Source: a virus. From it: 35,122 nt of DNA. Each line of letters opens with the position of its first letter. The stretch's first letter is position 1. Position numbers and translations under genes: made by a program. Below the pieces are notes generated by a model. The model did no database searches and had not been told where the DNA came from. It saw nothing but the letters and a program-made list of their open reading frames with translations. Below are positions 1 through 35,122 of this stretch, piece by piece. The DNA lies in the IMG/VR virus record IMGVR_UViG_3300023196_002073, positions 1-35,122 of that record, one strand, 5' to 3'.

Positions 1-17
1 CCAGGTCTAGATACCCC
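1..17. repeat. Left copy of 17-bp terminal direct repeat (circular join)
   Basis: The 17 bases CCAGGTCTAGATACCCC at the start are identical to bases 35106-35122 at the end. When the ends are merged at this overlap, a minus-strand reading frame continues without a stop through the join, so the repeat is best read as the overlap of a circular or circularly permuted assembly. It does not look like a biological terminal repeat. Confidence 0.9.
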
Positions 18-326
18 ATCACCACCTGTAGTATAATTTAAATCAAAACTACTCTTAAAAGTACCATGATAATGGATATAATATTTTTCCATCATGTTCA
101 TCTGAGCATCCGTCATTGGTTCATTAACTATCTTAACTTTGTGAATAGCTTCAATACCATATTTTTTAACTATATTCTTTATTCTTTTCGAACCTGTTAT
201 ATAATCTGTTCTATTACCATTACATTTACCAACATACCTTGCTCCAAATGCGCTCGATTTTGTTTCAACTACTGTAATCAAGTAGATGTATGCCTTTTGG
301 TATACTTTATTATTTGTTTCTCCCAT
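1..326 (-). CDS. GIY-YIG homing endonuclease, N-terminal part (gene continues across the contig join)
   Basis: Reading leftwards from ATG at 326-324, this encodes the first 103 codons of a gene that continues in frame, through the 17-bp overlap, into 35105-34709. The joined gene has 240 codons plus stop. The visible GIY-YIG nuclease domain has AYIYLIT (residues 12-18), RYVGK (30-34), an arginine in GSKRIK (Arg48), a glutamate in MMEKYYI (Glu80) and Asn97 just before TTGGDG. These are the expected catalytic positions of GIY-YIG enzymes of the phage Seg/Mob type. Such proteins make a double-strand break in a phage relative that lacks the gene and spread by repair. The start has an A-rich leader and lies 18 bp after a 53-aa gene in the same operon. 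It is split only because the circle was opened here. Confidence 0.88.
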   Translation of the reverse strand, partial: MGETNNKVYQKAYIYLITVVETKSSAFGARYVGKCNGNRTDYITGSKRIKNIVKKYGIEAIHKVKIVNEPMTDAQMNMMEKYYIHYHGTFKSSFDLNYTTGGDGVSRP

Positions 327-344
327 AATATTTCAATATAATTT

Positions 345-506
345 TTATAAAAAGTTTGAATTAATGTTCTTTATTTCTTCAACTATTTTCGAATTATCCC
401 AGTCATGTTTTTGACCTAAATAATAGCTATCTTTTATAACTATTTCACCATCAGTATATAAGATGTATAGTTCTGTCTCTTCTTTAATAATTTTATCTTC
501 ATTCAT
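345..506 (-). CDS. Small hypothetical protein, 53 aa, first gene of the minus-strand operon
   Basis: An open frame runs from ATG at 506-504 to TAA at 347-345 and begins MNEDKIIKEETELYILYTDG. It is charged, has no membrane segment, and contains YYLGQKHDWDNSKIVEEIKN near the end. It is the promoter-proximal gene of the minus-strand unit and lies 18 bp upstream of the GIY-YIG endonuclease gene. No family is recognised. The start is preceded by an AT-rich leader with an AAATGAAACG stretch. Its size and position match small early phage proteins, but support comes only from frame length, context and leader type. Confidence 0.55.
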   Translation of the reverse strand: MNEDKIIKEETELYILYTDGEIVIKDSYYLGQKHDWDNSKIVEEIKNINSNFL

Positions 507-609
507 AACGTTTCATTTGTTTTATATATTAAAATTAAAAAACTTTTTCAAAATGAATATATAAAGAGAGTTTGTACTTAAACAGACTTTTATAAATAAT
601 TAGAATATT
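507..609. promoter_or_regulatory. Divergent intergenic control region
   Basis: About 100 AT-rich bases separate the outermost genes of the minus-strand and plus-strand units, which point away from each other, so promoters for both directions should lie here. On the plus strand a TTTG (570-573) is followed about 18-20 bases later by an AT-rich TATAAATAAT stretch just before the start at 610. This is only a weak resemblance to the Bacteroidota -33/-7 pattern (TTTG and TAnnTTTG). No clean consensus box is visible on either strand. Confidence 0.45.
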
Positions 610-1113
610 ATGACAAATAGTTGGGAAAATAAAATTGAAGTTAAAAAAGGAAATTATGGTGAAAAGTTAATCGTAGATATCCTTGAAGAACATGGTTGGA
701 ATGTATATGGTATTATAACGCCTGGAGCGCATGCATACGATTTCCACATGATGAAAGGTTCATCTTTCTATAACTTAGACGTTAAAACGCAAGATAAGAT
801 GCTTAGAAGGAATGAAACAGGTATAGCTGTAAAGCATTACGATAAATATTTGAAGTCGATGGAAGATAGTAAGCTTGATTTCTTATTATTCTTCGTAGAC
901 CCTGCATCAAAAGCAATCTTCTCAGGTAAGTTGAGCGAATTGAGAGTAGAAACAGCTATCGATGGACATATGTATCCTAGATATATGGATACTAAGAACG
1001 GTAGTCGAGTTACTTGGAATATGAAACAGCTACATAAAGTACGAAATCTTTCTACAAAAGAGTTAAGCGACTTAGAAGCATTCAATACTCATCATGCAAA
1101 GAAGTTATTCTAA
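610..1113 (+). CDS. PD-(D/E)XK nuclease-like protein (Holliday-junction-resolvase-like), 167 aa
   Basis: The N-terminal half has the layout of the PD-(D/E)XK nuclease fold: a helix with Glu18 (GNYGEKLIVDILEEHGW), then a strand with Asp44 (AHAYDF), then NLDVKTQ containing Asp57-Val-Lys59, the (D/E)xK catalytic signature. Archaeal-type resolvases and several phage recombination nucleases have this order. The C-terminal half (residues 75-167) is basic and unrecognised. It is the first plus-strand gene and is followed at once by a terminator, so it is probably expressed alone and early. Likely roles are resolving branched replication or packaging intermediates, or degrading DNA. The fold assignment rests on motif spacing only. 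Confidence 0.6.
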   Translation: MTNSWENKIEVKKGNYGEKLIVDILEEHGWNVYGIITPGAHAYDFHMMKGSSFYNLDVKTQDKMLRRNETGIAVKHYDKYLKSMEDSKLDFLLFFVDPASKAIFSGKLSELRVETAIDGHMYPRYMDTKNGSRVTWNMKQLHKVRNLSTKELSDLEAFNTHHAKKLF

Positions 1114-1126
1114 ATAGTCTCTGTCC

Positions 1127-1175
1127 GCCCTGTAGCAGCATTCTTAAGTCATTTAAGAGCTTTACAGGGCTTTTT
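1127..1175 (+). terminator. Rho-independent terminator after the nuclease gene
   Basis: GCCCTGTA (1127-1134) pairs perfectly with TACAGGGC (1163-1170) and is followed by TTTTT. Inside the stem a second small hairpin, CTTAA/TTAAG, is visible. It starts 14 bases after the stop codon at 1113. Confidence 0.85.
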
Positions 1176-1410
1176 GCTACTATAGTATATAAAAATGTTA
1201 GAATGGCTTAGAAGCTCGCCTACGCTCGAAAAAATATTCTTTTATTGTATTTATGATAAGCTAAAATGTCTCGTAATACTCGACTCGCAACATTACTGAT
1301 ATATATCTTAAACTTGTTATATCTTTTGGTTTAAATAAGTAGTATTAATCATATAGAGAAGCCAACATGCTTTTTAAAATGATGTCTTCAATACTAAAAT
1401 CTTAAGAATT
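1176..1410. other. Non-coding stretch between two terminators, no gene seen
   Basis: No convincing open frame on either strand. The sequence is AT-rich with a few short GC-containing patches (GCTCGCCTACGCTCG around 1213-1227; CTCGTAATACTCGACTCG around 1269-1286). Because it is bounded by one terminator (1127-1175) and ends in another (1411-1439), it could encode a short untranslated RNA, but no known RNA family is recognised. Confidence 0.4.
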
Positions 1411-1439
1411 AAGGCTCACAGTGATGTAAGCCTTTTTTT
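1411..1439 (+). terminator. Rho-independent terminator upstream of the tRNA
   Basis: AAGGCT (1411-1416) pairs with AGCCTT (1429-1434) around a 12-base loop and is followed by a run of T (1433-1439). No protein gene ends just before it, which implies that a transcript crosses the preceding 235 non-coding bases. Confidence 0.8.
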
Positions 1440-1670
1440 CATGTCTAATTCCCCAATGTTAAGAAATTGTTAAATTAGAAAAACTTTTCCTCCATAAGTA
1501 GCTATATAATAGTAGTTTAACCCTTTCCTCAAAACAAATTTCATCATTTTCCGCATTTTTTCAAAACGTATTAAATATATAGAATGTAGACTTCTTATAA
1601 GGAGTTTCAAAGAACATTCATAATTATTTATAACGGGACTTGAGTTTTTTGTCATTCTTAAGTTCCAATC

Positions 1671-1742
1671 GCCTTTATCGTATAGTGGTTATTACATCGG
1701 TTTTGTAATCCGAAAACTTCAGTTCGATTCTGAGTAAAGGCT
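1671..1742 (+). tRNA. tRNA-Thr (anticodon UGU)
   Basis: A full cloverleaf can be drawn. The acceptor is GCCTTTA (1671-1677) with TAAAGGC (1735-1741) and discriminator base T at 1742. The D arm is GTATAGTGGTTATTAC. The anticodon stem TCGG/CCGA carries loop TTTGTAA with anticodon TGT, and the T arm is TTCAG-TTCGATT-CTGAG. CCA is not encoded. The anticodon reads ACA, the A-ending threonine codon that is abundant in this AT-rich genome, so the gene may help translation of phage mRNA. One T-T mismatch closes the anticodon loop, which is tolerated in many tRNAs. It sits 81 bases upstream of the polymerase start, probably on the same transcript. Confidence 0.93.
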
Positions 1743-1745
1743 CAA

Positions 1746-1792
1746 AAGCAGTTCATAACGGGTTGGAGAGATTAATTACCTCTCCTCTGCTT
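1746..1792 (+). promoter_or_regulatory. Two-tier hairpin between tRNA-Thr and the polymerase gene
   Basis: The outer stem AAGCAG (1746-1751) / CTGCTT (1787-1792) encloses an inner stem GGAGAG (1765-1770) / CTCTCC (1780-1785) with a 9-base AT loop. It begins 4 bases after the tRNA and ends 30 bases before the preferred ATG at 1823. There is no T tract, so it is not a terminator. It could be a translational operator of the polymerase mRNA or an RNA-processing signal next to the tRNA; that role is inferred. Confidence 0.5.
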
Positions 1793-1822
1793 AATTCAAA
1801 ACCTGTTAATAAAAATATCGTT

Positions 1823-3091
1823 ATGAAAAAGAAACAATACTATTTACAATTTACAACAACATTTGTTGAAACAGTAGACTCACTACTATCAGAATACTAT
1901 ACTGACTTACCTAGAGATGCATTCTATACATTCTTCCATTTGATGAATAAATATAGCTTTTATACTAAAGATAGAGGTTCTGCATCAATCCATTCTAAAA
2001 TAATTAGAACATATATTACTAAGATAACTATAAATGGTGAAAGAATATATTTAGCCCCATTGATTATAGATGCATTAGTTGAAAAAGAAATTATTACATA
2101 CAAGAATCACCGATGTGATAAAAATAATCCTGAATTAAATTATACAAGAGTTTATAAATTCACTGATTTCTTCGAACTTAAGTTAGATGACAGCTTTATA
2201 GAAGTTCCAATAACTAAAACAATAGCTAACATGATAAAGAAAGAATATATTAGACCAACCAAGAAAGCTGAACGTCAACAATACGATTTACTTAAGTCAA
2301 AAAGATTAATATTTGATTTTAAAGCTGCTTCAAGATGGATATCTGCTAGAATAGATAATCTAACGCCTGGACAATATACAAGTTTACAAAGTTCTATTAG
2401 TAGAATGTTAAACAAAGAGATAAATGTTACAAAAGATTCACATACAGGTAGACTATTTAGTAATTTAACATTGATGAAATCAGAATTCAGAAGTTTTATT
2501 ACAATTGATGGCGAGAAGTTAGTAGGTATTGACTTAAAATCAGCGCAACCATATATACTATCTTCTAGGTTACTCTCATTATACCCTGACAATGACCAAG
2601 TTAAAGAGTTTTATACTTTATTAACTGAGGAAGATATATATACTCATTTTAGAAACAGATGGATTGAGCTAAATGGCTCAGCTAATTATACTGTTAATAG
2701 TATTGATGATGAAACATTCGAACCAATTACAGAAATAGTTGAAATAGCGGATAGGAAGGCTGCTAAGCTGGAGTTCATGCGTTTGATGTATAAGAAGACT
2801 AAAGGCTCAGTACCGTTCCAGGTTGTACTTAAGAATGACTTTCCAGAGGTTTACGGGTACTTAGTTGAAATGAAGAAGAAGTATTCTAAAGGAATAGGAA
2901 ACAATTTAGCTGTTTATTTACAGAAAGAAGAATCTAAAATATTCTTACCGGTAGCTGAAAAGTTTAAGAACTGTTTAAGCTGTCATGATGGGTTGTATGT
3001 TAAGGAAAGTGAAGCTAAAGAAGTTTATGCTGCATTGAGTAACAACTTTAAAGCTTTAGGTTATAATAAGTATAAGTTAACTTTAGAATAG
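1823..3091 (+). CDS. Minimal family-A DNA-polymerase-like replication protein, 422 aa
   Basis: Three family-A polymerase signatures appear in the right order. Motif A is VGIDLKSAQPYIL (Asp237, with the S-x-Q spacing). The fingers O-helix pattern R-x3-K-x3-(F/M)-x3-Y is RKAAKLEFMRLMY (Arg311, Lys315, Met319, Tyr323). Motif C is SCHDGLYV (His388-Asp389, in the place of the usual HDE). Nothing resembles a 3'-5' or 5'-3' exonuclease domain, and at 422 aa it is far shorter than T7-type (about 700 aa) or Pol I-type enzymes. The N-terminal 220 residues are basic and unrecognised. An in-frame TTG at 1763 exists, but ATG 1823 has the A-rich leader seen at other genes and avoids the hairpin. It is the only replication enzyme recognised here. 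Confidence 0.7.
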   Translation: MKKKQYYLQFTTTFVETVDSLLSEYYTDLPRDAFYTFFHLMNKYSFYTKDRGSASIHSKIIRTYITKITINGERIYLAPLIIDALVEKEIITYKNHRCDKNNPELNYTRVYKFTDFFELKLDDSFIEVPITKTIANMIKKEYIRPTKKAERQQYDLLKSKRLIFDFKAASRWISARIDNLTPGQYTSLQSSISRMLNKEINVTKDSHTGRLFSNLTLMKSEFRSFITIDGEKLVGIDLKSAQPYILSSRLLSLYPDNDQVKEFYTLLTEEDIYTHFRNRWIELNGSANYTVNSIDDETFEPITEIVEIADRKAAKLEFMRLMYKKTKGSVPFQVVLKNDFPEVYGYLVEMKKKYSKGIGNNLAVYLQKEESKIFLPVAEKFKNCLSCHDGLYVKESEAKEVYAALSNNFKALGYNKYKLTLE

Positions 3092-3100
3092 CAGTATTAC

Positions 3101-3218
3101 ATGCTAACTTTTGTTTTATTACTATTTAGAGACAGTAAATGAGCAAAGCCGCATTCTCATTGGTCTACAGAGCTTTTTTTTATGCATCGTTGCTAATGAG
3201 AGACTTACGCATAACTAA
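3101..3218 (+). ncRNA. Structured intergenic element, copy A (118 nt, two variable loops)
   Basis: This is near-identical to 14281-14398. Conserved elements are TGCTAA/TGAGCA (3102-3107/3140-3145, one mismatch here, perfect in copy B), inner TTACT/AGTAA (3119-3123/3134-3138), AAGC/GCTT (3146-3149/3172-3175) followed by a T tract of eight or more, and TATGC/GCATA (3181-3185/3209-3213). Eleven of about 13 differences between copies fall in two segments. In this copy, segment 3154-3164 can form 11 base pairs (three of them G-U) with segment 3192-3202, as a loop-loop or pseudoknot contact. It starts 9 bases after the polymerase stop. The T tract makes a terminator function plausible, but the conserved downstream hairpin goes beyond that. 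Confidence 0.65.
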
Positions 3219-3235
3219 TTAAAAATAAATACATT

Positions 3236-3310
3236 ATGATTGGAATTTATAAATATTACAACAAACTTAATATAGTAATAAGCATTTCTACTATTATAAA
3301 GAGTCTATAA
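3236..3310 (+). pseudogene. 24-codon open frame resembling a GIY-YIG N terminus (possible remnant)
   Basis: ATG at 3236 follows a typical A-rich leader and encodes MIGIYKYYNKLN followed by IVISIST, then stops. This resembles the first 20 residues of many GIY-YIG endonucleases, which begin with a G-I-Y-K-x-x-N-K-x-N pattern before Y-I-G. No recognisable continuation is found after the stop codons at 3308-3316. It may be the decayed start of a homing endonuclease, or a chance match. It lies 18 bases after structured element copy A. Confidence 0.3.
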
Positions 3311-3373
3311 TAATAATGAATACCCTATGAATATAAAATTGACCTGAAAAAACGCTACAGCCCTTTGTCAGCC

Positions 3374-3381
3374 TACGTTTG
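3374..3381 (+). promoter_or_regulatory. Candidate -7 promoter box TACGTTTG
   Basis: It matches the Bacteroidota -7 consensus TAnnTTTG at all fixed positions, in the intergenic space before the gene at 3509. No TTG is found at the usual 17-23 base distance upstream, so the call is tentative. If real, the transcript would have a leader of about 120 bases and drive the cassette of four genes that follows. The rest of 3311-3473 holds nothing else recognisable. Confidence 0.35.
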
Positions 3382-3473
3382 CTCAGAATTCAAAAAAGAC
3401 AAAAAATAACAAAGTTTTAAAATTTCAGAAAAGTAAATAAATTGTGATATATAATAAAAACAGATTAACATGC

Positions 3474-3496
3474 TTAGGACATTAGCAAATAAATAA
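3474..3496 (+). repeat. Leader repeat 1 (TTAGGACATTAGCAAATAAATAA)
   Basis: First of four copies of a TTAGGA(C/T)A(T/A)TAGCAA-type motif that precede four consecutive start codons (3509, 4239, 4464, 4939). This copy lies in non-coding DNA 12 bases before ATG 3509, so the motif is not simply a shared protein C terminus. Confidence 0.75.
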
Positions 3497-3508
3497 TAAT
3501 AAAAAAAT

Positions 3509-4195
3509 ATGAATAATACAAATAATATGAATAAATATAAAATATTACATAATGAGTTATCAGAAGCTGTTAACGAGCTGAATATAACAGATGTTATTGG
3601 TTCTACATCAAATACTGATGAGCTTCTTGACAAAGCTATTATTTACAACCGTATAGGTTCTGGTACTACATCCGTATCAAGACAATTACGAGTAGGCGCT
3701 AATATAAGAGATATCCCATGTCGTCTCGTGGGGTTTGATATTGAAGTTCCTTCGAATGGGTTACTTATTACAACCCACCTTAAACCATCTGCGTATATGA
3801 GTCATGCGTATGAAGTTACTGTGATTTATGAATCTGGTGTAGAGTTAGACAAACCTAAAACTATGCCTATATTCGACTTATTCTCACATGATAATATTAA
3901 AATTTTTGAGTTAGGTGACGGGTCAGAACTTGTATATGATAAATCTATATATTTGCAGATTAAGAAATTTGAAGAAGATGGTTATTCTCGACATGATATA
4001 GCTGAGTATTTTACAATAAAGGACGAGTTACGAATACTTGCTGAACAAAGGGTTACCAAAGAGTTTGAAGATGACAAGGCGAAGGAGGAGTATTGGAATC
4101 GTCGTAGTAGTCGAACTTCATCAAAACATCATAGGTCTAGTTCTAGTTCTAGTTCTGGAGGTTTTGATTTTGATTTTGATGGTGATGACGATTAA
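3509..4195 (+). CDS. Protein with Ser-rich linker and acidic aromatic tail (SSB-like tail), 228 aa
   Basis: Residues 1-190 form a soluble domain of unknown family, with a beta-rich middle (LRVGANIRDIPCRLVGFDIEV) and a helical, charged section (about 155-190). The C terminus is distinctive: a basic/serine-rich linker (RRSSRTSSKHHRSSS...) followed by GGFDFDFDGDDD. Acidic tails with aromatic residues after a flexible linker are typical of single-stranded-DNA-binding proteins such as bacterial SSB and T7 gp2.5, where they recruit replication partners. The N-terminal domain does not show a recognisable OB motif, so the SSB role is only a hypothesis. The linker and tail are encoded by short DNA repeats (TCTAGT and GATTTT units). 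It opens the four-gene cassette. Confidence 0.6.
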   Translation: MNNTNNMNKYKILHNELSEAVNELNITDVIGSTSNTDELLDKAIIYNRIGSGTTSVSRQLRVGANIRDIPCRLVGFDIEVPSNGLLITTHLKPSAYMSHAYEVTVIYESGVELDKPKTMPIFDLFSHDNIKIFELGDGSELVYDKSIYLQIKKFEEDGYSRHDIAEYFTIKDELRILAEQRVTKEFEDDKAKEEYWNRRSSRTSSKHHRSSSSSSSGGFDFDFDGDDD

Positions 4196-4199
4196 ATCA

Positions 4200-4224
4200 T
4201 TAGGACATTAGCAATAAATAAAAA
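4200..4224 (+). repeat. Leader repeat 2 (TTAGGACATTAGCAATAAAT...)
   Basis: Second copy of the leader motif, 4 bases after the stop of the 228-aa gene and 14 bases before ATG 4239. Together with copy 4 it is flanked by AAATCA on the left and by ACGTATT directly before the ATG, so these two copies share a longer unit. Confidence 0.75.
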
Positions 4225-4238
4225 CAAAACTACGTATT

Positions 4239-4439
4239 ATGAGAAAGAAGAATAAAAAGGAGATAGATATTGAGAAATTAATACGTCTTAAGGCATTCAG
4301 ACAATATATGAATGATAAGGGTAAGACTGTTGAAGAGTTAGAACAAGAACGTTTGGAGTGGCAATTAACTCTATCTGCTGAAGAACAATTGCTATTCTGC
4401 GGAAATGTAAAGATACTCTTAAACGAATTAGGACATTAG
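4239..4439 (+). CDS. Small hypothetical protein, 66 aa
   Basis: A charged, helical protein starting MRKKNKKEIDIEKLIRLKAF, rich in Lys, Glu and Leu, with no membrane segment. The last four codons (ELGH and stop) are formed by the third leader repeat, so gene end and leader of the next gene are fused. It is the second gene of the repeated-leader cassette. No family is recognised. Expression is likely given the leader, the compact spacing and the absence of a better frame. Confidence 0.6.
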   Translation: MRKKNKKEIDIEKLIRLKAFRQYMNDKGKTVEELEQERLEWQLTLSAEEQLLFCGNVKILLNELGH

Positions 4440-4450
4440 CAAATAAATAA
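4428..4450 (+). repeat. Leader repeat 3 (TTAGGACATTAGCAAATAAATAA)
   Basis: Third copy, identical over 23 bases to copy 1. Here its first 12 bases are translated as the end (LGH, stop) of the 66-aa gene; ATG 4464 follows 13 bases after the motif. Confidence 0.75.
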
Positions 4451-4463
4451 ATAAAAACAAAAT

Positions 4464-4913
4464 ATGAAGAAGATAAAAGTAGAAGGTAGGTATAATGATA
4501 CAATGCGTATAGACGGTTTAGAATGTCGAAAAAATGCATCTTATGATACTAATTATAGAGGTACTATACCTAGAAGACAACGTAAATATTCGTATTTATA
4601 TAAGAATAGTTTGATTGGGTTTAGTTGGTTCAATGACATAACAGGTATTAACTTAAGTTTAATGATAGACAGCTTTCGTATCGATGAACAATGTACAGAA
4701 CAGTATATATCATTAAAAAGTAATTTGATATTTGAATTATTTAATGATGATGAGATAATATTATATAATATTGATAAAAGGTTTTCTAGGAAGATTACTA
4801 GGTCTGAATATGACGAAAGTGAGAGGAATAGGCGTCTTGCAATTAATAAGCTTAAATCAGATTATAATAAGCAACGTAATGACGATGCCGAATGGATTAA
4901 ATCATTAGGATAA
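4464..4913 (+). CDS. Hypothetical protein, 149 aa
   Basis: Begins MKKIKVEGRYNDTMRIDGLE and is rich in Arg, Tyr and Asn. The first half looks beta-rich (GLECRKNASYDTNYRGTIPR; NSLIGFSWFNDITGINLSL) and the last 45 residues are a charged helix (ITRSEYDESERNRRLAINKL). No known motif is seen. It is the third gene of the repeated-leader cassette, and its final codons (SLG and stop) are formed by leader repeat 4. A nucleic-acid-binding role would fit the basic character, but nothing specific supports it. Confidence 0.6.
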   Translation: MKKIKVEGRYNDTMRIDGLECRKNASYDTNYRGTIPRRQRKYSYLYKNSLIGFSWFNDITGINLSLMIDSFRIDEQCTEQYISLKSNLIFELFNDDEIILYNIDKRFSRKITRSEYDESERNRRLAINKLKSDYNKQRNDDAEWIKSLG

Positions 4914-4928
4914 TAGCAATAAAAAATA
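4905..4928 (+). repeat. Leader repeat 4, diverged (TTAGGATAATAGCAATAAAA)
   Basis: Fourth copy, with ATAATAG in place of ACATTAG. It overlaps the end of the 149-aa gene and precedes ATG 4939. It shares AAATCA upstream and ACGTATT just before the ATG with copy 2. Confidence 0.7.
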
Positions 4929-4938
4929 AAAACGTATT

Positions 4939-5214
4939 ATGAATGAATTTAAAAATGAGTATACAGTAGAAGTACCTCAGCCTTGCAATTGTTCAATTGA
5001 TTTTGCAGTTGCATTGGAAGCATTACGAACAAGTATATCAATAATAGAGACTAGGTATAAGCATTCGGACCCAATGTTCGGAATTAAACCATTAACTGAG
5101 TTTACGGATGCTTTTGATAAGATTAAAATGTTGGATGATAAGTATAATCAAGCTAGACTCACTGAGAATAGTAGGAAGTTTTATAATCAGCCATCATTTT
5201 TTAAGAAAAATTAA
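4939..5214 (+). CDS. Hypothetical protein, 91 aa
   Basis: Begins MNEFKNEYTVEVPQPCNCSI. A mostly helical protein with a Cys-Asn-Cys near the start (residues 16-18) and a hydrophobic/charged pattern through 75 (DFAVALEALRTSISIIETRY). No family is recognised. It is the last gene of the cassette with TTAGGA leaders and is followed by a terminator, so the four genes (3509-5214) appear to form one transcript. Confidence 0.6.
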   Translation: MNEFKNEYTVEVPQPCNCSIDFAVALEALRTSISIIETRYKHSDPMFGIKPLTEFTDAFDKIKMLDDKYNQARLTENSRKFYNQPSFFKKN

Positions 5215-5221
5215 CATAAAT

Positions 5222-5252
5222 AGGTACTATATCCAACGATTAGTACCTTTTT
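5222..5252 (+). terminator. Rho-independent terminator closing the four-gene cassette
   Basis: AGGTACTA (5222-5229) pairs perfectly with TAGTACCT (5241-5248) around an 11-base loop and is followed by TTTT. It begins 8 bases after the stop at 5214. Confidence 0.88.
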
Positions 5253-5285
5253 AGAATAAACTTTATTTGGCTATTTTTCACCTAG

Positions 5286-5319
5286 TTGATTCAGTATCAA
5301 TCTGATGTAGCGATATTTG
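5286..5319 (+). promoter_or_regulatory. Candidate Bacteroidota-type promoter for the 5417 gene set
   Basis: TTG (5286-5288) is followed, after 23 bases, by GATATTTG (5312-5319), seven of eight positions of the TAnnTTTG -7 box. It lies between a terminator and the next run of genes, where a promoter is expected. The spacing is at the long end of the known range. Confidence 0.4.
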
Positions 5320-5372
5320 CGAAAAGTGGTAAATTTAAAAAGGATTACGATTAGATATATATTATAGAAGTT

Positions 5373-5391
5373 GAGCATCGAAAACGCTCTT
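5373..5391 (+). repeat. Mini-hairpin element GAGCAT-n-CGCTCTT, copy 1
   Basis: GAGCATCGAAAACGCTCTT forms a GAGC/GCTC stem and starts 44 bases before ATG 5417. A near-copy, GAGCATACGAGACGCTCTT, lies before ATG 32627. The ends are conserved and the loop differs. The function is unknown; it may be an RNA structure in the untranslated leader. Confidence 0.45.
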
Positions 5392-5416
5392 AACAAATTA
5401 AAACAGATTATAAATT

Positions 5417-5743
5417 ATGGGATTACAAAGAAGAGAAGAGATTAAAGCAAAAGATTACTCGGGTACAGACAAGATTACAAATGGGGGACTATTAGATATG
5501 TTTATAGATTCTCAAACTGTTACAAAAGTTACTAGTACTACGAATGGTAGAGGTACTGTTAACGATGTCGAATTGGTATTTGTAGATGATGTTATAGTTG
5601 GGCATCCAAGAATTAATATGTCTGACTTACCTATATATAATCTTAAAGATTTAAAAGAGTTCTCAAAGTATCATAATGTAAGCGTTGACTCTTTTAAGGC
5701 ATTAGAAACAGTTACGAAAGCAATTATCACATTTAACTTTTAG
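5417..5743 (+). CDS. Hypothetical protein, 108 aa
   Basis: Begins MGLQRREEIKAKDYSGTDKI; charged N terminus, then a beta-rich stretch (GTVNDVELVFVDDVIVGHPR) and a helical end with KDLKEFSKYHNVSVDSFKAL. The first recognisable start after a candidate promoter and a mini-hairpin. No family is recognised, and no membrane or metal-binding pattern is seen. It heads the long run of closely spaced early genes up to about 10800. Confidence 0.6.
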   Translation: MGLQRREEIKAKDYSGTDKITNGGLLDMFIDSQTVTKVTSTTNGRGTVNDVELVFVDDVIVGHPRINMSDLPIYNLKDLKEFSKYHNVSVDSFKALETVTKAIITFNF

Positions 5744-5762
5744 TAAATAAAAAATAAAAACG

Positions 5763-5849
5763 ATGAGAATGAGTCTATATCGATGCGAGAGCTGCGGAAC
5801 CTACTGGACTAAACCCTTCAAAACTTGCGCAAAATGCAATAAACAATAA
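5763..5849 (+). CDS. 28-aa zinc-ribbon micro-protein
   Basis: ATG 5763 to TAA 5847-5849 encodes a 28-residue peptide with two CxxC knuckles: C8-E-S-C11 and C22-A-K-C25, separated by 10 residues (GTYWTKPFKT). Four cysteines in this spacing form a typical zinc ribbon/rubredoxin-like knuckle. The start follows AAATAAAAAATAAAAACG, the usual leader of this genome, and the gap between flanking genes (5744-5858) would otherwise be empty. Such mini zinc proteins in phages often bind nucleic acid or host RNA polymerase; the target here is unknown. Confidence 0.65.
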   Translation: MRMSLYRCESCGTYWTKPFKTCAKCNKQ

Positions 5850-5858
5850 TAGAAATAT

Positions 5859-6188
5859 ATGATAGACAAGTCAAACAAATTATTCGAAGATTCACTATGT
5901 ATAAAAGCTGTTTACGTAACTGTTGAGAAACCTCTTCCAAACGTTCAATACATACTTTCAGATATCATGTATGTTCCTGACGAACCGCCTGAAGATTTAG
6001 TATTTAAATTTATTGAACAAATTAAGGTAGTTCCTTTTTCTGGTCGAACAATTTTATATAGATTTATCACTACTATATCTGATGAAAAGTTTGATATGAA
6101 GTTTGATACAGGTGATGAAATTATACATTTAGGTAAAGGACAAAAATTTAACAAAGGGTTTATAACTCTTGAATATAGTATAGTATAA
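5859..6188 (+). CDS. Hypothetical protein, 109 aa
   Basis: Begins MIDKSNKLFEDSLCIKAVYV. The middle is rich in beta-type segments (FIEQIKVVPFSGRTILYRFI) and the C-terminal third alternates glycine and hydrophobics (DTGDEIIHLGKGQKFNKGFI). No family is recognised. It starts 9 bases after the zinc-ribbon gene and is followed, 26 bases after its stop, by the next start with a purely A/T leader. Confidence 0.55.
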   Translation: MIDKSNKLFEDSLCIKAVYVTVEKPLPNVQYILSDIMYVPDEPPEDLVFKFIEQIKVVPFSGRTILYRFITTISDEKFDMKFDTGDEIIHLGKGQKFNKGFITLEYSIV

Positions 6189-6214
6189 AAATTAAAAATA
6201 AAAAATAAAAAATT

Positions 6215-6517
6215 ATGATAAAGAATACAGAGATTAGATACGACGACAAAGGTAACCAATTAGTTATCGAGTTTGATGATAATGAATGGGAAGGTAGTAT
6301 TTACAATTCAAATGGGTATAGAGTTCGTTGGGATAATTCAATTGGTAAATGGTCCAACTGGACAATCGACTCAAATAGTAAGCTATTGAGTTGGGAGACG
6401 TCAGATGGTGAATGGTCTAAATGGACATACGATTCAAAAGGCGATTTAGTTAGTGAAGACAGTGGTAAACGATTTATGAATACTGTAAAAGGTTGGGAGA
6501 ATTTTAAAAATAAATAG
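6215..6517 (+). CDS. WxxW/YD-like repeat protein, 100 aa
   Basis: The sequence consists largely of three imperfect units of about 20-22 residues: WEGSIYNSNGYRVRWDNSIG, KWSNWTIDSNSKLLSWETSD, and EWSKWTYDSKGDLVSED. Each has a Trp-x-x-(Trp/Ile) strand followed by (Y/I)(N/D)S-(N/K)G. The spacing resembles the YD/RHS-type repeats found in short phage proteins of unknown role. The repeats probably form a small beta-sheet. No catalytic residues are apparent and there is no signal peptide. Confidence 0.6.
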   Translation: MIKNTEIRYDDKGNQLVIEFDDNEWEGSIYNSNGYRVRWDNSIGKWSNWTIDSNSKLLSWETSDGEWSKWTYDSKGDLVSEDSGKRFMNTVKGWENFKNK

Positions 6518-6522
6518 AGATT

Positions 6523-6837
6523 ATGAAATATCAAGAAGCAGTAGATTACTTAATCAACAAGATAGGAAGTCATACGCCATCATCCGAGATAGATACTACA
6601 AGACAAGCATTCTTAGTAGCAATCTTAAATGATGCTAGGGATGTAGAATTGAAAGTACTTGTTAATAATAGCCATGGTCTTAATGAGGTAGTACTTAAAA
6701 CTAATGACGTATTAGAAGTTGAAATTACAGAAGACATGATAGCATTTTTTTGGTCTAAGTTTTACGAAACTGGAGAAAATGTAATAAACAATAATAGAAA
6801 TTATGGAAAAAGATTTAAAAATAAGAATTATAGGTAA
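6523..6837 (+). CDS. Hypothetical protein, 104 aa
   Basis: Begins MKYQEAVDYLINKIGSHTPS, 5 bases after the previous stop. The first 30 residues are helical, and the centre has VELKVLVNNSHGLNEVVLKT, probably beta. The last 20 residues are basic and Asn-rich (NNNRNYGKRFKNKNYR) and overlap the start of the next gene by 35 bases. No family is recognised. Confidence 0.5.
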   Translation: MKYQEAVDYLINKIGSHTPSSEIDTTRQAFLVAILNDARDVELKVLVNNSHGLNEVVLKTNDVLEVEITEDMIAFFWSKFYETGENVINNNRNYGKRFKNKNYR

Positions 6838-7030
6838 TATAATAGGTTTCCTATTAATAACAGCTGGATTGATGTGGTTATGGAATGGTTTCATACCTAT
6901 CATTTTAATGTTACCTGAGATAAGCTATTTACAATCAATGGGTTTGTATGTCATGTCGAATTTATTTTTTAGAAAAGATAAAAGGGTTGGGGATGCAATT
7001 GCAGATTTAAAAAAACAAAAACAAAAATAA
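6803..7030 (+). CDS. Small membrane protein, 75 aa
   Basis: Two hydrophobic segments (about residues 8-26, IIGNIIGFLLITAGLMWLW, and 29-50, FIPIILMLPEISYLQSMGLY) are followed by a basic cytoplasmic-looking tail ending KKQKQK. The ATG has the AATAATAGAAATT leader typical here although the gene overlaps the preceding one by 35 bases. Small two-helix proteins with charged tails can be holins or inhibitors of host functions. The position, far from the hydrolase gene, gives no decision. Confidence 0.55.
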   Translation: MEKDLKIRIIGNIIGFLLITAGLMWLWNGFIPIILMLPEISYLQSMGLYVMSNLFFRKDKRVGDAIADLKKQKQK

Positions 7031-7032
7031 TT

Positions 7033-7380
7033 ATGGAAAAGATAGAACATAACAAATTAAGAGGTAAATCCGGTCCTGTATTCGTAACAGTCGGTGATGA
7101 TACAGTTGAAATTAAGACAATTAAAGAGTTGAGAGAAGTTGTTGAACCAATTTTAGCAGCTAATCAAGAATCAATTATTGTAAAAGTTACAAGATATCCG
7201 ATGATGGCTAGTTATTTTTGCGACATGAAAGAAATTACATACGCAGATGGTAGAACTGAGTTAGTATTTGACCCTGATGGAGATGGTTACGAAGGGGGGC
7301 AAGTTAAGCCTATGGCTCAAGACATTGAAAACTTGAAAGTTGGTGACGTTAATAAAAATAAGATTGAATTTGATGTCTAA
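7033..7380 (+). CDS. Hypothetical protein, 115 aa
   Basis: Begins MEKIEHNKLRGKSGPVFVTV. A beta-rich small domain (VFVTVGDDTVEIKTIKELRE; SIIVKVTRYPMMASYFCDMK) is followed by an acidic glycine-rich loop DPDGDGYEGG, which has the D-x-D-x-D-G look of a calcium-binding loop but is isolated. Its stop overlaps the start of the methyltransferase-like gene (ATGTCTAA), so the two are probably translationally coupled. No family is recognised. Confidence 0.55.
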   Translation: MEKIEHNKLRGKSGPVFVTVGDDTVEIKTIKELREVVEPILAANQESIIVKVTRYPMMASYFCDMKEITYADGRTELVFDPDGDGYEGGQVKPMAQDIENLKVGDVNKNKIEFDV

Positions 7381-7861
7381 TATTTTGAAATCGAATCCTA
7401 ATGAATTTATAGCAACTCCTGGCGATTTAGTTCAGGAGATGCTTGATTTATTAAACAAGTATCACGATGGTGAGATTACGGAAATACTTGAACCATGCGC
7501 AGGAGCATATGATATTTGTCAAATAATTGAAGATGAACAGTATGATGTACCTATCTTAGCATATGACATCGACCCTAAGCATGCTAAAGTTAAACAGGCA
7601 GATTTCCTGAAATTACCTATTAAATATGCAAAAGGGCGAGTATCTGTGACAAATGTACCATTTAGCAAGAGTGGAAGGTTTTTAAACGCAATAATGAGAT
7701 GTAGCGATTTTGCAGTAGTGATAACAAGTGGTAGTAATTTGTTAGATAGAAATGTTTGGTATAATGATATATATGATGTCGTATTAGTAGAGCATAGGAA
7801 GTATCAACAATTCATAGGTGGTAAATATACAGCGAACCTGTGGGTATTAAAAAAGAAATAA
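7373..7861 (+). CDS. DNA (adenine-type) methyltransferase-like protein, 162 aa
   Basis: The motif order is that of SAM-dependent amino-methyltransferases: a start region FIATPGDLVQEM resembling the N terminus of N6-adenine enzymes; motif I ILEPCAGAYDI (Glu40-Pro-x-Ala-Gly44, SAM binding); motif II LAYDIDP (Asp65/Asp67); motif III QADFLKLP; and motif IV VTNVPFSK (Asn94-Val-Pro-Phe97, where (N/D)PP(Y/F) is usual). It lacks a target-recognition domain. The start at 7373 is preferred over an upstream in-frame ATG at 7340 because it overlaps the preceding stop in the coupled ATG/TAA manner. It may protect phage DNA, or may have lost activity because motif IV has Val in place of the first proline. 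Confidence 0.7.
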   Translation: MSNILKSNPNEFIATPGDLVQEMLDLLNKYHDGEITEILEPCAGAYDICQIIEDEQYDVPILAYDIDPKHAKVKQADFLKLPIKYAKGRVSVTNVPFSKSGRFLNAIMRCSDFAVVITSGSNLLDRNVWYNDIYDVVLVEHRKYQQFIGGKYTANLWVLKKK

Positions 7862-7865
7862 AATT

Positions 7866-8105
7866 ATGATAGAATTAATACAGATGTTCGCAAGTGAATT
7901 CGTAATAGAGATAGTAATTGTTGGATTACTTTTATTATTAAAATTTCTCTGGAGTATCATAAACATAAAAGACAATATCCCTCAAATAATATTTATAGCA
8001 ACTCTTGTATCACTTTTTCTAGCAGTAGCATTACCTAGTTTAGTTACTTGGTTATTAGCATTTGGCTTATCATCCACAACGCTTTGGATACTATTCTCCA
8101 ATTAA
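7866..8105 (+). CDS. Small membrane protein, holin candidate, 79 aa
   Basis: Almost entirely hydrophobic. Two or three transmembrane helices can be placed at about residues 12-30 (VIEIVIVGLLLLLKFLW), 40-58 (QIIFIATLVSLFLAVALPS) and 59-76 (LVTWLLAFGLSSTTLWILF), with a short polar loop NIKDNIP between the first two. Size and topology fit small phage holins that open the inner membrane for the cell-wall hydrolase encoded at 9746. No holin family signature is specific enough to be sure. Confidence 0.55.
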   Translation: MIELIQMFASEFVIEIVIVGLLLLLKFLWSIINIKDNIPQIIFIATLVSLFLAVALPSLVTWLLAFGLSSTTLWILFSN

Positions 8106-8144
8106 CTATTAAGATAACATTAACAAAAAAATAAAATTAAAATT

Positions 8145-8480
8145 ATGATGAAAATAGAAAAGAAGTATAGTATTGTAAAAGGATTGTTAGATTTTTTACC
8201 AATTAATGAGTTTGAAGGCGGTATTCTGTCAGTTGAAGTTTTTGAATGTATGCAACCAGTTTTCAAGGTATTGTACCCTGAATTAAATTTAGACCCTTTG
8301 AGACTTGCTGAGTATTTCACAATGACTCCACGAGTAATAAATGACTTAAAATGGTATAATAAAATTCTAACATACTTAAAGATTAGAAAGTCTACTAATA
8401 TATACAGATGGCAAGATAAGTATTTTGCGAAGATGCGATGGAAAGAATGTCGAAAAAGAAAGATTAACAATGAAGTATAA
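8145..8480 (+). CDS. Hypothetical protein, 111 aa
   Basis: Begins MMKIEKKYSIVKGLLDFLPI; mainly helical, ending in a strongly basic segment (KYFAKMRWKECRKRKINNEV). The part LRLAEYFTMTPRVINDLKWY could be a helix-turn-helix-like pair, suggesting DNA binding, but this is weak. The stop overlaps the start of the next gene, implying coupling. No family is recognised. Confidence 0.55.
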   Translation: MMKIEKKYSIVKGLLDFLPINEFEGGILSVEVFECMQPVFKVLYPELNLDPLRLAEYFTMTPRVINDLKWYNKILTYLKIRKSTNIYRWQDKYFAKMRWKECRKRKINNEV

Positions 8481-8799
8481 AATTGAATTCAAACTCGACC
8501 ATTTAAAAATCGCTAAAACCAAGCATGGCGAATTAGAACTATCTGACATAGAAGCTGAAACAGCTCTTAGTTTAGACAATTTAATAGTTTTGAAAGCTAC
8601 AAATCGGGTTAAGCTCTTGACAACAGACGAGTTCTTAAAATCTAATTTTGCAAGTTATATACTTGAATCGAAAACTGATGAACGATTGAAGGAGGTTGAG
8701 CAATGGATTAAGTATTTGAATGATAATGCTATCAGGATATACTATCTAAACGCTGTTCTACCTGATTTCGAAATAACAAAAAGAATAATAATAAAATAA
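8470..8799 (+). CDS. Hypothetical protein, 109 aa
   Basis: Begins MKYKIEFKLDHLKIAKTKHG. Start 8470 is preferred over an in-frame ATG at 8425 because it overlaps the preceding stop (ATGAAGTATAA), as at other coupled pairs here, and because the upstream extension is an arginine-rich shadow of the previous gene. The N-terminal half looks beta-rich and the second half helical (TDERLKEVEQWIKYLND). No known motif is visible. Confidence 0.55.
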   Translation: MKYKIEFKLDHLKIAKTKHGELELSDIEAETALSLDNLIVLKATNRVKLLTTDEFLKSNFASYILESKTDERLKEVEQWIKYLNDNAIRIYYLNAVLPDFEITKRIIIK

Positions 8800-8803
8800 A
8801 ATT

Positions 8804-8935
8804 ATGAAAGTACGATTTCAAATGGAGGATGGGGCAACAATAGTAATTGAGGATAACTCTCTTACTGATGTTATGGCAAGGCTTAAAAAGGTATTGAAAA
8901 ATATTGACCTAATTATAAAAATGGAAACGTTATGA
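8804..8935 (+). CDS. Small hypothetical protein, 43 aa
   Basis: ATG 8804 to TGA 8933-8935 encodes a 43-residue protein beginning MKVRFQMEDGATIVIEDNSL, with a helical second half (TDVMARLKKVLKNIDLI). The leader AATAAAATAAAATT is the one used by its neighbours, and the stop overlaps the next start as ATGA. Without it the gap 8800-8931 would be empty. No family is recognised. Confidence 0.6.
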   Translation: MKVRFQMEDGATIVIEDNSLTDVMARLKKVLKNIDLIIKMETL

Positions 8936-9192
8936 TTAAAAAACTAGATGATAATTATCAATACTTTGTTATATGTGAAAATATGATAGACTTGTACGGT
9001 AATACTGAAACATTTGGGCATTATTTCAATAGTGATGAACTATATCCAGCAATAAACATATTATACAGAAAGTACTCTTCTAATTGGGTTACATATAGTA
9101 GAAAGGTTGAGGAGTTAATGCATTCAATTGGAGTAACAGATTATAAAGGAACATTAAAACAATTATTAGAAAATGAAAATTACAACAAATAA
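8932..9192 (+). CDS. Hypothetical protein, 86 aa
   Basis: Begins MIKKLDDNYQYFVICENMID. A tyrosine-rich small protein of mixed character, with NSDELYPAINILYRKYSSNW in the middle. Its start overlaps the previous stop by four bases (ATGA), which fits translational coupling. No family, membrane segment or metal site is seen. Confidence 0.55.
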   Translation: MIKKLDDNYQYFVICENMIDLYGNTETFGHYFNSDELYPAINILYRKYSSNWVTYSRKVEELMHSIGVTDYKGTLKQLLENENYNK

Positions 9193-9202
9193 AAATAAGA
9201 AT

Positions 9203-9577
9203 ATGGAATTAATTAAATTATATACAGAATCAAAAGTAAGATTAACATTATTAGATGTTAAAAGAGATGGTATTACATATACATGTCTAATACCATACGC
9301 AGAGAAAGACCTGTTAAAACTACCTATGGAAGGTATGTTCATTGAACTTACCATTGAACATGACAAACCTAAATACATGGAAGTTGTACCAATAAGTTGT
9401 GCAGAACGTAGTCAAGGATTTGAAATTGTTTTCTCAGAAGTAACTAGAGACATGATTGTTGAAGTTATGGATAATATTAAGGTTAGATTAAACCCTGATT
9501 CCATGGTTGCTTTTTATAAATTAGTTAAGAACTTTGAACAAGGAGTTGGATACTGGCATGATACATTAATACAATAA
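9203..9577 (+). CDS. Hypothetical protein, 124 aa
   Basis: Begins MELIKLYTESKVRLTLLDVK. Start 9203 has the AAATAAAAATAAGAAT leader seen throughout and follows the preceding stop; an in-frame ATG at 9173 would overlap the previous gene. The N-terminal 60 residues look like a small beta barrel (VRLTLLDVKRDGITYTCLIP; MFIELTIEHDKPKYMEVVPI), followed by a helical C terminus. No family is recognised. Confidence 0.55.
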   Translation: MELIKLYTESKVRLTLLDVKRDGITYTCLIPYAEKDLLKLPMEGMFIELTIEHDKPKYMEVVPISCAERSQGFEIVFSEVTRDMIVEVMDNIKVRLNPDSMVAFYKLVKNFEQGVGYWHDTLIQ

Positions 9578-9582
9578 TAGAT

Positions 9583-9699
9583 ATGATAAAAGAATATATA
9601 AAAGTTACAAAAGAAGCTTTAAGTCAAAAAGCATGTAAACCTTATCATAAACTGTTAAGAAAGAAGTTGCTAGAGTTAGAGAGATTGCTAAAAGAGTAG
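9583..9699 (+). CDS. Small hypothetical helical protein, 38 aa
   Basis: ATG 9583 to TAG 9697-9699 encodes 38 residues beginning MIKEYIKVTKEALSQKACKP and ending in a Leu/Lys/Glu helix (LRKKLLELERLLKE). It starts 5 bases after the previous stop and fills an otherwise empty gap. It could dimerise as a short coiled coil. The function is unknown and its short length makes the call moderate. Confidence 0.5.
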   Translation: MIKEYIKVTKEALSQKACKPYHKLLRKKLLELERLLKE

Positions 9700-9745
9700 A
9701 TACTAACGTATATTGTAGTACATAGTATTAACGAAAATTACAATT

Positions 9746-10192
9746 ATGAAATATCGAATAGTAAAGGCGTTATTAATAGTAATACTGTTTATAATGCCAT
9801 TTAAAGCCCTCTACGCTCCAAGCAGCATAGTACGTACAGAATTAGTAGAACGTCCTTTAGAAGCTCTTAAAAAGCCTGTAATAGCATATGAGCATTTATT
9901 GAATAGAAATATTAAATATAAGTTCGGAGGGAATAATATTGAAACAGGTATTGATTGTTCAAGATTGATACAAATTTTGATTGATTGCGATGAGAGGCAT
10001 TCAGAAACTATCTATAACAATCATAAGGATGAGTATCCTGAGTTAATCTTTTTTAAAGGTAGGGGAGTTAAACATATAGGTTGGATGATTAATGATTCAA
10101 CGATATTACATTGCAGTCCAAGAAAAGGTATCAACCTAATGAGCATTAAATCAAATGAATATGTTAACTTCTATTCATATATAAGAAAATAA
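9746..10192 (+). CDS. Secreted NlpC/P60-family cell-wall hydrolase (endolysin candidate), 148 aa
   Basis: An N-terminal hydrophobic segment (residues 7-23, KALLIVILFIMPFKALYA) looks like a signal peptide or signal-anchor. It is followed by an NlpC/P60 fold: IKYKFGGNNIETGIDCSRL, with catalytic Cys71 in the D-C-S context, then VKHIGWMI with His110, and a third polar residue, His122, in ILHCS. These enzymes are cysteine peptidases that cut peptidoglycan stem peptides. The signal would carry it through the inner membrane without needing a large holin hole, so it could act as an exported endolysin. Another possibility is a virion-associated hydrolase, but it lies among early/middle genes, not in the tail module. 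Confidence 0.8.
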   Translation: MKYRIVKALLIVILFIMPFKALYAPSSIVRTELVERPLEALKKPVIAYEHLLNRNIKYKFGGNNIETGIDCSRLIQILIDCDERHSETIYNNHKDEYPELIFFKGRGVKHIGWMINDSTILHCSPRKGINLMSIKSNEYVNFYSYIRK

Positions 10193-10197
10193 TAAGC

Positions 10198-10545
10198 ATG
10201 CAAAAAACAATAACAAACGAGTACATCGAATACATTGAAACAGGTAATCAGAAACATTTCGTATTTGTATATAATAATTTAAAAAACGTAATGCTTTCGG
10301 AATTTGGTTCAAACCCTATATTCGATGACTACAACTTTATAAATACATTTGAAGATATCTACCAAATACTCATTATTAAGTTAGAGAAAAATAAATATAA
10401 GTTCGACAAGACTAAGAATTTAACATCCTACGCATTCAGAATATTTGATAATATCATTAAAGATGAGATTCGAAAGATTAAAAATAAGGATGGTAGTTAT
10501 AAGATGGAGAAAGTTAGAATTGCTGACATAAATTACGTATACTAA
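10198..10545 (+). CDS. Sigma-70 region-2-like protein, 115 aa
   Basis: Residues about 45-97 follow the sigma-70 region 2 pattern: a helix FEDIYQILIIKLEKNKYKFD, then TKNLTSYAFRIFDNIIKDEI ending in RKIKNK, matching the usual FD...ttY...I..N...DE.RK layout that binds the RNA polymerase clamp and the -10 element. No region 4 is present, so it would be a truncated or diverged factor. It lies just upstream of terS and the late genes, a position suitable for a late-gene switch. Start 10198 is five bases after the hydrolase stop. Confidence 0.5.
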   Translation: MQKTITNEYIEYIETGNQKHFVFVYNNLKNVMLSEFGSNPIFDDYNFINTFEDIYQILIIKLEKNKYKFDKTKNLTSYAFRIFDNIIKDEIRKIKNKDGSYKMEKVRIADINYVY

Positions 10546-10565
10546 ATATAAAACGATACAAAACG

Positions 10566-10814
10566 ATGAAAAAATATAAATTAGAGAAAAATAGTCAAAA
10601 TGAGCAACAACATCAAATGTTCTTGAATCAATATAAAGCTATTAAAGATAGTTCTGATAGAACATCTAATCATGACTTGTGGTTAGAGTTGAACGAGTAC
10701 AGATTGAATATTCAATGGTTAGACATCGAGGATGCTGAAGTAGTTGAGGATAAGCCTGTAGTAGCTGACGTTAAACCAAAAGCTAAACCTAGAAAAAAGA
10801 CTGTAAAGAAGTAA
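10566..10814 (+). CDS. Hypothetical protein with basic Pro/Lys/Val tail, 82 aa
   Basis: Begins MKKYKLEKNSQNEQQHQMFL; a Gln/Asn-rich helical front (to residue 55) is followed by an acidic patch (DIEDAEVVEDK) and a low-complexity basic tail (KPKAKPRKKTVKK). Tails like this bind nucleic acid or membranes. No family is recognised. It is the last gene before the terminase genes, separated from them by 74 bases that include a partial inverted repeat (TCAAG...CTTGA). Confidence 0.55.
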   Translation: MKKYKLEKNSQNEQQHQMFLNQYKAIKDSSDRTSNHDLWLELNEYRLNIQWLDIEDAEVVEDKPVVADVKPKAKPRKKTVKK

Positions 10815-10888
10815 GTATCTATACGTCAAGGATTTGATATATACTATCTTATATACTTGATGTAAAGGGTTTTAAAAAATATAATAAT

Positions 10889-11281
10889 ATGCCAGCAGTA
10901 GTTAAATTCACAAAAGCTAAGAAGAAGCAATTCATAAAAGTATATATTGACATTAGGTTCAATGTATTGGCTACTTGTAAACGTATTGGTATAAGCGAAG
11001 GTTCGTTTTATCATGCTATGGAGTCAGACAATGATTTCAATGATGAGATTAAACTTGCAAACAAAGGCAGGAAATATTTAGTACAATCTAAATGGTTTGG
11101 AGGAGTTAACAATCCAAAGACAGAGAAAGCTTATCTAGACATGTTGGAAAAGAAGACTCTTGAAAGATTGTTGGAATTTGATGAAGTTGAAGATACGAGC
11201 GACATATCATTCGATATAACAAAAGAAGAATTTATAGAAGATGAAAAAGTATTTGAACCAGAGGGAACCGAAGAGGACTAA
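10889..11281 (+). CDS. terS: Terminase small subunit, 130 aa
   Basis: The N-terminal part has the helix-turn-helix layout of phage small terminases: VYIDIRFNVLATCKRIGISE then GSFYHAMESDNDFNDEIKLA, the typical '...T.A.....GIS..T...W...D..F...' pattern. A central helical segment (residues 65-95) would form the oligomer, and the acidic C terminus (EEFIEDEKVFEPEGTEED) would contact the large subunit. The gene directly precedes and overlaps terL. It recognises the phage DNA and starts packaging. An inverted repeat and TATACTTG at 10840-10870 may be its control region. Confidence 0.82.
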   Translation: MPAVVKFTKAKKKQFIKVYIDIRFNVLATCKRIGISEGSFYHAMESDNDFNDEIKLANKGRKYLVQSKWFGGVNNPKTEKAYLDMLEKKTLERLLEFDEVEDTSDISFDITKEEFIEDEKVFEPEGTEED

Positions 11282-12560
11282 GTACATTCGTCAGAGGATG
11301 CCATTGACTAAGTATTTCTCATCTAAGCAATATGAGGTATTCTTATCATTGCTGAACGGTGATGCAATGTACAACGTATTTAATGCAGGTAGACAATCTG
11401 GAAAGACTTACCTTTTATCACGGTTAGCAACTATATTAGCAGTTCTTAAAGGTAATGAGAGAACTAAGATATTAGTTGTTGCTCCATTTTCAACGCAAAC
11501 TGATACATTCTTTTATGATGTACTTCAAATTGAAGGGGTTGAACATTTGGTTAAAAGTAATCCAATATCCCCATATAAGAAGATATTATTTAAGAATGGT
11601 TCGTTCATGGATTTCCGAAGCGCAGATAATCCAAATTCAATCCGTTCTAAGAGTTATGACTATATCTTTATTGATGAGTTCGCATTCTTCAAGGCTGGAG
11701 CGTTTAACTTAGCGATTGGACCAACCTTAATTGCATCAGGTGAATCATGCCGACTATTCTTCAGTTCAACCCCATTAGGAGAAACAGGTGAATATTATGA
11801 CTTGATGGAGAAGGGTAAGGATATTGAGTTACCTGATTATACATTTAATCATATCGACTTTAGGAACAATCCAAAGAGTAATATGAAGTTCATTGATTTA
11901 GAGTTCTTTAGACTAGCTGAACCAGTGTTCAGGCAAGAGTTTCTAGGAATACCTATGTCAGATGGTGGTGAAGTATTCAGAAATTTAGATGTAGTATGTA
12001 ATATTGATAAGCCAATTAGATGGTTGCCAAATGATAGATATTGGGCAGGTATTGATTTTGGTCGAATAGGTGATGATACTGTTCTAACCATTCTAAATAA
12101 GGCTAAGGAAGTTGTATACATGCAGGAGTTCAAAGGTGATTGGGATAAACAATCTAAAGATATGGCAATCATTCTTAATGAGTACAAAGCGCTAGTATAT
12201 GCTGAATCAAATGGAGTAGGAGATGCTGCAATATCATCATTGAGAAAGTACTACAAAAAGATAACTCCAATCTTCACATACAATACCAATAAGAAGGAGT
12301 TCATTGAGAACCTTAGAGCCGACTTAATGTTGAGTAATATATCATTACCAACTAAGAAGTATCGTCCTAAATTGTTCCAACAGATGAGCAACTATACAGT
12401 ATCACAAACTAAGACAGGATTATATTCATATCACCATAGACCAAACGAGCATGATGATTATGTAGATAGTTTAGCATTAGCAAATTACGCATATGATAAA
12501 ACAAATAAGCAATTTACGAATATGATGTACAGTCAACCAAACGACTTTCATACATACTAA
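11241..12560 (+). CDS. terL: Terminase large subunit (ATPase-nuclease), 439 aa
   Basis: Both halves of a large terminase are intact. The packaging ATPase has Walker A AGRQSGKT (residues 49-56), Walker B YIFIDE (Asp145-Glu146) and the coupling motif SSTP (175-178). The RNase H-fold nuclease has Asp272 in GIDFGRIGDD, Glu322 in YAESNGVGD and Asp409 in HDDYVDSLA. It overlaps terS by 41 bases with this start. ATG 11298 (giving MPLTKYF..., 420 aa) is an alternative that avoids the overlap and loses only a basic 19-residue extension. The enzyme pumps DNA through the portal and cuts it. Confidence 0.95.
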   Translation: MKKYLNQREPKRTKYIRQRMPLTKYFSSKQYEVFLSLLNGDAMYNVFNAGRQSGKTYLLSRLATILAVLKGNERTKILVVAPFSTQTDTFFYDVLQIEGVEHLVKSNPISPYKKILFKNGSFMDFRSADNPNSIRSKSYDYIFIDEFAFFKAGAFNLAIGPTLIASGESCRLFFSSTPLGETGEYYDLMEKGKDIELPDYTFNHIDFRNNPKSNMKFIDLEFFRLAEPVFRQEFLGIPMSDGGEVFRNLDVVCNIDKPIRWLPNDRYWAGIDFGRIGDDTVLTILNKAKEVVYMQEFKGDWDKQSKDMAIILNEYKALVYAESNGVGDAAISSLRKYYKKITPIFTYNTNKKEFIENLRADLMLSNISLPTKKYRPKLFQQMSNYTVSQTKTGLYSYHHRPNEHDDYVDSLALANYAYDKTNKQFTNMMYSQPNDFHTY

Positions 12561-12572
12561 AAAAGATATACA

Positions 12573-13010
12573 ATGGATAAAGAAATGAGATTTATACGGA
12601 TAGAAGAGATACAGATTCGTAAGCTTGCTAATAAGATTAAGGATGCTTCATCAAATGATGATAGTATTATATACGAGTTGGAAGGTTATGCTATCGACAT
12701 GATAGAAGGATACCTAATTGGTAGATTTGATATAGATAATATATTCAGTCAGAAGGGTTCTAAACGAAGTCCTACCTTAGTACGAATCACAATAGATATG
12801 ATATTATGCATGTTATTCGAAAGGTTAAACTCAAATGAGATGCCGATTAAATTAGCTGAGAGATGTGAGAACAATACTAAATGGTTAGAGAAGGTTGCAG
12901 CAGGTAAGATACCAACAAATCTACCTTTGTTAAATCCTAAGTTTAACTCAACTACTCAAATGCAGATGACATCTAGTCCGGCATTCAACAATATAGACAA
13001 TACAGATTAA
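12573..13010 (+). CDS. Mu gp36-like head-tail adaptor, 145 aa
   Basis: The layout matches the Mu gp36/DUF1320 family: an N-terminal helical start (IRIEEIQIRKLANKIKDASS), then AIDMIEGYLIGRFDIDNIFS, SPTLVRITIDMILCMLFERL and finally KWLEKVAAGKIPTNLPLLNP. The last follows the typical 'W...VA.G...L' ending. These proteins form the connector ring beneath the portal. The gene sits between terL and the portal. In Mu the order differs, but the same set of genes clusters together. Assigned by pattern, not by a search. Confidence 0.65.
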   Translation: MDKEMRFIRIEEIQIRKLANKIKDASSNDDSIIYELEGYAIDMIEGYLIGRFDIDNIFSQKGSKRSPTLVRITIDMILCMLFERLNSNEMPIKLAERCENNTKWLEKVAAGKIPTNLPLLNPKFNSTTQMQMTSSPAFNNIDNTD

Positions 13011-13012
13011 TT

Positions 13013-14251
13013 ATGACAGATAATAGAAACAAACAGTTGATGGCTCTTAAAACCCTTGCATCAGAGCATGATACAACTAAGAATACCTTGCTTAAGTATA
13101 AGAATGCTAAGAATGCTGCTCAGAGCGTACTACATCCTAATAGATATGCTTGGTTGGAATTGATTTATGATATTAGACATGATGCTCATTTGTTTAACCT
13201 AGTTAAGATACGTAAAGCAGCTATAACAGGATTAGACTTTTCATTGACTAAAGCGAATGGTAACATCGATGATAAGACAACATTGTTATTCGAAGGGGTA
13301 TGGTTCAAGAAATTCTTAAACTATGCATTAGACGCTATATTCTACGGTAACTCATTGATAGAGTTCTTCATAGATTCAAAAGGTGAATTAGATTGTGAAC
13401 TTATACCAAGGGAGAATGTTATACCTGAGCGACAAGAGCTTAAGACTTTACCACATAGTATCCAAGGAGATATTGATTATACAGCTCCTATATATTATAA
13501 TCATTTAGTAGAGGTTAACAACAATTATGATAAGTATGACTTAGGTGACTATATCACAGTATGTAGAAATGTATTACTAAAAGGTGAATCTGTTAATAAT
13601 AATTCGCAACATATTGAAACGTTCGCTCAAGCAATTATACTTGCTACAACAGATGAATCTGACCCTGTAGCATTGGGTAATATTATGGCTAATCTTGATA
13701 ACATCCGTAGAAACAGTAAGATGTTGAAGAATAGTCAAACAGAGATAGAATTTATAACAGCCGATAACTCATCAGCAGCAGCAGGTCTATATAAAGACTT
13801 CATGAAAATGATGAATGATGAGAATAGTAAAGCTATCGCTGGTGGAACAATGATAACTGATGATGGTAGTTCTAAGAGTCAATCAGATAATCACATGTTG
13901 AATGCGATGTCCAGGACTAAATCAGATATATCATTTATTGAGACTATCATTAAGAATGAGTTAATACCTGTTCTTAAGAATTTAAACCTTATTACAACCA
14001 AAGGAATTAAGTATAACTTTAATGAACCTGAGATACAAACAATTGAGCAGAAGGTTGATGTAGATAGGTTCTTAATAGAGAACTTCAAAGTTAAAGATAT
14101 TAACTACTTTATCAAGAGGTACGGAACAGAGTTGGAATACTTAGACGAGATTGAAGAAGATGAAGAGGTTGAAAGCTTTAAGCAAGAATTAAAGTTAGCT
14201 AAGAAGAAGTCTGATAGGTATGATATAAATTTAAGTTTAACTGATGTTTAG
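13013..14251 (+). CDS. Portal protein, Mu gp29 (DUF935)-like, 412 aa
   Basis: Position, size and pattern fit a portal. The N-terminal half contains LIYDIRHDAHLFNLVKIRKA and DAIFYGNSLIEFFIDSKGEL followed by IPRENVIPER, the typical wing region. The centre has TAPIYYNHLVEVNNNYDKYD, and the second half has FITADNSSAAAGLYKDFMKM and IAGGTMITDDGSSKSQSDNH, reminiscent of the conserved central part of DUF935 portals. The C terminus is acidic (EYLDEIEEDEEVE). Twelve copies would form the vertex channel for DNA. Its start follows the adaptor stop by two bases. Confidence 0.75.
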   Translation: MTDNRNKQLMALKTLASEHDTTKNTLLKYKNAKNAAQSVLHPNRYAWLELIYDIRHDAHLFNLVKIRKAAITGLDFSLTKANGNIDDKTTLLFEGVWFKKFLNYALDAIFYGNSLIEFFIDSKGELDCELIPRENVIPERQELKTLPHSIQGDIDYTAPIYYNHLVEVNNNYDKYDLGDYITVCRNVLLKGESVNNNSQHIETFAQAIILATTDESDPVALGNIMANLDNIRRNSKMLKNSQTEIEFITADNSSAAAGLYKDFMKMMNDENSKAIAGGTMITDDGSSKSQSDNHMLNAMSRTKSDISFIETIIKNELIPVLKNLNLITTKGIKYNFNEPEIQTIEQKVDVDRFLIENFKVKDINYFIKRYGTELEYLDEIEEDEEVESFKQELKLAKKKSDRYDINLSLTDV

Positions 14252-14280
14252 TATTATGTATAATAAACTGTAGTAATGCT

Positions 14281-14398
14281 ATGCTCACTTTTGTTTTATT
14301 ACTATTTAGAGACAGTAAATGAGCAAAGCCGCAGTATGACTGGGATACAGAGCTTTTTTTTATGCATCCTTGATACTGAGCAACTTACGCATAACTAA
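14281..14398 (+). ncRNA. Structured intergenic element, copy B (118 nt, two variable loops)
   Basis: Second copy of the element at 3101-3218, at a constant offset of 11,180 bases with no gaps. Conserved stems are TGCTCA/TGAGCA (14282-14287/14320-14325, perfect), TTACT/AGTAA (14299-14303/14314-14318), AAGC/GCTT before a long T tract, and TATGC/GCATA (14361-14365/14389-14393). The two variable segments differ from copy A, yet again match each other: CAGTAT (14332-14337) with ATACTG (14373-14378), and GGAT (14343-14346) with ATCC (14366-14369). It lies between the portal stop (14251) and ATG 14414 and could end or modulate transcription there. Confidence 0.65.
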
Positions 14399-14413
14399 CT
14401 ATAAATTAACAAC

Positions 14414-14836
14414 ATGGGGAAGACAGCAAATTATAATATACGAATTAAGAACCTTGATGCAATCCTAGCCGGGAACGGTTTAAAGGTTATCAAAGATGCA
14501 TCGCGAATGTATCATTTATTAATGTTAAGAAATATTCGAAAGTTTTCTAAAACAGGTAGACTCAAAGGTTCATGGAAGTTTGAATTATATGATAACTCTT
14601 CAGCATCAGTATATTCCAATCTTCCTTATGCAAGGTCTCAGGATAAAGGGGCTAAAATTAAGATAACCAAGAAGATGCGAAATTACGCATGGTATAAATA
14701 TAGTCGGACTAAGAATAAGATGTGGAAAGCGATAGCTATAACTAAGAAGAAGTATATCAAGCTACCTGCAAAAGGTTATTCAAAAGTTAATCTAAAGATA
14801 ATAAAAAAATTCATAGAGTCGAAATGGGGAAAATGA
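14414..14836 (+). CDS. gpG/gp10-like virion morphogenesis protein, first paralogue, 140 aa
   Basis: The ending LKGSWKF followed by SSASVYSNLPYARSQDKGAK is the hallmark of the Mu gpG / HK97 gp10 neck-tail family: a 'G.L..SW' stretch, then 'VYS..PYA...E.G'. The C terminus (KMRNYAWYKYSRTKNKMWKA; IKLPAKGYSKVN) is closely similar to the next gene. Proteins of this family help join tail to head. The leader follows structured element B, and its end overlaps the paralogue by 13 bases. Confidence 0.65.
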   Translation: MGKTANYNIRIKNLDAILAGNGLKVIKDASRMYHLLMLRNIRKFSKTGRLKGSWKFELYDNSSASVYSNLPYARSQDKGAKIKITKKMRNYAWYKYSRTKNKMWKAIAITKKKYIKLPAKGYSKVNLKIIKKFIESKWGK

Positions 14837-15258
14837 AAGTAAAGTTAAAAGGAGTTGATAGGTTGTTACGAGATTTGAAAAGGTCTTTAACTAAGATACC
14901 AATCATAGCTGCTAACGAGTATAAAAAAGAGATTGTTAAGAACCTTCAACCATCCAGAAAGACAGGCGCATTAAGCAAGTCATGGAAGGTTAAGAAATCG
15001 TTAACAAAGGCAAACGTATCAAGTGATTTACCATATGCAGCCATTCAGAATTACGGAGGTCGCATTAGAATTACTGATAAGATGCGTAATAAGATGTGGG
15101 CATTGTATAAGGAGTTTAGACTACCTGTATATAAGGCTATAGCTACTACAAAAAATTCACATGTAGTAATACCTGCAAAAGGGTATCTAAATGTTGATAG
15201 AAAGAAGATAATGCGCAAAGTAGATATAACATTAAACAAAATAACAACAAGAATATGA
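14824..15258 (+). CDS. gpG/gp10-like virion morphogenesis protein, second paralogue, 144 aa
   Basis: Shares the ordered blocks of the preceding protein: TGALSKSWKVK, SSDLPYAAIQNYGGRIRITD, KMRNKMWALYKE, YKAIATTKNSHVVIPAKGYL. The N-terminal part (MKVKLKGVDRLLRDLKRSLT) is the usual long helix of the family. In this copy the family pattern 'PYA..QN.GG.I' is better preserved than in the first. Two different neck/tail-completion rings, or one ring and one chaperone, could result from this tandem duplication. Confidence 0.68.
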   Translation: MGKMKVKLKGVDRLLRDLKRSLTKIPIIAANEYKKEIVKNLQPSRKTGALSKSWKVKKSLTKANVSSDLPYAAIQNYGGRIRITDKMRNKMWALYKEFRLPVYKAIATTKNSHVVIPAKGYLNVDRKKIMRKVDITLNKITTRI

Positions 15259-15812
15259 TAGACATACGAGATGCAGATGCATACATTTACCATTTTTTCG
15301 AGACCTACATTACAACATGTTTACCTGAGGTTCACTCAGTAGACCTTTTCTTCAATCAGTTTGAAGAGGAAGACGCTGGTGAAGTTGATGCAAGGACTAA
15401 CCCAAAGATAGGTATCCTTATAAATGAGCATGAAGACATGGCTAAAGGTACGCTTGGTAGAATTCAGACATTTATTGGAACAGTTACATTGTTTATAGGT
15501 ATAGACATTACTGACAATTTTACCAGTGATTCAAGCTTAAAGGAGCAGAACCTAGCGTATTTAAACCTATTAGGGGATATATACCTTCAGTTGTCAGCTA
15601 TAAGCTCTTACGACCTTCCTGACGACCTTAAGAACGATACATTCATGATTAATAATGTTAAGCGTACTAGGAAAGCTTCTGCAACAAATAGTGGCGATGT
15701 TAAAGTTAGTCAGATTGACTTTCAATTCATCGTACAAGATAATACAAGATATAAAGCCCCTATTACAGGATTTGTAGATAGTATAGACTTGACTATAAAT
15801 ATACCAACATAG
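15255..15812 (+). CDS. Tail-terminator/tail-completion candidate, 185 aa
   Basis: Begins MIDIRDADAYIYHFFETYIT and overlaps the previous stop by four bases (ATGA). The body alternates predicted strands (KIGILINEHEDMAKG; IQTFIGTVTLFIGIDITDNF; KVSQIDFQFIVQD), the alpha/beta pattern of phage tail-terminator proteins. Such proteins cap the tail tube and sheath before joining to the head. Family membership is inferred mainly from position after the gpG-like pair; the sequence alone is not diagnostic. Confidence 0.45.
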   Translation: MIDIRDADAYIYHFFETYITTCLPEVHSVDLFFNQFEEEDAGEVDARTNPKIGILINEHEDMAKGTLGRIQTFIGTVTLFIGIDITDNFTSDSSLKEQNLAYLNLLGDIYLQLSAISSYDLPDDLKNDTFMINNVKRTRKASATNSGDVKVSQIDFQFIVQDNTRYKAPITGFVDSIDLTINIPT

Positions 15813-15817
15813 AAACA

Positions 15818-16519
15818 ATGGATAATATCATGTTAGAAGAGTTATTAACATTAATACTCTCATTAGATAAGTATGTACAATTAGCTATACTATTAATCGT
15901 AGTATTACCTACTTTCGTATTTTACAAATTGTCAAAGAATCCTGAACTAAGGAGGGACTTTTTCAAATGGTTTAGAAGTCATAAAGTTGATACAACATAT
16001 AGCGTTCGAGACCATGAGATATTCATAAGCAAGCCTATCTACAAGTTGATGATTAGTAATATATCGTTTAACAAAGATATTAAGAACTCTGTATTCAGAA
16101 TAATACTTAACAACAAGGTTGACATAACTATAGATGCATTGAAAGACTTTGTATCAGAGGACTTTACAGACGTTACCGATATTGAAGCAAGGATGAACTC
16201 TTTCATAAGTAGTACCGTATCTATATACGAGACTGTTATAAAAGATAAATTATTAACAATGTATCATGATGAAGATGGTTCACATTTGTATAAATATTTA
16301 TACGAATCTAAATTTAAACATTTTCACAATACAAATATTACGTATACTATTAAAGGCGTAATGGGTTTGGCAAATTCAAGGATTAGTAATAACCAAAAGT
16401 TGTATCTATTTTCAGGATACATTAAGACAGCCTTAGACATGGCTATTGTAGATTGTGAAAAGGAGTTCGATAAGCTTAATGGTGAATTGAATCCGTACAA
16501 TGATAGATGGCATAGGTAA
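15818..16519 (+). CDS. Membrane-anchored hypothetical protein, 233 aa
   Basis: One strongly hydrophobic helix near the N terminus (residues 21-38, LAILLIVVLPTFVFYKLS) is followed by a basic stop-transfer (KNPELRRDFFKWFRSHK) and about 180 soluble, mostly helical residues. The topology suggests a protein held in the inner membrane with a cytoplasmic body. It is unusual inside a structural gene block, between a tail-completion gene and a baseplate gene. No virion family is recognised. It may act in assembly, lysis or exclusion; no specific motif decides. Confidence 0.55.
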   Translation: MDNIMLEELLTLILSLDKYVQLAILLIVVLPTFVFYKLSKNPELRRDFFKWFRSHKVDTTYSVRDHEIFISKPIYKLMISNISFNKDIKNSVFRIILNNKVDITIDALKDFVSEDFTDVTDIEARMNSFISSTVSIYETVIKDKLLTMYHDEDGSHLYKYLYESKFKHFHNTNITYTIKGVMGLANSRISNNQKLYLFSGYIKTALDMAIVDCEKEFDKLNGELNPYNDRWHR

Positions 16520-16534
16520 TAAAATATAAACAAT

Positions 16535-16831
16535 ATGAGATTAGATTTTGCATCAAATGATGATAATACGTTGTTAATTCAGAATGGTGATTTTGTTATT
16601 CAGAATTCAGAGTTAACTCAAGCTAAACGAATTATATATATGCATAAAGGTGAGCTTAGACAATACCCTTTATTAGGCGTTGGTATAGAGTCGTTTATTG
16701 GTTCGTCAATATACCCTACAATACTTTATAACCTTGTTGATTCTGAGTTGACTAAAGATGATTTGGTAGCGGATGAAAAAGAATTAACAATAACAGATAA
16801 TTCAGTTGACATTCAAATAAAAATGAAATAA
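16535..16831 (+). CDS. gp25/gpW-like baseplate wedge protein, 98 aa
   Basis: The central pattern GDFVIQNSELTQAKRIIYMH then KGELRQYPLLGVGIESFIGS, followed by a helical pair, matches the T4 gp25/P2 gpW lysozyme-like baseplate fold ('...q.i...l.t..GE....P..G..i......'). These subunits sit at the inner baseplate and connect to the sheath. It is shorter than T4 gp25, but similar in size to versions in Bacteroidota phages. It opens the baseplate/fibre block. Confidence 0.6.
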   Translation: MRLDFASNDDNTLLIQNGDFVIQNSELTQAKRIIYMHKGELRQYPLLGVGIESFIGSSIYPTILYNLVDSELTKDDLVADEKELTITDNSVDIQIKMK

Positions 16832-16832
16832 T

Positions 16833-19124
16833 ATGAGTATATATGACGATTTAAGATTTGATATAAATGATAAAATTAAATTAAATGGTTTAAGAGAGAT
16901 AACAGGTACTGTTCTTAATGCGCCAATGATTGAAACTGTTGATGTCATGGAAGCAAGAGATATCAAATCTTTCAATCAAGAGTCATCACCAATCGGAACA
17001 GTTATCGGTGACTTCTGGTATAAACCAAGTACGAATGCTTTGTACAGATGGACAGGTTCAGCATGGGAGTTATACGATTTTACAGGTAATGTACCTGTTT
17101 CACCAGTACCCCCTCAAGATTGGGTTGATTACAATCCTCAGGCTTCAGTACCTCCTCAGTTATTAGGTAGAAGTTGGTTCGATTTGAATTCTGATGCATT
17201 TTCAGTATTTGGAGATTTAGAAGGTAATGAGGTAAGTAGACTAGGTAGACAATTACGAACTAATGTTATAAATGGTGAATCCTTTAATCTAGTTCCTGGG
17301 CATGTAGTTAAGATAGTTGGTTTAAATGGTGATATACCTGTTGTAAAACTTGCTCAAGCTAACTCTATTGAGTCTGCTAGAACAACTATAGGTATGATTA
17401 AAGGTACTATACTACCTGGTGAGAATGGTATATTAGCTATTCTTGACGATGTTATAAATGTTGATACATCATTGTTACAAGTTAATGACTCTATATTTTT
17501 AGACCCTCATGTAGCAGGTGGATTCACAGCTATAGAACCTTCTGCGCCCCATTATGCAGTAGCGATTGGTTTCGTAGGGGTTGTTTCTGTTACAGGAGCT
17601 GTCGCAGTACGATTTGGTGGATTTCAAGGTAATGATACTGGTACAAATGCTCAAGGTATTATCAATAATATAATTACGCAGACTCATAATGTAGACATAG
17701 ATACAGATGGCGTAAATATTTGGGCTGATGTAACTAATGAAGTTGAACCAACAGAGAACTTACCATTTATGATGAATGAGAAGTTATACTACTTAGATAC
17801 TACAACCAATACAGGAGCAGGTGGAGCAGCAAGAGTTATAATACCTCCAGGAGCATCCGCAACAGAAAAGCAAGTATCATTTGTTTATATTGAACTAGTT
17901 GGTGAAGTACCTACGTTAAAAGTGGCTACAACTGAACCTAATCTAGCTCAAATTGCTAAGGTATGTAGAGTTGTTGCATTTGATGCTACTAGAACTCAAT
18001 CTGATGGTAGAATATTTGGATATAGACGTATCAATAATGCTATTACCAACAATGGACAAGGTTTAATAGAGGATGCTTTGGATAACATTAGAGAGAAACT
18101 TGGTTCAAATTGGACCAGTGGACAGGATGCAACGACAACAATTGATAATACTCAGATTAGAGTAGCATTAACAGCAGGACAAGGTAGACAATTTAGAAGA
18201 AGTTCAACTCCATTATTCGATGGTTTAAATTATCTTATATTTAATGATAACTCGAACCAACAAACGTATGCAGCTAGTACTAACTTAATTGATATTTCAG
18301 AAACAGCATTAGGTGAAACTTTAAATACAAATTGTTACTATAATATTAGATTATTTTATCACTTGAATTCAAATGGTTTTGGAAATGATATAATTGCAAC
18401 TAGACCGCTTGGTAAATATTCAAATATAGCAGAAGCAGTATTAGATGTGAGTAATTTTACAGTCAATGTAAACGATGTATCAATTGAAGAAGAGATATAC
18501 CCATTATACGATGTTGTTATTCAACGAAGTGGAGGTGGTTCAACAATTACTTTAGCTCAATTAACTGATTTGAGAACTAAAATTGCTGGTGGAATCGGTG
18601 GCGGTGGAGCATCTGGTGGAGGTGGAACTGACGATAAGGTTAGGATATCTGCAACAGATACAACTAATGATTACCTTGGAGCTAAGATAGTTGCAGGTGA
18701 TAACATTACGTTAACTACTTTGAACCCCGGAGCTAATGAAACAATTGAAGTATCAAGCGCAGCATCTGCCGAAAATATTTATAGAGGTGGATTTTGGTGG
18801 AGTTTGTTGAACAAAGTTGATGAGAATATATTAGCTGATAATTTAAATCGAACGCAAATCTATTTAGATGGTTCAGGTACAGTTACAAAGATTCAAATTA
18901 GGATTGATGACATTGGTACTAATCCGAATGGGGTAGCTATTAACTTCATTATTAATGGTTTAGATTTATTAACAAGTAATTATAGCTTATCACAAGGTTT
19001 GAATGAGTTAACAGTTTTTCAAAATAATACTTTTACAGATAATCAAGAGATTCAGCTAGCTGTTCGAATAGGTTCAGGTGATGATAACATTGGTGATGGT
19101 TACATAAAAATATTTACAGAATGA
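16833..19124 (+). CDS. Large tail-fibre/baseplate protein, 763 aa
   Basis: The longest gene here. Residues 1-110 contain a phage-fibre attachment-like region with GDFWYKPSTNALYRWTGSAW, a motif common near the N terminus of fibre proteins. The middle is beta-rich and low in charge. A glycine hinge (GGIGGGGASGGGG, about residues 583-597) leads to LGAKIVAGDNITLTTLNPGA, a motif frequent in trimeric fibre shafts, and to a C-terminal domain of about 140 residues (IYRGGFWWSLLNKVDENILA onwards), the probable receptor-binding tip. Its stop overlaps the next start by four bases. Confidence 0.7.
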   Translation: MSIYDDLRFDINDKIKLNGLREITGTVLNAPMIETVDVMEARDIKSFNQESSPIGTVIGDFWYKPSTNALYRWTGSAWELYDFTGNVPVSPVPPQDWVDYNPQASVPPQLLGRSWFDLNSDAFSVFGDLEGNEVSRLGRQLRTNVINGESFNLVPGHVVKIVGLNGDIPVVKLAQANSIESARTTIGMIKGTILPGENGILAILDDVINVDTSLLQVNDSIFLDPHVAGGFTAIEPSAPHYAVAIGFVGVVSVTGAVAVRFGGFQGNDTGTNAQGIINNIITQTHNVDIDTDGVNIWADVTNEVEPTENLPFMMNEKLYYLDTTTNTGAGGAARVIIPPGASATEKQVSFVYIELVGEVPTLKVATTEPNLAQIAKVCRVVAFDATRTQSDGRIFGYRRINNAITNNGQGLIEDALDNIREKLGSNWTSGQDATTTIDNTQIRVALTAGQGRQFRRSSTPLFDGLNYLIFNDNSNQQTYAASTNLIDISETALGETLNTNCYYNIRLFYHLNSNGFGNDIIATRPLGKYSNIAEAVLDVSNFTVNVNDVSIEEEIYPLYDVVIQRSGGGSTITLAQLTDLRTKIAGGIGGGGASGGGGTDDKVRISATDTTNDYLGAKIVAGDNITLTTLNPGANETIEVSSAASAENIYRGGFWWSLLNKVDENILADNLNRTQIYLDGSGTVTKIQIRIDDIGTNPNGVAINFIINGLDLLTSNYSLSQGLNELTVFQNNTFTDNQEIQLAVRIGSGDDNIGDGYIKIFTE

Positions 19125-19843
19125 TTATAGAAAGTAGATTAAATACGTACATACTACCATCCGATTTTGTACCGGCAGGTGGAACAGTTTTAGACTTACA
19201 ATATAACAATTCTAATATTGATATTTCAGATGTACCTAAAGTTATAACAGCTAATGGAGCAGAGGTTTATACGGATGGGAGATATGGTGAGTTGTTATCT
19301 GCAAGGAATTTTACAGGTACTCAATACGATAGCTGGGTTAATACAGTTGAATATGACAAATATACTGTATCAGGTTGGATTAAACATATAACTAATACTG
19401 ATGAATTATCGTTTTTAATAAATAATGATAATAAATTAAATGTAGCAGATTTTTATGGTACAACCGCTGTAGGTATTACATCTAATGTATTAGTTATCAT
19501 ATGGGATAAAGATAATGGAACTACTTTTGGGGGTGGTTTTTTAATTTTAGATGCTGTTGATGCAAAATGGGCTCACATAGCTGTTTCTTTGGACTCCATT
19601 AACAAAACTGTTGCTATAAAAGTAAATAATAAGTTCTATGATGAATCAAATTTAGTAGGGAATGCATCCGTATCTGTAGATACAAGTAGAATACAGCCAT
19701 TTACAGTTAATACTGTTGTTTCTGGATATAGTCCATCCAGCCCTAGATTTCCAAATTGTAACATTTACAACGTTAAGGTTCGCAATTACTTAATATCGAA
19801 TGAAGAATTAAAAGCTGAATTTAAAAAATATCCAAAAATATGA
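19121..19843 (+). CDS. LamG/concanavalin-like lectin-domain tail protein, 240 aa
   Basis: The pattern of a LamG-type jelly roll is visible: GAEVYTDGRYGELLSARNFT, then YTVSGWIKHITNTDELSFLI, KWAHIAVSLDSINKTVAIKV, and finally CNIYNVKVRNYLISNEELKA, the usual closing strand 'i.n.kiyn..Ls..Ei'. The domain typically binds surface sugars. It follows the large fibre gene with an ATGA overlap, and probably contributes a receptor-binding module at the distal tail. Confidence 0.65.
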   Translation: MIIESRLNTYILPSDFVPAGGTVLDLQYNNSNIDISDVPKVITANGAEVYTDGRYGELLSARNFTGTQYDSWVNTVEYDKYTVSGWIKHITNTDELSFLINNDNKLNVADFYGTTAVGITSNVLVIIWDKDNGTTFGGGFLILDAVDAKWAHIAVSLDSINKTVAIKVNNKFYDESNLVGNASVSVDTSRIQPFTVNTVVSGYSPSSPRFPNCNIYNVKVRNYLISNEELKAEFKKYPKI

Positions 19844-20424
19844 ATTTAATCAATAAAGACAATTACAAAATAAGTACAATATTTGGAAATGGTTCAAACA
19901 ATTCTAAATTAAAGTTTGCTATTATATCTGATGAACTAGTATCTGAGATAGAAGGTTTGTACTATCAAGATGGTACGTATACTGATGAGGAAGGTATAGA
20001 ACAGCCTAACATGGTCAATCTTAATTTAATTGATTCAATAATTTATCAGGAAGTTGACGGACAATTGTTTGATGAGGTATCAAGTATTAATTACAAAGCT
20101 ACTCAACCTCAAATAGATACGTATCTTGAGAACCAAGCTGCAACAGCTAACTATGAGTTTTTTGAAGGAGGGTATAAGTATAGAATAACTATTGATGATT
20201 TCGACAGATACTCTCATGCTGGATATGGTGACTTCACAGACTTTTGCAAAGTTAATCCCGACATAAAGTTAATCGGTTGGAATAAGGTAAATGGTTCAAT
20301 CGTTCTACATAGTGAGATATTCTTAAATGATATATCGGATGAACATTTGAACATGATTAATAATGATGTATATACGGATACAACTGATAAGGTATTTACA
20401 TTGCAAATAAATTTAGATTTTTAA
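19840..20424 (+). CDS. Tail/baseplate-associated hypothetical protein, 194 aa
   Basis: Begins MNLINKDNYKISTIFGNGSN; starts with an ATGA overlap with the lectin-domain gene. The acidic centre (YYQDGTYTDEEGIEQPNMVN) and beta-rich remainder (GGYKYRITIDDFDRYSHAGY) fit a structural protein. No family is recognised. Its position inside a tightly coupled run of fibre/baseplate genes makes a virion or fibre-chaperone role likely. Confidence 0.5.
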   Translation: MNLINKDNYKISTIFGNGSNNSKLKFAIISDELVSEIEGLYYQDGTYTDEEGIEQPNMVNLNLIDSIIYQEVDGQLFDEVSSINYKATQPQIDTYLENQAATANYEFFEGGYKYRITIDDFDRYSHAGYGDFTDFCKVNPDIKLIGWNKVNGSIVLHSEIFLNDISDEHLNMINNDVYTDTTDKVFTLQINLDF

Positions 20425-20425
20425 C

Positions 20426-20923
20426 ATGATTGTACAAAAAGAACTTAATGAGACGTTATTTTCATTTATTATCAAATGGTATTCAAGTTTATCGTTTATA
20501 CAACGATTTTTAAATGAGAATAATATTGATGACATGTTATATTTTGATGCTCAACCTGTAGGTACTGAATTTATAGTTACTCCTCCATTGAAAAGAATTG
20601 TTAATAACTCGAAACCATTCATACCTGATTTAGCTCCTTTAGTAATTAAAGCTAAGAAAGAATTTAATCAGAACGTATTCGACTTTATTTTAACATGGTA
20701 TGGAAACTTGCGATATATAAACGTATTCTTATTAGATAATAACATTACTGATTTGAATGAGTTCAGCAAGCTGCCGGTTGGTTACGTACTCAATATAGAC
20801 AGTTCTACAAAAAATAGAGTATCTAATACATTTACTAAAAATAATTACAAAGTATCTACTGGCTCAACATTACCAAAAGGTGATTTCAATGATGACTTTA
20901 ATAATGATTTCAGTATTGATTAA
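20426..20923 (+). CDS. Duplicated LysM/gpX-like tail protein, 165 aa
   Basis: Two related units of about 55 residues: KELNETLFSFIIKWYSSLSF ... QPVGTEFIVTP (residues 5-54) and KEFNQNVFDFILTWYGNLRY ... LPVGYVLNIDS (75-128). Each has 'n.f.fi..wYg.l..i..fl..Nni.d...f...pvG..l.i', the shape of LysM and P2 gpX domains ('D.a...YG......l...N......L..G..L.ip'). gpX-type proteins sit at the tail tip or hub. The acidic Asn-rich end (DFNDDFNNDFSID) is disordered. An internal duplication of this domain is uncommon. Confidence 0.6.
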   Translation: MIVQKELNETLFSFIIKWYSSLSFIQRFLNENNIDDMLYFDAQPVGTEFIVTPPLKRIVNNSKPFIPDLAPLVIKAKKEFNQNVFDFILTWYGNLRYINVFLLDNNITDLNEFSKLPVGYVLNIDSSTKNRVSNTFTKNNYKVSTGSTLPKGDFNDDFNNDFSID

Positions 20924-20941
20924 TAAAATATAAAATAGACT

Positions 20942-21802
20942 ATGGCATTATTTATACCAAGAACAATAGATGAAATATTCACAGAGTTATTACTTGATAA
21001 ACAGTTGTTATCATCAATAGATGGTTTAGACCCTGATTCTGTTGAGAATTCAGAAACATTGATACAAGCCTTGAATGCAGGTAAAGCTGCTGAATGGGTT
21101 ATATGGTTGTACAACATGGCAACTCAAGTTCATATTACTGAGGTTCGAACTGAATCAGCAGTAACAGATATAAATGCGTTATTCGCTACTAAACGAGTAC
21201 ATACAGAAGCTTGGTACATTGAGAAAATGTTAGAATTTCAAGTAGATGATGACTTAGTTATAAACCCATTTACTAAGCAAGTTACATATAATCCAATTGA
21301 CTTAGATGCTAGGATTGTAGGTAGTTGTACTACTAAACCAGGTCAAACCCTTCGTCTAAAGGTTCGTAAAGATGTTGATAATATTTTCTCAGAAGATGAA
21401 ATGACTCAATTACAAACCTATTCTAATACTATAAAGGATGCCGGGACGCAAACAAAAGTAGAGAATTTTGAGGGTGATGAATTTACGTTAAACATGACTA
21501 TCTTATACGATGGTACTAAGAATTTAGTAACTGTTACGTCAGATGTAGAAAGTATAATCAATGCATATCTTGACAATCCTGAACCAGACGGAAAGTTTAT
21601 TACATCATCTTTAATTGATAACCTTCAAGCATATGAGGATATTATAGACCCTCGTTTTGATGGTGGTATAGCATTAGACTCAGTAGGTAATGAAGTAGCT
21701 TTTATACATGAGTATCAAACAAATGCAGGATGGGCTCTTGTTAATCCGTTAACTCCATTATCAGCTACTGTAACATATTTACCAAGAACAAAAACAAATT
21801 AA
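20942..21802 (+). CDS. Baseplate J-like wedge protein, 286 aa
   Basis: Starts MALFIPRTIDEIFTELLLDK, like the 'EI...ll..' opening of gpJ/gp47-type wedge proteins. The N-terminal half is helical (ETLIQALNAGKAAEWVIWLY), and the remainder is beta-rich with KPGQTLRLKVRKDV. P2 gpJ and Mu gp47 form baseplate arms that carry the fibres. This member is shorter than typical (about 300-350 aa) and diverged, so the assignment depends partly on its position between the LysM protein and a gpI-like protein. Confidence 0.45.
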   Translation: MALFIPRTIDEIFTELLLDKQLLSSIDGLDPDSVENSETLIQALNAGKAAEWVIWLYNMATQVHITEVRTESAVTDINALFATKRVHTEAWYIEKMLEFQVDDDLVINPFTKQVTYNPIDLDARIVGSCTTKPGQTLRLKVRKDVDNIFSEDEMTQLQTYSNTIKDAGTQTKVENFEGDEFTLNMTILYDGTKNLVTVTSDVESIINAYLDNPEPDGKFITSSLIDNLQAYEDIIDPRFDGGIALDSVGNEVAFIHEYQTNAGWALVNPLTPLSATVTYLPRTKTN

Positions 21803-21809
21803 TACTAAT

Positions 21810-22373
21810 ATGCCATTAACAGTAGATTATAACTATCAAACATTGATAAATATCCCAATTAAGGATAGGACTCAGGAACGATATGATTGGATGCGTTTGC
21901 AAGTATCTCCATTAACAGCGTTAAATACTAGTTTTGATGAATATTACAATTTCCAAGAAAATCAAGCTAAATATACAAGTCAAGTTCTAGCTATCGAGGA
22001 CTATTTGAATACAACATTAAACCCTGTATTCCCTATATTTATAACTGATGGAGCATGGTTAGATGAAACATTCTTATTTAGAAGAGGTGAACGATTCGCA
22101 GATAAAACATATTTATATGCTAGATTAGAAGCTCAAACGCCAATATATCTATACAATAGGTCTGAATTTGATAATGACCAAGTAGATTTCTTTGTTAACA
22201 TGAGTAGTACAGATGCAGGATTAGAAACAATAGTCAGAAGTACTGTTGAGATATTTAGACCGGCAAGTAAAATATTTGAAATATTATTCGATGCTGACCC
22301 GATTAGATGTAATGCTGATTTAACAGTTACTCCAATATCTTTCACATGTAATAACGATTTAACAATAATATAA
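21810..22373 (+). CDS. Baseplate/fibre-connecting protein (gpI-like position), 187 aa
   Basis: Begins MPLTVDYNYQTLINIPIKDR and contains ENQAKYTSQVLAIEDYLNTT and AWLDETFLFRRGERFADKTY. No family motif is clear. Its location right after a gpJ-like gene and before fibre genes is where P2-like phages place gpI. The C-terminal CNADLTVTPISFTCNN could be a small fold with two cysteines. Role inferred from order only. Confidence 0.4.
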   Translation: MPLTVDYNYQTLINIPIKDRTQERYDWMRLQVSPLTALNTSFDEYYNFQENQAKYTSQVLAIEDYLNTTLNPVFPIFITDGAWLDETFLFRRGERFADKTYLYARLEAQTPIYLYNRSEFDNDQVDFFVNMSSTDAGLETIVRSTVEIFRPASKIFEILFDADPIRCNADLTVTPISFTCNNDLTII

Positions 22374-22386
22374 TAAAAACAATATA

Positions 22387-23187
22387 ATGACATATTTAAT
22401 AGGCGATACCATAACATTTACCTGGTCAGTTACTAATTCAGGAGCAGTTTCAGGAGTTTATACAGGTACATCATCATATGATGGAGTTCTAGTTAACTAT
22501 AATGAAACGATTGGACCAACTAATACTCATGTATTCACTCGTTCAGTAGAGATACTAGTTGAGAACTCAAGATTTACTAGTTCATGTGGACAAATAATTG
22601 ACATAGTAGCAGTTGCGGCAGACCCTGAGTTTGAGTTTACAGGAACTAACTATGAGCAAACATTAGACTCAGGTATATTGAATCCGATGCAAGGTTTAAC
22701 AAACGGTATAATTGAGTTCGACTATAAAACAACTCTGTCTACAGAACAGGCTGTAATATCATTGACTGATGTTAATACAGTTCAAAATGATTCAAATACA
22801 TCTATTAATATCAATAGAGGGATAGGCGAGGCTATACAATTTGTTTCAGCAAACCCTACTCAATATTTCTTCTTTGTTAGTACATTAGCTGAGGATTATT
22901 TTTATGATGGAGCATATCATTCAATCAAACTTATTATAGACGGTATTAATAACAGGTTTATAATTGATGGAGTTACATATGAAGATACAGATATTACATT
23001 CTCGGGAGGTACGAAAACAACAAATTCGTTCATGCCGTCTGTTATAAGCAACATGAATGTAGGTAGAAGATATGTTATTGGAGCAGTTGGACAATTACTT
23101 GATGATTGGTATTGCGTAGGAACAATTAAGAATTTAAAAATTAAAAATGTTGCGGAGACAGTAACTTATTACGAGTTCCCAGTATAA
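22387..23187 (+). CDS. Ig-like plus LamG-like tail adhesin, 266 aa
   Basis: The first 75 residues look like an Ig-type beta sandwich (GDTITFTWSVTNSGAVSGVY; DGVLVNYNETIGPTNTHVFT). The rest resembles a lectin jelly roll: LTNGIIEFDYKTTLSTEQAV, AYHSIKLIIDGINNRFIIDG, and the closing LDDWYCVGTIKNLKIKN. This is the second lectin-type adhesin in the block, with 19121-19843. Both probably recognise host surface glycans. Confidence 0.55.
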   Translation: MTYLIGDTITFTWSVTNSGAVSGVYTGTSSYDGVLVNYNETIGPTNTHVFTRSVEILVENSRFTSSCGQIIDIVAVAADPEFEFTGTNYEQTLDSGILNPMQGLTNGIIEFDYKTTLSTEQAVISLTDVNTVQNDSNTSININRGIGEAIQFVSANPTQYFFFVSTLAEDYFYDGAYHSIKLIIDGINNRFIIDGVTYEDTDITFSGGTKTTNSFMPSVISNMNVGRRYVIGAVGQLLDDWYCVGTIKNLKIKNVAETVTYYEFPV

Positions 23188-23200
23188 AAAAAATTAAACT

Positions 23201-24061
23201 ATGAAAAGAATTAGAACCGAGTTAACTGGAGGATATCCATTTACAGAAGATGACTTAACATATATTCAGGATAATGTTAGAGAAACTACATCAAGCATAG
23301 CTAAAGGTTTGGCATTAGGTAATGCTGCTCTTAGAATTGAAGGTATATCTTATACGCTTGCTGATTTAGGAACGGCTGAACCAAAAGCAATTGTTGAAGC
23401 AGGTACATTTTGGTATTTTGATGAAGTATTTGCATTTGAAGCTACTACTATCACAATGCCCGTAGGTTACGAAGGATTTGAGTTTATTACAAACTATTTC
23501 TTCGATTTATACGTTGATTTAGAGACTCCTGTATTATTTAAGGATGGTAATGCTAAAGAGGTTGATGAGATTAGAACAGCCGTATTGACATTAGCTCCAA
23601 CGAGTTGGGCAGGTTTAAATTACATAAACGTACCTTCATTTACAGACGCTATTGAATCATTAGTTCCAGATGCAACAACATCAGAGCCAGGAGTTGTTCA
23701 ATTAGCAAATGACTTAGGTACTATAAACGCATTTAGTAATACAACAGCAGTTACGCCAGAAGGATTGAATGCAAAAGTACCTCATATTACAAAGTCATTT
23801 GAAATAGTTGACTGGAATATGGATGATACAGATATTATAAATATACCTGTTAATATACCGTCTACAGATATTCGAAGCGTAAGTATAATGATATTATCAG
23901 ACTCAACTAATACATACGACTTCCTAAATGGCGGTTCGCATTTAACAACTTCAGCAGGTATTATGACTTTGACTAGAACTATAGGCGGTATATTTGATAC
24001 AGTATCATTCAGCGCTACAGGAACTACTAGAGGTTGGGTAACGGTGAGCTATATTTTTTAA
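23201..24061 (+). CDS. Tail-fibre protein, 286 aa
   Basis: Contains the fibre-repeat signature PDATTSEPGVVQLANDLGTI then NTTAVTPEGLNAKV (residues 159-194), as in many phage tail fibres (A-T-x-x-x-x-G-V-V-Q-L...A-V-T-P). The N terminus (MKRIRTELTGGYPFTEDDLT) looks like a baseplate-attachment domain, and the last 90 residues are a beta-rich tip. It closes the fibre block before the head genes. Confidence 0.68.
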   Translation: MKRIRTELTGGYPFTEDDLTYIQDNVRETTSSIAKGLALGNAALRIEGISYTLADLGTAEPKAIVEAGTFWYFDEVFAFEATTITMPVGYEGFEFITNYFFDLYVDLETPVLFKDGNAKEVDEIRTAVLTLAPTSWAGLNYINVPSFTDAIESLVPDATTSEPGVVQLANDLGTINAFSNTTAVTPEGLNAKVPHITKSFEIVDWNMDDTDIINIPVNIPSTDIRSVSIMILSDSTNTYDFLNGGSHLTTSAGIMTLTRTIGGIFDTVSFSATGTTRGWVTVSYIF

Positions 24062-24101
24062 AACCTTGCTTACTTTACGTATACTAAATATAGACAATAA
24101 G

Positions 24102-25103
24102 ATGGAAGATAAGTATTTTATATTATCAGACGAAAGTTTGAATTCACATGGTTTAATAATTGAGACCAACGGAATTATTTTAGAAAGATTTCTAAAGAAT
24201 CCTGTAATGGGTATAGACCACAAGACAGAAAGCGTTAGAGACATCGTTGGTAGATGGGATGATACTCATGTATCAGGTAGTTTTCTAAAAGCTTTACCTG
24301 CGTTTGACATGGGAGTATCTGATGGAGAATCTACAGCAGGACAAGTAGAAAGAGGTTTTATTAGAGCAGCGTCAATCACAGTAGACGTATTAGAAGTAGC
24401 TATACCAGAGGATAAATCATTACCAATGCGAGTTACAAAATGTTTACTTGTTGAAGCTTCGATAGTAAGTATACCATCTAATGAGAATGCGATTAAACTT
24501 AATTATAACGATAAAGAACTATTATTAAATGATGATACATCTAAAGATAAACTTAGACTGTTTCTATCAAAACAAAACAAATCAAATATGAAAAAAGAAG
24601 AATTAGATAAACTTAATGAATCTTTGACAGAAAAGGATTCAACAATCGAGGAATTAAAAGCTTCGAAAATTGAATTGAAGATGAATATTACGAATCTTAC
24701 AAAAAATGTTGAGGATTTGGACAAGTCGGAGAAGGAATTAAAATTATCATTGGCAGAAAAAGATTCTACAATCGAAGAACTTAAATTATCTATAGATGGT
24801 TTAACAGAAGATAAAAAGCGTAGTTATTTCAAATCTGCTGTTGATGCAGGTAAAGTTACAGTAGAACTTGAAGACGAATATCTAGAATTGAAATTCGATA
24901 AAATGAAATCTATGTTAGATAAGCTTTCACCAGCGAACGCAAGTCTAAGAGAAGCATTAAAACTTAACAAAGAAAAATCTAATCAGGCAGACAAGTCTAA
25001 AAGTTTTGAATGGTACATGTCTAACGACCTTAACGGTTTTAGAAACCTTCCGGAAGACGAGCAAAAGAGATTAGAAGATATAAATTATAACAATAAAAAA
25101 TAA
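24102..25103 (+). CDS. Prohead protease fused to scaffold, 333 aa
   Basis: The N-terminal domain has the HK97-type protease (U35/S78) pattern: FLKNPVMGIDHK with His40, FIRAASITVDVLEV with Ser91, and VEASIVSIPSNENAI, the typical 'E.S.V..PAN..A' closing. From about residue 160 it is a highly charged coiled coil with repeated units (LTEKDSTIEELKASKIEL; LAEKDSTIEELKLSIDGL), the layout of a scaffolding domain. The protease cuts capsid and scaffold during maturation. Start 24102 (ATG) is preferred over TTG 24066. An in-frame ATG at 24588 may give the scaffold alone. Confidence 0.8.
   Translation: MEDKYFILSDESLNSHGLIIETNGIILERFLKNPVMGIDHKTESVRDIVGRWDDTHVSGSFLKALPAFDMGVSDGESTAGQVERGFIRAASITVDVLEVAIPEDKSLPMRVTKCLLVEASIVSIPSNENAIKLNYNDKELLLNDDTSKDKLRLFLSKQNKSNMKKEELDKLNESLTEKDSTIEELKASKIELKMNITNLTKNVEDLDKSEKELKLSLAEKDSTIEELKLSIDGLTEDKKRSYFKSAVDAGKVTVELEDEYLELKFDKMKSMLDKLSPANASLREALKLNKEKSNQADKSKSFEWYMSNDLNGFRNLPEDEQKRLEDINYNNKK
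24588..25103 (+). CDS. Possible nested scaffold protein from internal start, 171 aa
   Basis: Within the protease-scaffold gene, ATG 24588 is in frame and is preceded by AAAACAAAACAAATCAAAT, matching the A-rich leaders of independent genes in this genome. The resulting product begins MKKEELDKLNESLTEKDSTI, exactly at the junction between the protease part and the coiled coil. Lambda makes its scaffold Nu3 from inside the protease gene C in this way. Separate translation is inferred. Confidence 0.45.
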   Translation: MKKEELDKLNESLTEKDSTIEELKASKIELKMNITNLTKNVEDLDKSEKELKLSLAEKDSTIEELKLSIDGLTEDKKRSYFKSAVDAGKVTVELEDEYLELKFDKMKSMLDKLSPANASLREALKLNKEKSNQADKSKSFEWYMSNDLNGFRNLPEDEQKRLEDINYNNKK

Positions 25104-25112
25104 TAAAATATT

Positions 25113-26057
25113 ATGGCAATTCAAAATATTAAATATTCAGATACCTTAGCAGTAAATCTTTACGATACTAACCCTTGGTACATGTTTGCAAGAAACTTGG
25201 ATAAGTTTAACTTAGGTACAGTTGTAAGCATTCCTCAGGAAGCTGCATACCCATTAGCTAAAGTTAAAGGCGCAGGTGCAGAAGCAATATCGACAGCTAT
25301 TACATATACTGAGAAGACAGTAGCATCAAAGATGTTAATTGTACCTCCTGTTTATGTAGAGAAGAAAGAATCTGACGAGTTAACATTCGATTCAAGAACA
25401 AGATTAATTGAAAATGTTACGCTATCGTTACAGGAAGCTATCAGTTCTGAAATCATGAACGCATTTAGCCCAGGAGCTACAGCATTAGAGTCTATCACAA
25501 GAACTTCGGGTACTGTAACAAGACCTAATGTATATGGTCAACCGGCTATGAAATCTCTTACAATGGCTGACATTGCAAAAGCAAAAGCTAAATTGATTAT
25601 CCAATCAAGAAGTACTAATCCAACGAATCTTTACTTAATTGTAGACCCTATCATGTATGCTGATTTAGTTCAATTAGACCAGTTTGTAGAAGCTGATTCA
25701 TTGACAATTCAAACTCAAGTTAACGGTTTTGTAGGTACAGTTCAAGGTATTAAAGTTATTCAGAGAACATCTGGTAATCCTTATACTGCATTAGTAGCTC
25801 AACCAGCAACATTAAATTACAAAGATACATATGATGCAACTCATTTTTCTGGAGCATTATTAGTAGACGCTAATCTAGTTGGTTTCACAGCAAGAACTAA
25901 AGAAGGAGCTAGAGATACTTTCGTAGGATTCGACAATTACGCAATCGGTTACTATACTGATATCGTTCAAGGACATACAAGAGTAACAGCAACTCAAATT
26001 TATGATGAAGTAGCAACTGTAATTCAAGGAGTTGTAGCTATCATAGAGCAAGCATAA
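25113..26057 (+). CDS. Major capsid protein (HK97 fold), 314 aa
   Basis: Directly follows the protease-scaffold gene. Typical HK97-fold features: an extended N-terminal arm (MAIQNIKYSDTLAVNLYDTN), an E-loop-like beta region (AEAISTAITYTEKTVASKML), the spine helix (TRLIENVTLSLQEAISSEIM), and the P-domain core MADIAKAKAKLIIQSRSTNP then LYLIVDPIMYADLVQL. Later come GIKVIQRTSGNPYTALVAQP and the closing FVGFDNYAIGYYTDIVQGHT. It is expected in hundreds of copies. A terminator follows, so capsid mRNA can be made in excess of downstream tail genes. Confidence 0.85.
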   Translation: MAIQNIKYSDTLAVNLYDTNPWYMFARNLDKFNLGTVVSIPQEAAYPLAKVKGAGAEAISTAITYTEKTVASKMLIVPPVYVEKKESDELTFDSRTRLIENVTLSLQEAISSEIMNAFSPGATALESITRTSGTVTRPNVYGQPAMKSLTMADIAKAKAKLIIQSRSTNPTNLYLIVDPIMYADLVQLDQFVEADSLTIQTQVNGFVGTVQGIKVIQRTSGNPYTALVAQPATLNYKDTYDATHFSGALLVDANLVGFTARTKEGARDTFVGFDNYAIGYYTDIVQGHTRVTATQIYDEVATVIQGVVAIIEQA

Positions 26058-26084
26058 TCATAGTAGTTTTGATGAGTTTTCCAT

Positions 26085-26109
26085 GGGTTTCTATAAAAAA
26101 CCCTATTTT
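26085..26109 (+). terminator. Rho-independent terminator after the capsid gene
   Basis: GGGTTT (26085-26090) pairs with AAACCC (26098-26103), loop CTATAAA, followed by TATTTTT. It is probably partial, letting some transcripts continue into the sheath gene. Confidence 0.7.
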
Positions 26110-26134
26110 TAACAAATAAAATAAAAACAAAAAC

Positions 26135-27337
26135 ATGGCAATATCAGGATTACCAGGAGTAGACGTTACGGTTGCAGGAGCGATAACAAGATTACCTCTT
26201 AGCAAAGATGGCGTAAATGGCTTCCCATTGTACAATGATAATATTGTTGACTTAACAGTTTTTTCACCTACTAGCAGAGAACATAAATTTACAAATTTAG
26301 CAGCTATTGAAGCTACAGGTATTACAGCCGATTCAACCAACTTTAAGGACGAGTATGAAGCTCTTTCTAAACATTATCTTAATGGTGGTAAAGAAGTTTG
26401 GATTGGAGTATATGATGTACCATTGGCTGCATATGATTGGGTAGAAGTTGACGAATTACGCAAAGCATCTGAAGGTGAAGTACGAATATACAATGTATCA
26501 GTTGGCGCTAAAGTTTTAGCTGAAGTTGATATCTTATCATTGAATGCGGTTATAGCATCATTTGAACCGGTTATTAAGAAACCAGCTGTTGCAATTTATG
26601 CAGCAAATACAGGAACATTAACATTAGCATTGTTTCCAAATCTTAGAACATTAGCATCATCAGCGCCAAATGTATCAGTAGTAGTAGGTCAAGACTTATT
26701 GAACTATCCAGCTACAGTTACAGGATATAGTCTTCCAAATATTGGAGCAGTATCAGGAGCATTAGCAAGAACAAAGGTTAACTTAAATATCTTAGACGTA
26801 GGTCTTAACAATTATGCAGTAGGTTCAAGTATGAATCAAGTAGGTATCATGATGAATGATGGCGTATCTGATAACGTATTAGTACCAATGTCAAGCATTG
26901 ATAAGGCAGACCAAGATGAATTAGCAGATAAAGGGTATATCTTTTGGAGATACTTAGAGAGACCTGGTACATACTTATCGAACGATTATAATTGTTCATT
27001 TGTAACAGATACTTTCAACTCTATCAAAATTGTACGTACAAAGAATAAAGCGTATAGAGATGCTAACGCAGCTTTAGAAGTTTTAATTGGAGCTAGTATA
27101 TTATATAATGATGATGGTACAATGAGACCTATATCAGCAAATAAGTACAATACTACAGCGTCTTTACCTTTGAAGGAGATGAAAAATAATAATACTATTA
27201 GTAATTATAGAACTACTGTAGACCCTACTCAAAAACCTAGAACAAATAATAACGTAGAGGTACAGATAGAAATATTACCTACAAGTTCAGGGGACTATAT
27301 TAATGTAGGAATGTTATTTGTATATACATTAGCATAA
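26135..27337 (+). CDS. Contractile tail sheath protein, 400 aa
   Basis: Begins MAISGLPGVDVTVAGAITRL, and has the C-terminal pattern of the sheath family: KGYIFWRYLERPGTYLSNDY then CSFVTDTFNSIKIVRTKNKA, and a last beta-rich segment (NNVEVQIEILPTSSGDYINV) supplying the strand that hooks neighbouring subunits. This resembles the DUF2586-type sheaths of Bacteroidota phages. The presence of a sheath shows that the phage has a contractile tail. Confidence 0.8.
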   Translation: MAISGLPGVDVTVAGAITRLPLSKDGVNGFPLYNDNIVDLTVFSPTSREHKFTNLAAIEATGITADSTNFKDEYEALSKHYLNGGKEVWIGVYDVPLAAYDWVEVDELRKASEGEVRIYNVSVGAKVLAEVDILSLNAVIASFEPVIKKPAVAIYAANTGTLTLALFPNLRTLASSAPNVSVVVGQDLLNYPATVTGYSLPNIGAVSGALARTKVNLNILDVGLNNYAVGSSMNQVGIMMNDGVSDNVLVPMSSIDKADQDELADKGYIFWRYLERPGTYLSNDYNCSFVTDTFNSIKIVRTKNKAYRDANAALEVLIGASILYNDDGTMRPISANKYNTTASLPLKEMKNNNTISNYRTTVDPTQKPRTNNNVEVQIEILPTSSGDYINVGMLFVYTLA

Positions 27338-27352
27338 TAAAAAATAAATGAT

Positions 27353-27739
27353 ATGGCAAATTTTAAACAAGGTGAAGATTTAATCATCGAAATACCAGTT
27401 TTAGATAATCAAAATAACAAGGTATCATTGACGACAGCAACTAAGATTAGAGTAGGCTTCTTTATCAACAATAGAGAAGCTAAAAAATACTTAGATGTAT
27501 CGTTAGAACCTATTATATCAGGATATGGTGAAGTTACAATTAATACTGTAAACGACTATGTACTTGATGTAGAAGTATTAAGAGCTGACAGTTCTCAATT
27601 TTCAATAGGTGATTTAAATGCTACAATACTGGTATCATTCCCAGATGCTGTCTTAACTGATGGTATTGTTAATGAATATACTTATGATATTGGTTCTGTA
27701 ACAAAAGGTTATTTGAAAACTGAAGATTTAACATTATAG
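27353..27739 (+). CDS. Tail-associated hypothetical protein, 128 aa
   Basis: Begins MANFKQGEDLIIEIPVLDNQ. A beta-rich protein (TATKIRVGFFINNREAKKYL; ATILVSFPDAVLTDGIVNEY) without an identified family. It lies between sheath and tube genes. The fold looks like a small beta sandwich and could decorate the tube, sheath or capsid. Its position suggests that it is a virion component. Confidence 0.5.
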   Translation: MANFKQGEDLIIEIPVLDNQNNKVSLTTATKIRVGFFINNREAKKYLDVSLEPIISGYGEVTINTVNDYVLDVEVLRADSSQFSIGDLNATILVSFPDAVLTDGIVNEYTYDIGSVTKGYLKTEDLTL

Positions 27740-27780
27740 AATATTCTTAATAGGATGTTCGAACTAAAAAATAAAATAAC

Positions 27781-28314
27781 ATGGCAGTAAATATGACAGA
27801 AAGATTGGCTGTGAAAGACCAATTAAATATAAACGGTAACAATTACGATAGAAGTTTGATAATTATTGAACTATCCGGTAAAGGGGTTATAGACTTCACA
27901 AGTACTGATATTACAGAATACATTCAAGCTATAAACTATACTGAAACATCTACAGTTGAGGAAGGTCGAGTACTAGGTTCAAGACGAGCATCTTTTTATG
28001 GATTTAGCGGAATAGCATCTGAAGGAACTTTAAAACTAATAGATGCCGGTATAGGTAAATTAGACGAGATAGCTAGAGAAGCTGGATTACCAAGTTTAAT
28101 TTGGATGGGTCAAGGTACAGTAGGTTCTAGAGTTGATATAACAGTTAGTTATGTAACTTACAATGGTCTAGAAGTAATTGATACATTGCAAGGTATATTC
28201 TTCACAAGTAGAAATAATGGAGCAGATGTAGATACAGCTTTACAAGCAAGCGAAGCAACTGTAATGATTGGTCGAATTGACTGGGGAGTTAATACAGGAG
28301 CTACAGAAGTATAA
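27781..28314 (+). CDS. Tail tube protein, 177 aa
   Basis: After the sheath and before the chaperone and tape measure, the expected place of the tube gene. The sequence is beta-rich with IDFTSTDITEYIQAINYTET, SRVDITVSYVTYNGLEVIDT and VMIGRIDWG, the repeated-strand pattern of gp19/FII-type tube monomers. Size (177 aa) is typical. It is followed by a terminator. Identification rests on order, size and secondary-structure pattern, as tube proteins diverge greatly. Confidence 0.65.
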   Translation: MAVNMTERLAVKDQLNINGNNYDRSLIIIELSGKGVIDFTSTDITEYIQAINYTETSTVEEGRVLGSRRASFYGFSGIASEGTLKLIDAGIGKLDEIAREAGLPSLIWMGQGTVGSRVDITVSYVTYNGLEVIDTLQGIFFTSRNNGADVDTALQASEATVMIGRIDWGVNTGATEV

Positions 28315-28341
28315 AACATGACGATTATAACGTATACTAAT

Positions 28342-28370
28342 AAAGGGTTGGAATGACTAACCCTTTTATT
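28342..28370 (+). terminator. Rho-independent terminator after the tube gene
   Basis: AAAGGGTT (28342-28349) pairs perfectly with AACCCTTT (28359-28366), with a 9-base loop and TTTTATT after it. It is 27 bases after the tube stop. Confidence 0.85.
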
Positions 28371-28390
28371 AAAAAACAAACTACTATAAT

Positions 28391-28993
28391 ATGAAAAAAG
28401 AAGTAAATAAAGTTTTAAGTCTTCCTTATGAGGGAGATTTTGTTGATTTAGAGTTTAAACCTCTAACAAAGTTAACATATGCAAATGTATTTAAACATTT
28501 TAAAGAAGCTGACCATTTCGAAGCGATTGACGTAATCCTTAAAAATTGCTATGTAAAAGGTGAGAATGGTATAGACCTTATTAATGACCAGGCTACTAAA
28601 ATGTCGATGGCTAACCAAATTATATCTAAGTTACTGGTATTCAAACCTGTTGATATATCTATAACATATAGCGGTAAAAAGCATAAGAAATCATATGATG
28701 AACTAGTATCTAAACATGGTTTTGTATTTGTTGTAACTATAGATGCTGAAACAGAAGAAAATGAGTCAGATGGTGAATCAGTTGTATTTTTGAAACCATT
28801 GAAGGACAGATTCCAGTATAAAGAGATATTCAATCTTAATATCAAAAGTCCTTTACGTTCATTAGACTACATCTATAAAAATTTATACCTAGGTGGTGAT
28901 AACATAAATAAGAACATAGTTCATTATGTATCATGTTTCTCTATTTCTGACTACATCCTTACATTTAAGGACAATCAGTTTAAAAAAAAATAG
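28391..28993 (+). CDS. Tail-assembly chaperone, short (G-like) form, 200 aa
   Basis: Begins MKKEVNKVLSLPYEGDFVDL; sits between tube and tape-measure genes, the place of lambda G. The frame ends in CAG TTT AAA AAA AAA TAG: a run of nine A (28982-28990) directly before the stop. In the -1 frame a further 51 codons follow without interruption up to 29145. Pre-stop slippery runs of this kind let a fraction of ribosomes make the longer GT-like product. Both forms wrap the tape measure during tail assembly and are absent from the virion. Confidence 0.75.
   Translation: MKKEVNKVLSLPYEGDFVDLEFKPLTKLTYANVFKHFKEADHFEAIDVILKNCYVKGENGIDLINDQATKMSMANQIISKLLVFKPVDISITYSGKKHKKSYDELVSKHGFVFVVTIDAETEENESDGESVVFLKPLKDRFQYKEIFNLNIKSPLRSLDYIYKNLYLGGDNINKNIVHYVSCFSISDYILTFKDNQFKKK
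28982..28990 (+). promoter_or_regulatory. Candidate -1 frameshift site (A9 run)
   Basis: Nine consecutive A bases read as AAA AAA AAA just before TAG. The run contains the slippery heptamer A AAA AAA in the correct phase. Slippage by -1 bypasses the stop and enters a 51-codon frame ending directly before the tape-measure ATG. RNA polymerase slippage on A9 would have the same effect. Confidence 0.75.
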
Positions 28994-29145
28994 TTGACAA
29001 AGAAGAGATTGGTTTAAGCGATTTAGATATGATGGATATTAAAATCGCTTACCATTTTAAGTTAGACCCTGACGAAATGTCAGATGATAAACATAACATG
29101 TACTACATTGGAACTAAGATGATTGAAAAAGAATTAAAAAAATAG
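28990..29145 (+). CDS. Tail-assembly chaperone, T-like frameshift extension (51 codons)
   Basis: Read in the -1 frame from 28990, this encodes IVDKEEIGLSDLDMMDIKIA, then YHFKLDPDEMSDDKHNMYYI, ending KMIEKELKK before TAG 29143-29145. It lacks a good start of its own near the beginning, so it is expected as the C-terminal part of a fusion of about 251 aa with the 200-aa form. The tape-measure ATG follows after 3 bases. The short acidic helical composition fits the T domain of G-T chaperones. Confidence 0.7.
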   Translation: MVDKEEIGLSDLDMMDIKIAYHFKLDPDEMSDDKHNMYYIGTKMIEKELKK

Positions 29146-29148
29146 TAA

Positions 29149-30741
29149 ATGGCTGACGTAACTGTAAATATAAGTGGTGATGCAGGTGATATATCTAGAT
29201 TGTTAAATGGAGTATCAGGTGGTTTCAATGATTTAGAAAATAGAGCTAACTCATCGATGGGTAATATTGGTAATATGTTTAAGAATTTAGGCGGAAGCAT
29301 CTTAAGCGTTGGAGCAATATTAGGAGGTCTGGCTATTGGAGGACTAGGGGCAATAGGTAAAGGCGTATTTGACGTTACTGCCGAGTTTGAAAAGTATAAC
29401 GCAGTATTAGAAACTACATTTGGTAGTCAAGAAGCAGCTAACGCAGCTTTTGCAGGATTACAAGATTTTGCAGCAACAACCCCTTTTCAATTAGGTGAGG
29501 TACTTGAGTCGTATAATAAACTAACTTCTAGAGGTATTGCCCCTGCTAAAGATGCATTAACTTCGTTTGGTGATTTCGCATCTAGGTCAGGAAAAGGTCT
29601 TGACCAATTGTCAGAAGCTATATTAGATATAAGTAATACTGAAAGATGGAAAGAGTTTGGCGTACAAGCTAAGAAAGCAGGTGATGAGGTATCTCTTACA
29701 TTCAATGGTATAACTAAGACTGTACCTCATACTGAAAAAGCTGTAGCAGGAGCTATCGCAGAATTCGGTAAAATGGAGGGAGTTGCAGGACTTATGGATA
29801 AGGTCAGTAAGACAATAGGTGGTCAAATGTCAAACCTACAAGATAGTTTTGGTCAGGTCGGAGTTGCGATTGGTTCAAAATTATCACCAATTATAACTCC
29901 TTTAATAGGGCAATTCAGTGATTTCGTTCAAAGTACGATACCATTTATAACTGAAGGTATCGATGTATTAGTAAATCTATTCGGTACAGTATTACCCGAT
30001 TCTATGTCAGAGTTGACAAAGTCACCTATTGTAGCATTTCTACAGGATACTTTGGTAGCTCAATTTGAGAATGTTAAACTCATGGTTGGTTCTGTTATAA
30101 GCGTTGTACAAGGTTTATGGCAAGGTCTACAAAATCTTTGGGAAAATAGTCCTATGATACAGGCTTTCGGTAACTCAGTACTTAAATTAATTAAAACTAT
30201 ACAAAATGCTTTTAGACCTTTCATAACATTTATAAAGGGTACTATAAATGCATTAGTTGGATTCTTTACTGAAAATAAGTTCGGTATAGCAATTGTTGAA
30301 TTTATTGTAGACCCTATCCAGGACATGGTCACTATATTACAGGATACATTCTCTTTCTTAGGTGATTTGTTTACTAATTTGAATGAGTTCTTCGGTTTCA
30401 CAGACTCAACATTTGAAGTACCTGAGATTAAGATTACTAAAAAAGATAAGGGAAGTAATGAGGATGTTACTACGAATGAAGATGATGTTAGTTTTGATGA
30501 TTTACAAGCTATATTGGACGCTAGTAAAGCAACCGGTCCAGGTGGTCCAGGTGGTCCAAGTGGACCAGGTGGAGCAGCTAAGAAAGAGAAAACAGTTGGA
30601 GCAAGTAAGAATATAACATTCAATATAGATAGTATAATCAAGGAATCACATATTACTCAAGCTCAAGACCCATTAGAAATTAGAGAGTTAATTAATAGAG
30701 CAGTTAAATCATTGATTGCTGATTCTAATCAATTCGCATAA
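29149..30741 (+). CDS. Tape measure protein, 530 aa
   Basis: Typical tape measure: an N-terminal MADVTVNISGDAGDISRLLN helix start, a glycine-rich hydrophobic stretch (GGSILSVGAILGGLAIGGLG, 48-67), then YNAVLETTFGSQEAANAAFA and FAATTPFQLGEVLESYNKLT, which are conserved in the family. Multiple further hydrophobic helices lie between 240 and 400. Near the end is a collagen-like GPGGPGGPSGPGG and a C-terminal helix. It sets tail length; 530 residues would predict a tail of roughly 80 nm if about 1.5 A per residue holds. Confidence 0.88.
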   Translation: MADVTVNISGDAGDISRLLNGVSGGFNDLENRANSSMGNIGNMFKNLGGSILSVGAILGGLAIGGLGAIGKGVFDVTAEFEKYNAVLETTFGSQEAANAAFAGLQDFAATTPFQLGEVLESYNKLTSRGIAPAKDALTSFGDFASRSGKGLDQLSEAILDISNTERWKEFGVQAKKAGDEVSLTFNGITKTVPHTEKAVAGAIAEFGKMEGVAGLMDKVSKTIGGQMSNLQDSFGQVGVAIGSKLSPIITPLIGQFSDFVQSTIPFITEGIDVLVNLFGTVLPDSMSELTKSPIVAFLQDTLVAQFENVKLMVGSVISVVQGLWQGLQNLWENSPMIQAFGNSVLKLIKTIQNAFRPFITFIKGTINALVGFFTENKFGIAIVEFIVDPIQDMVTILQDTFSFLGDLFTNLNEFFGFTDSTFEVPEIKITKKDKGSNEDVTTNEDDVSFDDLQAILDASKATGPGGPGGPSGPGGAAKKEKTVGASKNITFNIDSIIKESHITQAQDPLEIRELINRAVKSLIADSNQFA

Positions 30742-30754
30742 AAAATAAATAAAC

Positions 30755-31378
30755 ATGGCAACATTTCAAGATAAATTATTAGGTGACGATTTCAATGGGA
30801 ATTCATTTTTGGAAGCTGTTGACATTGGACAAGGTATTTTCATAGATGCTTTAAATTTTGACGCTAGATTCTTATCTCCTGAATATTGGAAATTTGATGC
30901 TAGGGGTAATATGACTAATGCCTGGATATCATTTTATACAGGTGAAGAGTTAACAGCTTTTGAAATAATCGAAGGTGAACTTCAAACAGGTTCAGATGTA
31001 TCTACTATTACTGGCGTTAGTATCAAACTGTCAAATTCTCCAAAGATAGTTGAAACTCAAGTTAAAGGATTGAATAGTAGAGTATATACTGAGTTCACAA
31101 ATAATGGATATGATTTAACTGTTGAATTTACAGAAGCTGGACCAACTTTTTGGCAACAAAATAGTCGAAAGATTAAGAAGTTAACTGATGTATTGCAATC
31201 TCAACAAATTATAAATGTATCTAATCCTCAGTTAAATCTAATACATGGTATTAACAAGCTAGTATACAAAGGTATGCAAATAGGTCAACATGCTCAATTT
31301 TATAATCAGAATCCAATATCAATTACATTCTCAACAGTATTAGATGTTGACATTTTAAGTCCAATAAATCAAACGTAA
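30755..31378 (+). CDS. Baseplate/tail-tip hypothetical protein, 207 aa
   Basis: Begins MATFQDKLLGDDFNGNSFLE. It lies between tape measure and hub, where contractile phages keep a small hub-associated protein (for example a Mu gp43-like or DUF6046-type protein). The C-terminal half is beta-rich and ends in QAHFYNQ-like/PISITFSTVLDVDIL strands. The exact family cannot be fixed from sequence alone. A role in linking tube and hub is inferred from gene order. Confidence 0.5.
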   Translation: MATFQDKLLGDDFNGNSFLEAVDIGQGIFIDALNFDARFLSPEYWKFDARGNMTNAWISFYTGEELTAFEIIEGELQTGSDVSTITGVSIKLSNSPKIVETQVKGLNSRVYTEFTNNGYDLTVEFTEAGPTFWQQNSRKIKKLTDVLQSQQIINVSNPQLNLIHGINKLVYKGMQIGQHAQFYNQNPISITFSTVLDVDILSPINQT

Positions 31379-31383
31379 TCAGG

Positions 31384-32565
31384 ATGTTTTACAATATATA
31401 CGATAGAATAGTATTTACAGACTCTAAGCGGAATAATTTCAGATTGAATTATTACAACAGTCTAATGATTAATAATGATATTAATACAATGACGGATACA
31501 TGTATAATTACTATACCTTATTCTAACGTTGTTTTAAATTCAGCAGAGTTGACAATGAAAAGCGTTGATGGAGATGATATTACTATTTCGTATGGTGATA
31601 AAGTTAAGATACAGTTAAATTACTATCAAACTCCTGAAGAAAAAGTTGAACTAGATGCCAAAGGTGATGATAATATTGTATACTTCTTAGGTTTTATAAA
31701 AGATTTTACCGTTAATAATGATTTGATTGAGATTAACTGTGAAGACTACATGTTCGAATTTAAGCAAATTAAAATTAACTTCTCTATACCTGATAAAGTA
31801 AAAGCTAAACTTGTTGTTCAAAATATAGCAGCTCTTTATGGACAAGTATCTCTGACGAATAATGTAATAGATAGTGACTCTGAAATAGATGTTAAAACTG
31901 TAGATTCGTTATTATATAAACCTGATACGTTAGATTATAAAACAGGCGCTACAGTATTCCAAAGGTACAAGGAAGACTATAAATACTCAATATATTTTAG
32001 AACTGTGGATAATAATAAGCCTACATTATACTTTGGGTTGAAATATCCATTAGAGAATGACTCAATTACTCAAACCCCTGTTAAATTCTCGTACGGTTAT
32101 GATGAAACAAGGTATCCTATTATACAAAATAACTTGGGGTATGAACATTTCAACAAAGATGCCGACTTAATTATAGTTGGAAGCTATACAGATAAGAAAA
32201 ATAAGAATAAAAAAACTGAGATAGCTACTATAGATGGTATAAATATTCTAACAAAGAAGAAAGAAATTAAATTACAGGTTAAAAATAGAAAAGTTAGAGA
32301 AAATATTAACTTTTTCGACTCAGCAGTAAAAGGATTAGATGATTTAGTACTTCAAACTTTCAATAATTATCAATCTTCAGGATTTAAAGGTTCATTCAGT
32401 ACTTTTGGAACGCCTAAGTTGGAACATGGTCAGATTATTGACCTTAAAATTGATGATGGGTTCGGAGATTCTATTATTGAACAGTATTATATCGACAATG
32501 TTGTAACTAAGATAGTACCTAATACAGGGTTTACTCAAAATGTTACTATAGGGTCTAAGTTATAA
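31384..32565 (+). CDS. Baseplate hub protein (P2 gpD/Mu gp44-like), 393 aa
   Basis: Two beta-barrel regions typical of the gpD/gp27 hub family can be traced. The N-terminal part is TMTDTCIITIPYSNVVLNSA, GDKVKIQLNYYQTPEEKVEL and FLGFIKDFTVNNDLIEINCE. The C-terminal part is FKGSFSTFGTPKLEHGQIID, then LKIDDGFGDSIIEQYYIDNV ending GFTQNVTIG, the classic closing strand of such hubs. It forms the trimeric adaptor between tube and spike. It is followed directly by the spike gene. Confidence 0.72.
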   Translation: MFYNIYDRIVFTDSKRNNFRLNYYNSLMINNDINTMTDTCIITIPYSNVVLNSAELTMKSVDGDDITISYGDKVKIQLNYYQTPEEKVELDAKGDDNIVYFLGFIKDFTVNNDLIEINCEDYMFEFKQIKINFSIPDKVKAKLVVQNIAALYGQVSLTNNVIDSDSEIDVKTVDSLLYKPDTLDYKTGATVFQRYKEDYKYSIYFRTVDNNKPTLYFGLKYPLENDSITQTPVKFSYGYDETRYPIIQNNLGYEHFNKDADLIIVGSYTDKKNKNKKTEIATIDGINILTKKKEIKLQVKNRKVRENINFFDSAVKGLDDLVLQTFNNYQSSGFKGSFSTFGTPKLEHGQIIDLKIDDGFGDSIIEQYYIDNVVTKIVPNTGFTQNVTIGSKL

Positions 32566-32579
32566 GGTTTTTATTAGTC

Positions 32580-32598
32580 GAGCATACGAGACGCTCTT
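32580..32598 (+). repeat. Mini-hairpin element GAGCAT-n-CGCTCTT, copy 2
   Basis: GAGCATACGAGACGCTCTT, similar to 5373-5391 (same ends, different 6-base loop), located between the hub stop and ATG 32627 (47 bases from element start to ATG). GAGC pairs with GCTC. Confidence 0.45.
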
Positions 32599-32626
32599 CG
32601 AAAACCAAAAATAAAATAAAATTACT

Positions 32627-33604
32627 ATGGAAAATTTATCATTATTAGACAGTTTAAGACTAGTTACTAAACAAGAGTTACCTTATAGCCGATTATGCGT
32701 TGTTAGACGCAATTCAAATACCCATAACTTCAGTGAGGACATTCTAGCTGGTAAGCATATTGACTTGTCGAAGGGTGATAGTATAGACTTGTTGTATGAG
32801 GTTGAGCCAATTGATAGCCCCGATTTCGATGAGAACCCTGCGTATGAAATTGTAGATGGAGTATTGAAGCAAACAATGTCTGATGAAGATTTGGCTTTGA
32901 GCATGCAATCATGGATTAGCTATGTTAGACTATCTGCGCAATCAGAAATAGAAACAGCCAAATTGGATGCAGATGATTCGACAGGAGTATTTTTTCAACC
33001 TGAGATAAATTCATACGTAATAGTATCATTCCTAGATAGTAAGGATGCTTACATAACGATGATATCTAAAACTGGTAATATTAAGATAAAAGGTAATGCA
33101 GGTGAAGTTGATTTCACTGTGGATGACTTTGCGGAAGCTAATAAAAATTTAATTCAGTTTTCTAAGAGCGATATTTTCAGAGTCTTAACAAATACTCCAG
33201 ATGTTGAATTTTTAATTCAAAATATAATCAAGCTTATCAATGGTAATAATTACATTGAGATAGGTTCAAATAAAATCGACATGCAAGGTCTAGAGTCACC
33301 AATATCAATTAGGCAGTATGTCTTCGAACGAAACAAGCCAATCGGTGAGCTGAAGCTGAATGCAGATGGTAAGTTTACTTTAGAATCTAATGATAACAAT
33401 TATAAGGTAGATTTTCTTGACAATCTATTTAAATCAGTAAATGCTCTTACGGATGCTGTAGCAGATATAAATACTAAGTTAAGTACCGCTGCTACAGCAA
33501 CAGGTGATAAACTCGTATATACTCCTGTTAACCCATTAACTATTACTGACATGAAAAAAGGTAAGACTGATTTTGGAAATGCTGCTGAAATAATGTTCAA
33601 ATAA
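32627..33604 (+). CDS. Baseplate spike protein (Mu gp45/P2 gpV-like), 325 aa
   Basis: The spike pattern is visible in the middle: DDSTGVFFQPEINSYVIVSF then DAYITMISKTGNIKIKGNAG, the OB-fold region with 'P.vg..V.V.F.....a.i', followed by repeated short strands (NYIEIGSNKIDMQGLES; GELKLNADGKFTLES) likely forming a trimeric beta-helix. The C terminus (TAATATGDKLVYTPVNPLTI) could bind the tip. It is the last gene of the late operon, before the convergent terminator. Confidence 0.7.
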   Translation: MENLSLLDSLRLVTKQELPYSRLCVVRRNSNTHNFSEDILAGKHIDLSKGDSIDLLYEVEPIDSPDFDENPAYEIVDGVLKQTMSDEDLALSMQSWISYVRLSAQSEIETAKLDADDSTGVFFQPEINSYVIVSFLDSKDAYITMISKTGNIKIKGNAGEVDFTVDDFAEANKNLIQFSKSDIFRVLTNTPDVEFLIQNIIKLINGNNYIEIGSNKIDMQGLESPISIRQYVFERNKPIGELKLNADGKFTLESNDNNYKVDFLDNLFKSVNALTDAVADINTKLSTAATATGDKLVYTPVNPLTITDMKKGKTDFGNAAEIMFK

Positions 33605-33615
33605 CAACAATCGAA

Positions 33616-33645
33616 AAGAGGGTTATAACTTAATATAACCCTCTT
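33616..33645. terminator. Bidirectional terminator between convergent operons
   Basis: AAGAGGGTTATA (33616-33627) pairs perfectly over 12 bp with TATAACCCTCTT (33634-33645), loop ACTTAA. On the minus strand the stem is followed by TTTTCGATT; on the plus strand by an A-rich stretch. It stands between the stop of the spike gene (33604) and the stop of the 161-aa minus-strand gene (33653), so it serves both directions. Confidence 0.9.
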
Positions 33646-33652
33646 CAAAAAC

Positions 33653-34138
33653 TTAATACGTTCCTACAGCTTCATTGTAGAAATACTTCATTTTAACATG
33701 CTTAAAAAGCTTATGTTCTGCACCCCAATAAATACGTTTATTATTAGTATACCTAGCTAATTTCTTCATATCAAGATATTTCATACCGTTAGATACTTTA
33801 AGAATACCATTTGAAACTAATGGGTCAACCGTCTTAACTTCTTTCTCAGATGTATTACAACTATCTAATTGAGCAGTCAATACTTCATTCTCAACAAGTT
33901 CAGCTTCATACATTTGATAAGCCTCTTCAAACTTAATTTTAGTACTATCCTTATACTGTTCATAATCAACAACTAACTCGTCATGTTCTTTTTCTAAACG
34001 GTCTAACTTTAGATATGTGAATACTATATTAACTGTTACAGCTAACATACTTAGTACCAAGTAAATTGCTATCCATTTTTGAATACTTGATTGATTCTTA
34101 GTGAACCATCGTCTAATTTTAATTTTAATCTCTGTCAT
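33653..34138 (-). CDS. Membrane-anchored coiled-coil protein (spanin-like topology), 161 aa
   Basis: The N terminus is basic (KIKIRRWFTKNQSSIQKW), then a transmembrane helix (about residues 22-43, IAIYLVLSMLAVTVNIVFTY), then a long charged helix (KLDRLEKEHDELVVDYEQYK onward to about 90) and a C-terminal basic domain with two conserved-looking segments (NGMKYLDMKKLARYTNNKRI). The topology (N-in, periplasmic coiled coil) resembles inner-membrane spanins of the Rz type, but the partner Rz1 lipoprotein is not seen. It is the last gene of the minus-strand unit. Confidence 0.55.
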   Translation of the reverse strand: MTEIKIKIRRWFTKNQSSIQKWIAIYLVLSMLAVTVNIVFTYLKLDRLEKEHDELVVDYEQYKDSTKIKFEEAYQMYEAELVENEVLTAQLDSCNTSEKEVKTVDPLVSNGILKVSNGMKYLDMKKLARYTNNKRIYWGAEHKLFKHVKMKYFYNEAVGTY

Positions 34139-34154
34139 AATAATTGTTTTTATT

Positions 34155-34385
34155 TTAATTATATTCTATATATTTTAATAATAATGTATCACCTTCTTTA
34201 CTTGGTTCAATCAACATAGTATCTAACCAAATGTTTTGTAACTTTCTATGTAACAAGTCTAACTCTTCGTAATTTTTATTACAACTATCAATTAGTCTAT
34301 CTAATATATACTTGTCGTAGAACATTTTGTTGCTACCCGTTAAATTTTTAATATACCATGTAAATTTTAAATAGTCGTTTCTCAT
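34155..34385 (-). CDS. Hypothetical protein, 76 aa, with near-leaderless start
   Basis: Begins MRNDYLKFTWYIKNLTGSNK, with helical YDKYILDRLIDSCNKNYEEL and an acidic tail. The -7 box TATATTTG (34397-34390) is only four bases upstream of the ATG, so transcription would start at or near the first codon. It lies 24 bases after the GIY-YIG gene and 16 bases before the 161-aa gene. The protein family is not recognised. Confidence 0.55.
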   Translation of the reverse strand: MRNDYLKFTWYIKNLTGSNKMFYDKYILDRLIDSCNKNYEELDLLHRKLQNIWLDTMLIEPSKEGDTLLLKYIEYN

Positions 34386-34389
34386 GCTA

Positions 34390-34397
34390 CAAATATA
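34390..34397 (-). promoter_or_regulatory. Bacteroidota-type -7 promoter box TATATTTG
   Basis: On the minus strand the bases read TATATTTG, a full match to TAnnTTTG, ending four bases before ATG 34385. A clear TTG -33 box is not visible. It would give a near-leaderless transcript for the 76-aa and 161-aa genes independent of the upstream endonuclease genes. Confidence 0.5.
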
Positions 34398-34409
34398 ATA
34401 AATTTTTCC

Positions 34410-34712
34410 TTAAAAGTCTGAAATATTCGGAGTTTTTTGTTGTAATTGCTTAAAAAAGTTGAAACGAAAGTATAGAATAGTATAACATTCGTACTGTTTG
34501 GCTTCTAACTTGGTCTTACATAAGTATATAGGCTCTAATTTAAGTTCACCCGAAAAGTTAATTTTTCTTAAATAGTCATATAATTGCTTCTTGTCACCTT
34601 TTTTAAAAGATGAATTATGCTCTTTCTCACGAATATCAATACGTTCTATCGTTGTTTTACCGATGTAACGTATTGTATCATTGATTGTTATGCTGTATAC
34701 GACATGTTTCAT
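34410..34712 (-). CDS. Small GIY-YIG endonuclease-domain protein, 100 aa
   Basis: The GIY-YIG fold is compact but complete: VVYSITINDTIRYIGKT (Tyr6, then Tyr16-Ile-Gly18), Arg24/Arg28 in ERIDIREKEHNSSF with His32, and Glu75 in KLEAKQYECYTILYFRFNFF, where a final helix usually carries the metal-binding glutamate. No DNA-binding extension is present, unlike the neighbouring enzyme. The start overlaps the stop of the homing endonuclease gene (ATGA), so translation is likely coupled. It could be a freestanding nicking enzyme, or a mobile-intron-type fragment. Confidence 0.75.
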   Translation of the reverse strand: MKHVVYSITINDTIRYIGKTTIERIDIREKEHNSSFKKGDKKQLYDYLRKINFSGELKLEPIYLCKTKLEAKQYECYTILYFRFNFFKQLQQKTPNISDF

Positions 34713-35122
34713 TTTTTACGAGGTTTATACTTATTTGCAACTCCCATTGTTAAACTCCAACCTTTATGGTGATGTCGCTTACCCAATACAACTGCTGAAA
34801 TATGACTAGCGCTCAAACCAAATTGTTCACAGAAATTAGATTGAGTATCTTCAACCCAACCATGGTCTTTGTGATAAAGTTTAACTTTACCGGTATTACA
34901 TACTGTAGCATTCATAGCATCTTCGATTGTTAAAGACCAACCTTTTGTATGAAGTATCTTACCTAGTACAACAGCTGAAAGATTACCCGTATGCAAATCA
35001 TATCTAATTCGTAAATCATACATTGTACATTTTTCAGTAACTATCGTATCGTCAACTAATTTATACCATGTTCTAATTGTTGAATCATAGTTACTATTTA
35101 ATTCACCAGGTCTAGATACCCC
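34709..35122 (-). CDS. GIY-YIG homing endonuclease, C-terminal DNA-binding part (continues from 326-1)
   Basis: This is the downstream part of the gene that begins at base 326 and crosses the contig join. The frame is open from 35122 down to the stop TGA at 34711-34709. It has a NUMOD3-like stretch (GGDGVSRPGELNS), then two imperfect DNA-binding repeats of about 45 residues. The first ends NLSAVVLGKILHTKGWSLT, the second GLSASHISAVVLGKRHHHKG then WSLT. Such helix-turn-helix modules give homing endonucleases their site specificity. An internal ATG at 35023 could be mistaken for the start, but the N-terminal nuclease domain lies across the join. Confidence 0.87.
   Translation of the reverse strand, partial: GVSRPGELNSNYDSTIRTWYKLVDDTIVTEKCTMYDLRIRYDLHTGNLSAVVLGKILHTKGWSLTIEDAMNATVCNTGKVKLYHKDHGWVEDTQSNFCEQFGLSASHISAVVLGKRHHHKGWSLTMGVANKYKPRKK
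35106..35122. repeat. Right copy of 17-bp terminal direct repeat (circular join)
   Basis: CCAGGTCTAGATACCCC, identical to bases 1-17. One of the two copies is redundant in the circular map. Confidence 0.9.

Follow-up and report, generated by a model that had tools for sequence, protein, structure and literature searches.

Two nearly identical 118-nt cassettes lie between genes in a phage genome, and the question that they raise is whether they specify a functional RNA and, if so, of what kind. The stretch of DNA analyzed, hereafter the window, is 35,122 nt long and is the genome of a myovirus-type phage. Genes recognized in it include those for the terminase (11241-12560), the portal protein (13013-14251), head proteins, the tail sheath, the tape measure, and the baseplate hub. 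Relatives of the portal protein are found in phages of Bacteroides, Flavobacterium, and other Bacteroidota, and the host is probably a member of the Bacteroidota. Because an exact 17-bp direct repeat, CCAGGTCTAGATACCCC, is common to both window ends (1-17 and 35106-35122), the window probably represents an entire circular genome, ~35,105 bp in size (about 35.1 kb). The cassette occurs in two direct copies only, both oriented in the direction of the genes, with copy B sitting within the run of structural genes. Coordinates of the cassettes and their parts are collected in Table 1.

Table 1. Features of the two cassettes, in window coordinates.
Feature	Position	Strand	Description
Copy A	3101..3218	+	Follows the 442-aa protein gene (stop 3091) and precedes the gene at 3509
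Copy B	14281..14398	+	Follows the portal gene (phrog_113, stop 14251) and precedes the next head/neck gene (start 14414)
Predicted 5' hairpin H1	3109..3148	+	TTTTGTTT..GAGCAAAG, inner TTACT/AGTAA; identical in both copies
V1 of copy A	3154..3165	+	6 of 12 positions differ from copy B
V2 of copy A	3189..3202	+	5 of 14 positions differ from copy B
V1 of copy B	14332..14346	+	CAGTAT (14332-14337) and GGGAT (14342-14346); 5' side of the V stem
V2 of copy B	14366..14378	+	ATCCT (14366-14370) and ATACTG (14373-14378); 3' side of the V stem
Conserved segment ACAGAGCTTTTTTTTATGC	3167..3185 (copy B: 14347-14365)	+	Lies in the V-stem loop of each copy; includes the T8 tract
Hairpin b, TATGC/GCATA	3181..3213	+	Encloses V2; invariant; about -2.5 kcal/mol

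The alignment of the two copies needs no gap across the 118 nt and shows identity at 106 positions, one more than the approximate count of 105 in the original prediction. The twelve differences, in copy A numbering, fall at 3106; at 3154, 3156, 3158, 3160, 3164, and 3165; and at 3189, 3193, 3196, 3201, and 3202. Eleven of the twelve are thus confined to V1 and V2, in agreement with the earlier description of 11 out of about 13, and permutation reached the observed level of clustering in 0 of 2000 cases. Ten of the twelve are transversions. The 5' border of the similarity is sharp, the upstream flanks being dissimilar right up to 3101, while on the 3' side a weak similarity continues to 3229/14409 and fades there.

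In each copy the two variable segments are able to pair with one another. The 11-bp helix proposed for copy A (3154-3164 with 3192-3202) is confirmed, with G-U accounting for three of its 11 pairs, as are the helices proposed for copy B, CAGTAT/ATACTG and GGAT/ATCC, the second of which is lengthened by one G-U pair to GGGAT/ATCCT. Pairing between cognate arms is worth -13.0 kcal/mol in copy A and -12.2 kcal/mol in copy B, versus -4.5 and -5.0 kcal/mol for arms combined across the copies. When the 11 variable bases were randomized and the rest of the sequence was kept, pairing as strong as that observed had P = 0.031 for copy A, 0.049 for copy B, and 0.007 for the sum of both. Copy-specific complementarity therefore appears to exceed chance, although the P values are moderate and the pairing was picked after looking at the sequences, so that the result is suggestive rather than proof.

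The differences had also been described as compensating change, and in the covariation sense this description fails. The register of the copy A helix fits only 4 of 11 pairs in copy B, and the register of copy B fits 6 of 11 in copy A. In element numbering, paired columns sum to 156 in copy A but to 150 and 152 in copy B. Since the helices occupy different registers, there is no column-by-column compensation, and pairing is restored only through shifting; a classical two-sided change occurs at one column pair only, 3154-3196, from T-A to G-C. True covariation is absent because only two sequences exist and their registers differ. On the minus strand, pairing weakens to -8.5 kcal/mol (A) and -11.3 kcal/mol (B), the advantage of the plus strand being due to its G-U pairs, and this dependence on G-U favors an RNA read in the direction of the genes over a DNA cruciform.

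Folded as a whole, the element is slightly better than shuffled sequences on the plus strand (z = -1.24 for A and -1.91 for B), with corresponding minus-strand values of -0.45 and -2.47; copy B, taken alone, thus folds no worse on the minus strand than on the plus strand. H1 is no more stable than expected by chance (P = 0.17). At minimum energy, the element folds as a nested hairpin whose loop contains the U-tract. In all six frames over the element, codon scores range from -15 to -61, versus +13.6 on average for real genes, and the element looks non-coding throughout; three small open reading frames (40 aa, 27 aa, and a 13-aa leader) were rejected by codon score and start context. No convincing promoter was found for the cassettes. 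A sigma-70-like match near each copy says little because this AT-rich genome abounds in such matches (126 in 16 kb versus 93 expected), and Bacteroidota-type promoter matches occur at chance level. Taken with the cognate-only pairing, the use of G-U pairs, and the lack of an Rfam family, the non-coding character makes the functional RNA that was originally predicted plausible, on the plus strand.

Relatives of the cassette were sought by several routes. No covariance model of Rfam (release 15) scores above its gathering cut-off over the element, the only such match in the window being the tRNA, and loosening the threshold adds only weak chance matches over the element. Exact and gapped DNA patterns in viral and genome contig collections found no relative, nor did BLASTN against phage and plasmid collections. 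The sole pattern match, in contig L003, was rejected: the contig is unrelated, the match lies within a coding frame, and its covariance model E-value is 4. Patterns, BLAST, and the covariance model together yield no homologue beyond the two copies in these collections, which may omit records very near the window, and the cassette is at present an orphan known from two sequences. The genomic setting can nevertheless be compared. In the nearest relatives, contigs L004 and L012, the terminase is 52% and 55% identical to that of the window, and the portal protein 49% and 41% identical. In L004 nothing is inserted at this place, and the portal stop overlaps the start of the gene that follows, which is 55% identical to the gene starting at 14414 in the window; in L012 the portal gene likewise overlaps its neighbor without an insert. 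Because both relatives lack the insert, comparison of the loci suggests that copy B arose as an insertion of ~160 nt in this lineage only, or else was lost from both relatives. A scan of genome contigs with an alignment of the terminases gave no related provirus.

We tentatively prefer to view the cassettes as a duplicated, lineage-specific, plus-strand RNA element that acts in cis at gene boundaries. The cassette would be transcribed from the plus strand together with the adjoining genes. Its RNA is modeled as a conserved 5' hairpin followed by a copy-specific stem that would display a conserved U-rich loop, ACAGAGCUUUUUUUUAUGC. Action would most likely be in cis on the transcript at the gene boundary, where the conserved scaffold and loop might recruit or block a protein, a nuclease, or RNA polymerase, while the variable stem would need only to pair. 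The strict conservation outside the stem suggests that the scaffold is recognized by a factor, unless it merely reflects a recent duplication.

That last proviso leads to the main alternative, which we regard as somewhat unlikely: the cassette may be a recently duplicated intergenic sequence, either non-functional or mobile, whose arm complementarity is partly due to chance. It would account for a lineage-specific sequence with relatives nowhere found and an insertion absent from the nearest relatives, and it draws further strength from a joint pairing probability that is only 0.007 and post hoc, and from the difference in registers. A neutral copy, however, would not place 11 of 12 changes, most of them transversions, in two short arms. 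The open reading frames scanned, which make up about two thirds of the window's total, include no recombinase or transposase, and no terminal repeats or target-site duplications of the cassette are clear by eye. A diversity-generating retroelement was rejected by inspection, on the absence of a reverse transcriptase from the same scanned frames and because the differences do not fall at template adenines in either copy; for attC, bridge-RNA, and ribozyme ideas, the supporting feature is absent. Another proposal, that the cassette is a DNA site for recombination, replication, or protein binding with the variable arms as half-sites, would suit inverted arms that flank an A/T tract, as well as two direct copies in intergenic position. 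We think it quite improbable, since a DNA cruciform would not show the use of G-U pairs and the weaker pairing of the other strand; the scanned frames contain no integrase, and GC skew, which tracks gene strand, makes a clear turn at neither copy.

Two further explanations accept an RNA but assign it a different structure or role. In the loop-loop or pseudoknot arrangement of the original prediction, V1 and V2 would lie in the loops of the hairpins AAAGC/GCUUU (hairpin a) and UAUGC/GCAUA (hairpin b) and bind each other, within or between molecules of the same copy, so as to give two mutually orthogonal RNAs. The arms do pair, and pair weakly across copies; the topology is possible, with the hairpins on either side of V1 and V2 and with 4-7 nt linkers that could span an 11-bp contact; and the 6-bp helix TTATGC/GCATAA around V2 is somewhat unusual in comparison with shuffled sequences (P = 0.016). 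The helix around V1, however, is not unusual (P = 0.09), the hairpins are weak (about -1.1 kcal/mol for a and about -2.5 for b), and the nested hairpin gives the same V helix while requiring no additional helices. Formation of hairpin b would turn V into a loop-loop contact, but its GCAT can pair alternatively with ATGC at 3101-3104. As both hairpins are identical in the two copies, they provide no comparative evidence, and being weak as well as invariant, they do not establish the loop-loop topology, which we consider unlikely. Improbable, too, is an intrinsic terminator or attenuator in which release would occur at the T8 tract, possibly coupled to a 13-codon leader peptide, MLTFVLLLFRDSK. 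The T8 tract is indeed on the coding strand, and the leader frame, with ATG at 3101 and 14281, begins precisely where the similarity does on the 5' side and is uninterrupted in both copies, its sole difference (3106) being synonymous. The best hairpin that ends at the tract, however, reaches only -0.5 kcal/mol in copy A, and none exists in copy B, versus -6 to -20 kcal/mol (-6.8, -8.5, and -20.4) for other intrinsic terminators of this phage, and the V helix would form only once the T tract had already been passed, so that the attenuator or terminator suggested earlier is not supported. The leader lacks an A-rich start context (35-40% A versus 63% for genes of the phage), and its codon score is low. 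An antisense guide to the phage's own genome was also evaluated. Exact 12-nt complements exist in the phage genome for V1 of both copies (P = 0.02-0.03), but hybrid energies are not significant (P = 0.08-0.1) and the matching parts of V1 differ between copies, and this idea was rejected.

If the cassette is indeed a cis-acting RNA, as we prefer, the closest analogies in mode of action would be with repeated phage operon elements, such as the put RNAs of HK022 or the PeSL cassettes of T4. The two put RNAs, putL and putR, are similar short cis-acting phage RNAs, ~70 nt in length with two stem-loops each, that lie before operons and downstream of early promoters and bind the zinc-binding domain of E. 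coli RNA polymerase (PMC9378689). The cassettes share with them the presence of two similar copies, two predicted stem-loops, and putative cis action, but differ in having no match to them in the sequence searches or in Rfam and in that copy B lies within a structural gene run. The PeSL (promoter early stem-loop) cassettes of T4-like phages are repeated intergenic units in which an early promoter is joined to a terminator stem-loop (cited in PMC4503421). The resemblance is a short, repeated intergenic cassette with stem-loops inserted between phage genes; with two copies only rather than many, no terminator hairpin, and no convincing promoter, the present cassettes do not qualify as PeSL. A more ambitious interpretation is a new class of phage RNA in which an invariant scaffold bears two variable arms that pair solely inside their own copy, giving the genome two selected, mutually orthogonal, self-recognizing RNAs, and this we consider highly doubtful. 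If the cassette RNA is real, it would be of a kind not yet described in phages, almost wholly fixed but for two arms that vary in concert from one copy to the other. This would point to selection against cross-talk of the two copies, and it would offer a natural pair of orthogonal RNA parts. The packaging RNA (pRNA) of phi29-type phages is another phage RNA of ~120 nt with mutually complementary loops. Unlike phi29, however, the present phage has a two-subunit terminase and no phi29-like genomic or motor context, and unlike pRNA, the cassette occurs in two copies, has long variable arms, and lacks an Rfam match.

Several other features were noted in the window and its relatives. An HNH endonuclease gene (I-HmuI/NUMOD-like), encoded on the minus strand as 326..1 followed by 35105..34709, appears to span the circular join, and its length across the join is divisible by three. 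The gene that precedes copy A (1763-3091) lies just downstream of a tRNA-Thr gene (1671-1743); its 442-aa product contains a conserved-looking motif, GIDLKSAQPYIL, and has no Pfam match and only a weak PHROG match, to a family of unknown function. A leader sequence, TTAGGACATTAGCAA(A)TAAATAA.., recurs at window 3474, 4199, 4427, and 4906 (repeat families D2, D9, and D15), ahead of several start codons, and is a candidate for a shared translation or regulatory leader. At 3701-4752 of contig L012, the terminase large-subunit gene contains an in-frame insert of ~350 aa placed exactly at the Walker A motif; it has Hom_end and LAGLIDADG_3 homing-endonuclease domains and is intein-like. The strong intrinsic terminator of -20.4 kcal/mol, GCCCTGTA...TACAGGGC TTTTT, is located at 1127-1175 in a long intergenic stretch (1114-1670). 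The segments GAGC....CGCTCTTAACAA and GAGACGCTCTTCG, at 5375-5405 and 32575-32602, resemble boxA-like antitermination motifs.
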